From positions 1 to 47,518 of the forward strand of contig JAAYVC010000028.1 in NCBI GenBank assembly GCA_012517375.1: a DNA stretch of 47,518 nucleotides. The letters are read 5' to 3'. Source of the DNA: a bacterium. GTDB taxonomy: Bacteria; Hydrothermota; Tepidihabitantia; B3-TA06. Below, piece by piece: positions 1 through 47,518 of the stretch; the stretch's first letter is position 1; every line of letters begins with the position of its first letter. Both the position numbers and the translations under genes were made by a program. Below the pieces are notes generated by a model, which saw nothing but the letters and a program-made list of their open reading frames with translations, did no database searches and had not been told where the DNA came from.

Positions 1-39
1 GTTCGTGACGCTTTTCATCAAACGGGACTCCATTTCTCG

Positions 40-301
40 AATCCTGACTAACCATCACAGAAATTTTGTCCAGCTTTTGTCTGTCTTTTGACCACCTTTT
101 GTCCATCTTCTGACCAGCTTTTTTTGCCCCGCAACATGAGATGGCGAACGGAGGAAGCAATCTACTTCGTAGCTTTGCGGGGACCCCGAAGTAACATCTC
201 TTACTCGCCGAAGCTGTAGGCTTCCAGCCGCTACTTTTGGGGAGTATTTGACCGTGATTCCTGACCGCAAAGAGTTAAATCTGACTTGGTTCGGGGTCCC
301 C
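40..301. repeat. Mosaic intergenic repeat region, copy 1
   Basis: No gene is supported in the first 482 bases. Three blocks recur near 40.7 kb: 40-67 (begins AATCCTGACTAACCATC) matches 40641-40668 with two differences; 98-122 (TTTGTCCATCTT, then TGACCAGC) matches 40806-40830 with one; and 250-269 (GACCGTGATTCCTGACCGCA) matches 40831-40850 with one. In the second copy the last two blocks are contiguous; here about 127 nt separates them. A perfect 12-bp inverted repeat, GGGGACCCCGAA at 179-190 and TTCGGGGTCCCC at 290-301, brackets much of the insert. A weak 87-codon reading frame on the minus strand is made of repeat sequence and is not called. Confidence 0.6.
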
Positions 302-444
302 AACGGGGTGCGCAGCAACCTGTTGGGGTGTGTGATTCCTGACCTCCCTTTGGCATACGATTTGAATGATTCATGCCACGTAATGAGGGCATTACCGGAA
401 GGGGCAAATAATAAGTAACATCTAATCTAAGACATACAATGCAG

Positions 445-473
445 TTGACAGAGGAGTAATATGGGCATAAAAT
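445..473 (+). promoter_or_regulatory. Sigma70-type promoter for tRNA-Leu and rnc
   Basis: TTGACA at 445-450, a 17-nt spacer and TAAAAT at 468-473. Transcription would start near 480, about 3 nt before the tRNA. With no other promoter visible before rnc, this signal probably drives the tRNA and the downstream rnc and prsW-like genes together. Confidence 0.75.
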
Positions 474-482
474 CTGTCTTTA

Positions 483-567
483 GCCGGGATGGTGAAATTG
501 GCAGACACAAGGGACTTAAAATCCCTCGGGGCTTTGCCCCGTGCCGGTTCGAGTCCGGCTCCCGGCA
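483..567 (+). tRNA. tRNA-Leu (anticodon UAA)
   Basis: This is an 85-nt class II tRNA. The acceptor arms gccggga (483-489) and tcccggc (560-566) pair perfectly over 7 bp, with discriminator A at 567. The D arm contains ggtgaaattggcagaca. The anticodon stem AGGGA/TCCCT encloses the loop CTTAAAA, giving anticodon UAA. A long variable arm (cgggg, cttt loop, gcccc) and the T-loop core GGTTCGAGTCC confirm tRNA-Leu. CCA is not encoded: the next bases are TTG. The rnc start codon follows at once. Confidence 0.97.
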
Positions 568-569
568 TT

Positions 570-1235
570 GTGAAGAACTTTGCAAAAAAAATCAAAATCG
601 CCTTCAGGAAAAGAGAGCTGCTTGAACGCGCACTTACGCACCCGTCTTACGCTCACGAACAGATGGGCGACAAGCGTAAGTCTTACGAGAGACTTGAGTT
701 TCTGGGTGATGCCGTTTATGAAATGCTTTTACGAGAGTTCTTTTTCGAAGCAATGGATCATGCCGATGAAGGTATGCTCTCAAAACTTAAAAACCGCTAC
801 TCATCGGGTGAATTCATGGCGGAAATTGCTCGTAAGTTCGAGCTTGATTCAGTGTTGCGTCTTGGTCGCAGCGAGGAAACCAACGGTCGCCAGAAAGATT
901 CAATACTAGCCAATGCTTTTGAGGCTTTGTTCGGCGCTCTGTATCTGGACAGGGGATTGAAGTACTGCCGCAGATTCTTCAGGACTCAGGTTTCACCGTA
1001 TATAGATCTTTCGATAATACCTTTTGACGCAAAATCTAGATTGAATATCAGACTTTCAGGGCGCAGGTGCGAGTATAAAGTCCTGCATAAAGATGGCGAG
1101 GATCATTGCCCCCATTTCAGAGTCGGGTTGTTCGTAGACGGTGAACTTGTTTCGACAGGCGAGGCTGGGAGCAAAAAGAAAGCCGAGATTATTGCCGCTG
1201 AACTGTTTCTTGAATCATCGAAAGCGGGACAATGA
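570..1235 (+). CDS. rnc: Ribonuclease III
   Basis: The product (221 aa) cuts double-stranded RNA in rRNA and mRNA processing. The N-terminal RNase III domain carries the signature ERLEFLGDAVYEMLL with its catalytic acidic residues. A C-terminal dsRNA-binding domain follows, ending GSKKKAEIIAAELFLE. The frame stays open upstream to an ATG at 489, but that stretch is the tRNA-Leu. The first start outside the tRNA is GTG at 570, giving VKNFAKKIKIAFRKRELLE, which fits the usual RNase III N-terminus. There is no Shine-Dalgarno: only two bases separate the tRNA end from the GTG. The gene ends in an ATGA overlap with the next one. Confidence 0.95.
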   Translation: MKNFAKKIKIAFRKRELLERALTHPSYAHEQMGDKRKSYERLEFLGDAVYEMLLREFFFEAMDHADEGMLSKLKNRYSSGEFMAEIARKFELDSVLRLGRSEETNGRQKDSILANAFEALFGALYLDRGLKYCRRFFRTQVSPYIDLSIIPFDAKSRLNIRLSGRRCEYKVLHKDGEDHCPHFRVGLFVDGELVSTGEAGSKKKAEIIAAELFLESSKAGQ

Positions 1236-2209
1236 GTTATCTTACGCTAGCCCTCGGTCCTGTAGTTGCCATTTTTTTCTTCTTCCGGATAAAAGACCGT
1301 TACGATAAAGAACCATTCCGCAGGCTGATACTTACTGCAGGGATAGGAGCTCTTTCAGCCATACCTGTAGTTATTGTGGAGATGCTTTGGGGACATACGC
1401 TTTTGGATGCGTCTTCATTGAGTATTCAGGAACTTTCTTTTATGGCATTCGTGGAGATAGGGATAACCGAAGAGTTCTTCAAAGCGGTTGCATTTTTCTC
1501 AACAGCCTACTGGTCGAAGCACATGAATGAACCTTACGATGGTCTGATATATTCGGTATCGGCTGCATTGGGGTTTGCTGCAGTAGAAAACGTACTCTAC
1601 GTTATATCGGGCGGGATACTTACAGCAGTCGTTCGTGCAATAACAGCGGTTCCCGCTCACGCAATGTTCGGCACATTCATAGGATACTTCGCAGGAAGAG
1701 CAAAGTTCTCAAAGCATCCGGCATTAAAGCCTATTCTCATTCTCTTCGGATTTACAATATCCGTATTCGCTCACGGACTTTACGATCTTATCGCTTTGTG
1801 GCCTGAGCCTCTGACATGGCTCTGGCTTATCCCATTACTTGGCGCGATGGTAGTTGTCTCTCTCTTACTCATCCGTGATGCAAGAAAACGTTCGCCTTTC
1901 AGACCTGCAGTTGACGCCGATAACAAATACACCGGCTATACTGTATCAGGCGAGCCTCTTTCCCCTGAAATGATAGCGAAACTCGAGAAAGAAGCAAGAA
2001 AGCATGAACGTCATTCCCAGTTGATTTCACCGGTTGTTAAGGATGTTTCACGACCGGATGAAGCATCTGATGTCATCCAAGAACAGGCAAAAAACCAGCT
2101 TACGAATCCTGAAGAATCTCAAATAATCCCCCCCCAGGAAAGCGAATCGGGTGAAGATAATTCAAAAGGAAAAAAACCATATTTTCTTGACGACTATTTC
2201 AAGAATTAA
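1232..2209 (+). CDS. PrsW-family intramembrane protease
   Basis: This 325-aa multi-pass membrane protein belongs to the PrsW/CPBP-like group of putative glutamic intramembrane proteases. Family motifs visible are EEFFK (E80, E81, K84), a second segment with ENVLYV near residue 118, and membrane-embedded His in AHAMFGTFIGY and FAHGLYDL. PrsW in Bacillus cleaves an anti-sigma factor at site 1; the substrate here is unknown. After the last membrane helix (about residue 215) there is a charged, Glu/Lys-rich cytoplasmic tail of roughly 110 residues. It overlaps rnc by 4 nt (ATGA), so translation is probably coupled. Confidence 0.85.
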   Translation: MSYLTLALGPVVAIFFFFRIKDRYDKEPFRRLILTAGIGALSAIPVVIVEMLWGHTLLDASSLSIQELSFMAFVEIGITEEFFKAVAFFSTAYWSKHMNEPYDGLIYSVSAALGFAAVENVLYVISGGILTAVVRAITAVPAHAMFGTFIGYFAGRAKFSKHPALKPILILFGFTISVFAHGLYDLIALWPEPLTWLWLIPLLGAMVVVSLLLIRDARKRSPFRPAVDADNKYTGYTVSGEPLSPEMIAKLEKEARKHERHSQLISPVVKDVSRPDEASDVIQEQAKNQLTNPEESQIIPPQESESGEDNSKGKKPYFLDDYFKN

Positions 2210-2218
2210 GTCTTTGCA

Positions 2219-2659
2219 ATGTCTGACCTTCTCCTCCCGCTTTTGAAACTTGGAGCCGCGCTCGTCTTAAGCGCGGCGGTCGGTTTGGAAAGATTACTTT
2301 CTGAAAAGCCGGCAGGCATGCGTACTCATATTCTCGTAGGGTTCGGTTCTGCCTTGTTCATGATAGTTGCAGATTTAGGAGGACTGGATGCAGGCCGGGT
2401 TGCCGCAGGACTCATCACAGGTATTGGTTTTCTTGGTGCAGGAACAATAATACAGGAAAGAGGAACCGTTCATGGGCTTACAACAGCGGCTTCGATTTGG
2501 GCGGTTGCCGGGATAGGAATTGCTGTATCCAGGGGACTCTGGCTGCTATCCCTTTTTGCTACGCTAGGGATAATTGCAGTACTTTGGGGCCTTCATTTTA
2601 TCGAAGATGTCATAGAAAGATCGAAAAAGAAATCGAGGATTTCAAAGAATACAAAATAA
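2219..2659 (+). CDS. MgtC/SapB-family membrane protein
   Basis: A 146-aa protein matching the short membrane domain of the MgtC family. It shows an N-terminal helix with GLERLLSEKPAGMRTHILV, the typical conserved R-T-H region, then GIGFLGAGTII and HGLTTAASIWAVAGIG, both family hallmarks. Members are linked to growth at low magnesium and to acid tolerance. The C-terminal ACT-like domain of full-length MgtC is absent. It starts 9 nt after the PrsW-like gene and is likely in the same transcript. Confidence 0.85.
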   Translation: MSDLLLPLLKLGAALVLSAAVGLERLLSEKPAGMRTHILVGFGSALFMIVADLGGLDAGRVAAGLITGIGFLGAGTIIQERGTVHGLTTAASIWAVAGIGIAVSRGLWLLSLFATLGIIAVLWGLHFIEDVIERSKKKSRISKNTK

Positions 2660-2693
2660 ATAACATCTTTGGCGGCAATCTAATTACTATTAG

Positions 2694-2721
2694 TTGACAA
2701 AGGCATCTTCATCCTTAATAT
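2694..2721 (+). promoter_or_regulatory. Promoter for diguanylate cyclase gene
   Basis: TTGACA at 2694-2699, a 16-nt spacer and TAATAT at 2716-2721. The predicted transcription start falls at about 2728, which is the first base of the GTG start codon, so a leaderless transcript is possible. Confidence 0.55.
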
Positions 2722-2727
2722 TGCGGA

Positions 2728-4071
2728 GTGAGTTTGAAAATCAAGCTGCCGCTGGTTGTGACTTTCATTGTCATATTATGCACCTCCGGATTAGGGTACT
2801 TGCTTATTCGTCACGAACAGAATGTATTGCGGGAAGAGGTGCGTAGAAGGGGGGAGATACTGGCCAGGCAGTTGTCAGGTGTGGACAGGGTTGCGTTTTA
2901 CTACGTCGCAACCGAAATAAAGCGACTGAAGGCCGAGGATTCGACTTTTTTGTCTGAAATGAACCTTGAGGATTCGCTGGCTACTTCGCCTAAACTCTAC
3001 GATATGTCGCGTTCATTATTCACGTTCCTTGCGAAGGTTACCGATAGCGTTTTGGTTGTAGAAAAGGATACCTTGAAAACATGGGTGCAAGAAGCCGCCT
3101 TTTTCGACTGGGATGATTCCCTTGTCATCGCTCGGCCGGAAACCAGAAAAGTCGTCCTTAACGAACCAGGGGACGGATTTACATTTGTTTCGCCTATATT
3201 CGTCAGAGGCGATACGCTGGGGTTCGCTCAGGTCCGTATGGACCCAAGAGTTCTTGATAAAGCGATAGGAGACGCTTTAAGGACCATTCTGCCCGTTATC
3301 TGCGGAATATTAGCCATAAGTATTCTTCTTTCGTTTCTTTTGAGTTCGGTTTTTACATCCCCGATATCCAAGCTCAAGAATCAGGCGATTTCGTTATCCA
3401 AGGGTGATCTTGCCGCAAGGGTCAATGTCCGTTCTCGCGATGAACTCGGACTGCTTGGAAGAGTTTTTAATGACATGGCTAGAAACCTGCAGCTCAGCTA
3501 CGACGAACTGAAGGAAAAACTGATTGAAATCAAAAGGCTTTTCAAGATGGCTACAGAGGATGGTCTCACCGGTCTATATGTCAAGAGATACTTCCTTGAA
3601 CTTCTTTCCGTGGAACTCCGGCGTTCTATCCGTTATGACAGACCGCTTTCATTTCTCATGTGCGATATAGATCATTTCAAGAGAGTAAACGATACCTACG
3701 GTCATCCTTCAGGGGATGTGGTTTTGAGTTCTGTCGCGCGCAGGCTTGCAGCAGCTACGCGTGACGGCATCGACGCCATAGGCCGATACGGAGGCGAAGA
3801 GTTTGCCGTTATGCTTCCGGAGACGGATGAACAGGCCGCTCTGAGGGTTGCGGAAAGACTCCGGCACGCCGTTGAATCTGAATCTATTTCCCTGAAAGGC
3901 GTGGAGGGAGTCAGCGAATCTCAAATAACGATTACTATCTCAATCGGCGTTACGACGACAAGATATGAGATAAGTCTTGAAAAGCTTATTTCTGCGGCCG
4001 ATAAAGCGCTTTATCTGTCCAAGAAGAACGGCAGAAACCTCGCGACTGCATTTGCGGTGGAATCTTTATGA
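2728..4071 (+). CDS. Membrane-bound diguanylate cyclase (sensor-HAMP-GGDEF)
   Basis: The 447-aa product should make the second messenger c-di-GMP from GTP. Order: a membrane helix at about residues 7-27, a periplasmic sensor region to about 188, a second helix to about 212, a HAMP linker (ISKLKNQAISLSKGDLAARV), then a GGDEF domain from about 270. The active loop reads GGEEF near residue 356, and FLMCDIDHFKRVNDTYGH holds the metal- and GTP-binding residues. The inhibitory site is degenerate: the expected R-x-x-D reads D-G-I-D. Start is GTG 2728; TTG 2734, 5 nt after GGAG (2725-2728), is an alternative. The gene ends in an ATGA overlap with the next. Confidence 0.9.
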   Translation: MSLKIKLPLVVTFIVILCTSGLGYLLIRHEQNVLREEVRRRGEILARQLSGVDRVAFYYVATEIKRLKAEDSTFLSEMNLEDSLATSPKLYDMSRSLFTFLAKVTDSVLVVEKDTLKTWVQEAAFFDWDDSLVIARPETRKVVLNEPGDGFTFVSPIFVRGDTLGFAQVRMDPRVLDKAIGDALRTILPVICGILAISILLSFLLSSVFTSPISKLKNQAISLSKGDLAARVNVRSRDELGLLGRVFNDMARNLQLSYDELKEKLIEIKRLFKMATEDGLTGLYVKRYFLELLSVELRRSIRYDRPLSFLMCDIDHFKRVNDTYGHPSGDVVLSSVARRLAAATRDGIDAIGRYGGEEFAVMLPETDEQAALRVAERLRHAVESESISLKGVEGVSESQITITISIGVTTTRYEISLEKLISAADKALYLSKKNGRNLATAFAVESL

Positions 4072-5114
4072 ACGTCATTATCCAGATGATTTTATTTAGT
4101 TATCCTTTCGGGCTCTTCGGGGTAGGCCCTGCTTGCGGCTCAGATGCAGGTATGATGCTCGAAAAAGGAGTATTCGCTCTTGAGTATAATCCATCCGGGC
4201 TTGCATGGGTCGATTCAATAGAAGCGGGGGTAGCGGCTGAAGGACTCTTTGCATATAATCTCGTTGGTTTTTCTTATAACTACAGGGGATGGCCAGCTGC
4301 GGTTTCCGTACATCACAATACTCAAACGACCGGTTTCTCAATCGGCGCCGGAAATCTGAGGCTGCCTCTTGCCCTTGGTGCAGCGTTCGGGGCGTCCTTC
4401 GAGTCCGCGAATTCGGAATCCAATTACTCTCTTAGGGCAGGTCTTCAGTGGAGAGAGTATGTTGGATTAGCCCTCGGACCCCGATTGTGGCTTGCCCCAG
4501 ATACCGCTCATTTAAGCGGAATGATTCAAATAGGCGCATCCGTTCCGGTAGTCGAAGGGTTGAAGTTCCTTGCCGGGGCATCGGCCGAAGTAGCTCCGGT
4601 CGCTTTCAGAGCAGGGGGAGGACTTGCATACGACCCTTTTTTGTTCCTCAGAGTCGAAAGCGTTGTGGCAACAGACGGATGGGGGGCGGGAGTAGTCTTA
4701 AAAAGTGAAAACGACAGGGGTGGTGTATGGGTCAACAAAGGGTTTTCAGGTGAACCGTGGCGGTTCGGCATTTCCTATATCCGCGATGTACAATCACCAA
4801 AAGTGAAGGAAGTCGTTGTTTTCAGAAACTTACCTCAAAGGGTGGATACAGTCTACATCTCTAAAACAACGCCTGTGGTAAAGGATACATCGAAAGTTGT
4901 TTCTCCTGATGTCCGGAGAAGACAGGAACAGCTGATGGCTAAGGCCAACCGGTACTATGCCGAAGAGCGTTACGAAGAGGCTCTTGCGGTATGGAAAGAG
5001 GTAGTTCAACTCGATCCAGGTTCGGATTTGGGTGTAAGAGCAAGCGAGGATATAAAGGACGTAACGGCCCTTATCGAGACGTTGAATAAAATCCGCACTG
5101 GTAAACCCCAGTAA
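4068..5114 (+). CDS. PorV-like outer-membrane beta-barrel protein with C-terminal TPR
   Basis: This 348-aa protein has an N-terminal hydrophobic signal-like segment, then the pattern G-x-x-A-x-x-x-N-P-S-G-L-A-W typical of PorV/PorQ/UPF0164 outer-membrane proteins. Alternating Gly- and aromatic-rich strands follow to about residue 245. The last 70 residues change character and read as a tetratricopeptide-type helix pair (MAKANRYYAEERYEEALAVW, then VQLDPGS). PorV proteins act in type IX secretion in Bacteroidota, but no such genes are seen nearby, so only an outer-membrane location is inferred. It overlaps the cyclase gene by 4 nt. Confidence 0.65.
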   Translation: MNVIIQMILFSYPFGLFGVGPACGSDAGMMLEKGVFALEYNPSGLAWVDSIEAGVAAEGLFAYNLVGFSYNYRGWPAAVSVHHNTQTTGFSIGAGNLRLPLALGAAFGASFESANSESNYSLRAGLQWREYVGLALGPRLWLAPDTAHLSGMIQIGASVPVVEGLKFLAGASAEVAPVAFRAGGGLAYDPFLFLRVESVVATDGWGAGVVLKSENDRGGVWVNKGFSGEPWRFGISYIRDVQSPKVKEVVVFRNLPQRVDTVYISKTTPVVKDTSKVVSPDVRRRQEQLMAKANRYYAEERYEEALAVWKEVVQLDPGSDLGVRASEDIKDVTALIETLNKIRTGKPQ

Positions 5115-5171
5115 GCGTATCGTGGGCTTGATTTTACTGTGTTGCGTCGCTTGCGGGCCATGGTTTGCGGC

Positions 5172-5199
5172 TTGACACAAGCCTTAGTTCGCGTAGACT
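5172..5199 (+). promoter_or_regulatory. Possible promoter for thrS
   Basis: TTGACA at 5172-5177, a 16-nt spacer and TAGACT (4/6 match) at 5194-5199. The ATG of thrS lies 8 nt beyond the -10 box and has no Shine-Dalgarno, which suggests a 5' leader of only a few bases. Confidence 0.5.
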
Positions 5200-5207
5200 T
5201 ACGCCAC

Positions 5208-7103
5208 ATGGTCAAAATAACGCTTGAAGGCGTTGCTCATGACGTTGAAGACAGGATGCGTCTTCGCGATCTGGCCCCTGAAGGGGCTTTTGCCGCTATC
5301 CTTAACGGAGAGGCGGTGGAGTTATCCACTCGGGTTGAGGATGGAGCAAGTATAAAATGGGTTTCTTTTGAAGATGAAGAAGGCAGAAGGATATTCTGGC
5401 ATTCGACTTCTCATCTTATGGCTCATGCCGTAAAAAGGCTTTTCCCAAGGGTAAAACTAGGAATCGGACCCGCTATTGAAGAGGGATTTTATTACGATTT
5501 CGACGTAGAAAAGCCATTTACGGAAGATGATCTGAAACGAATCGAAAAGGAGATGCGCAGGCTGGCTGCAAGGAGCCTGCCTATCAGGAAAAAAGTGTTT
5601 CCAAAATCCAAGCTGGAACATTATTACCGGTTCTACGGCGAGGATTTAAAACTTGAATTACTTGATGAGATACCTGACAATGAATTAAGCATTTACGAAC
5701 AGGATGATTTTCTTGATTTGTGTCGCGGTCCGCATCTTGACGACACATCAAAGATAGCGGCATTCAAGCTTCTATCCGTGGCTGGGGCTTACTGGAGGGG
5801 CGATGAAAAGAACAGAATGCTGCAGCGGATTTACGGCATATCATTTCCCAAGGAGGAGGAGCTTGCCGCCTATATTGAAAGGATAGAAGAGGCCAAGGCG
5901 CGCGATCACAGAATCATAGGTCAGAAGCTGGATTTATACGATATAGTCGAGGAAGTCGGACCAGGACTGGTGTTGTGGAAACCTAAGGGAACTATACTCC
6001 GCCAGGAGATAGAGAAGTTCTGGACTTCGGAGCATTTGAAACGCGGCTACCAGCTTGTCACGACCCCCCATATCGCCAGAGCCGAACTGTGGAAGATATC
6101 AGGTCATTACTCATACTATAAAGAAAATATGTTTCTTACATCTATAGACGAACAAGAATATGTAATAAAGCCGATGAACTGTCCAGCCCAGATGATGCTC
6201 TACAAATCCGCCAAACACAGCTACAGGGAGCTTCCTATCCGCTATGCCGAACTCGGAACTGTCTACCGCAACGAACGTTCGGGTGTTCTTCACGGAATGC
6301 TTCGCGTCCGCGGACTCACGATAGATGATGCTCATATCTTCTGCACGCCTGAACAAGCGCCATCGGAAATCGAGGGAGTACTCAACCTCGCTCTTTTCAT
6401 GACCCGTGCATTCGGTTATAAAGATATCAAGGTGGAACTCTCGCTGTGGGATCCTGATAATCGCAACAAGTATGCGGGAACGCCTGACAAGTGGGAGCAT
6501 GCTCAGTCCATACTTGAAAAGGTACTTAAGGATAACAATATCTCATATAAAAAAATGACGGGTGAGGCCGCGTTCTACGGCCCTAAGATAGACATCAAGC
6601 TGCTGGATGCCTTGGGCAGACCTTGGCAGGCTTCGACCATTCAGTTCGACTTCAATCTGCCTGAGCGTTTCGGGTTGACATACGCAGGAGAGGATGGTAA
6701 GGAACACGAGGTTCGCGTGATCCATCGAGCCATTCTCGGTTCGCTTGAGCGATTCATAGGTGGGTTGATAGAATTCTATAAAGGCGAGTTTCCATTGTGG
6801 ATAGCCCCTTACCAGGCGGCGGTATTAACCGTAACGGATTCAGCCATGGAATATGCATCTTCGGTTGCTGCAGAATTGATTGATGAAGGGATAAGGGTTA
6901 TAACGGATTTTTCAAACGAGAAGATTGGCGCCAAAATAAGACGCCAGGAACTCGATAAGATTCCTTATATGATTATCGTTGGAGCCCGCGAGGCTCAGGA
7001 AGGCAGGGCTGCTCTAAGACGCCATCACGAAGGCGATATGGGCAGTTACTCCGTTGCCGAGATTATAAAACGTTTCAAAAAAGAAATAAAAGCGCGGAGG
7101 TGA
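5208..7103 (+). CDS. thrS: Threonine--tRNA ligase
   Basis: ThrRS (631 aa) charges tRNA-Thr. Order: TGS domain (1-60), editing/SAD domain with HSTSHLMAHAVKRL from about 65, class II catalytic core with MNCPAQMM, motif 2 around RNERSGVLHGMLRVRG, DDAHIF and VIHRAILGSLERF, then a C-terminal anticodon-binding domain. The Cys of MNCP and His of DDAHIF and VIHR are the zinc ligands known for the family. The frame stays open upstream to 5139, but the ATG at 5208 (MVKITLEGV) matches the normal TGS start. The stop codon overlaps the strong ribosome-binding site of infC. Confidence 0.97.
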   Translation: MVKITLEGVAHDVEDRMRLRDLAPEGAFAAILNGEAVELSTRVEDGASIKWVSFEDEEGRRIFWHSTSHLMAHAVKRLFPRVKLGIGPAIEEGFYYDFDVEKPFTEDDLKRIEKEMRRLAARSLPIRKKVFPKSKLEHYYRFYGEDLKLELLDEIPDNELSIYEQDDFLDLCRGPHLDDTSKIAAFKLLSVAGAYWRGDEKNRMLQRIYGISFPKEEELAAYIERIEEAKARDHRIIGQKLDLYDIVEEVGPGLVLWKPKGTILRQEIEKFWTSEHLKRGYQLVTTPHIARAELWKISGHYSYYKENMFLTSIDEQEYVIKPMNCPAQMMLYKSAKHSYRELPIRYAELGTVYRNERSGVLHGMLRVRGLTIDDAHIFCTPEQAPSEIEGVLNLALFMTRAFGYKDIKVELSLWDPDNRNKYAGTPDKWEHAQSILEKVLKDNNISYKKMTGEAAFYGPKIDIKLLDALGRPWQASTIQFDFNLPERFGLTYAGEDGKEHEVRVIHRAILGSLERFIGGLIEFYKGEFPLWIAPYQAAVLTVTDSAMEYASSVAAELIDEGIRVITDFSNEKIGAKIRRQELDKIPYMIIVGAREAQEGRAALRRHHEGDMGSYSVAEIIKRFKKEIKARR

Positions 7104-7109
7104 TAGATT
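7096..7109 (+). promoter_or_regulatory. Shine-Dalgarno and AUU initiation codon of infC
   Basis: GGAGGTGA at 7096-7103 is the best ribosome-binding site in the region and includes the thrS stop codon. It is 6 nt from an ATT codon at 7107 (from the end of GGAGG). No ATG, GTG or TTG lies at a suitable distance. Translation from the ATT restores the full IF-3 N-terminal domain. Confidence 0.85.
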
Positions 7110-7775
7110 CACAGACGCTTTGCCGGGCCTGCGCCCATTCCAAAACGCCGACATCGCATAAATCACGAAATAAGATCAGATTATGTTCGCGTCGTAGGCG
7201 TTGATAAAAAAATGATAGGTATCCTTCCTATAAAGGAAGCGATGCGTATGGCTGTTGCTCAAGGGTACGATCTTGTTGAAATCGCTCCGGAGGCTGATCC
7301 GCCCGTATGCAGGATTCTCGATTACGGAAAGTTTCTTTACGAAGAAAAAGCCAAACAGCAGACAGCAAAGAAGCACCAGCACACCGTAGCAGTTCGCCAG
7401 ATGAGGCTGACCTTGAAGATAAGCGAGCACGATTTCGACACTAAAGTCCGCAAGATGAAGGAATTCCTTGAGGCCAAGGACAGGGTGAAGCTGACGGTAA
7501 TTCTGCGCGGCCGTGAAGTTGTGCACAAGGATCGCGGATTGGAGATGATTGAAAAGATTAAAGCTAAACTTGCCGATATATCGGTCATGGAAGGAGAACC
7601 TACTATTGAAGGCACTACCAGGCAGTCATGGCAGGTGATGTTTCTTCCGAGCAGGAGTTCAGGCAAGTCAGGCTCGAGAAGGGAATCTAACGCATCAGAC
7701 AGCGAAGATGAAACGAGAGTCGATAATGCGGGAGATTACTCTGAGGCGAAGATGCCTCAAGAGGAAGAAAGTTAA
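7107..7775 (+). CDS. infC: Translation initiation factor IF-3 (AUU start)
   Basis: IF-3 (222 aa from the ATT) binds the 30S subunit and rejects non-canonical start codons. Downstream of the ATT the frame encodes RRHRINHEIRSDYVRVVGV and then GILPIKEAMRMA, matching the start of IF-3 elsewhere (RINEQIR type). The next region, DLVEIAPEADPPVCRILDYG, is the family signature. The first ATG (7212) would remove 35 residues of this conserved domain. An AUU start is the known autoregulatory feature of infC in E. coli; here it is inferred. The last 40 residues form a charged, low-complexity tail. It lies in the classic thrS-infC-rpmI-rplT-pheS order. Confidence 0.93.
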   Translation: MHRRFAGPAPIPKRRHRINHEIRSDYVRVVGVDKKMIGILPIKEAMRMAVAQGYDLVEIAPEADPPVCRILDYGKFLYEEKAKQQTAKKHQHTVAVRQMRLTLKISEHDFDTKVRKMKEFLEAKDRVKLTVILRGREVVHKDRGLEMIEKIKAKLADISVMEGEPTIEGTTRQSWQVMFLPSRSSGKSGSRRESNASDSEDETRVDNAGDYSEAKMPQEEES

Positions 7776-7800
7776 TATCATCTGTTAAGGAGAATGCAAG

Positions 7801-8037
7801 ATGCCGAAGTTGAAAACAAAGCGTGCATTAGCCAAAAGGGTTAAAGTTACCGGTACCGGAAAGATTAAACGATACAAATCCGGCCACAGCCACCTTTTGG
7901 AATGCAAGAGTACCCCGCGCAGGCGCGGTTTAAGGCAGCCTACAACCATAGAAGGCGTGAACGAAAAGAGGATGAAGAGGATGCTGCCTAATGTCGGGAA
8001 CACGAAAGTCAAAAAAGAAAAAGTACAAGGAGAATAA
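7801..8037 (+). CDS. rpmI: 50S ribosomal protein L35
   Basis: A 78-aa basic protein with the L35 signature MPKLKTKRALAKRVKVTGTG and the later HLLECKS region. It is slightly longer than the usual 64-66 residues because of a Lys-rich C-terminal extension (TKVKKEKVQGE). An AAGGAG lies 8 nt upstream of the ATG. It sits between infC and rplT as in most bacteria. Confidence 0.95.
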   Translation: MPKLKTKRALAKRVKVTGTGKIKRYKSGHSHLLECKSTPRRRGLRQPTTIEGVNEKRMKRMLPNVGNTKVKKEKVQGE

Positions 8038-8040
8038 ATA

Positions 8041-8418
8041 ATGCCTCGAGTGAAAGGCGGACCTGCGGGTCATTCCCGCAAGATGAAATGGCGTCATTAC
8101 GCCGAGGGTTACTGGGGAGGACGTCATCGTTTGACCCGGTCCATACGTACTGCCGTTCAAAAAGCTTGGGAGTCCAGTTATCGCGACAGGCGACGCAAGA
8201 AACGCGAGATGCGCGCTCTCTGGAATATACGCATAAATGCTGCACTCAGGCCGTTGGGATTGAACTACAGCGGTTTTATTCACGGACTTAAGCTTTCAGG
8301 AATCGATATCTCAAGAAAGACTCTTGCCCAGATAGCAGTAGAGAATCCAGAGGATTTTGCCCTTCTTGCAGAAAAAGTCAGGGAGGGTATGAATGCTGGA
8401 AAACCTAGCAGCAATTAA
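8041..8418 (+). CDS. rplT: 50S ribosomal protein L20
   Basis: A 125-aa protein that binds 23S rRNA during early 50S assembly. Family features are MPRVKGG at the start, GYWGGRHRLTRSIRTAV, YRDRRRKKREMRALWNIRIN and INAALRPLGLNYSGFIHGL. It begins 3 nt after rpmI. The last residues overlap the first 26 nt of pheS in another frame. No L20-binding autoregulatory leader could be recognised upstream of infC. Confidence 0.96.
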   Translation: MPRVKGGPAGHSRKMKWRHYAEGYWGGRHRLTRSIRTAVQKAWESSYRDRRRKKREMRALWNIRINAALRPLGLNYSGFIHGLKLSGIDISRKTLAQIAVENPEDFALLAEKVREGMNAGKPSSN

Positions 8419-9409
8419 ATCCGAAGCGTTGGCCGCCTTAGCAGCGGCTAAAAGCATTGAAGATATAGAGCTGCTGCGGGTCAAGTATCTGGGCCGAAAA
8501 GGGGCGCTCACACACGTTTTAAGAACACTTAAAGATCTGTCCGAAGATGAACGTCGCAGCGCCGGAAGTGCGGCGAATCTATTGAAAGAGGAACTTGAAC
8601 TTGAAATAGAGCGCAGGGTTTCAATACTCAAAGATTCTGTAAAAACGTCCTCGATAGATATTTCCCTTCCAGGCCGGAAGAGGTTTCTAGGTCACATACA
8701 TCCCTTGACAATCGTCACCTCAAGGATTGTTGAAATCTTCACCGGTATGGGATTCGAGGAGATAAGAGGCCCTGAGATAGAAACCGACTGGTACAACTTT
8801 GAAGCCTTGAATATTCCTGAAGGTCATCCCGCAAGGGGGGAGATGTTCGGTAACTTTTATCTCGATTGCGGGCTTCTTCTGCGATCCCACACTTCACCTG
8901 TGCAGGTCAGGGTAATGGAAAAGATGAAGCCTCCTGTCAGGGTTATTGCGCCGGGCAGGGTCTTCAGGCGCGATCCATTCGATGCTTCCCACTCGCCCGT
9001 ATTTCATCAAATAGAGGGGCTTTATGTAGACGAAGACGTGAGTTTTGCAGATCTTAAGGGGACACTTGAGGTTTTCACGCAGGAGATGTTCGGCGAAGGA
9101 GTTAGAGTAAAATTCTCTCCTTCCTACTTTCCTTTCACGGAACCATCAGCGGAGCTTTCCATCTCATGCGTAATATGCGGCGGCGAAGGATGCAGCATGT
9201 GTTCTCACAGCGGCTGGATAGAACTGCTCGGATGCGGCATGGTTCACCCCCAGGTGTTGCGTAACGTAGGTTATGACCCGGATAAAGTCAGAGGTTACGC
9301 ATTCGGGATGGGTATCGACAGAATCACTATCATAAAATACAAGATCGATGACATCAGGCACTTCTTCACCAATGATATGCGTTTTCTCAGGCAATTCAGG
9401 GAGGCTTGA
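8393..9409 (+). CDS. pheS: Phenylalanine--tRNA ligase alpha subunit
   Basis: PheS (338 aa) is the catalytic subunit of the alpha2beta2 PheRS. An N-terminal coiled-coil for tRNA binding (1-90) precedes the class II core, with GFEEIRGPEIETDWYNFEAL, SPVFHQIEGLYVD and GWIELLGCGMVHPQVL. The ATG at 8393 has GGGAGGG 5 nt upstream and lies inside rplT, so translation is probably coupled. The Cys cluster in CVICGGEGCSMC is a small zinc-knuckle-like insert seen in some PheS. Unusually, pheT does not follow: the next gene is a TPR lipoprotein. Confidence 0.96.
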   Translation: MLENLAAIKSEALAALAAAKSIEDIELLRVKYLGRKGALTHVLRTLKDLSEDERRSAGSAANLLKEELELEIERRVSILKDSVKTSSIDISLPGRKRFLGHIHPLTIVTSRIVEIFTGMGFEEIRGPEIETDWYNFEALNIPEGHPARGEMFGNFYLDCGLLLRSHTSPVQVRVMEKMKPPVRVIAPGRVFRRDPFDASHSPVFHQIEGLYVDEDVSFADLKGTLEVFTQEMFGEGVRVKFSPSYFPFTEPSAELSISCVICGGEGCSMCSHSGWIELLGCGMVHPQVLRNVGYDPDKVRGYAFGMGIDRITIIKYKIDDIRHFFTNDMRFLRQFREA

Positions 9410-9444
9410 TCATTACAAATCATTTAAAAAAGGGGGATAAAAGT

Positions 9445-10821
9445 ATGTTCATGATGCGGACAACATGCAAAAAAAGGAAATTTAAAAAAAGCGCTAAGAT
9501 AAGATTCATAATCTCCTTTCTTGCATCATCTTTTGCCTTCCTTTCAGGGTGCGCCTATTTTAATACCTACTATAACGCAGAACGCTACTATAAGGAAGGA
9601 CTGAACAATGAGGAAAAAAGCAAGGGATCAGGCAGGTCTTTGTTTCAGAAGTCGCTTGAAAAAGCGGTTACAGTAGCAAAAAAATATCCTGATTCCAGGT
9701 GGGTAGACGATGCATTTTTTCTGATAGCTATGAATTACTACTGGATGGAGAGATACGACAAGGCTTTGCCTCAATTCGAAGGATTCATCGAGAATTTTCC
9801 TGAAAGCCCTTATATAGATGAGGCGCGTTTCAGGCACGCCTTAGCATTGATTGAACAGGGTAGATACTCTGAAGGCAGAGTCGAGCTGAATGATATTTTT
9901 CCTATCCGTAAATACTCAAAAAAAGCTCGATTCGCCTGGGCAGATGCCTTCAGAAAGGAGAAGGATTGGCCTTCCGCAAGCAAGGCTTTTAGTGATTTTC
10001 TCGAACTTTACCCATTCGGTGAGATATCTAACGAGGCAAGGATAAATCTTGCTGAAATAGAGCTTGCCGGCGGAGATACGCTTAATGCGATAAAAGTCTA
10101 TGAACGCTACCTTAAACGTGCCGAGACTTCTAAAGATAATTATGCAAGGGGGCTTACACTTGCCAATCTCTATTACATAAGTGGTTCGTACAGTAACTCC
10201 TCTCGGACCCTGAAGCAGATCAGCGGCAGATACCCAGATATCGACGAACAGGCAGAATTGATTAAAGGAAAGATAGCTCTTGTCGAAGGCGATACGTCCG
10301 AAGCCTTAAAGATACTGGCCAGGGTTCCCCGGGGTTCTTCAGGCAGCAGGGCAGAGGCTTTTTACCTCGTAGCAAACATATTCGAGCAACAAGGCAAGTA
10401 TGAACTTGCCATATCATACTATGATACAATAAGCACTTCCGAGACTAAATCAAACTATTCTGCGATAGCGGAAAGAAAAAAGACGCTTCTTGAATCGAGA
10501 ATCTCATCCGATACAACGGATCAAGCCGATATAGATCCTGCAAAGGAACAGTTTCTCTTGGCAGAATCTTATCTTCTAAGTATCGGAGACGCGAGAAGGG
10601 CTCTTGCAGAATATGAAAAGGTGTCGGAAGAACATCCGGAAAGCGAGTATGCAGCCAAGTCAATGTACGGGATAATCTGGATAAAACGCTACAAACTTAA
10701 TGATCCTTCATGGCGGAACGTGTACGAAAAGCTCTTAGAACGCTATCCGGAAAGCCAGGCCGCTAAAGAAGCGCTCAATCTTTTGAATGAAGATGGAACC
10801 CCGCAGGGCGATTCTTCTTGA
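9445..10821 (+). CDS. TPR-repeat lipoprotein (CAYFNTYYNA type)
   Basis: The 458-aa product has a basic N-terminus, a hydrophobic stretch and a lipobox L-S-G-C, followed directly by AYFNTYYNAERYY. That motif marks a family of periplasmic TPR lipoproteins in FCB-type and candidate phyla. The rest is a long array of helical TPR pairs with recurrent Y-P-x-S spacing (for example KKYPDSRWVDDAFF). BamD-like or tol-pal-associated roles are known for similar proteins; the function here is not determined. ATG 9445 is preferred, with AGGGGG 8-9 nt upstream; a TTG at 9406 overlaps the pheS stop but lacks a signal peptide fit. Confidence 0.75.
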   Translation: MFMMRTTCKKRKFKKSAKIRFIISFLASSFAFLSGCAYFNTYYNAERYYKEGLNNEEKSKGSGRSLFQKSLEKAVTVAKKYPDSRWVDDAFFLIAMNYYWMERYDKALPQFEGFIENFPESPYIDEARFRHALALIEQGRYSEGRVELNDIFPIRKYSKKARFAWADAFRKEKDWPSASKAFSDFLELYPFGEISNEARINLAEIELAGGDTLNAIKVYERYLKRAETSKDNYARGLTLANLYYISGSYSNSSRTLKQISGRYPDIDEQAELIKGKIALVEGDTSEALKILARVPRGSSGSRAEAFYLVANIFEQQGKYELAISYYDTISTSETKSNYSAIAERKKTLLESRISSDTTDQADIDPAKEQFLLAESYLLSIGDARRALAEYEKVSEEHPESEYAAKSMYGIIWIKRYKLNDPSWRNVYEKLLERYPESQAAKEALNLLNEDGTPQGDSS

Positions 10822-11539
10822 ACGCCGGGAGCTAGCTCGCGGGCTGATTGCCCTAAGAGTACGCATCCAAGGAGTGGGTGAAATCAAACCCGGTCAGTTC
10901 TTTGAATTACAGACGGGAAAAACGTTCCTTCCGCGGGCGATATCGGTCTCTGATTGTATGAATGAGGACATACTGTTTGTAGTCAGGGTGGTGGGACCTG
11001 GCACTTCGTGGATATCGCAACTCCAGCCTGAAACTCCCATGGATATCAGAGGACCACTAGGTTGCGGCGCGCCGATGGTTTCAGAGAGCCCGGTGATGCT
11101 CTGTGCCGGGGGGGTAGGAGTCGCTCCGCTTCTCTACCTTGCCAGAAAGTTCAAGGAATGCGGAATTGTTTGCTACGCTCTCATCGCTTCACGAACGTCA
11201 ACCGAGCTAATCCTTGTCAGCGAGTTCCGCACCTGTTGCGAACGGGTCATTCTTGCGACGGAAGACGGCTCAGAGGGCGAGAAGGGTTTGCTCACGGATG
11301 TCCTGCCCAGTCTCCCGGAGCTTTACGAGACAAAGGTGTTGTATGCATGCGGTCCGGAAGCGATGCTTGTTTCACTCAAGGCGCTAGCCCTGAAACAGAC
11401 GATATACGCCTTTCTGGAATCCCGCATGGGTTGCGGCACAGGCCTGTGCGTTGGATGTGCGGTTCTTGGCTGTGATGAAATATACCACAGGGTATGTACC
11501 GAAGGCCCTGTCTTCAATCTCAAGGAGATACTCCTTTGA
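10787..11539 (+). CDS. pyrK: Dihydroorotate dehydrogenase electron-transfer subunit
   Basis: PyrK (250 aa) passes electrons from PyrD to NAD+ in class 1B dihydroorotate dehydrogenase. It has a ferredoxin-reductase fold: the FAD-binding PRAISVSD near residue 50, the NAD-binding Gly-rich AGGVGVAPLLYLA, and a C-terminal [2Fe-2S] site with C216, C221, C224 and C237 (spacing C-x4-C-x2-C-x12-C). The start overlaps the end of the TPR lipoprotein gene by 35 nt; ATG 10793 is an equal alternative and neither has a clear Shine-Dalgarno. It heads a pyrK-pyrD-pyrF-pyrE set. Confidence 0.93.
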   Translation: MKMEPRRAILLERRELARGLIALRVRIQGVGEIKPGQFFELQTGKTFLPRAISVSDCMNEDILFVVRVVGPGTSWISQLQPETPMDIRGPLGCGAPMVSESPVMLCAGGVGVAPLLYLARKFKECGIVCYALIASRTSTELILVSEFRTCCERVILATEDGSEGEKGLLTDVLPSLPELYETKVLYACGPEAMLVSLKALALKQTIYAFLESRMGCGTGLCVGCAVLGCDEIYHRVCTEGPVFNLKEILL

Positions 11540-12438
11540 ATCTAGAGGTTTTCGTTAAAAACAGCCCTTTCAAGAACCCGCTGGTTCTTGCCTCCGGCAC
11601 TTTCGGCTACGGTCTGACCTTTTCAAACGTTATCGAAAAAGCCGGCGCATTCGTAACAAAAGGAATAAGCGTCAAGCCGAAGAAGGGTAATCCTCCTCCA
11701 AGAATCTGGGATTCAGTCGAAACGGTCATAAACTCCGTCGGGTTGGAGAATGTGGGACTGGAGGAGTTCAAGACCCGGATACTTCCATCAATTCGTTTCT
11801 CCACGCCCCTTTACGTCAATCTGGCAGGCGTTGACGAAGATGAATTCGGGATTCTGATAGAGACGCTTGAAGACTCGCCGGGAATATCCGGATACGAACT
11901 CAATCTTTCGTGCCCTAACGTCAAAGAGGGTGGCGCCGCACTCGGACAGTCTGTAAATAAAGTAGCTAAGGTTACAACCTTGTGCCGTTCACTGACATCC
12001 AGGCCGATATGGGTAAAACTTACCACTAATTTCTGCGACGTGCGTGAAACTTCAAAGGCTGCTGCCGATTCAGGTGCGGACGCGGTCGTTCTCATAAACA
12101 CCCTCAATGCCCTGGTAGTGGACGCAAAAAGAAGGAGACCGTTCCTTGGCTCAGGCTCGGGAGGGCTTTCAGGCCCTGCCATTAAACCCTATGTACTCTA
12201 CCTTGTTCGGGAGGTTTCAAAACGCATCCGCATACCGATAGTCGCTTCCGGAGGGGCGGTATGCGGTCAGGACGTCAGAGATTTCATGCTCTCGGGCGCC
12301 AGTCTCGTGGAGTTGGGGAGCATCAATCTGGTAAACCCCGAGTCGCTGATTAGGATTCTTAAGGAGTTTGAAGAATGCATTAATTCCGAGGGTATTGCTT
12401 CACCCTCAGAATTAATTGGCAGATTGGAGGAAAGATGA
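11536..12438 (+). CDS. pyrD: Dihydroorotate dehydrogenase catalytic subunit, class 1B
   Basis: PyrD (300 aa) oxidises dihydroorotate to orotate with FMN. Visible family features are NPLVLASGTFGYG near the N-terminus, the catalytic loop ELNLSCPNVKEGG with the active-site Cys, the FMN/phosphate region IVASGGAVCGQDVRDFMLSGA, and SLVELGS. The chosen start is TTG 11536, 8 nt after AAGGAG (11522-11527), overlapping the pyrK stop as TTGA. A GTG-like upstream extension to 11494 would run inside pyrK and is not conserved. Confidence 0.95.
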   Translation: MNLEVFVKNSPFKNPLVLASGTFGYGLTFSNVIEKAGAFVTKGISVKPKKGNPPPRIWDSVETVINSVGLENVGLEEFKTRILPSIRFSTPLYVNLAGVDEDEFGILIETLEDSPGISGYELNLSCPNVKEGGAALGQSVNKVAKVTTLCRSLTSRPIWVKLTTNFCDVRETSKAAADSGADAVVLINTLNALVVDAKRRRPFLGSGSGGLSGPAIKPYVLYLVREVSKRIRIPIVASGGAVCGQDVRDFMLSGASLVELGSINLVNPESLIRILKEFEECINSEGIASPSELIGRLEER

Positions 12439-13133
12439 CAGAATTGATAGTTGCAGCGAATGTTGCATCTATTGAAGAATTAAAGGTTTTCGTAAACAAA
12501 ACCTCAAGCCATCTTGATTTCTACAAGATAGATTCCGGTCTTTTCACAAAAACCGGTCCTGATGCCGTAAAGCTCATAAAAGATTCAGGAAAGAAGATAT
12601 TCCTTGACCTCAAATTCCACGATATACCGTCCACCGTTGCCAGAGCCGCAGCAAACTGCATCTTCCTCGGAGTCGACATGTTCAACGTACATGCTATGGG
12701 AGGTTTCGAGATGATGGAAGCCGCAGTCAAGGAGACCTGGAGCATGCACAGCGGCATCCCGATAATTCTCGGGGTTACTGTACTTACTTCAATAGACGAG
12801 GCGGCGTTCCGCGATCTGTTCGGTTCGCCTTCTAACAATCTCAACCAGCACGTCCTGCTTCTTGCACAACTTGCAAAGAGCGCGGGTCTTTCAGGAGTTG
12901 TCGCCTCACCGAACGAAATAAAGCCCATAAAAGAGAGGTGCGGAAAAGACTTCGTAGTTGTAACCCCGGGTATCAGACTTCCGGGCGAGGACAAGAAGGA
13001 TCAGATGCGTACGGATACGCCTAAAGGGGCCTCTCTCTCCGGTGCGGATTTCATAGTAGTCGGCAGGCCTATTGTCGAGGCTAGGGATCCGGTAGCAGTC
13101 ATTGAAGAATACAGAAAGGAGCTTTCCCAATGA
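12435..13133 (+). CDS. pyrF: Orotidine 5'-phosphate decarboxylase
   Basis: PyrF (232 aa) converts OMP to UMP. The catalytic D-x-K-x-x-D pattern is in FLDLKFHDIPSTVARAA (residues about 55-70). The phosphate-binding end reads VVTPGIRLPGE and ADFIVVGRPI. Length matches the family. It overlaps pyrD by 4 nt (ATGA) and pyrE by 4 nt (ATGA), so the three should be translated together. Confidence 0.96.
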   Translation: MTELIVAANVASIEELKVFVNKTSSHLDFYKIDSGLFTKTGPDAVKLIKDSGKKIFLDLKFHDIPSTVARAAANCIFLGVDMFNVHAMGGFEMMEAAVKETWSMHSGIPIILGVTVLTSIDEAAFRDLFGSPSNNLNQHVLLLAQLAKSAGLSGVVASPNEIKPIKERCGKDFVVVTPGIRLPGEDKKDQMRTDTPKGASLSGADFIVVGRPIVEARDPVAVIEEYRKELSQ

Positions 13134-13693
13134 ACAGCGGCGCTGACCTTCTCATTCTCGCTAAGGGGTGCGGCGCCATAAAGGAAGGGCATTTCTTGCT
13201 TCGCTCCGGGAAGCATTCCGGAGTGTATGTAGAGAAGTTTTATCTTCTAGAAAGACCTGACGTTCTTTCTCTCTTCGTCGAATCCTTATGCTCAAAGATT
13301 GATGGAACCTTCGACCGCGTAATAGGTCCATCGCTCGGCGGGATGATTGTTGCATACGAGGCCGCCAGACAGCTCGGGATACCTGCTGGTTATGCCGAGA
13401 AGTCTGATGGCGATGAGATGGTTCTTAGACGCGGAAAGGGCCTTTCATCCGACGAACGCATTCTTGTCGTTGACGATGTGATGACTACAGGAGGGTCTGT
13501 TCGAAAGACGGTATCTGCAATCGAAGCAAAGGGCGGGAAGGTAGCTCAGATAGCAGTTCTTGTTGACAGGGCAGCGGAATCTCCTTCTGATTTGAACTAT
13601 ATCTCCGCGCTCAGATATGCGCTGCCTGCTTACGAGTCTTCGAATTGTCCGCTTTGTTCGAAAGGGCTTCCGCTTGTTAAGCTCGGCGGATAG
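13130..13693 (+). CDS. pyrE: Orotate phosphoribosyltransferase
   Basis: PyrE (187 aa) joins orotate to PRPP to make OMP. The PRPP-binding motif is ILVVDDVMTTGGSV near residue 115. GKHSGVYVEKFYLLERP near the start is the orotate/PRPP contact region. The C-terminal CPLCSKGLPL is a small Cys pair seen in some PyrE of the thermophile-type branch. The gene ends 16 nt from the convergent minus-strand block, with no obvious strong terminator between them. Confidence 0.95.
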   Translation: MNSGADLLILAKGCGAIKEGHFLLRSGKHSGVYVEKFYLLERPDVLSLFVESLCSKIDGTFDRVIGPSLGGMIVAYEAARQLGIPAGYAEKSDGDEMVLRRGKGLSSDERILVVDDVMTTGGSVRKTVSAIEAKGGKVAQIAVLVDRAAESPSDLNYISALRYALPAYESSNCPLCSKGLPLVKLGG

Positions 13694-13709
13694 AAAGAGC
13701 CTCGTAGCT

Positions 13710-14120
13710 TTAAGTAGCTTTCTTCAGTTTTCTTGGCCTTGAAACGGCGCTTCTTTGTTTTTTCTTAGGGGCCTTTCGTAGCGTACTCTTTTTATTTTTT
13801 GACTTAACGGAGGTTTTTGTCTCTGTCTTATTGATTGACGCCTTCTTTTTTGCTTCCTTCAGGGATGTCTCTATTTCCCTTATCTCCCCGAGTATCTTTT
13901 TTACTCTCGGATCCTTGAAGATGTTCGAAGGAGCCTCTTTTTTCACGAGCATTGCGTATATTATTCCTCCAAGGACGGTGAATTTTTCCCCGAGAACGGT
14001 GTTCATGCCTAGTACGTCGAAGCGATGTTTACCACGCAGGGCAAGATCTTCGGTTTCTTTTATTGCAGAACGTGTTGCTTCAGCAAGCCAGGATGTTACT
14101 TCTTTCCACAAATCGGACAT
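13710..14120 (-). CDS. Hypothetical protein with Lys-rich tail
   Basis: The 136-aa product is not recognised. The first 100 residues look helical and hydrophobic in part (LGMNTVLGEKFTVLGGIIYA). The last 45 residues are dominated by Lys, Ser, Thr and Arg (KKKQRSAVSRPRKLKK), similar to H1- or AlgP-like tails, which could bind nucleic acid. It is the last gene of the minus-strand block. ATG at 14120 follows AAGGAG by 5 nt and shares a base with the nadD stop (TGATG); a GTG two codons upstream also exists. The usual nadD neighbour rsfS is absent, and this protein does not resemble it. Confidence 0.6.
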   Translation of the reverse strand: MSDLWKEVTSWLAEATRSAIKETEDLALRGKHRFDVLGMNTVLGEKFTVLGGIIYAMLVKKEAPSNIFKDPRVKKILGEIREIETSLKEAKKKASINKTETKTSVKSKNKKSTLRKAPKKKQRSAVSRPRKLKKAT

Positions 14121-14692
14121 CAACACTCCTTATAAAGGTTTGTTTCGTTAATATAATCCCTGACTTTGTCCCGAACAAGATAATTAATTGTTTTCCCTTC
14201 TTTCAATCTTGTTCGAATCATTGATGATGAAACTTCTATCATCGGAAAATCCGGGAAGTAAACTTTCCTAGTTGTATCGGTATCGCGAACTGTAGCAGTT
14301 CGTCTCGGCAATACAATGAGTTCAGCCATCACTATAATAGCCTCCGGATCGCGCCAGGTGTTAAACATATCGTATTCATCGCTGCCGATTATTAAGAATA
14401 ATCGAGAGTCGGGATGGTTCAATTTCAATTCACTCAAGGTCTCTACCGTGTAGGAAAGATTCTTTTCCTTCTCTATCGTTGAAACCTTAAAATCCTTATT
14501 TCCCTCAATCGACAGTTCAGTCATCCTCACTCTCGCTTCATAGGATGCGAAAGCGTCTTTATGAGGAGGGGCGGCTGCTGGAATAAAGAGGATATTATCC
14601 AGTTCAAAGAAGCAGGAGGCCAACTGAGCGTGAATCATATGGCCGATGTGGGGGGGGTCGAAACATCCGCCTAACACACCTATGCGCTTCAT
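14120..14692 (-). CDS. nadD: Nicotinate-nucleotide adenylyltransferase
   Basis: NadD (190 aa) adenylates nicotinate mononucleotide in NAD synthesis. The nucleotidyltransferase signature GGCFDPPHIGH is at residues 8-18, with the Cys in place of the more usual Ser. The second motif is VSSSMIRTRLKEG near residue 155, matching the I-S-S-T-x-I-R type. FIPAAAPPHK is also conserved. It overlaps the upstream TPR gene by 4 nt and the downstream Lys-rich gene by 1 nt. Confidence 0.95.
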   Translation of the reverse strand: MKRIGVLGGCFDPPHIGHMIHAQLASCFFELDNILFIPAAAPPHKDAFASYEARVRMTELSIEGNKDFKVSTIEKEKNLSYTVETLSELKLNHPDSRLFLIIGSDEYDMFNTWRDPEAIIVMAELIVLPRRTATVRDTDTTRKVYFPDFPMIEVSSSMIRTRLKEGKTINYLVRDKVRDYINETNLYKEC

Positions 14693-15441
14693 TCAAGCTC
14701 TTTTGCGATTTTCGCGAGCACCTTCTGCGCTTTCTTCTGCCACTTTTGGTTTCCTGACAACTCTTCCATAAGCGCCTGAGCTTCTTCAAGTTCGCCCAGT
14801 TTCATCTTGCATAGGCCGAGATAGTAGCTGGTTTCGAAATTGGTTTCTTTAGCTAGAGGGTATTCACCAAGGATATACTCAAGAGACATAACGGCAGCGT
14901 TATATTCCTTGAATTTGAAATAAAGCTTGGCTGCCTCAAGCTCTTTTCTTGCTAGTTTTTCGTCTATCCTTGCCAGAAGTTTTCTTGCGTCCGGTGCGTA
15001 GATGGAATTGGGGTATTTGCGCAGAAATTCGGTAGCCATTTTTTGAACATCCAGTGTCGTTATTTGCTCTTTGTAGTAGGGTTCTGATGTCTCGAATTTG
15101 GATGTAGCCGCCTTGATCTGCGCCTGTTCTGAGTATTGTGAACCCGGATACTGCTTGTACAGGAACTCGTATTCAACCGAGGCTTCGTCGTACTTCTTCA
15201 AATTGTAATAAGATTCTGCAAGGTGAAATTGGGCTTTTTGTACATCCGGGCTCGTAGGATTATTCAGGACATAATAGTTCAGAAAAGAAATAGCCTTCCT
15301 GAAGTCCGAATTCGCAAACGCAGTCTCCCCTAAAAGAAGAACGCTGTCTTGCGGCAGTGATTCCGGTTTGACTGTTTTTGCATTAACCGAGACCGGCAAG
15401 GATAAAAGCAGTCCTGCAAAAATCATTATGGCTTGTTTCAA
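14689..15441 (-). CDS. BamD-like TPR protein
   Basis: The 250-aa product has an N-terminal signal peptide (FAGLLLSLPVSVNA) without a lipobox Cys. TPR repeats with BamD-type spacing follow: DVQKAQFHLAESYYNLKKYD, then FLYKQYPGSQYSEQAQIKAA and FLRKYPNSIYAPDARKLLA. BamD is the lipoprotein partner in outer-membrane protein assembly; the missing lipid anchor leaves the assignment open. It overlaps both neighbours by 4 nt. Confidence 0.7.
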   Translation of the reverse strand: MKQAIMIFAGLLLSLPVSVNAKTVKPESLPQDSVLLLGETAFANSDFRKAISFLNYYVLNNPTSPDVQKAQFHLAESYYNLKKYDEASVEYEFLYKQYPGSQYSEQAQIKAATSKFETSEPYYKEQITTLDVQKMATEFLRKYPNSIYAPDARKLLARIDEKLARKELEAAKLYFKFKEYNAAVMSLEYILGEYPLAKETNFETSYYLGLCKMKLGELEEAQALMEELSGNQKWQKKAQKVLAKIAKELE

Positions 15442-16328
15442 TTCGTCTCCTCTCCTAAAAGCGCCAGTCGCTCGCGGGCCTTAGAAGCAAGAGCGGCTGA
15501 TGCGTTGACGCTGAGTTTTAGAACCTCCCGGAAAGCCGCTTTGGCGCCTTCAACGTCTCCTTTCCGGAGTCTTATCTCGCCCGCAAGAAAGTAGATATCA
15601 TCCTTGAGCATCTGGGATAGTTCGACCTGAAGGACCCTGGTCATGATTAAATCCGCACTGTCGAGCTGCCCCCTTTGAAAAAGATCCTCGGCGTAAAGAT
15701 AAGCGTTCTGGCAGTATCTGGGTTCAAGATAATAATGCCTTTCCTGCATCGCCTGCTCGGTTGCCTGGTAGGCTTCGCCTTTGTCTCCGAGTTTTTCCAA
15801 GAGGATTATCAGTTTTTCCCATGCCATTGCTCGTGAAGTTGAATCCTTCAGCGACGCGAGGGAGCGCCGGTAGTAGTAAACACTTTTTCCGTATTCCCCG
15901 AATTTCTCATACAAATCACCCATGAGGGAATAAGCGTCGCCCATATAGATGCGCTTTGAAGTTCTTATTGCCGATTCGAAGCATTCGATAGCCAGTTCTC
16001 TTTCTCCAACCTTTCCGAGCTCAATGCCCCTTTTCTTATAAGCTAATGCGATGCTGTCTCTGTAGAGAGTGTCTGACGCAAGGGCTTTTTTGAAATTCTT
16101 TTCAGCCTCCGAGAGATTCTTGAGACCCAAGTAGGCTCTTCCCATGAGGTAATTGACTTCAGGCACAACGGGGTCATTGCTCTTTCTCAATGGGTCAAGC
16201 TCGACTATTACCTTCGAAAAGTCTCTTTTGTCAAGGGCTTCGCGGGCTTTTTTTAAACTCAAATCACTCTTGGAACCGCATCCTGAAAAGAGTGCCAAAA
16301 AAATTGGAATCAACATGTATTTCTTCAT
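15438..16328 (-). CDS. TPR-repeat lipoprotein
   Basis: A 296-aa protein. The signal peptide IPIFLALFSGC ends in a lipobox (L-F-S-G-C), so it should be lipid-anchored. Several TPR-type helix pairs follow (DPVVPEVNYLMGRAYLGLKN, then LSEAEKNFKKALASDT). A scaffold role in the envelope is inferred from the fold and from the next gene, which encodes a BamD-like TPR protein; no specific partner can be named. It overlaps both neighbours by 4 nt. Confidence 0.7.
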   Translation of the reverse strand: MKKYMLIPIFLALFSGCGSKSDLSLKKAREALDKRDFSKVIVELDPLRKSNDPVVPEVNYLMGRAYLGLKNLSEAEKNFKKALASDTLYRDSIALAYKKRGIELGKVGERELAIECFESAIRTSKRIYMGDAYSLMGDLYEKFGEYGKSVYYYRRSLASLKDSTSRAMAWEKLIILLEKLGDKGEAYQATEQAMQERHYYLEPRYCQNAYLYAEDLFQRGQLDSADLIMTRVLQVELSQMLKDDIYFLAGEIRLRKGDVEGAKAAFREVLKLSVNASAALASKARERLALLGEETN

Positions 16329-17152
16329 TTGCTGAACTCCTTGAAGAAGCGCTTGAATACTTTCCTCATCTTTTGAGCGGTTTCGGATGCTGCTTTTGTT
16401 ATTTCTTCAAGCGTGTCTCCGTTTGACGGTTGGGGAAGGAATATAGCCATATTGGATACAACAGAAACGGCTAGAATCCTCATGCCTAGCTGTACGCCGG
16501 TAATCACCTCTGGGACCGTGGACATGCCTACAAGGTCTCCTCCAGCGCTGTGAAAAAACCTTAGTTCCGCAGGGGTTTCAAGACTTGGTCCGGCTACCGC
16601 TACATAGATGCCTGTCTTAGGTAATATTTTTTCTGCAAGAGCTGCAGCAGTAAAGCTGTTCATGAGTTCAGGATTGTATGCCTGGCTGAGTGACGGAAAT
16701 CTCTGTCCCTTTGCGTCATCTGAAAAGCCCCTTAGGGGATTGACGCCCATCAGGTTGATGTGATCGGAGATGATAACAATATCCCCTATCTTGAAGTTGA
16801 TGTTCAGGGCGCCAGCCGCGTTGGTCACAACCAGCATCCTTGCCCCAAGTTCACGCACGACTCTAACGGGGTAGGTTATTTCATCCATGGTGTAGCCCTC
16901 ATAAAAGTGGGGTCTTCCTCTCATCACCGTCAACGGATATCCTTCAATCCGTCCGATAACCAGTTCGCCTTCATGGGACGAAACAGTAGGCGTCGGGAAA
17001 TGAGGGATATGAGAGTATGGTATTATTGCCGCTTCATCAAGTTCTCCAATAGCATCCTTGAGACCTGTACCGAGTATCAAGAGCCCCTCAGGAACTATGT
17101 CAGTTGTCGAACGAATGAATTCGATACTTTCTTCAATCTGCTGTCTCGTCAA
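16325..17152 (-). CDS. punA: Purine-nucleoside phosphorylase
   Basis: The 275-aa product splits purine nucleosides with phosphate to free base and ribose 1-phosphate. It matches the trimeric PNP/MTAP family: ILGTGLKDA near the start (phosphate loop), HIPHFPTPTVSSHEGELV, MRGRPHFYEGY, LVVTNAAGALN, and GDLVGMSTVPEV, which carries the base-binding residues. GMSTVPE favours PNP over MTA phosphorylase. It sits among TPR and DivIVA-like genes with 4-nt overlaps on both sides, which suggests co-transcription and not a shared pathway. Confidence 0.92.
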   Translation of the reverse strand: MTRQQIEESIEFIRSTTDIVPEGLLILGTGLKDAIGELDEAAIIPYSHIPHFPTPTVSSHEGELVIGRIEGYPLTVMRGRPHFYEGYTMDEITYPVRVVRELGARMLVVTNAAGALNINFKIGDIVIISDHINLMGVNPLRGFSDDAKGQRFPSLSQAYNPELMNSFTAAALAEKILPKTGIYVAVAGPSLETPAELRFFHSAGGDLVGMSTVPEVITGVQLGMRILAVSVVSNMAIFLPQPSNGDTLEEITKAASETAQKMRKVFKRFFKEFSK

Positions 17153-17604
17153 TTTGAGTCTCCTTTTTCAATCTTTCGAGAATTCTTCCATAGTTGTCCG
17201 GCGTTACTTCCATCCTCCACGAGAAAAGCATGTTTTTGGGTGTGGAGACTGCATATGTCCGCTTGCAGCTTTTCAACTTCAAGTTGAGCCGAAAATCTGA
17301 GCTTCTCCGCGTCATTCTTAGCTCCTTCCCTTATCTTTTCGGAATCCTCAAGAAAGTTGCGTCCGAGAAGCTCCGCCGCGCCATGTCCCCGGGAAAGGGT
17401 ATCCTTGAGAACCTGCTCCATTTTGCGGAATTCCTTGACGGTTTCCTGCTGGTCGCTGATTTTGAATTTCAAAATTCCCGTATCTGAGTTTGAACTCTTA
17501 AGCTCTGCAGCAAACTCGAAAAGGAACTCCCTTGCATCGCTTTCATGTCCTTTCAGTACCCGCCGGGATTCTTTTTTTCTGATATCTGCTGGAGTGAGGC
17601 TCAT
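17149..17604 (-). CDS. DivIVA-like coiled-coil protein
   Basis: A 151-aa protein. The first 33 residues (MSLTPADIRKKESRRVLKG, then HESDAREFL) match the membrane-binding N-terminal module of DivIVA/GpsB, which normally reads L-T-P-x-D-I-x-x-K-x-F and G-Y-x-x-x-E-V-x-x-F-L. The aromatic after K is Ser here and the Gly-Tyr is Gly-His, so it is a divergent member. The rest is predicted coiled coil. DivIVA proteins mark poles and septa in Gram-positives; in this envelope type its role is unknown. Confidence 0.65.
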   Translation of the reverse strand: MSLTPADIRKKESRRVLKGHESDAREFLFEFAAELKSSNSDTGILKFKISDQQETVKEFRKMEQVLKDTLSRGHGAAELLGRNFLEDSEKIREGAKNDAEKLRFSAQLEVEKLQADICSLHTQKHAFLVEDGSNAGQLWKNSRKIEKGDSN

Positions 17605-17644
17605 GCTCTAGTTTACCTAGCTTGCAGGAAGTGTCAATGTTCTT

Positions 17645-19159
17645 TCATTGAATTTCGTGTCGTGCAAGATCTGCATAAAGTGATGCAGGGTTGCGAAGGA
17701 TTATTTCTTCAAGAATATCTTTCGCTTTCCCGGGATCATTCATCCTGTCTCTCAAAAGAATCGCCCGCTCGAATTTCGCTCTCGGCGCCAGAGAGCTTTC
17801 TGGCCAGTCCGTGGAAATCTTCGAGTATGCCTCGTCGGCCTCGCGATATCGTCGGAGTTTTGCCAAGCTTTGCGCCATTAAGAGCAGAGCTTCATCCGCT
17901 GCCTCTTTCGAACGCTTCTGGATTTGTGAAGAAAACGACAAGGCGTCTTCGGCATCACCCCATCGCAAGGCTGCAAGCGCCATTGCGTAATCGCTTGCAT
18001 CCTGGGGAGTCGTTAATGCAATCTTGTACAAAAGAACTAGGTCGTTTTCGAGCGAGTTGCCAGGATAGCGGATGAGCAAGGATTCCATATAAAGCTTTAA
18101 CGTGTCCGTTTCGCCGTCAACTGCGGCTAGAATGCCCTTAAGTAATAAAGAAGAACTGTCCTCAGGTACGCCCTTAAGAAGCTCCCCGGATTTTTCCCAA
18201 TTGCCTCTCAAAAGCTCTAAGGCGGAAACCCTTACCCTTGTCCAGGCGCTGATTCCCCTGGCTTCTTCTATCTCATAAAGAGTTTTAATAGCTTCCTGGT
18301 ATGTTGCTTTTGACTCCGATAGGATGAAGACCAACTCCGTTTTGGATTGAATAGACGTATCTTTCCTAAGAAGTTCTTTTGCTTTTTTTGTATCCCCCAA
18401 GGCGTGAATCATTCTTGCAGCGCCGATGTTTTCGCCGGCTTTTTCGTAAGCCTCTAACGCAACATCATACATTTTTTTCTCCTCTGCTTTTCTTCCGATT
18501 GATGCGAGTTCTCCCGAATCATTTGTATTTTCTATTATTGAAAACAAGAAAAGGGTATCGCCGAGCTGGAGCGCCGTTTCGAATGCGCTTGAATCCTTAT
18601 TAGTCCTCAATTTCGCTGAGACCTTCCGCGGCCCAAGTCTTTCGGATAAGGTTTTGATTTGCTTGCTGAAAACCTTCGAATCGGCTCCTGCCTCAAGTGC
18701 GTTTGCTACCTCTTCAAGCGCCTTTTCGTTTCTGGCTTGCCTTAAATAGAAACCGACCATCGTCGGAGCGTGCAGGGTCGGGTTTGACGTTCGTTTTCTT
18801 TCCTCTGTAATGAACCATACAACGTAATCGGATTCGAGTTCGTTTAATGTAAAGATGATATCGCTTCCCCATTGTGGCGACTTTCCATAAAGCTCCTTTA
18901 AGGCTTTGAATGATTCGTCGTTCCTCCCGCACATCAATAGCCCTTCGGCGCGGCCTAGGTTTAGAATCTCCCTGTCAGGGTAATTGCTCAACAGTTCGGA
19001 GCTGGTCTCAACAAGCCTTGAACCCTGATCCTGCTGGCGGCAGTAATAGAGATAGCGCCTGTAGGTATCTTCATCGAATGCAGTAACAAGACGCTGTTCA
19101 AGCGTTGTCAAGACGTCCGATTGCGAGAAGAGACATAGAACCAGAACTCCAAAAGTCAT
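17645..19159 (-). CDS. TPR-repeat secreted protein
   Basis: The 504-aa product starts with a short hydrophobic leader (FGVLVLCLFSQSD) and is otherwise built of helical repeats of TPR type, including DPGKAKDILEEIILRNPASL at the C-terminus. No catalytic motif is visible. It starts 2 nt after the stop of the giant DUF4175-like gene and probably works with it at the envelope, an inference from position only. Confidence 0.6.
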   Translation of the reverse strand: MTFGVLVLCLFSQSDVLTTLEQRLVTAFDEDTYRRYLYYCRQQDQGSRLVETSSELLSNYPDREILNLGRAEGLLMCGRNDESFKALKELYGKSPQWGSDIIFTLNELESDYVVWFITEERKRTSNPTLHAPTMVGFYLRQARNEKALEEVANALEAGADSKVFSKQIKTLSERLGPRKVSAKLRTNKDSSAFETALQLGDTLFLFSIIENTNDSGELASIGRKAEEKKMYDVALEAYEKAGENIGAARMIHALGDTKKAKELLRKDTSIQSKTELVFILSESKATYQEAIKTLYEIEEARGISAWTRVRVSALELLRGNWEKSGELLKGVPEDSSSLLLKGILAAVDGETDTLKLYMESLLIRYPGNSLENDLVLLYKIALTTPQDASDYAMALAALRWGDAEDALSFSSQIQKRSKEAADEALLLMAQSLAKLRRYREADEAYSKISTDWPESSLAPRAKFERAILLRDRMNDPGKAKDILEEIILRNPASLYADLARHEIQ

Positions 19160-19161
19160 GC

Positions 19162-22100
19162 TTAACGTTCCATCAGCGATTCTATGTATTGTCTTGCCAT
19201 TCTTTTGTATTCTTCAGGGTAGTCCGACCTTTCTATTCGGATTATCTCCTTCTTGAGCCAGAGGTTCTTTTCTCCTGCATCAAGCGGCATTGAGGGCGAA
19301 GAAAGATTTCTCCATACGCTTCCAATCTCACGCTCCCTTTCTCTTGTCTCATCCTTTTTCCGCAGTACGTTTTTTGCGTCCAGAAGCCTTCTGAAAACGC
19401 GCTCTCCCCGGTTCACAAGTTCGCGTTCTCCCGTGAAACGCGACATATCCTCCTCCATTCTCTTCATCTCCTCGATGATTCCCTCGAGCATTCCCGAAAG
19501 TCCAGGATTTGAGCCCTGACCCTTCGAGAGTTCCTCCAGCTGCTCCCGCAGACCTGCCTGCTGGCTCAGGAGCTCTCCGAGTGCGGCCTGCTGAGCGGCG
19601 GTCATCTGACCGGATATCGGCAGGGGCAGAAGTCCGCCCATCTGCTGGTTTATCGATAGCTGCGCCAGGCTCATCTGAGATAGTGCGTTGAGCATCTCCG
19701 CAAGACCTGTTGACGAAGCCCCTTGCTGCCCAAGGCTGCGCGCGTAAGCGTTGAGAAGGGACGCGGCCGCGCGGTCTATTGCGCTTTGAGCGGATAGCGC
19801 CTGGCTTTGCGCACTCGGTGTTCTGCCTTCTATAAGGCTTTCCTTGAACTCCTCCTCGCTGCGCGACGCCTCGGCCAGGTTCTGCATTGCGTCCCTTGGA
19901 ACGTTAAAGCTCAGGCTTGCCAGCCGGTAGAGATTCTCCTTAGCACGCTCCAGCGCACGTTCTAGTTCTGCAGCTTTTGCAGCGGCCTCAAGCGATGGAA
20001 CCGCAGGAAGATTGCCGGTGAGCTTCTCCTGCTCATCGCTTAAGAGCAGGAGCTCCCTTGCAGCGGCAGCCATCTCGCGGTTGAGTTCATCCTGCCTTGA
20101 ACGCTTGAGGTTTGAGGCCATCTGTCCGAACTGCATCGATGCATTTTTCAGATTCTGGCTAAGCTTTTTCGCGCTCTCCCTGTCCATTTTTGAATCACTC
20201 AAACTTTTACTGACCTTGTCGCAGAGATTTTTGTTCTCGCCAGCCATCTGGCTGGCAAGCTTCTTGAGTTCGTCCGAAATCCCTTTCTCCCTTAGAGCTT
20301 CGGAAAGCTCCTGAGCCTGTTTGGCAAGTTCCTCAAGTCCCTTTCTTATCTCTTCCTGTCGCGCTTTGGCTTCCTCTTCAGAGAGCTTTCCTGCCTCCTT
20401 CATGAGATTTTCTTCCATTCTGGCGAGGGCGTCGGATTTTTCGGAAAGATCCGAGAGTTTTTGCTCCTCAAGGAATCTCTCGAGCACCGACATCGCCTGC
20501 TCGAGCTGTCCTTCGAGATCGCGACTGAGCGAGCCTGTCTTAGCGAGTTCCTCCGCGAGTTTTTGAGGGTCATTCTTCAGGGCGCTTGCGAGTTCATCCA
20601 GGCGCGAGCGGAGTTCGGGAGGCATCATGTCGGCAAGCATCTTGCTGAGTGATGAGAGTTTGGCAAGCATCTCAGGGTCGCTGATGGCTCCCTCTCTCAG
20701 TTTCTCCAGGAACTGCCTCGCTTCCTGAGCGATGCTGTCCACTGAACCCATGAGGTTCTTCTGGGCTTCCAGTATCTCCTCAAGCCTTGCCTTTTCCTCC
20801 GGCGGCATGGTTTTATCCTGTTTGAGCTTGGACTCGATTCTCGATAGCTCCATTCCAAGCTCCTTCTGTTGTTCGCCGAGTGCTGATAGTCCTGAGGCAG
20901 TCTTGTTGCCGTATTCAGTCAGTTCGGAAAAAACCTCGTCCATACCGGGCAGTCTCAACCTGTAGGTTTTGCTTCGGCCCCATTTTGGCCCTGATACTGC
21001 ATCGTTATCGGACACCTCCACGTAGTAGCTAATCTCGTCTCCAGGCAGCAGGTTTAGTCCGCTCAAATCCCATTTGTAGTACAAGGTATCCTCAACCTTT
21101 CCACGGGAACGGCCTATAGATATCATTTGTCCGTCAGTTGCCTGCATAACAAGCATCGCCTGGTCAAGGCCGTAATCGTCGAGCGCTTCTGCTCCCAGGT
21201 ATAAAGACATGGATTTATCAAGAACGGCGTCCTTCCCCGGCATAAAAAGGTCTACAAGGGGAACCTGGTCGTGCTTCGCATTAACGTATATGCGCTGTTC
21301 CTTCCTTGAGCCTGTTCTATCCTCAAGAACAACAGCCGCATTCATTGAGTTCGTGAATCTAAAGCTCGCCATGAATCGTTTCCCGGAGACTTGTATCCGG
21401 GATGAACTGTCGCCATTCTGCAGATGAGCCTCATTGAGTTCTGAAGACGCCTCGCCTTCAAAATCTACCATGCTGCCCGGCAATGCCGAGATGTTGAAGT
21501 CATGGAATACAACAGGCTTTTCTCGCGTATAACCCGGAGGTGTTACAGTAAAAGTGACGTTTTTTATCTCAAAGGGCTCGTTCAGACCAAGGTAGACCTC
21601 TTTTGAACTCCTGCCCAGTCGGCTGAACCTGAGCTTTACATCACTATCCATCCTGATGTCGGCGGTTGCCAGCTTATCCTCGATTTTAACCTTCGATTTT
21701 GTGGTTTTAGCGTTGCTTGTCTGCTCGAGGATTACGTATCGCAGCCCTACAGGAGATACAATCCTTGCTTTTGCCTGGAATCTCGTCCCCCTTTCTAGAA
21801 TTGTATCACCTGTAACAGACTCAATCCTCAAATCGAGGCTTCCTGGTGCAAACAAGGCATTCATGCCGAAGCAGAGTCTTCGAGGAGCGAGGATGAGGAC
21901 CGAGAGGCTTAACGCAAACGAAGCGGCCAGGATGCCTAAAGACGCGTAAAAGCGCTTCTTTTCCCTGTCGGCGTTCAGATTTTTCGCTTCAAGAGCGGTT
22001 TCTATCCCTGTTAGATAATCGCCTTTGAGTTCTTCAGAATACACCTCCTTAGGGTTCCCTTTTTGCGAGATGTCTGCGGCCGTCGAAAGGCGATCCTTCC

Positions 22101-22353
22101 AGGTAATATCTCTCTCCTCGGCAGATATTGCCTCTTCGTACAAAGAAGGCTTTCGTATAATCAAAAGCAAGAAAAGACCGAGCGGTATCAATAATAAAAG
22201 ATAGGGTAGGGGTGAGAACAGCATAAAGGAGCTAATGCTTGCCAGGAGTGCTGAAGCGACAAAAAGCACGAGAACGGCTAACATCTGGAGAGAATTCTTC
22301 CTCTTCCTGTAGTTGTCCAGTCTTGAAAGGAGTAGTCTACCTTGAGGCTTCAC
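19162..22353 (-). CDS. DUF4175-like giant membrane protein with coiled coils
   Basis: A 1063-aa protein. Membrane helices lie at about residues 22-45, 48-68 and 132-156. An extracytoplasmic beta-rich region follows (about 160-480; VTPPGYTREKPVVFHDF fits immunoglobulin-like folds). From about 480 to 1000 it is almost all charged coiled coil with Glu, Lys, Gln and Leu, with a Gln/Met-rich stretch near residue 905 (INQQMGGLLPLPISGQMTAA). This architecture resembles DUF4175 proteins of the FCB group and Alphaproteobacteria, whose role is unclear. The start overlaps the upstream small gene by 17 nt. Confidence 0.7.
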   Translation of the reverse strand: MKPQGRLLLSRLDNYRKRKNSLQMLAVLVLFVASALLASISSFMLFSPLPYLLLLIPLGLFLLLIIRKPSLYEEAISAEERDITWKDRLSTAADISQKGNPKEVYSEELKGDYLTGIETALEAKNLNADREKKRFYASLGILAASFALSLSVLILAPRRLCFGMNALFAPGSLDLRIESVTGDTILERGTRFQAKARIVSPVGLRYVILEQTSNAKTTKSKVKIEDKLATADIRMDSDVKLRFSRLGRSSKEVYLGLNEPFEIKNVTFTVTPPGYTREKPVVFHDFNISALPGSMVDFEGEASSELNEAHLQNGDSSSRIQVSGKRFMASFRFTNSMNAAVVLEDRTGSRKEQRIYVNAKHDQVPLVDLFMPGKDAVLDKSMSLYLGAEALDDYGLDQAMLVMQATDGQMISIGRSRGKVEDTLYYKWDLSGLNLLPGDEISYYVEVSDNDAVSGPKWGRSKTYRLRLPGMDEVFSELTEYGNKTASGLSALGEQQKELGMELSRIESKLKQDKTMPPEEKARLEEILEAQKNLMGSVDSIAQEARQFLEKLREGAISDPEMLAKLSSLSKMLADMMPPELRSRLDELASALKNDPQKLAEELAKTGSLSRDLEGQLEQAMSVLERFLEEQKLSDLSEKSDALARMEENLMKEAGKLSEEEAKARQEEIRKGLEELAKQAQELSEALREKGISDELKKLASQMAGENKNLCDKVSKSLSDSKMDRESAKKLSQNLKNASMQFGQMASNLKRSRQDELNREMAAAARELLLLSDEQEKLTGNLPAVPSLEAAAKAAELERALERAKENLYRLASLSFNVPRDAMQNLAEASRSEEEFKESLIEGRTPSAQSQALSAQSAIDRAAASLLNAYARSLGQQGASSTGLAEMLNALSQMSLAQLSINQQMGGLLPLPISGQMTAAQQAALGELLSQQAGLREQLEELSKGQGSNPGLSGMLEGIIEEMKRMEEDMSRFTGERELVNRGERVFRRLLDAKNVLRKKDETREREREIGSVWRNLSSPSMPLDAGEKNLWLKKEIIRIERSDYPEEYKRMARQYIESLMER

Positions 22354-22573
22354 AATAAACCTCCTTGCAATCCCAGCCTTCCAGGCTGCCTGAAAGCTCG
22401 AAGTAACGATCTCCGCATCTCACCTTTATTAGACGCTCATATTCCCTAACGGTTTCATTGTAAACGTTTGCTTCAAGGACTATCTCGTCGACCGTAACCC
22501 GCTCCCCTTCGAGTATCAACTCTTTAGGGACCTCCTCGGCTTTATAGCCTTCGTAAAAGCATATCTTTATCAC
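22337..22573 (-). CDS. Small hypothetical protein, first gene of the minus-strand block
   Basis: The 78-aa protein (MIKICFYEGYKAEEVPKELI onward) has no signal peptide or membrane helix. It is acidic and beta-rich by eye, with V-R-C-G-D-R-Y-F-E-L near the end. It is not recognised. The GTG start at 22573 lies 5 nt downstream of a perfect TATAAT box (22579-22584) and has no Shine-Dalgarno, so the message is likely leaderless. It overlaps the next gene by 17 nt, in keeping with translational coupling. Confidence 0.6.
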   Translation of the reverse strand: MIKICFYEGYKAEEVPKELILEGERVTVDEIVLEANVYNETVREYERLIKVRCGDRYFELSGSLEGWDCKEVYCEASR

Positions 22574-22578
22574 AGGGG

Positions 22579-22607
22579 ATTATAGGTTCAGAGACCTTAA
22601 CCGTCAA
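22579..22607 (-). promoter_or_regulatory. Near-consensus promoter of the minus-strand nine-gene block
   Basis: On the minus strand TTGACG (22607-22602), a 17-nt spacer and TATAAT (22584-22579). The predicted start of transcription coincides with the GTG of the first gene at 22573, giving a leaderless message for a block reaching 13710. Confidence 0.75.
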
Positions 22608-22621
22608 GCGGACTTTTCCCC

Positions 22622-22646
22622 AAAAGAACGCAGGAGACGTTCTTTT
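22622..22646. promoter_or_regulatory. Perfect hairpin with Shine-Dalgarno-like loop
   Basis: AAAAGAACG (22622-22630) pairs with CGTTCTTTT (22638-22646), loop CAGGAGA. Flanking CCCC and GGG extend the stem with one bulge. It sits in the divergent region between minus- and plus-strand genes, upstream of both promoters. Its role is unclear. Confidence 0.45.
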
Positions 22647-22752
22647 TGGGTATCCGAATCAGGTATGGATTCCGAGCAGACAGGTCGTGTTTGAGGTTAC
22701 TCGTTAAGGTTAATTCTGCCAGACCGGCTCTTCCCATCAGGCGCCTCCAGCC

Positions 22753-22776
22753 CAAGAAATTACTTCGTATTTCTTG
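22753..22776. repeat. Inverted repeat in divergent intergenic region
   Basis: CAAGAAAT (22753-22760) and ATTTCTTG (22769-22776) form a perfect 8-bp stem with an 8-nt loop. No gene is seen between 22574 and 22973; this hairpin, the one at 22622 and two promoters are what the stretch holds. Confidence 0.4.
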
Positions 22777-22911
22777 ATTCAAGCCTGACATGAAAACGTA
22801 TCTTTACATTGTTCCATGGGGTCGCAGTTATATCTCGCACCTTCTTGCTTCAGAGTCGTATGCTGTTGCACGAAAACAGCTCAGACAGTCAGATTAGCGT
22901 ATGGTAAATTC

Positions 22912-22939
22912 TTGACTTTTTCTTAACCCTGGATAGCAT
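22912..22939 (+). promoter_or_regulatory. Promoter for membrane-protein genes at 22974
   Basis: TTGACT at 22912-22917, a 16-nt spacer and TAGCAT at 22934-22939. The same pair with the same spacing occurs on the minus strand at 38541-38568. Here the start codon is about 28 nt further on and has a ribosome-binding site. Confidence 0.55.
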
Positions 22940-22973
22940 GCGGAATGCGGAAAAGATCGTTCGGAGAGGGGGC

Positions 22974-23378
22974 ATGATGCATAAACGCTCAAGAATCGTC
23001 CTTGCGAGCATTATTGGCGGCGTGCTTGTTCTTTCAGGACTAGCCCTCTTCTTCTACTGGAAGGGCTGGGTTCCGTTGTGGTGTTTTGTTCCTGTCGTGC
23101 TTTGTGAAACTATAGGCATCTGGGTTCTCGTGAGCGCCATAAGAAAGAATACTCTCTATATGAAGGAAGGAGTCGAAAAAAGATGCATAATCCGATTCGG
23201 AGCAGCCGTATTCCTCATCCTCTTCGGAGTTGGCCTCGCGCTTGCCGCCTTCAAACTGATTCCGGACATCGCGTGGGGGGTAGGCGTTCTTCTTATATCT
23301 CTTGGTGCAACATATATTTACAGAGCCGTTGTGCTTCCAAACTCCAACTCAAGTAAAAAAAATGCAGACGCAGAGTAG
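22974..23378 (+). CDS. Small four-helix membrane protein
   Basis: A 134-aa protein (MMHKRSRIVLASIIGG onward) with about four membrane helices and a short charged tail. It is not recognised. GGAGAGGGGG at 22963-22972 points to ATG 22974 or 22977; the ATG at 22938 would overlap the -10 box and adds a hydrophilic extension, so it is rejected. It is followed closely by an acyltransferase-like membrane protein. Confidence 0.6.
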   Translation: MMHKRSRIVLASIIGGVLVLSGLALFFYWKGWVPLWCFVPVVLCETIGIWVLVSAIRKNTLYMKEGVEKRCIIRFGAAVFLILFGVGLALAAFKLIPDIAWGVGVLLISLGATYIYRAVVLPNSNSSKKNADAE

Positions 23379-23400
23379 TCAGGCGCTAGGCCCCGAATAT

Positions 23401-24534
23401 ATGAGAAAACCCGGCTCAAGACTTTTTTTTGTTGACCTTTTCCGCTTGTTTGCGATTTTTTTGATGGTCCAGGGACACGTATTCAGGGCGCTTGCGAATG
23501 ATGCAATCCAGAAGGGGCTTTTCTGGAGGATACACGAAACCGTTCACGGACTGACTGCGCCGCTGTTTCTTTTCGGCTCCGGTATGATATTCATGGTGGT
23601 AACGCGCGGCAGATGGGATGAATACCGCAAGTTCGGGGCAAAGACTTGGCAGAGGTTGAGGCGCTACATATACTTTCTCGTGATAGGCTACTGGCTACAT
23701 CTTCCGTCCTTGAGTCTTTCAAAGACCATCCGAATGATGAATCCCGAACTCCTTGCAAGAATGACCGCCGTTGACGTTCTTCATATAATCTCAATCGGCC
23801 TCATCCTGCTCCATCTCATCTGCATGCTGCTGGGTCGTCCCAGGAGGGCTATGTGGGTGCTTTTGCCCCTGGGTGTGGCGTGTCTGGCTCTCGCTCCTTT
23901 AGTCCGACCGTTAAATCTTCCAGGTCCTTCGCCGCTTGTATCGTGGCTCACTACCCAGTACGGTTCCAACTTCACGATTCTTCCATGGTGGGGATACATC
24001 TTATTCGGAGCGTGCTTCGGAATCCTTTTTCCCGAGTCGGGCAAGCTGAAGGATGAGCGAAGGTACATCATCATCGCCATCATTTCGGGTGTAGCTTGTT
24101 TCATAATAGGGTTCGTCGTCTCGCTCATGATAGGCAGGCCGTTCGGGATAGGCTCTCCGAACAAACCAGAGCAGGTTCTCGCGAACATAGGCGGTGTGCT
24201 TTTAGTGATAAGCATTGCGTGGCTTCTCGAAAGGGTCGGTTTCGCCAAGAAGATTAGAAAGGCATTCTTCCTGAGCGAAGAGACCTTGATAGTCTATGTC
24301 ATACATCTCATGCTTCTGTACGGATCGGTACTCTCGCCAGGGATCGCTACCTTTATAGGCCCTACCCTGGGGATGCCGATGCTGCTTCTCGTGTTCACGC
24401 TCATCTCCGCTCTTACTGTTGCCTTCACATGGGGGTGGCACTGGGTAAAGAAGGAGAACCTTAAGGTTCTGAGGATCATTCAGCTTGCGATGACTGCTTT
24501 GTTCATTATTACCTACCTGGTAAGCCCCGTATGA
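23401..24534 (+). CDS. Acyltransferase-like multi-pass membrane protein (DUF1624/OpgC-type)
   Basis: The 377-aa product has about ten membrane helices. Its N-terminus FFVDLFRLFAIFLMVQGHVF fits the D-x-x-R-x-x-A-x-x-x-M-x-x-x-H pattern of heparan-glucosaminide acetyltransferase-like (DUF1624) and OpgC proteins, which move acyl groups to extracytoplasmic sugars. VHGLTAPLFLFGSGMIF is also typical. The substrate is unknown. The frame is open upstream, with ATGs at 23302 (inside the previous gene) and 23362; 23401 is chosen because it starts just before the conserved motif, with modest support. It overlaps the next gene by 4 nt. Confidence 0.7.
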   Translation: MRKPGSRLFFVDLFRLFAIFLMVQGHVFRALANDAIQKGLFWRIHETVHGLTAPLFLFGSGMIFMVVTRGRWDEYRKFGAKTWQRLRRYIYFLVIGYWLHLPSLSLSKTIRMMNPELLARMTAVDVLHIISIGLILLHLICMLLGRPRRAMWVLLPLGVACLALAPLVRPLNLPGPSPLVSWLTTQYGSNFTILPWWGYILFGACFGILFPESGKLKDERRYIIIAIISGVACFIIGFVVSLMIGRPFGIGSPNKPEQVLANIGGVLLVISIAWLLERVGFAKKIRKAFFLSEETLIVYVIHLMLLYGSVLSPGIATFIGPTLGMPMLLLVFTLISALTVAFTWGWHWVKKENLKVLRIIQLAMTALFIITYLVSPV

Positions 24535-25268
24535 ATGAAACTTGTCTTTTTTGGCAGGGCGAAGGATGGGGAGTAAGAGTACTCTACTCCTCCGCCGGCG
24601 TTGCAACATCCATTCTTGTAACCTCGAAGAAAGGCGGATCGCTGCTCATGGATGCTGGAGACGGCACGCTGAGGGATCTTGTATCCTTGAACTGCGACTT
24701 CCGCTCGCTCTCAGCCGTCCTCATATCTCACGGTCACTTCGATCATATCGGCGGTATTCACTCCCTCTTAGGCTTCATGCGGATGATAGGCCGGAGCGAA
24801 GAACTTGTCATAGCTATGCCGAAGGGAGCCAGAGAACCGCCTGCAATACTCGACGCGTTCGAGTCTCTCTACTCAAATACGATGCCTTTCAAAGTCGTCC
24901 GGCATGAAGTCGAGGATTCAAGGTCTTTGAAGTTCGCAGAGATTATAATCAAATCCTTCAAGGTTGTACACTCCGGAAGCACGAGTCAGGGAATCGGCCA
25001 GGAACTCCCTGCGGTCGGCTACGAGCTCTTCTTTGCTAATCAGAGAATAGTTTATACGGGCGATGCGGGTCTTGGCTCGAATCTTGAACCCCGAATCAAC
25101 GGTGCGGATCTTTTACTCATCGAAGCGACACTGGATAAGCCGGGAGGAGAGAGCGAACGGAGGGTACACCTCTCACTCGAATCCTCAGAAAGGCTTGCAA
25201 GGCTCGCAAAGAGGGCGTTCATCATCCACAGGGTTCGCTGCAAAGAACCCCTCGATATCCAAGGTTGA
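24531..25268 (+). CDS. MBL-fold metal-dependent hydrolase
   Basis: A 245-aa protein of the metallo-beta-lactamase fold. The metal-binding H-x-H-x-D-H is in SHGHFDHIGG (H67, H69, D71, H72). LLMDAGDGTLRDL before it and VYTGDAGLGSNLEP later supply the remaining typical contacts. It most resembles the RNase Z/ribonuclease-like and cyclic-nucleotide-hydrolase branch, but the substrate cannot be told. It overlaps the acyltransferase-like gene by 4 nt. Confidence 0.85.
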   Translation: MNETCLFWQGEGWGVRVLYSSAGVATSILVTSKKGGSLLMDAGDGTLRDLVSLNCDFRSLSAVLISHGHFDHIGGIHSLLGFMRMIGRSEELVIAMPKGAREPPAILDAFESLYSNTMPFKVVRHEVEDSRSLKFAEIIIKSFKVVHSGSTSQGIGQELPAVGYELFFANQRIVYTGDAGLGSNLEPRINGADLLLIEATLDKPGGESERRVHLSLESSERLARLAKRAFIIHRVRCKEPLDIQG

Positions 25269-25302
25269 TGAGAGTCTTTTCTCCTCAAGATATTGACGGG
25301 TA

Positions 25303-25330
25303 TTGACTTACCCTGGAATGAGAATAAACT
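25303..25330 (+). promoter_or_regulatory. Promoter for secreted beta-propeller gene
   Basis: TTGACT at 25303-25308, a 16-nt spacer and TAAACT at 25325-25330. The gene begins at 25364 with GGAGG upstream, so this message has a conventional leader. Confidence 0.55.
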
Positions 25331-25363
25331 GTTTGGAAAAATTGAAATCATGGAGGCAAAGTC

Positions 25364-26284
25364 ATGAATAAAATTTACCTTGCTCTAGGGCTAGTATTCA
25401 TCTCATCCATGTTAAATGCCGGAAAAGTAACACCGTGTGCGATGTATTCGCTTGAGGATACCCTTGTGACCCCGAATGCGGTTCCCGGTCGCGTTTCATC
25501 CAACGGTCTCTACTTCATCGGTGGCTTCTCGAACGAGAACGGTGAGGAGTTGCTGTATCTGTGGAAGCGTTCGACGCTCGATGCGGCGTGGTCGGAACCC
25601 ATTCTCCTTAAGGGCGAGATCAATGAACTTACAGACTCATCCGGCAACATGCAGCCTACAATTTCGGACGACGGACTCGTAATCATCTTCGTGAGAAATC
25701 CGGGCTCCGGGTGGGAAGGAAACGACCTCTGGATAGCAACCAGGGCTTCGGTATATGAGGCTTTCGGCGACGTCCGTTCTCTCGATGAATTGAACACCGA
25801 TGATGCAGAAGCGTATCCATGGCTTTCTGCGAACGGTTCAAGGGTCTATTATACTGCAAATGACATGATACTGGTCGCCGAGTATGATGCAAAGGCGAAG
25901 AAATTCGGAAACGTAAAAGAAGTCGTTCTCGATGGAATTGAGTCGCCCATCTCATGCTGGCTCTCCCCGGACGAAAAGACCATCCTCGTGACCGACGGAT
26001 ATTCGCTTTACCGCTCTGAACGTAAATCAACAACCAAGTCTTTCGGCAAACCCGAAGAGGTAGCGCTGGAATTTCCTGACAATGAAGACGGGTTCTTTTC
26101 ATCACCGTCGCTCGATCCGAAGGGCGATTTGTACGTCTATATCTCGGTCCAGATGGCAAGTCAAGAGGAACCGGAGTATTACCAGGAAGAAGACTATGAC
26201 GTTGAGTATGAGGAGTATCCTGAAAGCTATGAAACTGTTACCGTCCAGGCCATACTCCGTTTCTTGTGTCAAAGGGGCAAATGA
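25364..26284 (+). CDS. Secreted WD40-like (PD40) beta-propeller protein
   Basis: The 306-aa product has a signal peptide (IYLALGLVFISSMLNAG). Repeating blades of PD40 type follow: MQPTISDDGLVIIFVRNPG, AYPWLSANGSRVYYTA, SCWLSPDEKTILVTDG and SSPSLDPKGDLYVYIS. The C-terminal 40 residues are very acidic and Tyr-rich (EEPEYYQEEDYDVEYEEYPE). Periplasmic or surface binding is inferred; no enzyme motif is seen. Its stop overlaps the next gene's ATG. Confidence 0.7.
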   Translation: MNKIYLALGLVFISSMLNAGKVTPCAMYSLEDTLVTPNAVPGRVSSNGLYFIGGFSNENGEELLYLWKRSTLDAAWSEPILLKGEINELTDSSGNMQPTISDDGLVIIFVRNPGSGWEGNDLWIATRASVYEAFGDVRSLDELNTDDAEAYPWLSANGSRVYYTANDMILVAEYDAKAKKFGNVKEVVLDGIESPISCWLSPDEKTILVTDGYSLYRSERKSTTKSFGKPEEVALEFPDNEDGFFSSPSLDPKGDLYVYISVQMASQEEPEYYQEEDYDVEYEEYPESYETVTVQAILRFLCQRGK

Positions 26285-26892
26285 TGTTCGCAAAGATATT
26301 CAAATACTTCTGGCGCTGGATAGTGAAGCCAGGCACGGCGGCAGAAGACCAGCTTTACGACAAAAAGAATGCAGGCATCGGCTTCTGGGCGGTCTTCATC
26401 TTCGCCATACTTTATTCCGGAACCGCCTTGTTGCTCCATCTCACGGGATTCAGACCCGCATTCGCACCCATACTCCCTATTCCAAAAGAGACTTACTACT
26501 TCTGGCAGACTTTTTTTACGCTACCATGGGCAGTAGTCTCGTGGCTGTTTGCAGGTCTAATCATTTTCCTGTGGAACCGCATATTTACCCGTGAGGCAAA
26601 GCGCCGCATCTCCGATATACTTGGTCCATTGGGCATGGCTTTCGTTATTCCCTGGTTCTTCTTTACATGGCTGCCTGAAACCCTTCTTGCACCAATATTC
26701 GGTTCGTGGTACTTTCCACCCTGGCCAGCCTGGCTCGAGATCATCAGACTGACAATACCGGCTCTGTGGATGGCAGCGCTCATATACATCAGCGCAAGGA
26801 AGATTTTTGATGCTAAGTGGTTTCAATGCGTGGGTTCTGCCCTTCTTGGAACCGCCGCCTTCGGCCTTATGTTTATTCTTTTCATGAGATAA
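26281..26892 (+). CDS. Multi-pass membrane protein (YIP1-like)
   Basis: A 203-aa protein with about five membrane helices and an N-terminal amphipathic segment FAKIFKYFWRWIVKPGTAAE. That opening plus the helix layout resembles YIP1-family membrane proteins of bacteria, though no motif is decisive. ATG 26281, after AAAGGGG (26271-26276), overlaps the upstream stop; an in-frame GTG at 26266 lies inside the previous gene. Confidence 0.6.
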   Translation: MMFAKIFKYFWRWIVKPGTAAEDQLYDKKNAGIGFWAVFIFAILYSGTALLLHLTGFRPAFAPILPIPKETYYFWQTFFTLPWAVVSWLFAGLIIFLWNRIFTREAKRRISDILGPLGMAFVIPWFFFTWLPETLLAPIFGSWYFPPWPAWLEIIRLTIPALWMAALIYISARKIFDAKWFQCVGSALLGTAAFGLMFILFMR

Positions 26893-26930
26893 CCGAATTC
26901 GCAAAATAGCTTCTATATCCAGTTTTCCAC

Positions 26931-26958
26931 TTGACAGCGTTAATATTTATACTATTAT
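26931..26958 (+). promoter_or_regulatory. Strong promoter of the STAS/SpoIIAA-like array
   Basis: TTGACA at 26931-26936, a 16-nt spacer and TATTAT (5/6) at 26953-26958. It lies in the 118-nt gap after the membrane-protein gene and is the best promoter before the array, which then runs without another obvious promoter to 36855. Confidence 0.75.
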
Positions 26959-27010
26959 TAGGTAATTGAGTTTGATATTACCGATGGTGTAATTCTGAGG
27001 AGCTAAAAAT

Positions 27011-27259
27011 ATGAGATACAGGTTGTGGTTGTGGGACGAGCGGCGTAATAATAAGAGACTCCCTAACAGAGGTGGAGATGCCTCGGTATCTCTAATACGG
27101 TTTTTTTCATTAAAAAAAGGAAGTTGTAATCCAGGAAAAAATCATGTTAGCCGTCATGAGTTTTGTCTTGATGAAAAAGTGAATCACGACGAAATACTCA
27201 CCCCCAGAGGTCGGACATCTATAAAGAAAAACCCTGCAACGTTTGAAAGGAAAAGATGA
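27011..27259 (+). pseudogene. Degenerate array member or leader ORF
   Basis: An 82-codon frame with a good AGGAG (26998-27002) 8 nt upstream, ending in an ATGA overlap with the first intact array gene. Its first ten residues, MRYRLWLWDE, resemble the array N-terminus (MRYKVWYD at 28190). A second piece, RHEFCLDEKV near residue 48, resembles HEVWLDEKEG of the 33642 copy. The rest has no array features and no C-terminal signature. It may be a decayed copy, a fusion of two remnants, or a leader peptide. The region between promoter and first intact gene contains nothing else recognisable. Confidence 0.4.
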
Positions 27260-27603
27260 ACCACGAACTATTCTTTGATGAAGAAAATGACATGATAGTT
27301 TTGAGAGTAAGGGGCGATTTTGCAATGGACGACGCCGTCCGATGCTCCGAATTTATCGATAAGACCTTGAAGGAGAGAGGCTCCTTCAACGTTCTTGTGG
27401 ATCTCTCGGAAGCTACGCCAAGTCTTGATAAGGAGGTGCGAACGATGCTCAAAAAACAGTCGCAAGAGGATGCAGTAAAAAAGTTTGCGATGGTAGTCAC
27501 GCATCCTGCGCTGAGGATTATAGGCAAGATTGCGACTTCAAGCATGAGTAACTCAAAGATATTCAAGACCGAGGAGGAAGCTCTCCGCTGGCTGAAAGGA
27601 TAA
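27256..27603 (+). CDS. STAS/SpoIIAA-like domain protein, array copy 1
   Basis: First intact copy (115 aa) of a 25-member family. Layout: N-terminal strand pair NHELFFDEENDMIVLRVRG, helix, central strand ending VDLSEATPS, helix with EVRTML, strand AMVVTHPALRII, and the C-terminal signature IFKTEEEALRWLKG. This order matches the single-domain SpoIIAA-like (PF11964-type) fold, a STAS relative; cytoplasmic, no catalytic motif. A canonical STAS phospho-site (D-S-S-G) is absent. Adaptor or regulatory binding is inferred. It is closest by eye to copies 8 and 11. Confidence 0.75.
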   Translation: MNHELFFDEENDMIVLRVRGDFAMDDAVRCSEFIDKTLKERGSFNVLVDLSEATPSLDKEVRTMLKKQSQEDAVKKFAMVVTHPALRIIGKIATSSMSNSKIFKTEEEALRWLKG

Positions 27604-27609
27604 AATGAT

Positions 27610-27975
27610 ATGAAACCCATGATAGAACTAGATAAGCAACTCGGCGTAGTGAGAGCTAAAACTAAAGGATCATTCACGATGCAAGAACTCGATAAAAGCA
27701 TGGAAGAACTCAAGAAGCTCTTTTTGAATATGGATAAGAAGCTTCTTCTTGCAGACGTCAGAGAAAACGACAGGGTAATGGCGACGAAAGAGGAGAGGGT
27801 AAGAATGCGGGAGCTGTCAAAAGATTTGACGTGGGACAAGGCTGCGGTAGTTGGAGCTGATACGCTTGTACGCATGTCGGCTAAGATCGTTCTGGCGGCG
27901 ATAGGTCTGAGCAAGACAACCAGATTCTTCAAGACCGAGGATGAGGCGCTTCGCTGGCTGAAAGAGAAGCCGTGA
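27610..27975 (+). CDS. STAS/SpoIIAA-like domain protein, array copy 2
   Basis: A 121-aa copy with a divergent N-terminus (MKPMIELDKQLGVVRAKTKG). The central strand reads LADVRENDR, so the Ser after the Asp is Arg. The helix Arg is in EERVRMREL and the later motif is GADTLVRMSAKIV. It ends RFFKTEDEALRWLKEKP. It is 6 nt from copy 1. A 214-nt gap follows, beginning with the short frame MRYERES then stop (27976), possibly another relic start. Confidence 0.7.
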   Translation: MKPMIELDKQLGVVRAKTKGSFTMQELDKSMEELKKLFLNMDKKLLLADVRENDRVMATKEERVRMRELSKDLTWDKAAVVGADTLVRMSAKIVLAAIGLSKTTRFFKTEDEALRWLKEKP

Positions 27976-28189
27976 ATGAGATATGAAAGGGAATCTTAAG
28001 CTTGAAGGATAGTACGTGTTTCACGAAGCCTGCTGTTCTGAATTCTTTTCGACAGGTAGCGGATCTGAAATGAATATCCACGAACCGAAGGGGAGTGTGA
28101 GATTGCCGAATTCGATGAGCGCTTTGCGAGTCGATTGAGAAATAAAGGTACGGAATGCGCAGGAGTGCGGTTGAAAGAAGGAGAAAGAA

Positions 28190-28558
28190 ATGAGATACAA
28201 GGTTTGGTACGATGCCGCGAATCATCTTGTAAGAGCTGAGGTTCTTGAGTCTTTAACCAAGGAAGACGCGGGAGACATGATGATGAAGATAGAAGCGGAG
28301 CTTTTAAAAAATGGTACCCGGCTCGGAATCATGGACCTTTCAAATGCCGGTAGCATTAAAAAAGTCAGCAAGGAAACGCGAGAAGTGTATAAGGAACATG
28401 CTAAGAGATTATCGTTGGACCGAGCGGCCGTTATCGTGGATTCTCCGGTACTCAGGATGATTGCAAGGGTTGCCCTTACTGCGCTCGGGCAATCGGGCAC
28501 GGCGAAGTTCGTTAAATCTGAAACCGAGGCCCTTAAGTGGCTGAAATCGAAGAAATGA
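28190..28558 (+). CDS. STAS/SpoIIAA-like domain protein, array copy 3
   Basis: A 122-aa copy starting MRYKVWYDAANHLV, with AAGGAG 8-9 nt upstream. Key positions: MDLSNAGSIKKV, ETREVYKEHAKRL, SPVLRMIARVAL, and an altered ending KFVKSETEALKWLKSKK, where F-F-K is F-V-K. Copy 4 shares this ending and most of the central region, so the two look like a local duplicate pair. Confidence 0.75.
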   Translation: MRYKVWYDAANHLVRAEVLESLTKEDAGDMMMKIEAELLKNGTRLGIMDLSNAGSIKKVSKETREVYKEHAKRLSLDRAAVIVDSPVLRMIARVALTALGQSGTAKFVKSETEALKWLKSKK

Positions 28559-28641
28559 CCGATAAATCGGATGAGTATCCTAGAGAATGGTTGCATCTCG
28601 TTGATAAGAAAGATAGAGATAAAGAAAGCGGCAATAAATAA
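28555..28641 (+). other. Possible 28-codon coupled small ORF
   Basis: An ATG overlaps the stop of copy 3 (ATGA at 28555-28558) and opens a 28-codon frame of highly charged residues (MTDKSDEYPREWLHLVD, then KKDRDKESGNK). Coupling mimics the array joins, but the sequence carries no array motif. It may be chance or the remnant of a lost copy. Confidence 0.25.
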
Positions 28642-28652
28642 TCGTAAGCTTC

Positions 28653-28669
28653 CGGGACGGAAAGTCCCG
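28653..28669 (+). promoter_or_regulatory. Intercistronic hairpin before copy 4
   Basis: CGGGAC (28653-28658) pairs with GTCCCG (28664-28669) around the tetraloop-like GGAAA. The GGAG of copy 4 starts 5 nt later, so the hairpin could mark an mRNA processing or stability site or affect initiation. Confidence 0.45.
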
Positions 28670-28683
28670 ATATGGAGAATGAA

Positions 28684-29049
28684 ATGAAATACAAGGTATG
28701 GTTCGATAGTGAAAATCAGCTTGTGATGGCTAATGTTACGGCTGCGCTTGAAAAAGAGGAAGCGGAGGCATTGATGAACGGGATCAAGGAGATACTGAAA
28801 GAAAAAAAAGCAACCAAAGGGATTATGGATCTTTCAAACGCGGAGGCGTTTGAAAAGATAGGGAAGGAAGTGAGGGAGGTCTACAAGGAGTACGCAAGGA
28901 GTCTTGCGCTCGATTGCGCAGCAGTGATAGTCACCTCGCCGGTCATAAGAATGCTTGCAAGAGTCGTTCTCAGCTCACTGGGAATGACCATGACGGCAAA
29001 GTTCGTAAAATCATATGAAGAGGCCCTGGAATGGATAAAACGTCAATGA
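28684..29049 (+). CDS. STAS/SpoIIAA-like domain protein, array copy 4
   Basis: A 121-aa copy, MKYKVWFDSENQLV. ATG 28684 is preferred over 28672 because GGAG (28674-28677) is 6 nt upstream and the sequence then starts like its relatives. Features are GIMDLSNAEAFEKI, EVREVYKEYARSL, TSPVIRMLARVVL and KFVKSYEEALEWIKRQ. It pairs with copy 3. Confidence 0.75.
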   Translation: MKYKVWFDSENQLVMANVTAALEKEEAEALMNGIKEILKEKKATKGIMDLSNAEAFEKIGKEVREVYKEYARSLALDCAAVIVTSPVIRMLARVVLSSLGMTMTAKFVKSYEEALEWIKRQ

Positions 29050-29141
29050 TTATTGTGAACTTTCCAGGAAGCGTCTGCACTGAAAATCTCAAGTCATCGG
29101 GTGTGACTGCCGGATGTGAAGGATTTTAAAAAGGAAGCTGA

Positions 29142-29525
29142 ATGGCATACGAAACATTTTACGATGAAAAGATAGGTATGGTAAGGCTGAATCTCAAAGG
29201 TCAGTGGGGTTCGGGCAGGGAATTTGCCGAGGCGGTCTCCATGATGAACAGCTTGCTTGATGAGCGGGAAAAACGCATCGTTATCTGTGATTTATCTCAA
29301 GGCTCCTTCCAATCCTACACGAAGGAGTTCCGCCAGTCGGTAGCCCGGACAGCAAAAAACGTGGAAATCGAAAAAGCCGCAATAACGGGCGCTTCGCCCG
29401 TGCTCAGGATGATGGCAAAGATGCTCTTGGCCGCTGCAAGAACCTTAAACCCGGAGCTTCCGGAGGTCAGGTTCTTTAATCTGGAGGAGGAGGCTTTGGA
29501 ATGGCTTAAAGGAGAGGAGTCATAA
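29142..29525 (+). CDS. STAS/SpoIIAA-like domain protein, array copy 5
   Basis: A 127-aa copy, MAYETFYDEKIGMVRLNLKG. The central strand ends CDLSQGSFQSYTKEFRQSV. The later motif is ASPVLRMMAKMLL, and the loop before the signature is longer than usual (AARTLNPELPEVRFFNLEEE), as in copy 14. The final codons (AAAGGAGAGG) include the Shine-Dalgarno for copy 6. Confidence 0.75.
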   Translation: MAYETFYDEKIGMVRLNLKGQWGSGREFAEAVSMMNSLLDEREKRIVICDLSQGSFQSYTKEFRQSVARTAKNVEIEKAAITGASPVLRMMAKMLLAAARTLNPELPEVRFFNLEEEALEWLKGEES

Positions 29526-29884
29526 TGGAACACAAGACCTGCTTCAACGAAGACGCCAATGCGATGTGCGTGGATGTTATTGGCGAGTTCCAGTCGTCAG
29601 ACGTGGACTGCACGTTCGAGATACTCGATAAACAGTTCGAGGGCAAGGATTACTACAGATTGCTCATAGACCTAAGCCAGTCGAACGGCAACCTGTCTGC
29701 CGAGGCGCGCAGGCTCCTGAGCGAGAAGCTCAAGGCGAAGCGCTCTGCAAGGATAGCCTTCGTCATCACGAGACCGACGAGCAGGATGATAGCGCGAGTG
29801 GTGGTTGCCCTGTCGAAGAGCTCGCATGAAAAAGATTTTTTCAAGGATAAAGCCAGGGCTCTTGCCTGGTTGAAGCAGGAATGA
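29525..29884 (+). CDS. STAS/SpoIIAA-like domain protein, array copy 6
   Basis: A 119-aa copy starting MEHKTCFNEDANAMCVDVIG, richer in Cys than its relatives. Key sites: IDLSQSNGNLSAEARRLL, RPTSRMIARVVVAL, and DFFKDKARALAWLKQE, where the T-E-E-E of the signature is D-K-A-R. It overlaps copy 5 by one base (TAATG). Confidence 0.75.
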   Translation: MEHKTCFNEDANAMCVDVIGEFQSSDVDCTFEILDKQFEGKDYYRLLIDLSQSNGNLSAEARRLLSEKLKAKRSARIAFVITRPTSRMIARVVVALSKSSHEKDFFKDKARALAWLKQE

Positions 29885-29902
29885 TGAATCGAGCACTTAT
29901 AA

Positions 29903-29940
29903 CTTCAACCATGTGTTCGGAAAGCACTGAATGGTTGAAG
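29903..29940 (+). promoter_or_regulatory. Intercistronic hairpin before copy 7
   Basis: CTTCAACCAT (29903-29912) and ATGGTTGAAG (29931-29940) form a perfect 10-bp stem. An inner GTGT/GCAC stem lies in the 18-nt loop. The Shine-Dalgarno of copy 7 (AAGGAGG) begins within the last bases, so folding could hide it. A terminator is less likely because no T-run follows. Confidence 0.5.
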
Positions 29941-29950
29941 GAGGTGTCGT

Positions 29951-30337
29951 ATGAGCGACGCAGGTTCTTTTGAAGTCAGATACGACGAGAAGGCAGGAAT
30001 CCTTCGCGTCGACATAATGCATCTTGACTCTGCCCAAGATGTTCATTCAATGTGGTCGGATATTAAAAAGACGCTGGAAGACAAGACAGAGCGCAAGATA
30101 CTGGTCAACCTTTCCAGAAACAATCAGACCAGCATGAGCAGACAGGCTCGCAAGGCATTCAGCGAATACGAAGAATACCTTAAAACACTTGACAGGACAG
30201 CATTCGTCATTGAAAACCCTGTGGTCAGGATGCTCGTTAAAGCGACGCTTGCTGGTATAAGAGGAAGAAAGGACGAAGAGATATCGACCTTCAAGAAAGA
30301 GGAAGAAGCCCTTGGCTGGCTGAAAGGTGTGAAATGA
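29951..30337 (+). CDS. STAS/SpoIIAA-like domain protein, array copy 7
   Basis: A 128-aa copy with a short extra N-terminus (MSDAGSFEVRYDEKAGILRV). The central strand reads LVNLSRNNQTS, the only copy where Asn replaces the otherwise fixed Asp. The helix Arg is in RQARKAF and the later motif is NPVVRMLVKATL. It ends STFKKEEEALGWLKGVK. A strong AAGGAGG precedes it. It overlaps copy 8 (ATGA). Confidence 0.75.
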   Translation: MSDAGSFEVRYDEKAGILRVDIMHLDSAQDVHSMWSDIKKTLEDKTERKILVNLSRNNQTSMSRQARKAFSEYEEYLKTLDRTAFVIENPVVRMLVKATLAGIRGRKDEEISTFKKEEEALGWLKGVK

Positions 30338-30693
30338 AGCATGAAATCAGTTTCGACGAGAGAAACGACATCATAGTCATGAGGGTAAAAGGCGAATTCA
30401 ACCTCCAGGATGCTATGGAAACTGTGGATAAGATGGATGAGCTTGGAAAAGACAAAAAAACTATCCTGGTGATGGCTGATATGAGAGAAGCAGCGCCCAA
30501 GCTCGACAAGGATGTTCGAAAGTTGATGCAGGATCTTTCGAAGCGAATGAAGATGCAGAAATTCGCTATGATAGTTACTAACCCTGCTATCAGGATAGTC
30601 GGTAAGATAGTGATTGCTACCATGAGAAACGCCCGAGGTTCAGCTTTTTTCAGAACTGAAGAGGAAGCCATTCACTGGTTGAAAGGAGATTAA
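30334..30693 (+). CDS. STAS/SpoIIAA-like domain protein, array copy 8
   Basis: A 119-aa copy, MKHEISFDERNDIIVMRVKG. The Asp is followed by Arg two residues on (MADMREAAPKLDKDVRKLM), as in copy 11, with which it shares LDKDVRKLMQDL and AMIVTNPAIRIVGKIVIATM. It ends AFFRTEEEAIHWLKGD. The last codons supply AAAGGAG for copy 9. Confidence 0.75.
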   Translation: MKHEISFDERNDIIVMRVKGEFNLQDAMETVDKMDELGKDKKTILVMADMREAAPKLDKDVRKLMQDLSKRMKMQKFAMIVTNPAIRIVGKIVIATMRNARGSAFFRTEEEAIHWLKGD

Positions 30694-31088
30694 TGATGAG
30701 AGAAATAATTTCAGAAACCGGTCAGGTAAGACACAAGGTTTTTTTCGATGAGGAAAAAGGCGTCGCAGTGATTATCCATTACGACGTAATCTACGCGGAT
30801 GATGCCCGGGAAATGATAGACGTGCTCGGGACCCTCCTTGAAGGCAAATCACCCAAATTGCTTCTGGACGATTCATCAAGAGTTTCCGCCTCCAGGATGG
30901 ATAAAGAGACGCGAAGGATATTCATGGGTGCAGGGGAAAAAGTTGGATTGGACCGCGTAGCCGTGTTTGGGGCAGACTCCATGACAAGAATGATGTCGAA
31001 GATTATTTTTACCATTGCAGGCAAGATTGATTCCACGAAATACTTCAAAACCGAGGAAGAAGCATTATCGTGGTTGAAAGGAAAATAA
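30693..31088 (+). CDS. STAS/SpoIIAA-like domain protein, array copy 9
   Basis: The longest array copy at 131 aa, with ten extra N-terminal residues (MMREIISETGQ) before RHKVFFDEEKGVAVIIHY. Features: LLDDSSRVSASRMDKETRRIF, the nearest the family comes to a STAS-like D-S-S, then GADSMTRMMSKIIF and KYFKTEEEALSWLKGK. The second ATG at 30696 fits the ribosome-binding site slightly better. Confidence 0.75.
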   Translation: MMREIISETGQVRHKVFFDEEKGVAVIIHYDVIYADDAREMIDVLGTLLEGKSPKLLLDDSSRVSASRMDKETRRIFMGAGEKVGLDRVAVFGADSMTRMMSKIIFTIAGKIDSTKYFKTEEEALSWLKGK

Positions 31089-31092
31089 AATA

Positions 31093-31470
31093 ATGGATAA
31101 ATTCATCGTTTCTTTTGACGATGAGAACGACATCCTTTATCTTAAGATACTGGGGTTGATGGACGACGAAGCACTGCGCGAACTGATTCCCCGCTATCAG
31201 AAACTGCTTGAGGGCAGAAAGCGCCGTTATGTTCTGGTTGATATGTCGGAAAGTCCGCAGTTCGGCGCTAGTATTATGACCAGAGAGATGAGGGACACAT
31301 ACAGGGAAATGATCAATTTAATGGAAGCCGATAAATCGGCAATATTCGGAGCAACACCTGCATTACGCATGGTCGCAAGGATTGCTATTGCCGTTACCGG
31401 AAAGTCAGAGATTGCGCATTTTTTTAAGACAAAGGAAGAAGCCCTGGCATGGCTGAAAGGAGAAAGATAA
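31093..31470 (+). CDS. STAS/SpoIIAA-like domain protein, array copy 10
   Basis: A 125-aa copy, MDKFIVSFDDENDILYLKIL. The central strand VLVDMSESPQFGAS is followed by MTREMRDTYREM. The later motif is ATPALRMVARIAIA. It ends AHFFKTKEEALAWLKGER. The L-L-E-G-R-K-R-R-Y-V-L-V block matches copies 12, 14, 19 and 25. Confidence 0.75.
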   Translation: MDKFIVSFDDENDILYLKILGLMDDEALRELIPRYQKLLEGRKRRYVLVDMSESPQFGASIMTREMRDTYREMINLMEADKSAIFGATPALRMVARIAIAVTGKSEIAHFFKTKEEALAWLKGER

Positions 31471-31474
31471 GAAA

Positions 31475-31837
31475 ATGAAGCACGAGCTATACCTTGACAA
31501 AGAAAGCGGCATAATTTTTTTCAGGGCAAGGGGGATTTTCAATTACGAGGACGGTGTCGAAGCCGTCGAAAAGATGGAAAACCTTGTAAAAGGTCTTGAA
31601 GATGTCCGGGCCCTTATTGATACGAGAGAGATGCCTCCAAAACTCGAAAAGGATGTACGCAGGTTGATGCAGGACCTGCCGAAGAGATTCAGGATTTCGA
31701 GGATGGCAATGATTGTCACAAATCCGGCCCTGCGTATGATCAGTAAGATAGTGGTTGCCACGATGGGTAAAGACTTCAAGGCGGGTTTTTTCAAGACCGA
31801 AGAGGAATCGTTGGAATGGCTGAAGCAAGAAAAATGA
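31475..31837 (+). CDS. STAS/SpoIIAA-like domain protein, array copy 11
   Basis: A 120-aa copy, MKHELYLDKESGIIFFRARG. The central site is IDTREMPPKLEKDVRRLMQD, and AMIVTNPALRMISKIVVATM follows. It ends GFFKTEEESLEWLKQEK. It is closest to copy 8 and next to copy 1 by eye. Its stop is inside an ATGA overlap with copy 12. Confidence 0.75.
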   Translation: MKHELYLDKESGIIFFRARGIFNYEDGVEAVEKMENLVKGLEDVRALIDTREMPPKLEKDVRRLMQDLPKRFRISRMAMIVTNPALRMISKIVVATMGKDFKAGFFKTEEESLEWLKQEK

Positions 31838-32199
31838 ACTACGAGATGTGGTTTGACGAAAAAAACGGCGTCCTGTACGTAAAGACGCTTGCCATGCTCG
31901 AAAGAGCCGATGTAGAAGATATTATCCCCGAAGTGGCGGAAATGTTAGCTGGCAAGGAGCACCGTTATATCCTCGGAGATCTTGCCCAAAACCCGTCCGG
32001 TCTTTTGACGAAGGACGCGCGCACGGCTTTTAAGGAAAATGCAGAAAATCTTCAAGTGGATAAGATAGCCATTATCGGAGCCAACCCTTCCATCCGCATG
32101 ATTGCAAAGATTGCCTTGACCATAATGGGTAAATCCGATATCGCCAAATTCTTCAAGACCGAAGAGGAAGCCCTAGTCTGGCTCAAGGGAGCAAAGTGA
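31834..32199 (+). CDS. STAS/SpoIIAA-like domain protein, array copy 12
   Basis: A 121-aa copy, MNYEMWFDEKNGVLYVKTLA. ATG 31834 is chosen since it starts like its relatives and forms the ATGA join; the frame is open to 31816. It is nearly the same protein as copy 19: both contain ILGDL[AS]QNPSGLL, KIAIIGANPSIRMIAKIALT and KFFKTE[ED]EAL, so they are a recent duplicate pair 2.5 kb apart. Confidence 0.78.
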   Translation: MNYEMWFDEKNGVLYVKTLAMLERADVEDIIPEVAEMLAGKEHRYILGDLAQNPSGLLTKDARTAFKENAENLQVDKIAIIGANPSIRMIAKIALTIMGKSDIAKFFKTEEEALVWLKGAK

Positions 32200-32324
32200 C
32201 ACCCGAGTTCGGCTACGACGAGGTCAACAATATCGTGCGGATACGCTTCATCGGGGAGTTGAACGTCGAAAAATACGCCTCACTTAAGAATTTCATCAAC
32301 TCCCTTCCCCGGAGAAAAGGATGA
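32196..32324 (+). pseudogene. Array copy 13, N-terminal half (split gene)
   Basis: From GTG 32196, which overlaps the copy 12 stop as GTGA, 42 codons encode the usual N-terminal half (TPEFGYDEVNNIVRIRFIGE, ending SLPRRKG) and stop at TGA 32322-32324. The other half continues in a different frame from an ATG at 32321. Together they make about 124 residues, the normal family length, so a single frameshift is the simplest reading. Confidence 0.65.
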
Positions 32325-32566
32325 GCTATCTTGTGGACGTATCAAGGCTTGAGGGTTCTCTGCGGAGCGGGGAAACAAAAGACGCTGTCGCCGGCAAACC
32401 GGAACTCATTAAAGGAGGCCTTATCCCGATAACGGGCACTTCGGCAATAACCCGAATGCTCGCCAAGACCATTGCCGCGACAATGAGAAAACTCAAGGAT
32501 ACTGATTTTTTTAAATCCGAAGATGAAGCCGTCAAATGGCTTAAGGAGGAGCAAAATGATTCCTGA
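32321..32566 (+). CDS. Array copy 13, C-terminal half (split gene)
   Basis: The 81-aa piece starts at ATG 32321 in an ATGA overlap with the stop of the N-terminal half. It carries the central strand (MSYLVDVSRLEG), then SAITRMLAKTIAATM, and the C-terminal signature DFFKSEDEAVKWLKEEQ. The region after the Asp is aberrant: the helix Arg is Lys (ETKDAV). It may be translated by re-initiation as a second subunit, or be a decaying gene. The end overlaps copy 14 by 11 nt and its codons provide AAGGAGG. Confidence 0.6.
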   Translation: MSYLVDVSRLEGSLRSGETKDAVAGKPELIKGGLIPITGTSAITRMLAKTIAATMRKLKDTDFFKSEDEAVKWLKEEQNDS

Positions 32567-32927
32567 TATGTGGTTCGACGAGAAAAACGAAGCGTTGCAT
32601 CTCAGTTTTACCGAGGTCTGGGACGAGAATGACGTCCCCGAGTTGTTTAAGCGCATAAGGGCGCATTTTGAAGGCAGGAAAGAACGCAACATCGTAGGCG
32701 ATTTGTCGCATGCTGCACCTCAATCGTACAGCAGACAAATGAGGAAGATGGTAGCCGAAGAGGCTACAGCGCTTAGCCTCGACAAGGTCGCCATCCTGGG
32801 CGCTAATAACGTTCTTCGCATGATGGCGAAGATACTTTTGGCAGTAATAGGCAATAAATGGTCAGCGGAGACGAAGTTCTTCGATAGCGAGGCCGATGCC
32901 TTGGCCTGGATAAAAGGAGATAAGTGA
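32556..32927 (+). CDS. STAS/SpoIIAA-like domain protein, array copy 14
   Basis: A 123-aa copy, MIPDMWFDEKNEALHLSFTE. AAGGAGG (32543-32549) supports ATG 32556; the frame is open to 32523. Features: VGDLSHAAPQSYSRQMRKMV, ILGANNVLRMMAKILL, and a longer loop before KFFDSEADALAWIKGDK. It groups with the orphan copies 25 and 26 (W-F-D-E and D-V-P-E-near-start patterns). Confidence 0.75.
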   Translation: MIPDMWFDEKNEALHLSFTEVWDENDVPELFKRIRAHFEGRKERNIVGDLSHAAPQSYSRQMRKMVAEEATALSLDKVAILGANNVLRMMAKILLAVIGNKWSAETKFFDSEADALAWIKGDK

Positions 32928-33286
32928 AACACAAACTTTACTACGACGAAGAAAACAAGGTACTGGTGCTCGAAATAGCGGGTGAGTATACGTACGAGGA
33001 CGCAAAGGAAACGGTTCAGATTACCCGGGACTCCTACGAAGAAAAATCCCCATACCCTCTGCTTGTCGATTTAACAAATACATCAAACAATATCGGCAGG
33101 GATGCCAGAAAGTACCTTCAGGATGAAGTGGGAAGACTCGGTATTTCGAGAATGGCTCTTGTAGTTTCAAATCCTGTTATCCGTATGACGGCAAAGATAC
33201 TTGCATCGGCTTCTGGCAAGACTAATGAAAGCGGATTCTTTAAGACAAGAGACGAAGCGCTAGCCTGGCTGAAAGGAGAGAAATGA
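32924..33286 (+). CDS. STAS/SpoIIAA-like domain protein, array copy 15
   Basis: A 120-aa copy with a GTG start (KHKLYYDEENKVLVLEIAG) overlapping the copy 14 stop as GTGA. VDLTNTSNNIGRDARKYL and SNPVIRMTAKILAS are the key sites. Its 3' end from about 33232 is almost base-for-base the same as that of copy 18 (G-F-F-K-T-R-D-E-A-L-A-W-L-K-G-E-K), suggesting recent duplication or gene conversion. Confidence 0.77.
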   Translation: MKHKLYYDEENKVLVLEIAGEYTYEDAKETVQITRDSYEEKSPYPLLVDLTNTSNNIGRDARKYLQDEVGRLGISRMALVVSNPVIRMTAKILASASGKTNESGFFKTRDEALAWLKGEK

Positions 33287-33645
33287 AGCACAAGATAGCG
33301 TATGATGAGGAGGAAGGGATACTTCGGATTCAGTATATAGGCGAGATTATCCCTGATGAGTACAGACAGACCGCCGAAGAGGTGCTGAAGATGCCCGAAG
33401 AAAACCTCAAGCGCATACTGGTCGACATATCACAGACAGTCACCCCTATGTGGAATCGCGAGACCAGGGAGATGCTGGCTAAATCCACTCCCACTATCGA
33501 AGGATCAAGGGTGGCTGTAATAGGGGCATCGGCGGCCATAAGGATCATCTCAAAAGCTTTTGTTCATATAGGGAAAACGCAGTCTCAGACGCGCTTCTTC
33601 AAGACAGAGGAAGAAGCGGTCGCGTGGCTGAAGGGCGAAGGATGA
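33283..33645 (+). CDS. STAS/SpoIIAA-like domain protein, array copy 16
   Basis: A 120-aa copy, MKHKIAYDEEEGILRIQYIG. It has a different second strand (GEIIPDEYRQTAEEV), VDISQTVTPMWNRETREML, IGASAAIRIISKAFVHIG and RFFKTEEEAVAWLKGEG. Most related to copy 17 in the first third (I-x-x-E/D-Y). ATGA joins at both ends. Confidence 0.75.
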   Translation: MKHKIAYDEEEGILRIQYIGEIIPDEYRQTAEEVLKMPEENLKRILVDISQTVTPMWNRETREMLAKSTPTIEGSRVAVIGASAAIRIISKAFVHIGKTQSQTRFFKTEEEAVAWLKGEG

Positions 33646-34010
33646 AGCACGAGGTCTGGCTCGATGAGAAGGAGGGAGTTCTTTTCGTCCGCTACGTCGG
33701 CGACATAACTGTCGAGGATTACAGCGAGGTCAGCGACCGCGTCCTCGAGTTTACTCCCGAACAGAGAATGCTGACCTTCGTTGATATGTCCCAGGCGAAG
33801 GTTGCAAAACTTGACCGCAAGAGCCGTGCGGCGATTGACAAAAGGGTTCAATCCCTTCTGCATGATAATGCGAGAGCGGCCGTCCTTATCACCTCTCCGG
33901 TGATACGCATGATGACCAAGATATTTCTCGGCACTGTAAAGCAGAAGGTCGAGACGCGAATCTTCGCAGACCAGGAAGAAGCCCTTGTTTGGCTGAAAGG
34001 AGAGAAATGA
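33642..34010 (+). CDS. STAS/SpoIIAA-like domain protein, array copy 17
   Basis: A 122-aa copy, MKHEVWLDEKEGVLFVRYVG. Features: FVDMSQAKVAKLDRKSRAAI, TSPVIRMMTKIFLG, and an ending that departs from the signature (RIFADQEEALVWLKGEK). ATG 33642 gives the ATGA overlap with copy 16; an open frame to 33624 is ignored. Its final CTGAAAGGAGAGAAATGA holds the Shine-Dalgarno and start of copy 18. Confidence 0.75.
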   Translation: MKHEVWLDEKEGVLFVRYVGDITVEDYSEVSDRVLEFTPEQRMLTFVDMSQAKVAKLDRKSRAAIDKRVQSLLHDNARAAVLITSPVIRMMTKIFLGTVKQKVETRIFADQEEALVWLKGEK

Positions 34011-34369
34011 AGCACAAGCTTTACTACGACGAAGAAAACAAGCTGGTAGTGTTGGAAGTGGAGGACGAATTCACGCTTGAAGAAGCGAAGGAAACCATGA
34101 AGCTGATGCGTGATTCCTTCGCCGACAAGGCGCCTTATTCGTTCCTGCTGGATTTGGAAAAATTATCTTCCGATCTCGACAGGGATACAAGAAGGCTGCT
34201 TCAGACCGAGGCTGGAAACGTGGGCATAGCGCGGATGGCAATGGTGGTTACGAGTCCGATGACGCGGATGACGGCGAAGATAGTTTCGTCGGTCATAGGC
34301 AAGAGAAACGAGACCGGATTCTTTAAGACAAGAGACGAAGCGCTCGCCTGGCTGAAAGGAGAGAAATGA
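34007..34369 (+). CDS. STAS/SpoIIAA-like domain protein, array copy 18
   Basis: A 120-aa copy, MKHKLYYDEENKLVVLEVED, the twin of copy 15. The central strand LLDLEKLSSDLDRDTRRLL replaces the Ser with Glu. TSPMTRMTAKIVSSV and GFFKTRDEALAWLKGEK follow. N-terminal and C-terminal thirds match copy 15 better than the middle does, which is what partial gene conversion would leave. Confidence 0.77.
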   Translation: MKHKLYYDEENKLVVLEVEDEFTLEEAKETMKLMRDSFADKAPYSFLLDLEKLSSDLDRDTRRLLQTEAGNVGIARMAMVVTSPMTRMTAKIVSSVIGKRNETGFFKTRDEALAWLKGEK

Positions 34370-34731
34370 ACTACGAGATGCGGTTTGACGAGAAGCGAGG
34401 CGTACTGTACGTCAAAACCCTTGCCATGCTCGAAAAAGCCGATGTCGACGAGATTCTGCCTAAAGTGGCGGAGTGTTTTGAAGGCAAGGAACACCGATAT
34501 ATCCTCGGCGACCTTTCTCAAAACCCTTCCGGACTCCTCTCGAAGGATGCCCGCAACGCCTTCAAGGAGAACGCCAAATATCTCGATGTCGAAAAGATAG
34601 CCATTATCGGGGCCAACCCCTCCATCCGCATGATTGCAAAGATAGCGTTGACGATAATGGGGTCGTCCAATATCGCCAAATTCTTCAAGACCGAGGATGA
34701 AGCGCTAGCCTGGCTGAAAGAAGAGAAATGA
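34366..34731 (+). CDS. STAS/SpoIIAA-like domain protein, array copy 19
   Basis: A 121-aa copy, MNYEMRFDEKRGVLYVKTLA, the twin of copy 12 (roughly four of five residues the same by eye). GDLSQNPSGLLSKDARNAF and GANPSIRMIAKIALTIMG are shared. It ends KFFKTEDEALAWLKEEK; the K-E-E-K ending weakens the embedded Shine-Dalgarno to AAAGAAG. Confidence 0.78.
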   Translation: MNYEMRFDEKRGVLYVKTLAMLEKADVDEILPKVAECFEGKEHRYILGDLSQNPSGLLSKDARNAFKENAKYLDVEKIAIIGANPSIRMIAKIALTIMGSSNIAKFFKTEDEALAWLKEEK

Positions 34732-35081
34732 ATCAGCAAGTAAACCTCGATTCAAACAAAAATCTCATTGTACAACTCACAGGAGATCTGACTCCTGAGG
34801 ATGTCGAATCTACCACTGAGAGGATGCTCGATCTGTTGAAAACAGTAAACAAGGTGCACGTTCTTATGGATGTCAGAGATCTGAAGAGAGTACCTCCCAA
34901 GGCGCGAGAGGCGATGGTGAAAAAGCCCTTGCCCGAGAGCGAAAAGATAGCAGTAGTCGGCGCAAGCGCAATGGTCAAAGTCATGGGAACTCTGGTATTG
35001 AAAGTAATGCCCAATGTAAAGGCGTCTCGGTTTTTTGAAAACGAAGCGGATGCTCTGATTTGGCTTAATGAAGAGGAATAG
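34728..35081 (+). CDS. STAS/SpoIIAA-like domain protein, array copy 20
   Basis: A 117-aa copy that opens a divergent subgroup (copies 20-23). MNQQVNLDSNKNLIVQLTGD, then LMDVRDLKRVPPKAREAM with a Pro-Pro before the Arg. The later basic position is Lys (ASAMVKVMGTLVLKVMP). It ends RFFENEADALIWLNEEE, so K-T is lost from the signature. Confidence 0.72.
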   Translation: MNQQVNLDSNKNLIVQLTGDLTPEDVESTTERMLDLLKTVNKVHVLMDVRDLKRVPPKAREAMVKKPLPESEKIAVVGASAMVKVMGTLVLKVMPNVKASRFFENEADALIWLNEEE

Positions 35082-35090
35082 GGGCTGGCT

Positions 35091-35450
35091 GTGAACCACG
35101 AACTGACATTCGAGCCGCCGAACCTTCTGGTCATGAGGCTTAAGGGCGAATGGAAGCCGGAAGACGTTCTTTATTTGAACGACAGAGCGATGGAGCTTGC
35201 AGGCGATTTGAGAGAGGTTACGTTTTTACTGGACGGCACGGAACTGGAATCTATTCCGCCTAAAACAAGAGAGTATCTCGTAAAATACCGTACGCCTTTC
35301 ACCTATCTTAAGATGGCTCTTTTAACAAAACATGCCAGGATGAAGGTGCTGGGTATGCTCATCCTCAAGATGCTGCCTGCTATAAAGAAGTCGAGATACT
35401 TTGAAGACGAAGCCCAGGCGCGCGCGTGGCTTGGCGAAGTAAAAGAATAA
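35091..35450 (+). CDS. STAS/SpoIIAA-like domain protein, array copy 21
   Basis: A 119-aa copy with a GTG start, NHELTFEPPNLLVMRLKGEW. LLDGTELESIPPKTREYL carries the Asp and Arg. The later helix reads HARMKVLGMLILKMLP, with Lys for Arg. It ends RYFEDEAQARAWLGEVKE. Shares much with copy 22, including P-F-T-Y-L-K-M-A. Confidence 0.72.
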   Translation: MNHELTFEPPNLLVMRLKGEWKPEDVLYLNDRAMELAGDLREVTFLLDGTELESIPPKTREYLVKYRTPFTYLKMALLTKHARMKVLGMLILKMLPAIKKSRYFEDEAQARAWLGEVKE

Positions 35451-35462
35451 AAGGAGCGAACC

Positions 35463-35816
35463 GTGAAACAGGAGATGTCATTCGAGAAGCCTAATCTTCT
35501 CATTATGAGGGTGCGCGGCAAGTGGACTAGGGATGAGTTGTTCGAGATGAACGAACTTGCGATGAAGCTAGTCGGCGATCTTAGAGAAATCAATTATCTT
35601 GCAGACGTCTCCGAGCTCGCCGAAGTCCCGCCTGAAACAAGGGAGGCGCTCATCAAACACAGGATGCCGTTTACATACCTCAAGATGGCTTTCTTTGGAG
35701 CGTCGAAAAGACTCAAGGTCCTCGGCGGCTTGATACTCAAGATGCTGCCGACCGTGAAGAAATCCAAGTTCTTCGATACGGAGGAGCAGGCCCGGGCGTG
35801 GCTCCTAAATGAATAA
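35463..35816 (+). CDS. STAS/SpoIIAA-like domain protein, array copy 22
   Basis: A 117-aa copy with a GTG start 6 nt after AAGGAG (KQEMSFEKPNLLIMRVRGKW). LADVSELAEVPPETREAL, MPFTYLKMAFFGASKRLK and LGGLILKMLPTVKKSKFF mark it as the sister of copy 21. The signature is KFFDTEEQARAWLLNE. Confidence 0.72.
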   Translation: MKQEMSFEKPNLLIMRVRGKWTRDELFEMNELAMKLVGDLREINYLADVSELAEVPPETREALIKHRMPFTYLKMAFFGASKRLKVLGGLILKMLPTVKKSKFFDTEEQARAWLLNE

Positions 35817-35828
35817 CAGGAGTAGATC

Positions 35829-36179
35829 ATGAAAGAGATAATCACCTTTGAACCTCCCGATACCTTAGTTATATACTTACGCGTCAAACCGCCTGCTGAA
35901 GATATAAAAGATATGTTCGTAAAATGGGCTGAGTACATAAAACCCGAACAGAAGTGTAAAGTGATGGTAGACGCCTCAACCCTCGAAGATCTCCTGCCCA
36001 AGACTCGTGAAGCCTTGCGTGATGGAGGTGCCAAATTCCGTATTTCCAGATTGGCGGTTTTCGGCGCTTCAACAAAGATGCGCGTTATGGGCGGGTTAAT
36101 AATCAAGATGCTGCCGTTTGTCGATCATTCGACGTTCGTGAAAACCGAAGAAGAAGCCCGCGAATGGCTGGCTAAATAA
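35829..36179 (+). CDS. STAS/SpoIIAA-like domain protein, array copy 23
   Basis: A 116-aa copy, MKEIITFEPPDTLVIYLRVK, the last before the RsbR-like gene. MVDASTLEDLLPKTREAL and FGASTKMRVMGGLIIKMLP keep both basic residues. It ends TFVKTEEEAREWLAK. Start has AGGAG upstream with 11 nt to the next base set; the 22-nt gap to the RsbR-like gene holds GAAAGGAA. Confidence 0.72.
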   Translation: MKEIITFEPPDTLVIYLRVKPPAEDIKDMFVKWAEYIKPEQKCKVMVDASTLEDLLPKTREALRDGGAKFRISRLAVFGASTKMRVMGGLIIKMLPFVDHSTFVKTEEEAREWLAK

Positions 36180-36201
36180 AAATTAGAAAGGAATAGCTGA
36201 A

Positions 36202-36855
36202 ATGAGCCCGGGGAAAAAAATAGAGATACAAGCCGAAAGGGTCGAACGGATGATTGGAGTTCTTGCCGCCCTCACGACTGGCGACTACGAAGTGGCATTC
36301 GATGTAGACGAAAAAGCCGAGGATGAATTCACTCAGGTAGAGTACTCGATTAATTTCCTTATAGAGCAGCTTGCATACGAGCGAGGCGAAAACGAGCAAA
36401 AGCAGCAGGCTCTCGAAGAGCAGCTTGGTCTTGTTAAACAGCAGCAGCTTGCGATACTCGAGCTTTCCACGCCCAACATCAAGGTGTGGGATGGCGTGCT
36501 GGTTATTCCCATCATAGGCACGCTCGATACGAGGCGCTCCCAGCGCCTTACGGAAGAGCTGTTGACAAAACTCGGAACGACCCAGTCAAGGGTGGCGATA
36601 ATAGACATCACGGGCGTACCCACCGTGGATTCAGCCGTAGCCAACCACATTCTTAAAACGGTCTCGGCGGTAGAACTCCTGGGCGCCAAGTGCGTTATAA
36701 CAGGCATTCGTCCCGAAGTTGCGCAGACCATCGTTCACCTGGGCGTCGATCTTTCATCGGTGGAAACACTGTCCAATCTCGCTGAAGGCTTGAAATGGAC
36801 GCTTGCTCATCTCAACCTGGAAATAAAAAACAAAAGCGCCAGGGATTCGAGATAA
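36202..36855 (+). CDS. RsbR-type stressosome STAS protein
   Basis: The 217-aa product has an N-terminal HAMP-like/coiled-coil segment (ERVERMIGVLAALTTGDYEV, then an E/Q-rich helix to about 90) and a full STAS domain. AILELSTPNIKVWDGVLVIP and IIGTLDTRRSQRLTEELL open it. The two kinase-target positions of RsbR are conserved in type: Ser in GVPTVDSAVANHIL and Thr in GIRPEVAQTIVHLGVD. In Bacillus, RsbR and RsbS form stressosomes that sequester RsbT. No RsbS or RsbT gene is in the window. It follows copy 23 and shares its transcript. Confidence 0.85.
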   Translation: MSPGKKIEIQAERVERMIGVLAALTTGDYEVAFDVDEKAEDEFTQVEYSINFLIEQLAYERGENEQKQQALEEQLGLVKQQQLAILELSTPNIKVWDGVLVIPIIGTLDTRRSQRLTEELLTKLGTTQSRVAIIDITGVPTVDSAVANHILKTVSAVELLGAKCVITGIRPEVAQTIVHLGVDLSSVETLSNLAEGLKWTLAHLNLEIKNKSARDSR

Positions 36856-36884
36856 CCGTACCAGTGGAGGATGGTCGCATTCCA

Positions 36885-36902
36885 GTCTCTTTTTATAGAG
36901 AC
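36885..36902 (+). terminator. Weak terminator-like hairpin after the RsbR-like gene
   Basis: GTCTCT (36885-36890) and AGAGAC (36897-36902) pair around TTTTAT. The following GTGTAAGTTGTTTATTGTTT is T-rich but not a clean run. It may end the array transcript before the next promoter. Confidence 0.4.
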
Positions 36903-36977
36903 GTGTAAGTTGTTTATTGTTTAAATAAAGCTATACGCTTATGGATAAGTTTATCTTAGCTTTTATAATACGAAGGG

Positions 36978-37005
36978 TTGTAATCAGAAAAAAAATAGCT
37001 ATAAT
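36978..37005 (+). promoter_or_regulatory. Promoter for orphan copy 24
   Basis: TTGTAA at 36978-36983, a 16-nt spacer and a perfect TATAAT at 37000-37005 in an AT-rich stretch. A second TATAAT at 36964-36969 lacks a good -35. The gene starts at 37042 with AAAGGAG. Confidence 0.55.
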
Positions 37006-37041
37006 AACTATTGGATAAACGGATTTCTAAAGGAGAGCGTA

Positions 37042-37407
37042 ATGATTCCTAAAACCTGGTTTGACGAAGAGAACAAGGTCTTAAGGATCAGGTTTTTTGA
37101 ACAATGGACTGAGGATGATATCCCTGAGTTCTTTTCTCTAATAAATCGCTTGCTTGAAGGCAGGAAGAAGCGATACGTTCTGGTCGACTTGTCTGACGCG
37201 GCGCCGCAGCATTACAGCAAGGAATTCAGAAGGGTTTTTGCCGAAAATATGGGCTTGCTTAGTTTTCAAAAAGCGGCCGTTCTCGGCGCGAACCCTGCGC
37301 TTAGAATAATGGCAGGAGTGCTCCTTAATATAATGAAAGGAATTAAGATATTCGAGATCCGTTACTTCAGTAATACATTCGACGCCCTTGAATGGCTTAA
37401 AAAATAA
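37042..37407 (+). CDS. STAS/SpoIIAA-like domain protein, orphan copy 24
   Basis: A 121-aa copy with its own promoter, MIPKTWFDEENKVLRIRFFE, most like copy 14. VDLSDAAPQHYSKEFRRVF keeps the Asp and Arg. The later motif is GANPALRIMAGVLLNIM, and the ending RYFSNTFDALEWLKK has lost the acidic run of the signature. Separate control suggests a role distinct from the co-transcribed copies. Confidence 0.75.
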   Translation: MIPKTWFDEENKVLRIRFFEQWTEDDIPEFFSLINRLLEGRKKRYVLVDLSDAAPQHYSKEFRRVFAENMGLLSFQKAAVLGANPALRIMAGVLLNIMKGIKIFEIRYFSNTFDALEWLKK

Positions 37408-37437
37408 TCTCCTTTAATTCTTAAGACCCGCCCGTTG

Positions 37438-37465
37438 TTGACATCGTAGTATTACGGAGTATATT
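37438..37465 (+). promoter_or_regulatory. Promoter for orphan copy 25
   Basis: TTGACA at 37438-37443, a 16-nt spacer and TATATT (5/6) at 37460-37465. A leader of about 50 nt precedes the ATG at 37525 and contains a small GACC/GGTC hairpin. Confidence 0.7.
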
Positions 37466-37524
37466 ATTATATAGTATGGACCGTAGGGTCATTGGTTAAT
37501 CGTTAATCTTCTCTGGAGTCAGGC

Positions 37525-37914
37525 ATGAAACATGAAGTATGGTTCGATAAGGAACACAATGTCCTGCGGGAGAAGTTTCTAGGAGGATTCACCGAGGAAG
37601 ATGTTCCCGAGTATCTTTCCCGGATGAGAGCGGTATACAACAAAAGCGGCGACCAGTGCCGCGTTATTGTCGATTTGTCCCAGGCTTCACAGCCTTTCTA
37701 CAACAAAAGAACGCGCGAGCTCTTGATACAAGGCTCGGCAAAGCAGAGATACGTTGAGGAAAGAGTCGCGATGGTCAACGCCAAGCCCGACATAAGGATG
37801 CTCATAAAGGTTCTTGTCGCCGGAATGAAGCACAAGGGAAAGGATATAGAGGCGCGGTTCTTCGACTCCGAGGATGAGGCGCTCAACTGGTTAAATAATA
37901 ATAACGGACACTAA
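37525..37914 (+). CDS. STAS/SpoIIAA-like domain protein, orphan copy 25
   Basis: A 129-aa copy, the last in the region, MKHEVWFDKEHNVLREKFLG. It has a longer central segment (YNKSGDQCRVIVDLSQASQP), TRELLIQGSAKQRYVEERVA, AKPDIRMLIKVLVAGM and RFFDSEDEALNWLNNNNGH, so the tail differs from W-L-K. GGAG is 8-9 nt upstream. A convergent hairpin follows at 37915. Confidence 0.75.
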   Translation: MKHEVWFDKEHNVLREKFLGGFTEEDVPEYLSRMRAVYNKSGDQCRVIVDLSQASQPFYNKRTRELLIQGSAKQRYVEERVAMVNAKPDIRMLIKVLVAGMKHKGKDIEARFFDSEDEALNWLNNNNGH

Positions 37915-37955
37915 ACACCCGCAAAACGAATCTCCGCTGCAGCGGGAGAGGGTGT
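37915..37955. terminator. Nested hairpin between convergent genes
   Basis: Outer arms ACACCC (37915-37920) and GGGTGT (37950-37955) enclose TCTCCGCTG (37931-37939) and CAGCGGGAGA (37940-37949), which pair with one bulged G. It lies between the last array gene and the convergent gene ending at 37963, so a shared terminator is plausible although T-runs are short. Confidence 0.5.
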
Positions 37956-37962
37956 ATTCTAG

Positions 37963-38535
37963 CTACTTTTCGCCCTGTAGAAGAAGTTCCTTGCCGATGT
38001 TGCGGAAGCCTGTCACTACGTATTCAAAAGCCGAAACCGATTTCTTGAACGCTTCGCTCGACTGAGCCGAGAGCGAGATAACCGCCACGTTCGTCCCTAT
38101 CATAATGTATGCCGTGCGTTCGTAGTTCGGGTACGAGCTTTGTGCAGGCGCAAAGCCCCGCACTATCGCAATTAAACTGTCAGCGGTCATAAGGTTCTTC
38201 TCTTCGGTAATCGATACGCCGGGAAAGTCCTTCTTGAGCTTTTCGATATCGCCTGTAAGCCAGGCGTTTACGGATTTTCCCTCAAGAGGGAAAGCGTTTG
38301 CGTAAATTATCACGTCGGTGGTTGCAAGCTCGGTTCCCGCAGGATACATGACCGCGCGCGCGCCTATTGCCGTTGCAAGCTCGGTGTCGAATATCCATTC
38401 CTTGGGCGCGCCGAGCGCGAACGAGAAGCCGGGACCGAAGATGATTCCGCCCGCGCCCTCGCGTTCGTCCTTGTTCTGGGCAGAGACCAACGCGAAAGCG
38501 CCCGCTAAAGCGATTAACGCCAGCAATCTTTTCAT
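37963..38535 (-). CDS. Secreted hypothetical protein
   Basis: The 190-aa product has a signal peptide (LLALIALAGAFALVSAQ). The mature part is beta-rich with Gly-Pro-Gly and a central FALGAPKEWIFDTELATAIG. It is not recognised; PsbP/DUF-type small periplasmic proteins look broadly similar but no motif decides. The ATG at 38535 lies 5 nt from a TAGCAT -10 box and has no Shine-Dalgarno, so a leaderless message is likely. Confidence 0.6.
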   Translation of the reverse strand: MKRLLALIALAGAFALVSAQNKDEREGAGGIIFGPGFSFALGAPKEWIFDTELATAIGARAVMYPAGTELATTDVIIYANAFPLEGKSVNAWLTGDIEKLKKDFPGVSITEEKNLMTADSLIAIVRGFAPAQSSYPNYERTAYIMIGTNVAVISLSAQSSEAFKKSVSAFEYVVTGFRNIGKELLLQGEK

Positions 38536-38540
38536 GGGTT

Positions 38541-38568
38541 ATGCTATGCCTGGGTCGCGCAAAGTCAA
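38541..38568 (-). promoter_or_regulatory. Promoter for secreted protein gene (minus strand)
   Basis: TTGACT (38568-38563), a 16-nt spacer and TAGCAT (38546-38541), the same boxes and spacing as the promoter at 22912. The start codon follows the -10 by 5 nt. Confidence 0.6.
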
Positions 38569-38618
38569 TAGCTGCATGGGCGGCCGTGGCGTTTTCGGGA
38601 TGGAGCCTTGATTAATAC

Positions 38619-38765
38619 GATTGCTTCGTCCTCCCGAGGAGGCCTCGCAATGACGTTTTTTGATTTTGGGTAGTCATTGCGAGTTAGTCCCGGAGGGGCG
38701 TAGGCTGAACTAGCGCCGGAGGCGTATGAGTTCAGCAAGCCGCCTCTGGCGGCACGAAGCTAATC
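38619..38765. repeat. Palindromic dispersed repeat, copy A
   Basis: CTCGCAATGAC (38644-38654) and GTCATTGCGAG (38673-38683) are perfect 11-bp inverted arms with an 18-nt loop. Outside them GATTGCTTCG (from about 38619) and CGAAGCTAATC (from about 38757) are also inverted to each other. GTCATTGCGAG recurs at 39810. No gene lies between 38536 and 38841. Confidence 0.6.
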
Positions 38766-38806
38766 GCCTAAATCTATTGCAAGTCGCATTTAACCATAAC
38801 TAAGGA

Positions 38807-38835
38807 TTGACAAAAGGGGGGAGGAGGGATAAGAT
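38807..38835 (+). promoter_or_regulatory. Possible promoter for orphan gene at 38842
   Basis: TTGACA at 38807-38812, a 17-nt spacer and TAAGAT (4/6) at 38830-38835, 6 nt before the ATG. A purine-rich GGGGGAGGAGGG (38816-38828) falls inside the spacer and sits too far from the ATG to be an ideal ribosome-binding site. Confidence 0.45.
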
Positions 38836-38841
38836 ATAGGC

Positions 38842-39735
38842 ATGGCTCGAAAAGGAAAAAAGGGGCTTCCAATCTGGGCACAGATAATTCTACCTCTGTT
38901 TACCGCGATTTTAGGGGTTGTGATTGGATGGTTGTTGGATATACCAACGAAAACTTTTCAAAAAAGGATTCAACAAGCAAATAACGATATGCAGAGGGCA
39001 CAACTCATTATGGAAATAATAGACAAATCTGATTCACAATACTATCCCTTCCTCGATTCTCTTATTATGAAAATTGATGACACAGACACAAAAGTTGCAT
39101 TGACTAGGTTTGTCGAAACCAGAAAAGAATTACCCACTCAAGTCAGGGAAAAAATTGAAACAAGTTCACAAAACAAAAAAAATGAAAAGTCACAAATTAT
39201 ACAAGCTGATACTGTAAAGAAGGGAATACAAAAACCTTTCGACTCGACGTGTGCAATAGTATATTTAAAGGGGGATTTGATTGCTAAAAAAAGTGCTGAT
39301 AGTATTCAGTACTGTCTTTTAAATTGTAAAAGGGTCAGCCGTTACCGACACCATCCATTCAAGTATTACCCAATAAAGGATCTTGATACAATCTGGTTTG
39401 ATGATTACCCCCTTCTTGCAAAAAATGCCTCTACTATAAAAAAGGAGATTCAAGTTTTCTACTGGTTTCCAGAGGATTCCTTTTTCTCGTGGTTTCCTTA
39501 TTTTTATTTAAAGGAAAGCAGATTTGGAGCAAAATACAAAGAAGATCGCAACGGTTTAATAGTCAACGATGGATTAGGTGGTTACAAATGTCTCGGAGAT
39601 TCTATTCTTTCGGATATTCAGGTTCCGTTAAGAGATCCTTGTGCAGAATCTCTTGGTAACTGTGCAATAATCATTCCACCATCCTCTTATACAGAGGCAG
39701 TTCGCGAAAGTCTTTTTTGGGAGAGGAACCGTTAA
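38842..39735 (+). CDS. AT-rich orphan membrane-anchored hypothetical protein
   Basis: The 297-aa product has one N-terminal membrane helix (LPIWAQIILPLFTAILGVVI) and a hydrophilic, Lys-rich remainder with a mixed alpha/beta look. It is not recognised. Codon use is more AT-rich than in the neighbours, and it lies alone between repeats, so recent transfer is likely. A defence-type effector is one possibility, unsupported by any motif. Confidence 0.55.
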   Translation: MARKGKKGLPIWAQIILPLFTAILGVVIGWLLDIPTKTFQKRIQQANNDMQRAQLIMEIIDKSDSQYYPFLDSLIMKIDDTDTKVALTRFVETRKELPTQVREKIETSSQNKKNEKSQIIQADTVKKGIQKPFDSTCAIVYLKGDLIAKKSADSIQYCLLNCKRVSRYRHHPFKYYPIKDLDTIWFDDYPLLAKNASTIKKEIQVFYWFPEDSFFSWFPYFYLKESRFGAKYKEDRNGLIVNDGLGGYKCLGDSILSDIQVPLRDPCAESLGNCAIIIPPSSYTEAVRESLFWERNR

Positions 39736-39756
39736 AGGCCTTCACCGCCCCCTCTA

Positions 39757-39773
39757 ACGCTCCTCTGGAGCGT
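39757..39773. repeat. Perfect hairpin after orphan gene
   Basis: ACGCTCC (39757-39763) and GGAGCGT (39767-39773) pair around TCT. Located 22 nt past the orphan gene stop; it could act as a terminator but has no T-run. Confidence 0.4.
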
Positions 39774-39809
39774 ACCCCTCACATCAAGGAGGGGGACCCC
39801 ACAGCATTC

Positions 39810-40023
39810 GTCATTGCGAGGAGTAACGCCGGAGGCGTTAGGACGTGGCTCCGAAGGGTGAGCGCAGAGAACCATCTCCCGGCAGAAAGTCAAAAAACAC
39901 GGGTGATTGCCACATGTTCAGAAATAGTGCCAGGAGATCGCCACGGTCGCAGCTGCGGAAGCTCAGCCACCGCAGGTGGGTAGCTTCCGCCCATGCGGCT
40001 TCCAGCCGCTCCCTCGCGATGAC
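39810..40023. repeat. Palindrome-ended dispersed repeat, copy B
   Basis: GTCATTGCGAG (39810-39820) and CTCGCGATGAC (40013-40023) are inverted ends with one mismatch, giving a 214-bp unit. The interior holds smaller hairpins and a GCGGCTTCCAGCCGCT element that recurs at about 40384. Weak open frames here are repeat-derived. Confidence 0.5.
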
Positions 40024-40056
40024 TAAGAAAGAAAGTGGTGGCTAAAAGATAAGGCA

Positions 40057-40350
40057 ATGCAATACTACGTCTACATCATGACCAATAACTACCGCAATGT
40101 TTTCTATACAGGAGTGACTAATAATCTTATCCGTAGAGTCTATGAACACAAGGAAAAACTCGTGGAAGGCTTCACTAAAAAATACAAACTCGATAGGCTC
40201 GTCTACTTTGAAATCTTTTCCGATCCGAAATCGGCGATTGAAAGAGAAAAGCAGATAAAGGCTGGGACGCGGCGAAGGAAGATAGAATTGGTGGAATTCG
40301 CTAACCCAACATGGCGGGATTTGTGGAATGAGGTCAGTGCAACAAAGTAG
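40057..40350 (+). CDS. Small GIY-YIG domain protein (putative nuclease)
   Basis: The 97-aa product is a single GIY-YIG domain: YYVYIMTNNY (Y-V-Y form), then FYTGVTNNLIRRVYEHK with the catalytic Arg, and IEREKQIKAGTRRRKIELVE with the metal-binding Glu. Such short proteins (UvrC-N/UPF0213-like) occur alone in many genomes; DNA cleavage is inferred from fold. It begins 33 nt after a palindrome-ended repeat and is followed by more repeat sequence, so it may belong to a mobile unit. Confidence 0.8.
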   Translation: MQYYVYIMTNNYRNVFYTGVTNNLIRRVYEHKEKLVEGFTKKYKLDRLVYFEIFSDPKSAIEREKQIKAGTRRRKIELVEFANPTWRDLWNEVSATK

Positions 40351-40379
40351 TTCCTCCGATTACGGAAGCGACTTCCGTG

Positions 40380-40442
40380 TATGCGGCTTCCAGCCGCTAC
40401 CTCTAACTCATAATATTTTGCCGAAGCTACAGCTTCGACCCA
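40380..40442. repeat. Repeat-rich intergenic segment with small hairpins
   Basis: GCGGCTTCCAGCCGCT at about 40384 matches the element at about 39995 and resembles GGCTTCCAGCCGCTAC at about 220. GAAGCT and AGCTTC form a hairpin at about 40423-40436. The stretch to 40640 carries CGGCCCTTCGGGTGTCGGCC-type stem-loops and nothing coding. Confidence 0.4.
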
Positions 40443-40640
40443 TGCCATCCCTGGTGGCTTGATCCCTCCGACCGGCCCTTCGGGTGTCGGCCACCTCCCT
40501 TAATAAAGGAGACAAGGCAATAGTCTGGTTCTATTATGATAGCAGAAGAAAGTTAATGGCCCCACTTATGAAGGGGGGTAGTCGAAGACCGGCGGGATCA
40601 GGAGTCTGAAGGATTTCTCCAAGCCTGATCGCAAACCATC

Positions 40641-40850
40641 AATCCTGACTAATCATCTCAGAAATTTTCTGCCCCGCAAACGAACTCTTGAAACAAGGCT
40701 TAGTTCCTTCAATATCGACTTCAATCGATCTGCCGAAGCTGTAGGCTTCGAGCCGAATGCATGCGCTACCAGCGCTACTTCGGCCAATGCCGCTTCCAGC
40801 GGCTATTTGTCCATCTTTTGACCAGCTTTTGACCATGATTCCTGACCGCA
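40641..40850. repeat. Mosaic intergenic repeat region, copy 2
   Basis: Blocks at 40641-40668, 40806-40830 and 40831-40850 match blocks at 40-67, 98-122 and 250-269. Between them CGAAGC-TGTAG-GCTTCG (about 40733) repeats an element also seen near 209. No gene is called between 40351 and 41006. Confidence 0.6.
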
Positions 40851-40967
40851 TTCCTTTAATCCTGAGCGTATTGTCAGACTCAAACTGGACCGCGTTTTGT
40901 CAAACCTGACCTGGTTTTGTGTCAATAATTTTGCTAAAGGTAACACGAATAATCGCGATGAGTCATA

Positions 40968-40996
40968 TTGACAAACGGCAATTAATGTGCTAAACT
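40968..40996 (+). promoter_or_regulatory. Promoter for Clp ATPase gene
   Basis: TTGACA at 40968-40973, a 17-nt spacer and TAAACT at 40991-40996. The ATG at 41007 is 10 nt beyond the -10 with no Shine-Dalgarno, so the leader would be about 4 nt. Confidence 0.65.
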
Positions 40997-41006
40997 ATTT
41001 ACTAAC

Positions 41007-43397
41007 ATGAGATTAGATAAATTTACCCAAAGGGCGCAGGAAGCGCTGTCACTTGCCCAGGAGTCGCTGTCGCGATTCCAGCACACCGAGTTTGATACTC
41101 AACATCTTTTATATGGACTGCTTACGCAAGCAGAGGGCGTTGTCCCGCAGCTGTTTTCAGAAATGGGCATAGCCTCGGAGCATTTTATCGAGCGGCTTGA
41201 ACGAGAGCTGGACAGGCTTCCAAAAGTGCTTGGGGCTGCGGGTGGTACCGAACAAGTATATCTCTCACCGCGACTTAAGCGTGTGCTGGACAGAGCTTCA
41301 CAGGAGGCTTTGCGTCTGAAGGATGAATACATTGGTACCGAACATCTTTTTTTAGCACTTACTGAAGAAAGAGAAGGCTTATCGGCTAAGCTACTTTCCG
41401 ACTTCGGCATAACTACCGAAAAAGTATACAAAGCCCTCCAGAAGATCAGGGGTAGTCAGCGAGTGGATTCCCCTGATGCTGAGAATCACTATCAGTCGCT
41501 GAAAAAATACACCCGTGATCTTACAGCGCTTGCGAAAGAAGGCAAGCTTGATCCGGTGATAGGCAGGGATGACGAAATAAGGCGCGTGATTGAGATTCTT
41601 TCGCGCCGTACAAAGAATAACCCTGCGCTTATCGGCGAACCAGGGGTTGGCAAAACAGCTATTGTGGAAGGTCTTGCACAAAAAATCGTCTCCGGCGACG
41701 TGCCTGAAGTTCTGCGAAACTCAAAGGTTCTTGCGCTTGATATGGGTCAGCTTGTTGCGGGAACAAAGTTCAGAGGTGAATTCGAAGAAAGACTCAAGGC
41801 TGTTCTTGCCGAATTGAAGCTTAACCGTGTAAACATCATTCTTTTTATAGACGAGATGCATACGATTGTCGGTGCAGGTGCAGCGGAAGGAGCGCTCGAC
41901 GCTTCAAATCTTCTTAAGCCTGCTCTTTCCAGGGGCGAGATTCAGTGTGTTGGCGCCACTACCCTTAAGGAATATCGGGAGAATATAGAAAAAGACGGAG
42001 CTCTTGAGCGTCGTTTTCAACCTGTATATGTCGACGAACCGACAATAGAGGAGACCATAGAAATCCTCAAACGGCTCGCCGACCGGTACGAAGCTCATCA
42101 CGGAGTTGCTATCTCCGAAGCGGCCCTTGAAGCGGCAGCGCGGCTTTCGGCACGATACATTACCGGTCGTCATCTTCCGGACAAGGCGATAGATTTGATA
42201 GATGAGACTGCCGCACATCTCAAACTCGAAAAGTTCTCGCTTCCTTCGGCAATTCGTGATAAGGAGCGCAGTCTTGCTGAGTTGACACGCGAGGGGCAGG
42301 AGGCTGTAAGAATTCAGGATTATGCTCGCGCTGCCAAGCTCAAGAAGGAGGCTGATAGGATACAGGAGGAATATATTCGGGAAAGAGACGCCTACTTCAA
42401 AGATAAGGGAATTGAGGATACACTTGAGGCGAAGCATATTGCAGAGACCATCTCTCGCTGGACAGGAATACCAGTAGCAAGCATGCTGGAGGGAGAAAGA
42501 GACAAGCTTTTAAATATGGAATCACGGATTCACGAACGCCTTATTAATCAAGATGAGGCAGTTAATCTGGTCTCCGACGCCGTAAGACGCGGAAGGTCAG
42601 GGCTAGCTGATCCCGATAAACCGACCGCTTCTTTTTTGTTCCTCGGGCCGACAGGAGTAGGTAAAACGGAGCTTGCCAGAAGTCTTGCGTGGTTTTTGTT
42701 TGACGACGAGGCAGCCCTTCTCAGAATTGATATGAGCGAGTATTCCGAGAAACACTCGGTCGCACGTTTCGTTGGGGCGCCTCCCGGGTACGTCGGCTAC
42801 GAAGAAGGCGGGCAGTTGACTGAGGCCGTGCGTCGAAGGCCCTATCAGGTTATACTACTCGATGAGATAGAGAAGGCGCACCCCTCCGTATTCAATATCC
42901 TCCTTCAGCTCCTTGATGACGGTCGGCTTACCGACGGGCAAGGCCGGACTGTTGACTTCAAAAGCACGGTCGTAATAATGACCTCAAACATTGCGTCGCA
43001 AGAGATAATCGATTCAGGCGGGGCTCTAAGCAAGGAAGAACTTGATCATCATCTTTCCTCAAATTTCAGACCGGAATTTCTGAACAGGATAGACGAGGTC
43101 ATTGTATTTAAACCTCTTTCTATTGAACACATGCGCCGGATAGTCGAACTCCAGCTTTCGCGGCTTTCTCAACGACTATTGGGACAAAATATAAGGATTG
43201 AGGTTGCAGATGAGGTTAAAGAACTTCTTTCAAGGGAAGGTTTCGATCCTCGTTTCGGGGCAAGGCCACTGAAGAGAGCGATTGAGAAACTGGTTGCAAA
43301 TCCTCTTTCCAGGCTTATTATTAGTGAAACACAAGGCGCGGTTTACAAAATAGAATTGTCAGACGGAAAGCTTGTTTTTGAAAAAGAGGAGAAATGA
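41007..43397 (+). CDS. Clp/Hsp100 AAA+ ATPase (ClpB-like core, short ClpC-type middle domain)
   Basis: A 796-aa chaperone-type unfoldase. N domain with two repeats (1-150), NBD1 with Walker [10 protein letters not shown] near 210 and Walker B FIDEMH, a short middle domain with a UVR-like [14 protein letters not shown], then NBD2 with [10 protein letters not shown] near 547 and [14 protein letters not shown]2 reads like ClpB, but the middle domain is ClpC length, about 50 residues, not the 120 of ClpB. The ClpP-binding tripeptide loop ([VI]GF) expected between MTSN and [11 protein letters not shown] is missing. A disaggregase role is inferred. Confidence 0.88.
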
Positions 43398-44347
43398 AAT
43401 TTCCTAAAGAGAAACTGATTCTCTTTTCGCTCCGAGCGGAGTTTGTTGACTTAGAAGGTGTATTGCATATCGCCAAGAGAGACAGAGCGTATAAGCGTTC
43501 CTTCTACATAACAATCGATTACCCGGATGCTTTCGATATTCTCCTGATACAGCGCGGAGAGCTTTCAAAAATCTTACGAACGGCAAACAACAGACCTACA
43601 GCAGAAGTCAGTCTTAAGGACGTTGAAGAGAAGATTAAACACACAGAGTCGTCCATAGTGAATATCGCATTTGTGGACGATCAGCTTTTGGCAATGATCT
43701 CATCAGGGCTTAAGGACGAACAGGTAGTGCGCGAAGTCGATGGAAAATCCGTTCCTCCTGCGAATCTTTTGAGGGATCTTTCCGTCCAGCATTTCTCGGG
43801 GATACTGGTAGTGACTCGACGGAGCGAAAAATCATATGCATTGATGAATGAAGGCGAGATTACTTTGGTTTACCTTGCCTCTGGCGGCAAGACCCGCGAT
43901 GAATTCATCCGTTACGTTAATGAAGGAGCGGCAGAATTAACGATTAAAATGCTGCGTCAGATTCCTGAGGAAGCCGCGTATGCTACATCAGCACAAATTG
44001 AGCTTCTTATTACATCGGCAAACAGGGTTCTTGAAGAGTTTTCAGCGATTCTTGGCAGGAATATTGTTAAAAAGATTGCAGAGATTTCACTCAAGGGGAT
44101 AGCGAAAGAATACGGCTTTTTTAACGAAGTCTCAATCTCAGATGAAGCTAAAATATCGGCGGAACCAAAAGTAGACACTGATACCCTTGTTAGGGGTTTT
44201 GCAGGATTCTTTAATATGCTGGCAGAGTCCCTTTCGACCATCTCCGGGGGTAGGCACATTACTGTTTTCCGCAAGGCGCTGCAAGATTACCGCTTTGCAT
44301 TGAACAATCTCAAATTTTTCGAATTTATCAAAGAACAAATCTTTTGA
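43394..44347 (+). CDS. Hypothetical protein between clp and rsmI (DUF4388-like segment)
   Basis: A 317-aa protein, no signal or membrane helix. The middle part, around VQHFSGILVVTRRSEKSYAL, then GEITLVYLASGG, resembles DUF4388 domains found in bacterial signalling proteins, a weak match by eye. The C-terminal third is helical. ATGA overlap with the Clp gene and TTGA overlap with rsmI place it in their operon. Confidence 0.5.
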   Translation: MKFPKEKLILFSLRAEFVDLEGVLHIAKRDRAYKRSFYITIDYPDAFDILLIQRGELSKILRTANNRPTAEVSLKDVEEKIKHTESSIVNIAFVDDQLLAMISSGLKDEQVVREVDGKSVPPANLLRDLSVQHFSGILVVTRRSEKSYALMNEGEITLVYLASGGKTRDEFIRYVNEGAAELTIKMLRQIPEEAAYATSAQIELLITSANRVLEEFSAILGRNIVKKIAEISLKGIAKEYGFFNEVSISDEAKISAEPKVDTDTLVRGFAGFFNMLAESLSTISGGRHITVFRKALQDYRFALNNLKFFEFIKEQIF

Positions 44348-45030
44348 TCACACGCGGCAAATTATACGTGGTAAGCACACCTATAGGAAATCTCAAAGAC
44401 ATCAGCCTGAGGGCTATAGAGACTCTTAAATCCGTCAATGCCGTAATCTGCGAAGATACTCGCCATTCGATGGGTCTTATTGCGCACTACGACATTCACA
44501 AACCCTTGATTTCGTTCAATGACTTAAACAAGGAGTCAAGAACCCCGCAGCTTTTGGCTAGACTCAATCGCGGCGAAACTCTTGCATTAATCTCGGATGC
44601 AGGCACTCCTGGAATTTCAGATCCAGGTTTCTACCTTGTCAGAGCTGCGGTATCCCAGGGAATCCCTGTAACTCCTGTTCCGGGCGCTTCTGCAATGCTC
44701 TCTGCTCTTGTCGTTTCCGGTCTGCCTACAGATAGGTTTCTTTTCATAGGATTTCTGCCTAAACGCTCCGGCAGAAGGCAAAAAGAAATTAAATCATTCA
44801 AGGAAGAAAGAGGGACAATAATCATCTACGAAACCGCGAGAAGACTCTCTGAAACACTTATAGACCTTCTAACATGCCTTGGTCCAGAAAGAAAGATAGT
44901 CCTTGCCAGAGAGATGACAAAGATGTTTGAGGAAGTGACCAGGTTCGAGCTTGGCGAATTCGAGGATACAATCAAAGGGATTACGTTAAAAGGAGAATTT
45001 GTTGTCCTGGTATCAGGTAATACAAGATAA
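44344..45030 (+). CDS. rsmI: 16S rRNA (cytidine-1402-2'-O)-methyltransferase
   Basis: RsmI (228 aa) adds the 2'-O-methyl group of 16S rRNA C1402. It shows the tetrapyrrole-methylase fold: LYVVSTPIGNLKDISLRA at the start, CEDTRHS, LALISDAGTPGISDPG, VTPVPGASAMLSALVVSGL and a C-terminal KGEFVVLVSG. The TTG start at 44344 overlaps the upstream stop as TTGA. The end overlaps the phosphatidyltransferase gene by 32 nt. Confidence 0.95.
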   Translation: MITRGKLYVVSTPIGNLKDISLRAIETLKSVNAVICEDTRHSMGLIAHYDIHKPLISFNDLNKESRTPQLLARLNRGETLALISDAGTPGISDPGFYLVRAAVSQGIPVTPVPGASAMLSALVVSGLPTDRFLFIGFLPKRSGRRQKEIKSFKEERGTIIIYETARRLSETLIDLLTCLGPERKIVLAREMTKMFEEVTRFELGEFEDTIKGITLKGEFVVLVSGNTR

Positions 45031-45598
45031 GGTATATAAGACTTTTCGCCGGCTTGTTTCACCTCTTGTTAATTTCTTTGCGAAAAGAGGAACACCCCCA
45101 TGGGCTATATCCTTGATGGGTATGCTTTTGACTCTTCTCTCATTCATCCTCATGTACAGAGGATGGATGAGGGTAGCAGGAGGATTTGTGCTTTTTGCCG
45201 CTCTCTGGGATACTCTTGATGGAGAGGTTGCCCGCCTGCAGGGAAGCGAATCAAAAAAAGGCGCCTTTCTTGATTCAGTGCTGGATAGATTCTCGGAGTT
45301 TACAGTTTTCCTGGGGTTTTTTTTGTTTTTGAATCTCTCAAGACTGGATAAGGTGTTCCTTTTTGCACTCCTTTTTTCGAGTCTGGCGGTCAGTTACATT
45401 CGAGCAAGAGCTGAGGGCATTGGAATAGAATGCAAGGTCGGGATTTTCGACCGGCCGTTGAGAGTAACAATACTTGGAATTGCTCTTGTGATTATTCCCG
45501 ATTACATGGAGTGGGTATTAAGGTTATTGCTTGTGGGCACATCATTTACAGCAGTTCACAGGTTTGTATATGTCCTTACGAGAAAAAAAGTTAGCTGA
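44999..45598 (+). CDS. CDP-alcohol phosphatidyltransferase
   Basis: The 199-aa membrane enzyme moves a phosphatidyl group from CDP-diacylglycerol to an alcohol in phospholipid synthesis. The family motif D-G-x2-A-R-x8-G-x3-D-x3-D is complete (D74, G75, A78, R79, G88, D92, D96), with about six helices. Bacterial PgsA and inositol-phosphate synthases both fit; VSPLVNFFAKRGTPPWAISL is compatible with either. Two TTG starts, 44999 and 45002, follow AAAGGAG; the second has better spacing. Confidence 0.88.
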   Translation: MLSWYQVIQDKVYKTFRRLVSPLVNFFAKRGTPPWAISLMGMLLTLLSFILMYRGWMRVAGGFVLFAALWDTLDGEVARLQGSESKKGAFLDSVLDRFSEFTVFLGFFLFLNLSRLDKVFLFALLFSSLAVSYIRARAEGIGIECKVGIFDRPLRVTILGIALVIIPDYMEWVLRLLLVGTSFTAVHRFVYVLTRKKVS

Positions 45599-46883
45599 AA
45601 GGATTCTTCTTGTCGCCGTAGCAATGGGCAACCGCGAACGCTGGGAGGCAATAGATAATCTCGAAGAGCTTGCAGCTTTAACTGTTACGGCAGGCGGAGA
45701 GGTCATAGAGAAGATTCTGCAAATCAGAGACAAACCTGATTCGAGAACGTTCGTTGGCAAGGGAAAACTTCAATATATAAAAGCGATTGCAGTACAGCTC
45801 AAGATCGATCTTGTTATTTTTGATAATGCACTAACGCCCGTGCAGCTTCGCGTGATCGAGGAGGAACTCGGACGAAGGACAATAGACAGGACGGCGCTTA
45901 TACTTGATATCTTTGCCCTTCACGCTCAAAGCGCTGAAGCGAAGACACAGGTCGAACTCGCTCAACTCGAATACAACTATACTAAACTGATAGGCTGGGG
46001 TCGCGAGATGTCCAGATTAGGAGGCAGGTCTGGAGCATTGGGAGGAAGAGCCGTAGGTATAGGCACTCGCGGTCCAGGAGAAACGAAGCTTGAGAGCGAC
46101 AGAAGACGAATCAAGGAACGAATAACCCGCCTGAAACGCGAACTAATAAGCATAGAAAAAGAGCGAAGCGTTCAACGCAGACGCAGAAAGCGTCTGCTTA
46201 GAATAGCTATGGCAGGATATACAAATGCCGGGAAGTCTACCCTTCTTAACGCTCTTGCTGGAGATTCGACTCCAGTATCCTCTATGCTTTTTTCAACGCT
46301 TGATTCGGCGACACGCTCCTTCGAGTTGCTGGAAAACGTGCATGTTGTTCTTACTGATACCGTAGGCTTCATTAAAAACCTTCCAGCGCAGCTTGTTGCG
46401 AGCTTCAGGGCGACTTTGAGTGAGATTGCCGAGGCCGATATCATACTGCACGTGGTAGATGCAAGCGATCGCAAGATGACAGAAAAGATTGATGTTGTTG
46501 AACAGCACCTTGAGGAGTTGGGAGCTACTTATGCACTTAAAATAATGGTATTCAATAAAAGTGATTTGTTTTTTGACGAACAGGTAAAAGAAAAATATTC
46601 GAGGAAGTACGAGAATTCGGTTTTCGTTTCTGCTCTTAAAAAAGAAGGGTTAGACATTTTAAAAGAAAGAATTAAGGAGTTGTCTGCTGGGGTTTTTCTT
46701 GAAGTAAAGGTAACTATCCCGCATTCGTTACCGCAATGGGAAAACAGATTCTATGAAGCGGGAGATGTCGTAAAGAGGTTGGAAATGGAAGATAGCGTGA
46801 CCTTGATCGTAAGGGGTTACCGCTCTCTCTTATCTTCTTTGGAGAAGGAATTCAGCTGCTTTCTACGAGACGCTGGCACTTGA
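45570..46883 (+). CDS. hflX: GTPase HflX
   Basis: HflX (437 aa) binds the 50S subunit and splits stalled ribosomes. N-terminal domain with TFVGKGKLQYI and the Gly-rich segment GGRSGALGGRAVGIGTRGPG, coiled coil, then the G domain: G1 GYTNAGKST, G3 DTVGFIKNLP, G4 NKSD, and the switch SMLFSTLDSATR. ATG 45570 (MSLREKKLAERILLVAV) is chosen over the open frame to 45531. It overlaps the phosphatidyltransferase gene by 29 nt and the convergent DksA-like gene by 32 nt. Confidence 0.95.
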   Translation: MSLREKKLAERILLVAVAMGNRERWEAIDNLEELAALTVTAGGEVIEKILQIRDKPDSRTFVGKGKLQYIKAIAVQLKIDLVIFDNALTPVQLRVIEEELGRRTIDRTALILDIFALHAQSAEAKTQVELAQLEYNYTKLIGWGREMSRLGGRSGALGGRAVGIGTRGPGETKLESDRRRIKERITRLKRELISIEKERSVQRRRRKRLLRIAMAGYTNAGKSTLLNALAGDSTPVSSMLFSTLDSATRSFELLENVHVVLTDTVGFIKNLPAQLVASFRATLSEIAEADIILHVVDASDRKMTEKIDVVEQHLEELGATYALKIMVFNKSDLFFDEQVKEKYSRKYENSVFVSALKKEGLDILKERIKELSAGVFLEVKVTIPHSLPQWENRFYEAGDVVKRLEMEDSVTLIVRGYRSLLSSLEKEFSCFLRDAGT

Positions 46884-47220
46884 TGCAGTGCATAGCGTAG
46901 GGTAGATAATCCAGTCTGTCCTTTTCTATTTTTTCTCCGCATCTTGTGCATACACCGAATGTGCCGTCGTGAATGCGCTTCAGAGCAAGGTCGATTGCTT
47001 TAAGTATCTGCGTTTGTTCCGAAGTCAAGCTAGCTTTTAATTCTCTTCTGTACGTCTCGCCGGACTGATCTGCCATGTGAAAAGCAAAACTCGAAAGATC
47101 TCCTGAAGCTTCCTTTGCCAATTCTTCCAGGGCTTTTTCTTCTACTCCTATTTCTCTTAAGAGTCTTATCTTTTCCTCGAGAAGTCTTCGGGCGAATTTT
47201 TGAAGATCACGTTTATTCAT
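46852..47220 (-). CDS. DksA/TraR-type zinc-finger protein
   Basis: The 122-aa product has an N-terminal helical coiled coil and a C4 zinc finger in C-T-R-C-x17-C-I-K-C near the end, with GTFGVCTRCGEKIEKDRL, the family signature. DksA binds RNA polymerase and helps ppGpp act on rRNA promoters; this short protein may do so or belong to the general DksA/TraR group. It overlaps the ileS 3' end by 8 nt and converges with hflX, sharing 32 nt. Confidence 0.88.
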   Translation of the reverse strand: MNKRDLQKFARRLLEEKIRLLREIGVEEKALEELAKEASGDLSSFAFHMADQSGETYRRELKASLTSEQTQILKAIDLALKRIHDGTFGVCTRCGEKIEKDRLDYLPYAMHCIKCQRLVESS

Positions 47221-47518
47221 CTGTTACCGCCTCGTAGCATTTATCGCACAACCCCGGATGATCAGGGTGCGTTCCTGTGGTTTCAGACCAAAGCCAGCAG
47301 CGCACGCACTTGCTTCCAGAAGGTTTTTCTGCAACAATAGCAAGCTCCGCGCTCTTGGCATCGGAAGCAATCTTATTCCACTCCTCAAGGATTACCTCCG
47401 AAACGATAAATAATTCTGCCAGTTGATTTGAATATTTTTTTAACAAATCATTCTGCTGCGGACTCTTTGAAGCAATGCGGATGCAGGCGTCGATGGATGC
47501 CCGCAACCTGCCTGCTGA
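47213..47518 (-). CDS. ileS: Isoleucine--tRNA ligase, C-terminal part (partial)
   Basis: The last 101 residues of IleRS are present; the gene continues beyond the window's right edge. RASIDACIRIA and ELFIVSEVI match the C-terminal helical region. The closing zinc finger is complete: C-V-R-C-W-L-W near the middle and H-P-G-L-C-D-K-C-Y-E-A-V near the end, with the C-x2-C-x-W form typical of IleRS (and absent from LeuRS or ValRS). An internal ATG at 47506 is not the start. Confidence 0.9.
   Translation of the reverse strand, partial: SAGRLRASIDACIRIASKSPQQNDLLKKYSNQLAELFIVSEVILEEWNKIASDAKSAELAIVAEKPSGSKCVRCWLWSETTGTHPDHPGLCDKCYEAVTDE

Follow-up and report, generated by a model that had tools for sequence, protein, structure and literature searches.

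The window (the whole stretch of DNA analysed, 47,518 nucleotides, from a genome placed in candidate division WOR-3/Stahlbacteria) contained 24 intact SpoIIAA-like genes (PF11964/DUF7793) and one split copy, with an RsbR gene among them: 23 copies lay 5′ and two lay 3′ of RsbR (Table 1). A profile built from the array found 25/25 copies, confirming the row of co-oriented family genes reported at 27256-37914 in the preliminary description. Copy 13 was broken into two ORFs joined by an ATGA overlap, and several ORF-finder starts fell within the preceding gene (likelier starts: 31834, 32556, 33642, and 34007). Most junctions overlapped or were shorter than 23 nt, leaving no room for the attC sites of an integron cassette array. 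Four gaps of 66-214 nt were found within the array, and, apart from the split copy 13, no convincing remnant of a dead copy was detected in the gaps of the window array. It had been proposed that 23 genes follow one promoter; 23 copies did precede RsbR behind a candidate site, but a single promoter is at most plausible in view of these internal gaps and the frequency of matches of the TTGACA-16-TATTAT kind (23 observed vs 12.2 ± 3.2 in shuffles).

Table 1. SpoIIAA-like genes, RsbR, and promoter-like site of the window.
Feature	Position	Strand	Evidence
Promoter-like site TTGACA-16-TATTAT, 5′ of array	26931..26958	+	11/12 consensus match; no evidence of function
Copy 1, SpoIIAA-like	27256..27603	+	PF11964 2.5e-9
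Copy 2	27610..27975	+	PF11964 genome search, array profile
Copy 3	28190..28558	+	DUF7793 3.1e-7
Copy 4 (alternative start 28684)	28672..29049	+	Array profile
Copy 5	29142..29525	+	PF11964 genome search, array profile
Copy 6	29525..29884	+	PF11964 genome search, array profile
Copy 7 (conserved Asp to Asn)	29951..30337	+	DUF7793 4.8e-7
Copy 8	30334..30693	+	Array profile; 79% identity to G007 copy
Copy 9	30693..31088	+	Array profile
Copy 10	31093..31470	+	PF11964 genome search, array profile
Copy 11	31475..31837	+	PF11964 genome search, array profile
Copy 12 (start by ATGA overlap)	31834..32199	+	Pfam scan, array profile
Copy 13, N-terminal half (split)	32196..32324	+	tblastn vs intact copies 3e-10; sequence
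Copy 13, C-terminal half (split)	32321..32566	+	Array profile
Copy 14	32556..32927	+	PF11964 genome search, array profile
Copy 15	32924..33286	+	DUF7793 6.9e-15
Copy 16	33283..33645	+	DUF7793 1e-11
Copy 17	33642..34010	+	86% identity to G007 copy
Copy 18	34007..34369	+	PF11964 genome search, array profile
Copy 19	34366..34731	+	AlphaFold model pLDDT 93.8, pTM 0.87; Foldseek
Copy 20, first of C4-type (RsbR-proximal subtype)	34728..35081	+	PF11964 genome search, tree
Copy 21, C4-type	35091..35450	+	Pfam scan, tree
Copy 22, C4-type	35463..35816	+	PF11964 genome search, tree
Copy 23, C4-type, immediately 5′ of RsbR	35829..36179	+	PF11964 genome search, tree
RsbR, HAMP-like N-domain + STAS	36202..36855	+	PF01740 4.3e-17; Listeria RsbR 5.3e-30
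Copy 24	37042..37407	+	PF11964 2.2e-8
Copy 25 (own promoter-like site at 37438-37465)	37525..37914	+	PF11964 1.6e-6; promoter-consensus search

All nine copies scanned with Pfam exceeded the curated cut-off of PF11964 or DUF7793 (8/9 that of PF11964), and PF11964 matched 34 places in a profile search of the host genome. The array proteins are predicted to adopt a SpoIIAA-like α/β fold, as previously suggested: the best Foldseek matches of the copy 19 model included SpoIIAA, RsbS, and 2q3l. Two of the residues singled out earlier were also as described: an Asp ended the third strand in all copies but copy 7, and an Arg occupied the following helix, with the split copy (Lys) as the one exception. 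The Shewanella PF11964/DUF3478 proteins (2ook and 2q3l) and 3bl4 belong to the same family (profile values of 2.6e-7 for 2q3l and 1.7e-12 for 3bl4); 2ook and 2q3l had a fold in common with the array model (Foldseek), and an acidic residue often takes the place of the phospho-Ser in these three proteins as in the array. On the other hand, they have been described as single proteins with no assigned partner, whereas arrays and a HAMP-like partner gene were found here. PF11964 fusions that looked real involved an FAD-monooxygenase, a Ser/Thr kinase, and, in one case, DUF1440; no (Rosetta-stone) fusion to HAMP was found among them. Most long frames around PF11964 matches in high-GC genomes looked spurious.

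The RsbR-like neighbor to which the array had been linked proved to be a true stressosome sensor, its STAS domain keeping both phosphorylation positions (VDS and AQT). Its N-terminal HAMP-like domain spans approximately residues 10-60; profile-profile comparison of the RsbR N-domain with kinase HAMP profiles gave a probability of 97.1% (E 7.7e-11), the Pfam HAMP profile made no call on WOR-3 RsbR, and modelling of a related RsbR predicted a helix-connector-helix for this domain. RsbS and RsbT were absent from the window; contigs C95 and C87 of this genome encode them, and from there they may serve the RsbR of the window. No sigma factor with a cognate anti-sigma kinase was seen in the window or the fetched array loci. 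In common with known stressosomes, made up of RsbR, RsbS, and RsbT with an RsbX-like phosphatase, were the RsbR STAS domain with both phosphorylation positions, RsbS with VDS, an RsbT-like HATPase, a PP2C protein, and the operon order (PMC9237108). The differences were the N-domain of WOR-3 RsbR (soluble and HAMP-like, not a globin-type or LOV sensor), 1 to ~34 SpoIIAA-like genes upstream in the WOR-3 family, and the absence of a sigma factor, RsbW, or RsbV gene adjoining the window array.

Related loci were searched for with a six-copy alignment; no relatives were found among viral contigs. The usual order in the family was SpoIIAA-like(n)-RsbR-RsbS-RsbT-(HATPase/PP2C)-SpoIIAA-like, and SpoIIAA-like genes were directly upstream of stressosome genes at 13/13 RsbS-RsbT loci with a readable upstream side. 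RsbS was present in 8/8 family genomes vs 3/139 other genomes of the phylum. All 17 C4-type copies adjoined the three C4-type RsbRs; one paralogue subtype thus co-segregates with one RsbR subtype, which linkage alone could produce. Arrays of a sister genus contained up to ~34 copies. Since the nearest relative of 19 of the 24 copies was a copy in another genus, not one of their own array, pN was well below pS (purifying selection), and gene order was reshuffled (0/23 adjacencies kept), the array is not a fresh tandem duplication, which the tree and pairwise identities ruled out. The paralogue repertoire is old and common to genera. An assembly (repeat-collapse) artefact, raised as a caveat in the preliminary description, was also ruled out by the wide divergence of the copies and their orthologues in independent assemblies.

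Outside the family, a SpoIIAA-like gene was followed by a HAMP-like protein with a histidine kinase or an AraC regulator as its output. Pairings with HisKA kinases were found in Thermoplasmata, Methanosarcina, Bacteroidota, Dehalococcoidia, Aminicenantes, Chitinivibrionales, and a distant genome of the host's own phylum, and those with AraC regulators in Bacteroidota; Pfam HAMP was over the cut-off in five of the paired kinases. In a frame-level count over 821 kb, 45/47 HAMP-like domains had a SpoIIAA-like/DUF7793 gene ≤700 nt upstream (median distance 69 nt), a partly circular figure because most loci had been picked for holding such a gene and their neighbors had contributed to the HAMP profiles. 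A reverse search from HAMP-like matches found a SpoIIAA-like gene upstream in 4/4, two of them new. Many PF11964 proteins elsewhere had no HAMP-like neighbor (26 outside loci in the frame-level count). The neighborhood survey called for previously upheld the link with RsbR, but not a Ser kinase or phosphatase partner: the constant partner across phyla is the HAMP-like domain. An AlphaFold model of a natural read-through adjacent pair gave good domains but a pTM of 0.66, and so established no interface.

We propose, with a probability of roughly 0.6, that the array is a stressosome input repertoire, in which SpoIIAA-like proteins serve as detachable input subunits and act on the HAMP-like domain. 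Because such adaptors adjoin HAMP-domain sensors in several bacterial and archaeal phyla, the row probably supplies a single stress-response hub with interchangeable inputs. Each gene would encode a soluble SpoIIAA-like (STAS/CRAL-TRIO-fold) protein, and its partners would be soluble HAMP-like proteins, mostly without a sensor of their own ahead of HAMP; in the WOR-3 family, RsbR, the stressosome sensor protein, would be the receiver through its N-terminal HAMP-like domain. Physical binding to HAMP, probably set by the ligand or conformational state of the SpoIIAA-like protein, would shift the HAMP helices and alter RsbT phosphorylation of RsbR and RsbS. Old and divergent paralogues, kept in large numbers in reshuffled arrays, may allow one hub to answer many inputs, and the earlier idea that specificity is spread over paralogues is plausible.

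A partner-switching set was one idea of the preliminary description. Classical partner switching would make the SpoIIAA-like proteins anti-anti-sigma-type antagonists: an RsbT/RsbW-like HATPase would phosphorylate them on a Ser, and the operon PP2C would remove the phosphate. The predicted fold is common to the SpoIIAA/RsbV antagonists (SpoIIAA and RsbS were the nearest PDB structures to the copy 19 model), the same operons encode RsbT-like kinases and HATPase-PP2C fusions, and a diverged SpoIIAA-like gene followed the PP2C gene in several loci. However, the phosphorylatable Ser/Thr with which helix 2 of these antagonists begins was not conserved in the array family: the position corresponding to SpoIIAA Ser58 (mapped by alignment and PMC2954212) was Ser/Thr in 44/149 copies (30%), Asp/Glu in 62/149, and Pro, Gly, or Asn in the remainder, so the Ser-phosphorylation form is poorly supported. 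No cognate anti-sigma factor was seen near the array, and the conserved partner elsewhere is HAMP-like, with a histidine kinase or AraC output and no adjoining Ser kinase; we consider this mechanism unlikely. About as unlikely is a scaffold or decoy role, in which these proteins co-assemble with the stressosome STAS core in place of RsbR or RsbS, setting its composition or titrating RsbT. The STAS-like fold and two family RsbS-RsbT loci (L049 and L050) with a SpoIIAA-like gene but no RsbR are consistent with it, while SpoIIAA-like proteins are also paired with HAMP kinases and AraC regulators where stressosome genes are absent, and three WOR-3 loci outside the family with RsbR-S-T lacked both the HAMP-like N-domain and SpoIIAA-like genes.

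A metabolic rather than signalling role, as CRAL-TRIO-like carriers of hydrophobic ligands, appears slightly more doubtful still. Solved relatives have a large hydrophobic cavity, reported for 2q3l, with an open/closed switch (PMC2954212), three loci (L022, L026, and L051) had LuxE and LuxC genes next to SpoIIAA-like ones, and one fusion was to an FAD-monooxygenase; nevertheless, the genes were recurrently linked to signalling proteins with three kinds of output, and ligand binding could equally belong to input subunits. A (polyimmunity-like) defence array in which copies arise and die out rapidly is very improbable in spite of the large arrays with broken copies in genomes G007 and G006, given the lack of a PADLOC match, the lack of a toxin gene beside the window array or fetched arrays, and the age, spread over genera, and purifying selection of the copies.

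Each RsbR paralogue of Bacillus subtilis has its own N-domain fused to STAS. There, as in the input repertoire proposed here, input diversity is distributed over paralogues, those of one stressosome being RsbRA-RD and YtvA (PMC9765535); in the WOR-3 family, this diversity seems to sit in separate small proteins that serve few RsbRs. No description of the SpoIIAA-like/HAMP pair, the array, or DUF7793 was found in the literature searched. More tentatively, SpoIIAA-like proteins and soluble HAMP may form a widespread, undescribed two-protein switch of bacteria and archaea, feeding into kinases, transcription factors, or stressosomes, of which the WOR-3 arrays would be a combinatorial sensory repertoire, possibly for acyl/hydrophobic ligands. 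The signals sensed by most stressosomes are an open question in the field, and the input layer here seems to have moved from the sensor into separate small proteins, which are countable, swappable, and individually testable. Found in archaea as well as in several phyla of bacteria, the gene pair would offer PF11964/DUF7793 a first testable function, and would also supply an input source for cytosolic HAMP proteins without a sensor of their own.

The array in the window consisted of 25 SpoIIAA-like units in one orientation, with a gene for the stressosome sensor RsbR among them. The scanned copies matched PF11964 and/or DUF7793 in a Pfam profile scan, and the confidently predicted structure of copy 19 (pLDDT 93.8) resembled SpoIIAA, RsbS, and 2q3l by structure comparison. 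Copy 13, which was split, may represent either a gene with a frameshift or a protein made in two pieces. Since the ribosome-binding site of the next gene often lay within the last codons of the preceding, abutting gene (e.g., CTG AAA GGA GAG AAA TGA), the conserved WLKGEK ending may in part also be a translation signal. The ORF preceding copy 1 started with MRYRLWLWDERRN, similar to the beginning of an array copy, and is possibly a decayed remnant; a direct search of this stretch for array-copy similarity gave no convincing match.

Coordinates of features in the window and in loci (L) of related or distant genomes
Feature	Position	Remark
SpoIIAA-like array	window 27256-37914	
ORF immediately 5' of copy 1	window 27011-27259	
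Copy 13, two ORFs	window 32196-32324 + 32321-32566	ATGA overlap joins halves
RsbR	window 36202-36855	23 units before, 2 after
LuxE + LuxC (acyl-protein synthetase, acyl-CoA reductase) beside SpoIIAA-like-RsbR loci	L022:2640-8529, L026:7047-12038, L051:11859-14459	Pfam check: L022 only
RsbS-RsbT-PP2C operon	L049:8116-10847, L050:7402-10133	SpoIIAA-like genes on both sides; RsbR absent
Free-standing HAMP-like ORFs, about 76-85 aa	L011:14595-14825, L011:16715-16951, L013:6073-6312, L013:11001-11258, L015:3788-4021, L029:12315-12551	inside sister-genus arrays (genomes G007, G006)
DUF7793 gene directly followed by HAMP-like-(PAS)-AraC regulator	L065-L071, L081, L082	Bacteroidota; L071, HAMP-like histidine kinase
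Fusion, SpoIIAA-like domain + FAD-binding monooxygenase	L088:2581-4101	
Fusion, SpoIIAA-like domain + Ser/Thr protein kinase	L097:2481-4184	

The named relatives were candidate division WOR-3/Candidatus Stahlbacteria assemblies. Within the phylum (147 genomes), PF11964 occurred in all eight genomes of the window family and one other; sister-genus arrays contained about 34, 20, 14, and 11 copies, with numerous broken members, and a third genus of the family had 1-3 copies above the threshold. In 932 genomes of three other phyla, the longest tandem run was three among the matches listed; judged by this sample, long arrays seem peculiar to the family. In a 149-copy tree, in which columns were few and many forks weak, members did not group by array. 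In pairwise comparisons, 19 of 24 window copies had their nearest relative in another genus rather than in their own array (identity up to 86%), pN was far lower than pS between window copies and these other-genus counterparts, and none of the 23 window neighbour pairs was retained in G007. The repertoire is therefore old and maintained, with reshuffling among arrays.

Judged by sequence across the STAS domain, the window RsbR is genuinely related to its Listeria namesake; it had both phosphorylation positions (Ser in VDS and Thr in AQT) and a long branch in the RsbR tree. The recurrent gene order in the family was SpoIIAA-like(n)-RsbR-RsbS-RsbT-(HATPase/PP2C)-SpoIIAA-like, and the gene upstream of the 13 RsbS-RsbT loci with readable upstream sequence was either SpoIIAA-like or an RsbR preceded by one. 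RsbS and RsbT were absent beside the window array, where they were lost or never present, and were encoded on two other contigs of the genome (C95 and C87). Three WOR-3 loci outside the family carried RsbR-RsbS-RsbT with neither the HAMP-like N-domain nor SpoIIAA-like genes. Window copies 20-23, adjoining RsbR, belonged to a 17-copy subclade, all members of which adjoined three RsbRs of a single clade (100/100) in three genomes. The copies adjoining LuxE/LuxC, hinting at an acyl signal, formed a separate subclade; the N-domains of their RsbRs looked alike, and the RsbR tree did not resolve these as a clade.

The N-terminus of the family RsbR matched the N-terminal HAMP of kinases in distant organisms (profile-profile, probability 97.1%; E 7.7e-11), whose genes lay directly downstream of SpoIIAA-like genes; in five such kinases, Pfam HAMP was above the cut-off. 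These pairs were found in Thermoplasmata, Methanosarcina, Bacteroidota, Dehalococcoidia, Aminicenantes, and one distant genome from the phylum of the window that had four consecutive SpoIIAA-like genes. The downstream kinase of Chitinivibrionales and of one unclassified bacterium carried its HAMP-like domain internally, and Bacteroidota DUF7793 genes were often partnered with a HAMP-like-(PAS)-AraC regulator. The free-standing ORFs of the sister genus resembled RsbR N-domains, but lacked STAS. In 821 kb, mostly of loci picked because a SpoIIAA-like gene was present, 45 of 47 HAMP-like domains began within 700 nt downstream of a SpoIIAA-like/DUF7793 gene; of the exceptions, one was internal in the next gene and one at a locus cut end. 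A reverse search from the HAMP-like domain (294 genomes) gave four matches, two of them new, and each had a SpoIIAA-like gene upstream. Elsewhere, a HAMP-like neighbour was lacking for many PF11964 proteins.

Since the Ser acceptor position varied among copies, partner switching through Ser phosphorylation is unlikely as a general mode. Asp49, Arg63, and Arg88 were conserved and the remainder variable; these three residues are candidates for a common site of contact or ligand binding. In relatives with solved structures, a hydrophobic cavity occurs together with an open/closed switch (PMC2954212), features that would fit input controlled by a putative ligand. The HAMP-like receiver was common to three output kinds, mostly with no sensor of its own in front, and we infer binding and signalling between the two partners, in which SpoIIAA-like proteins would deliver the signal to this receiver.
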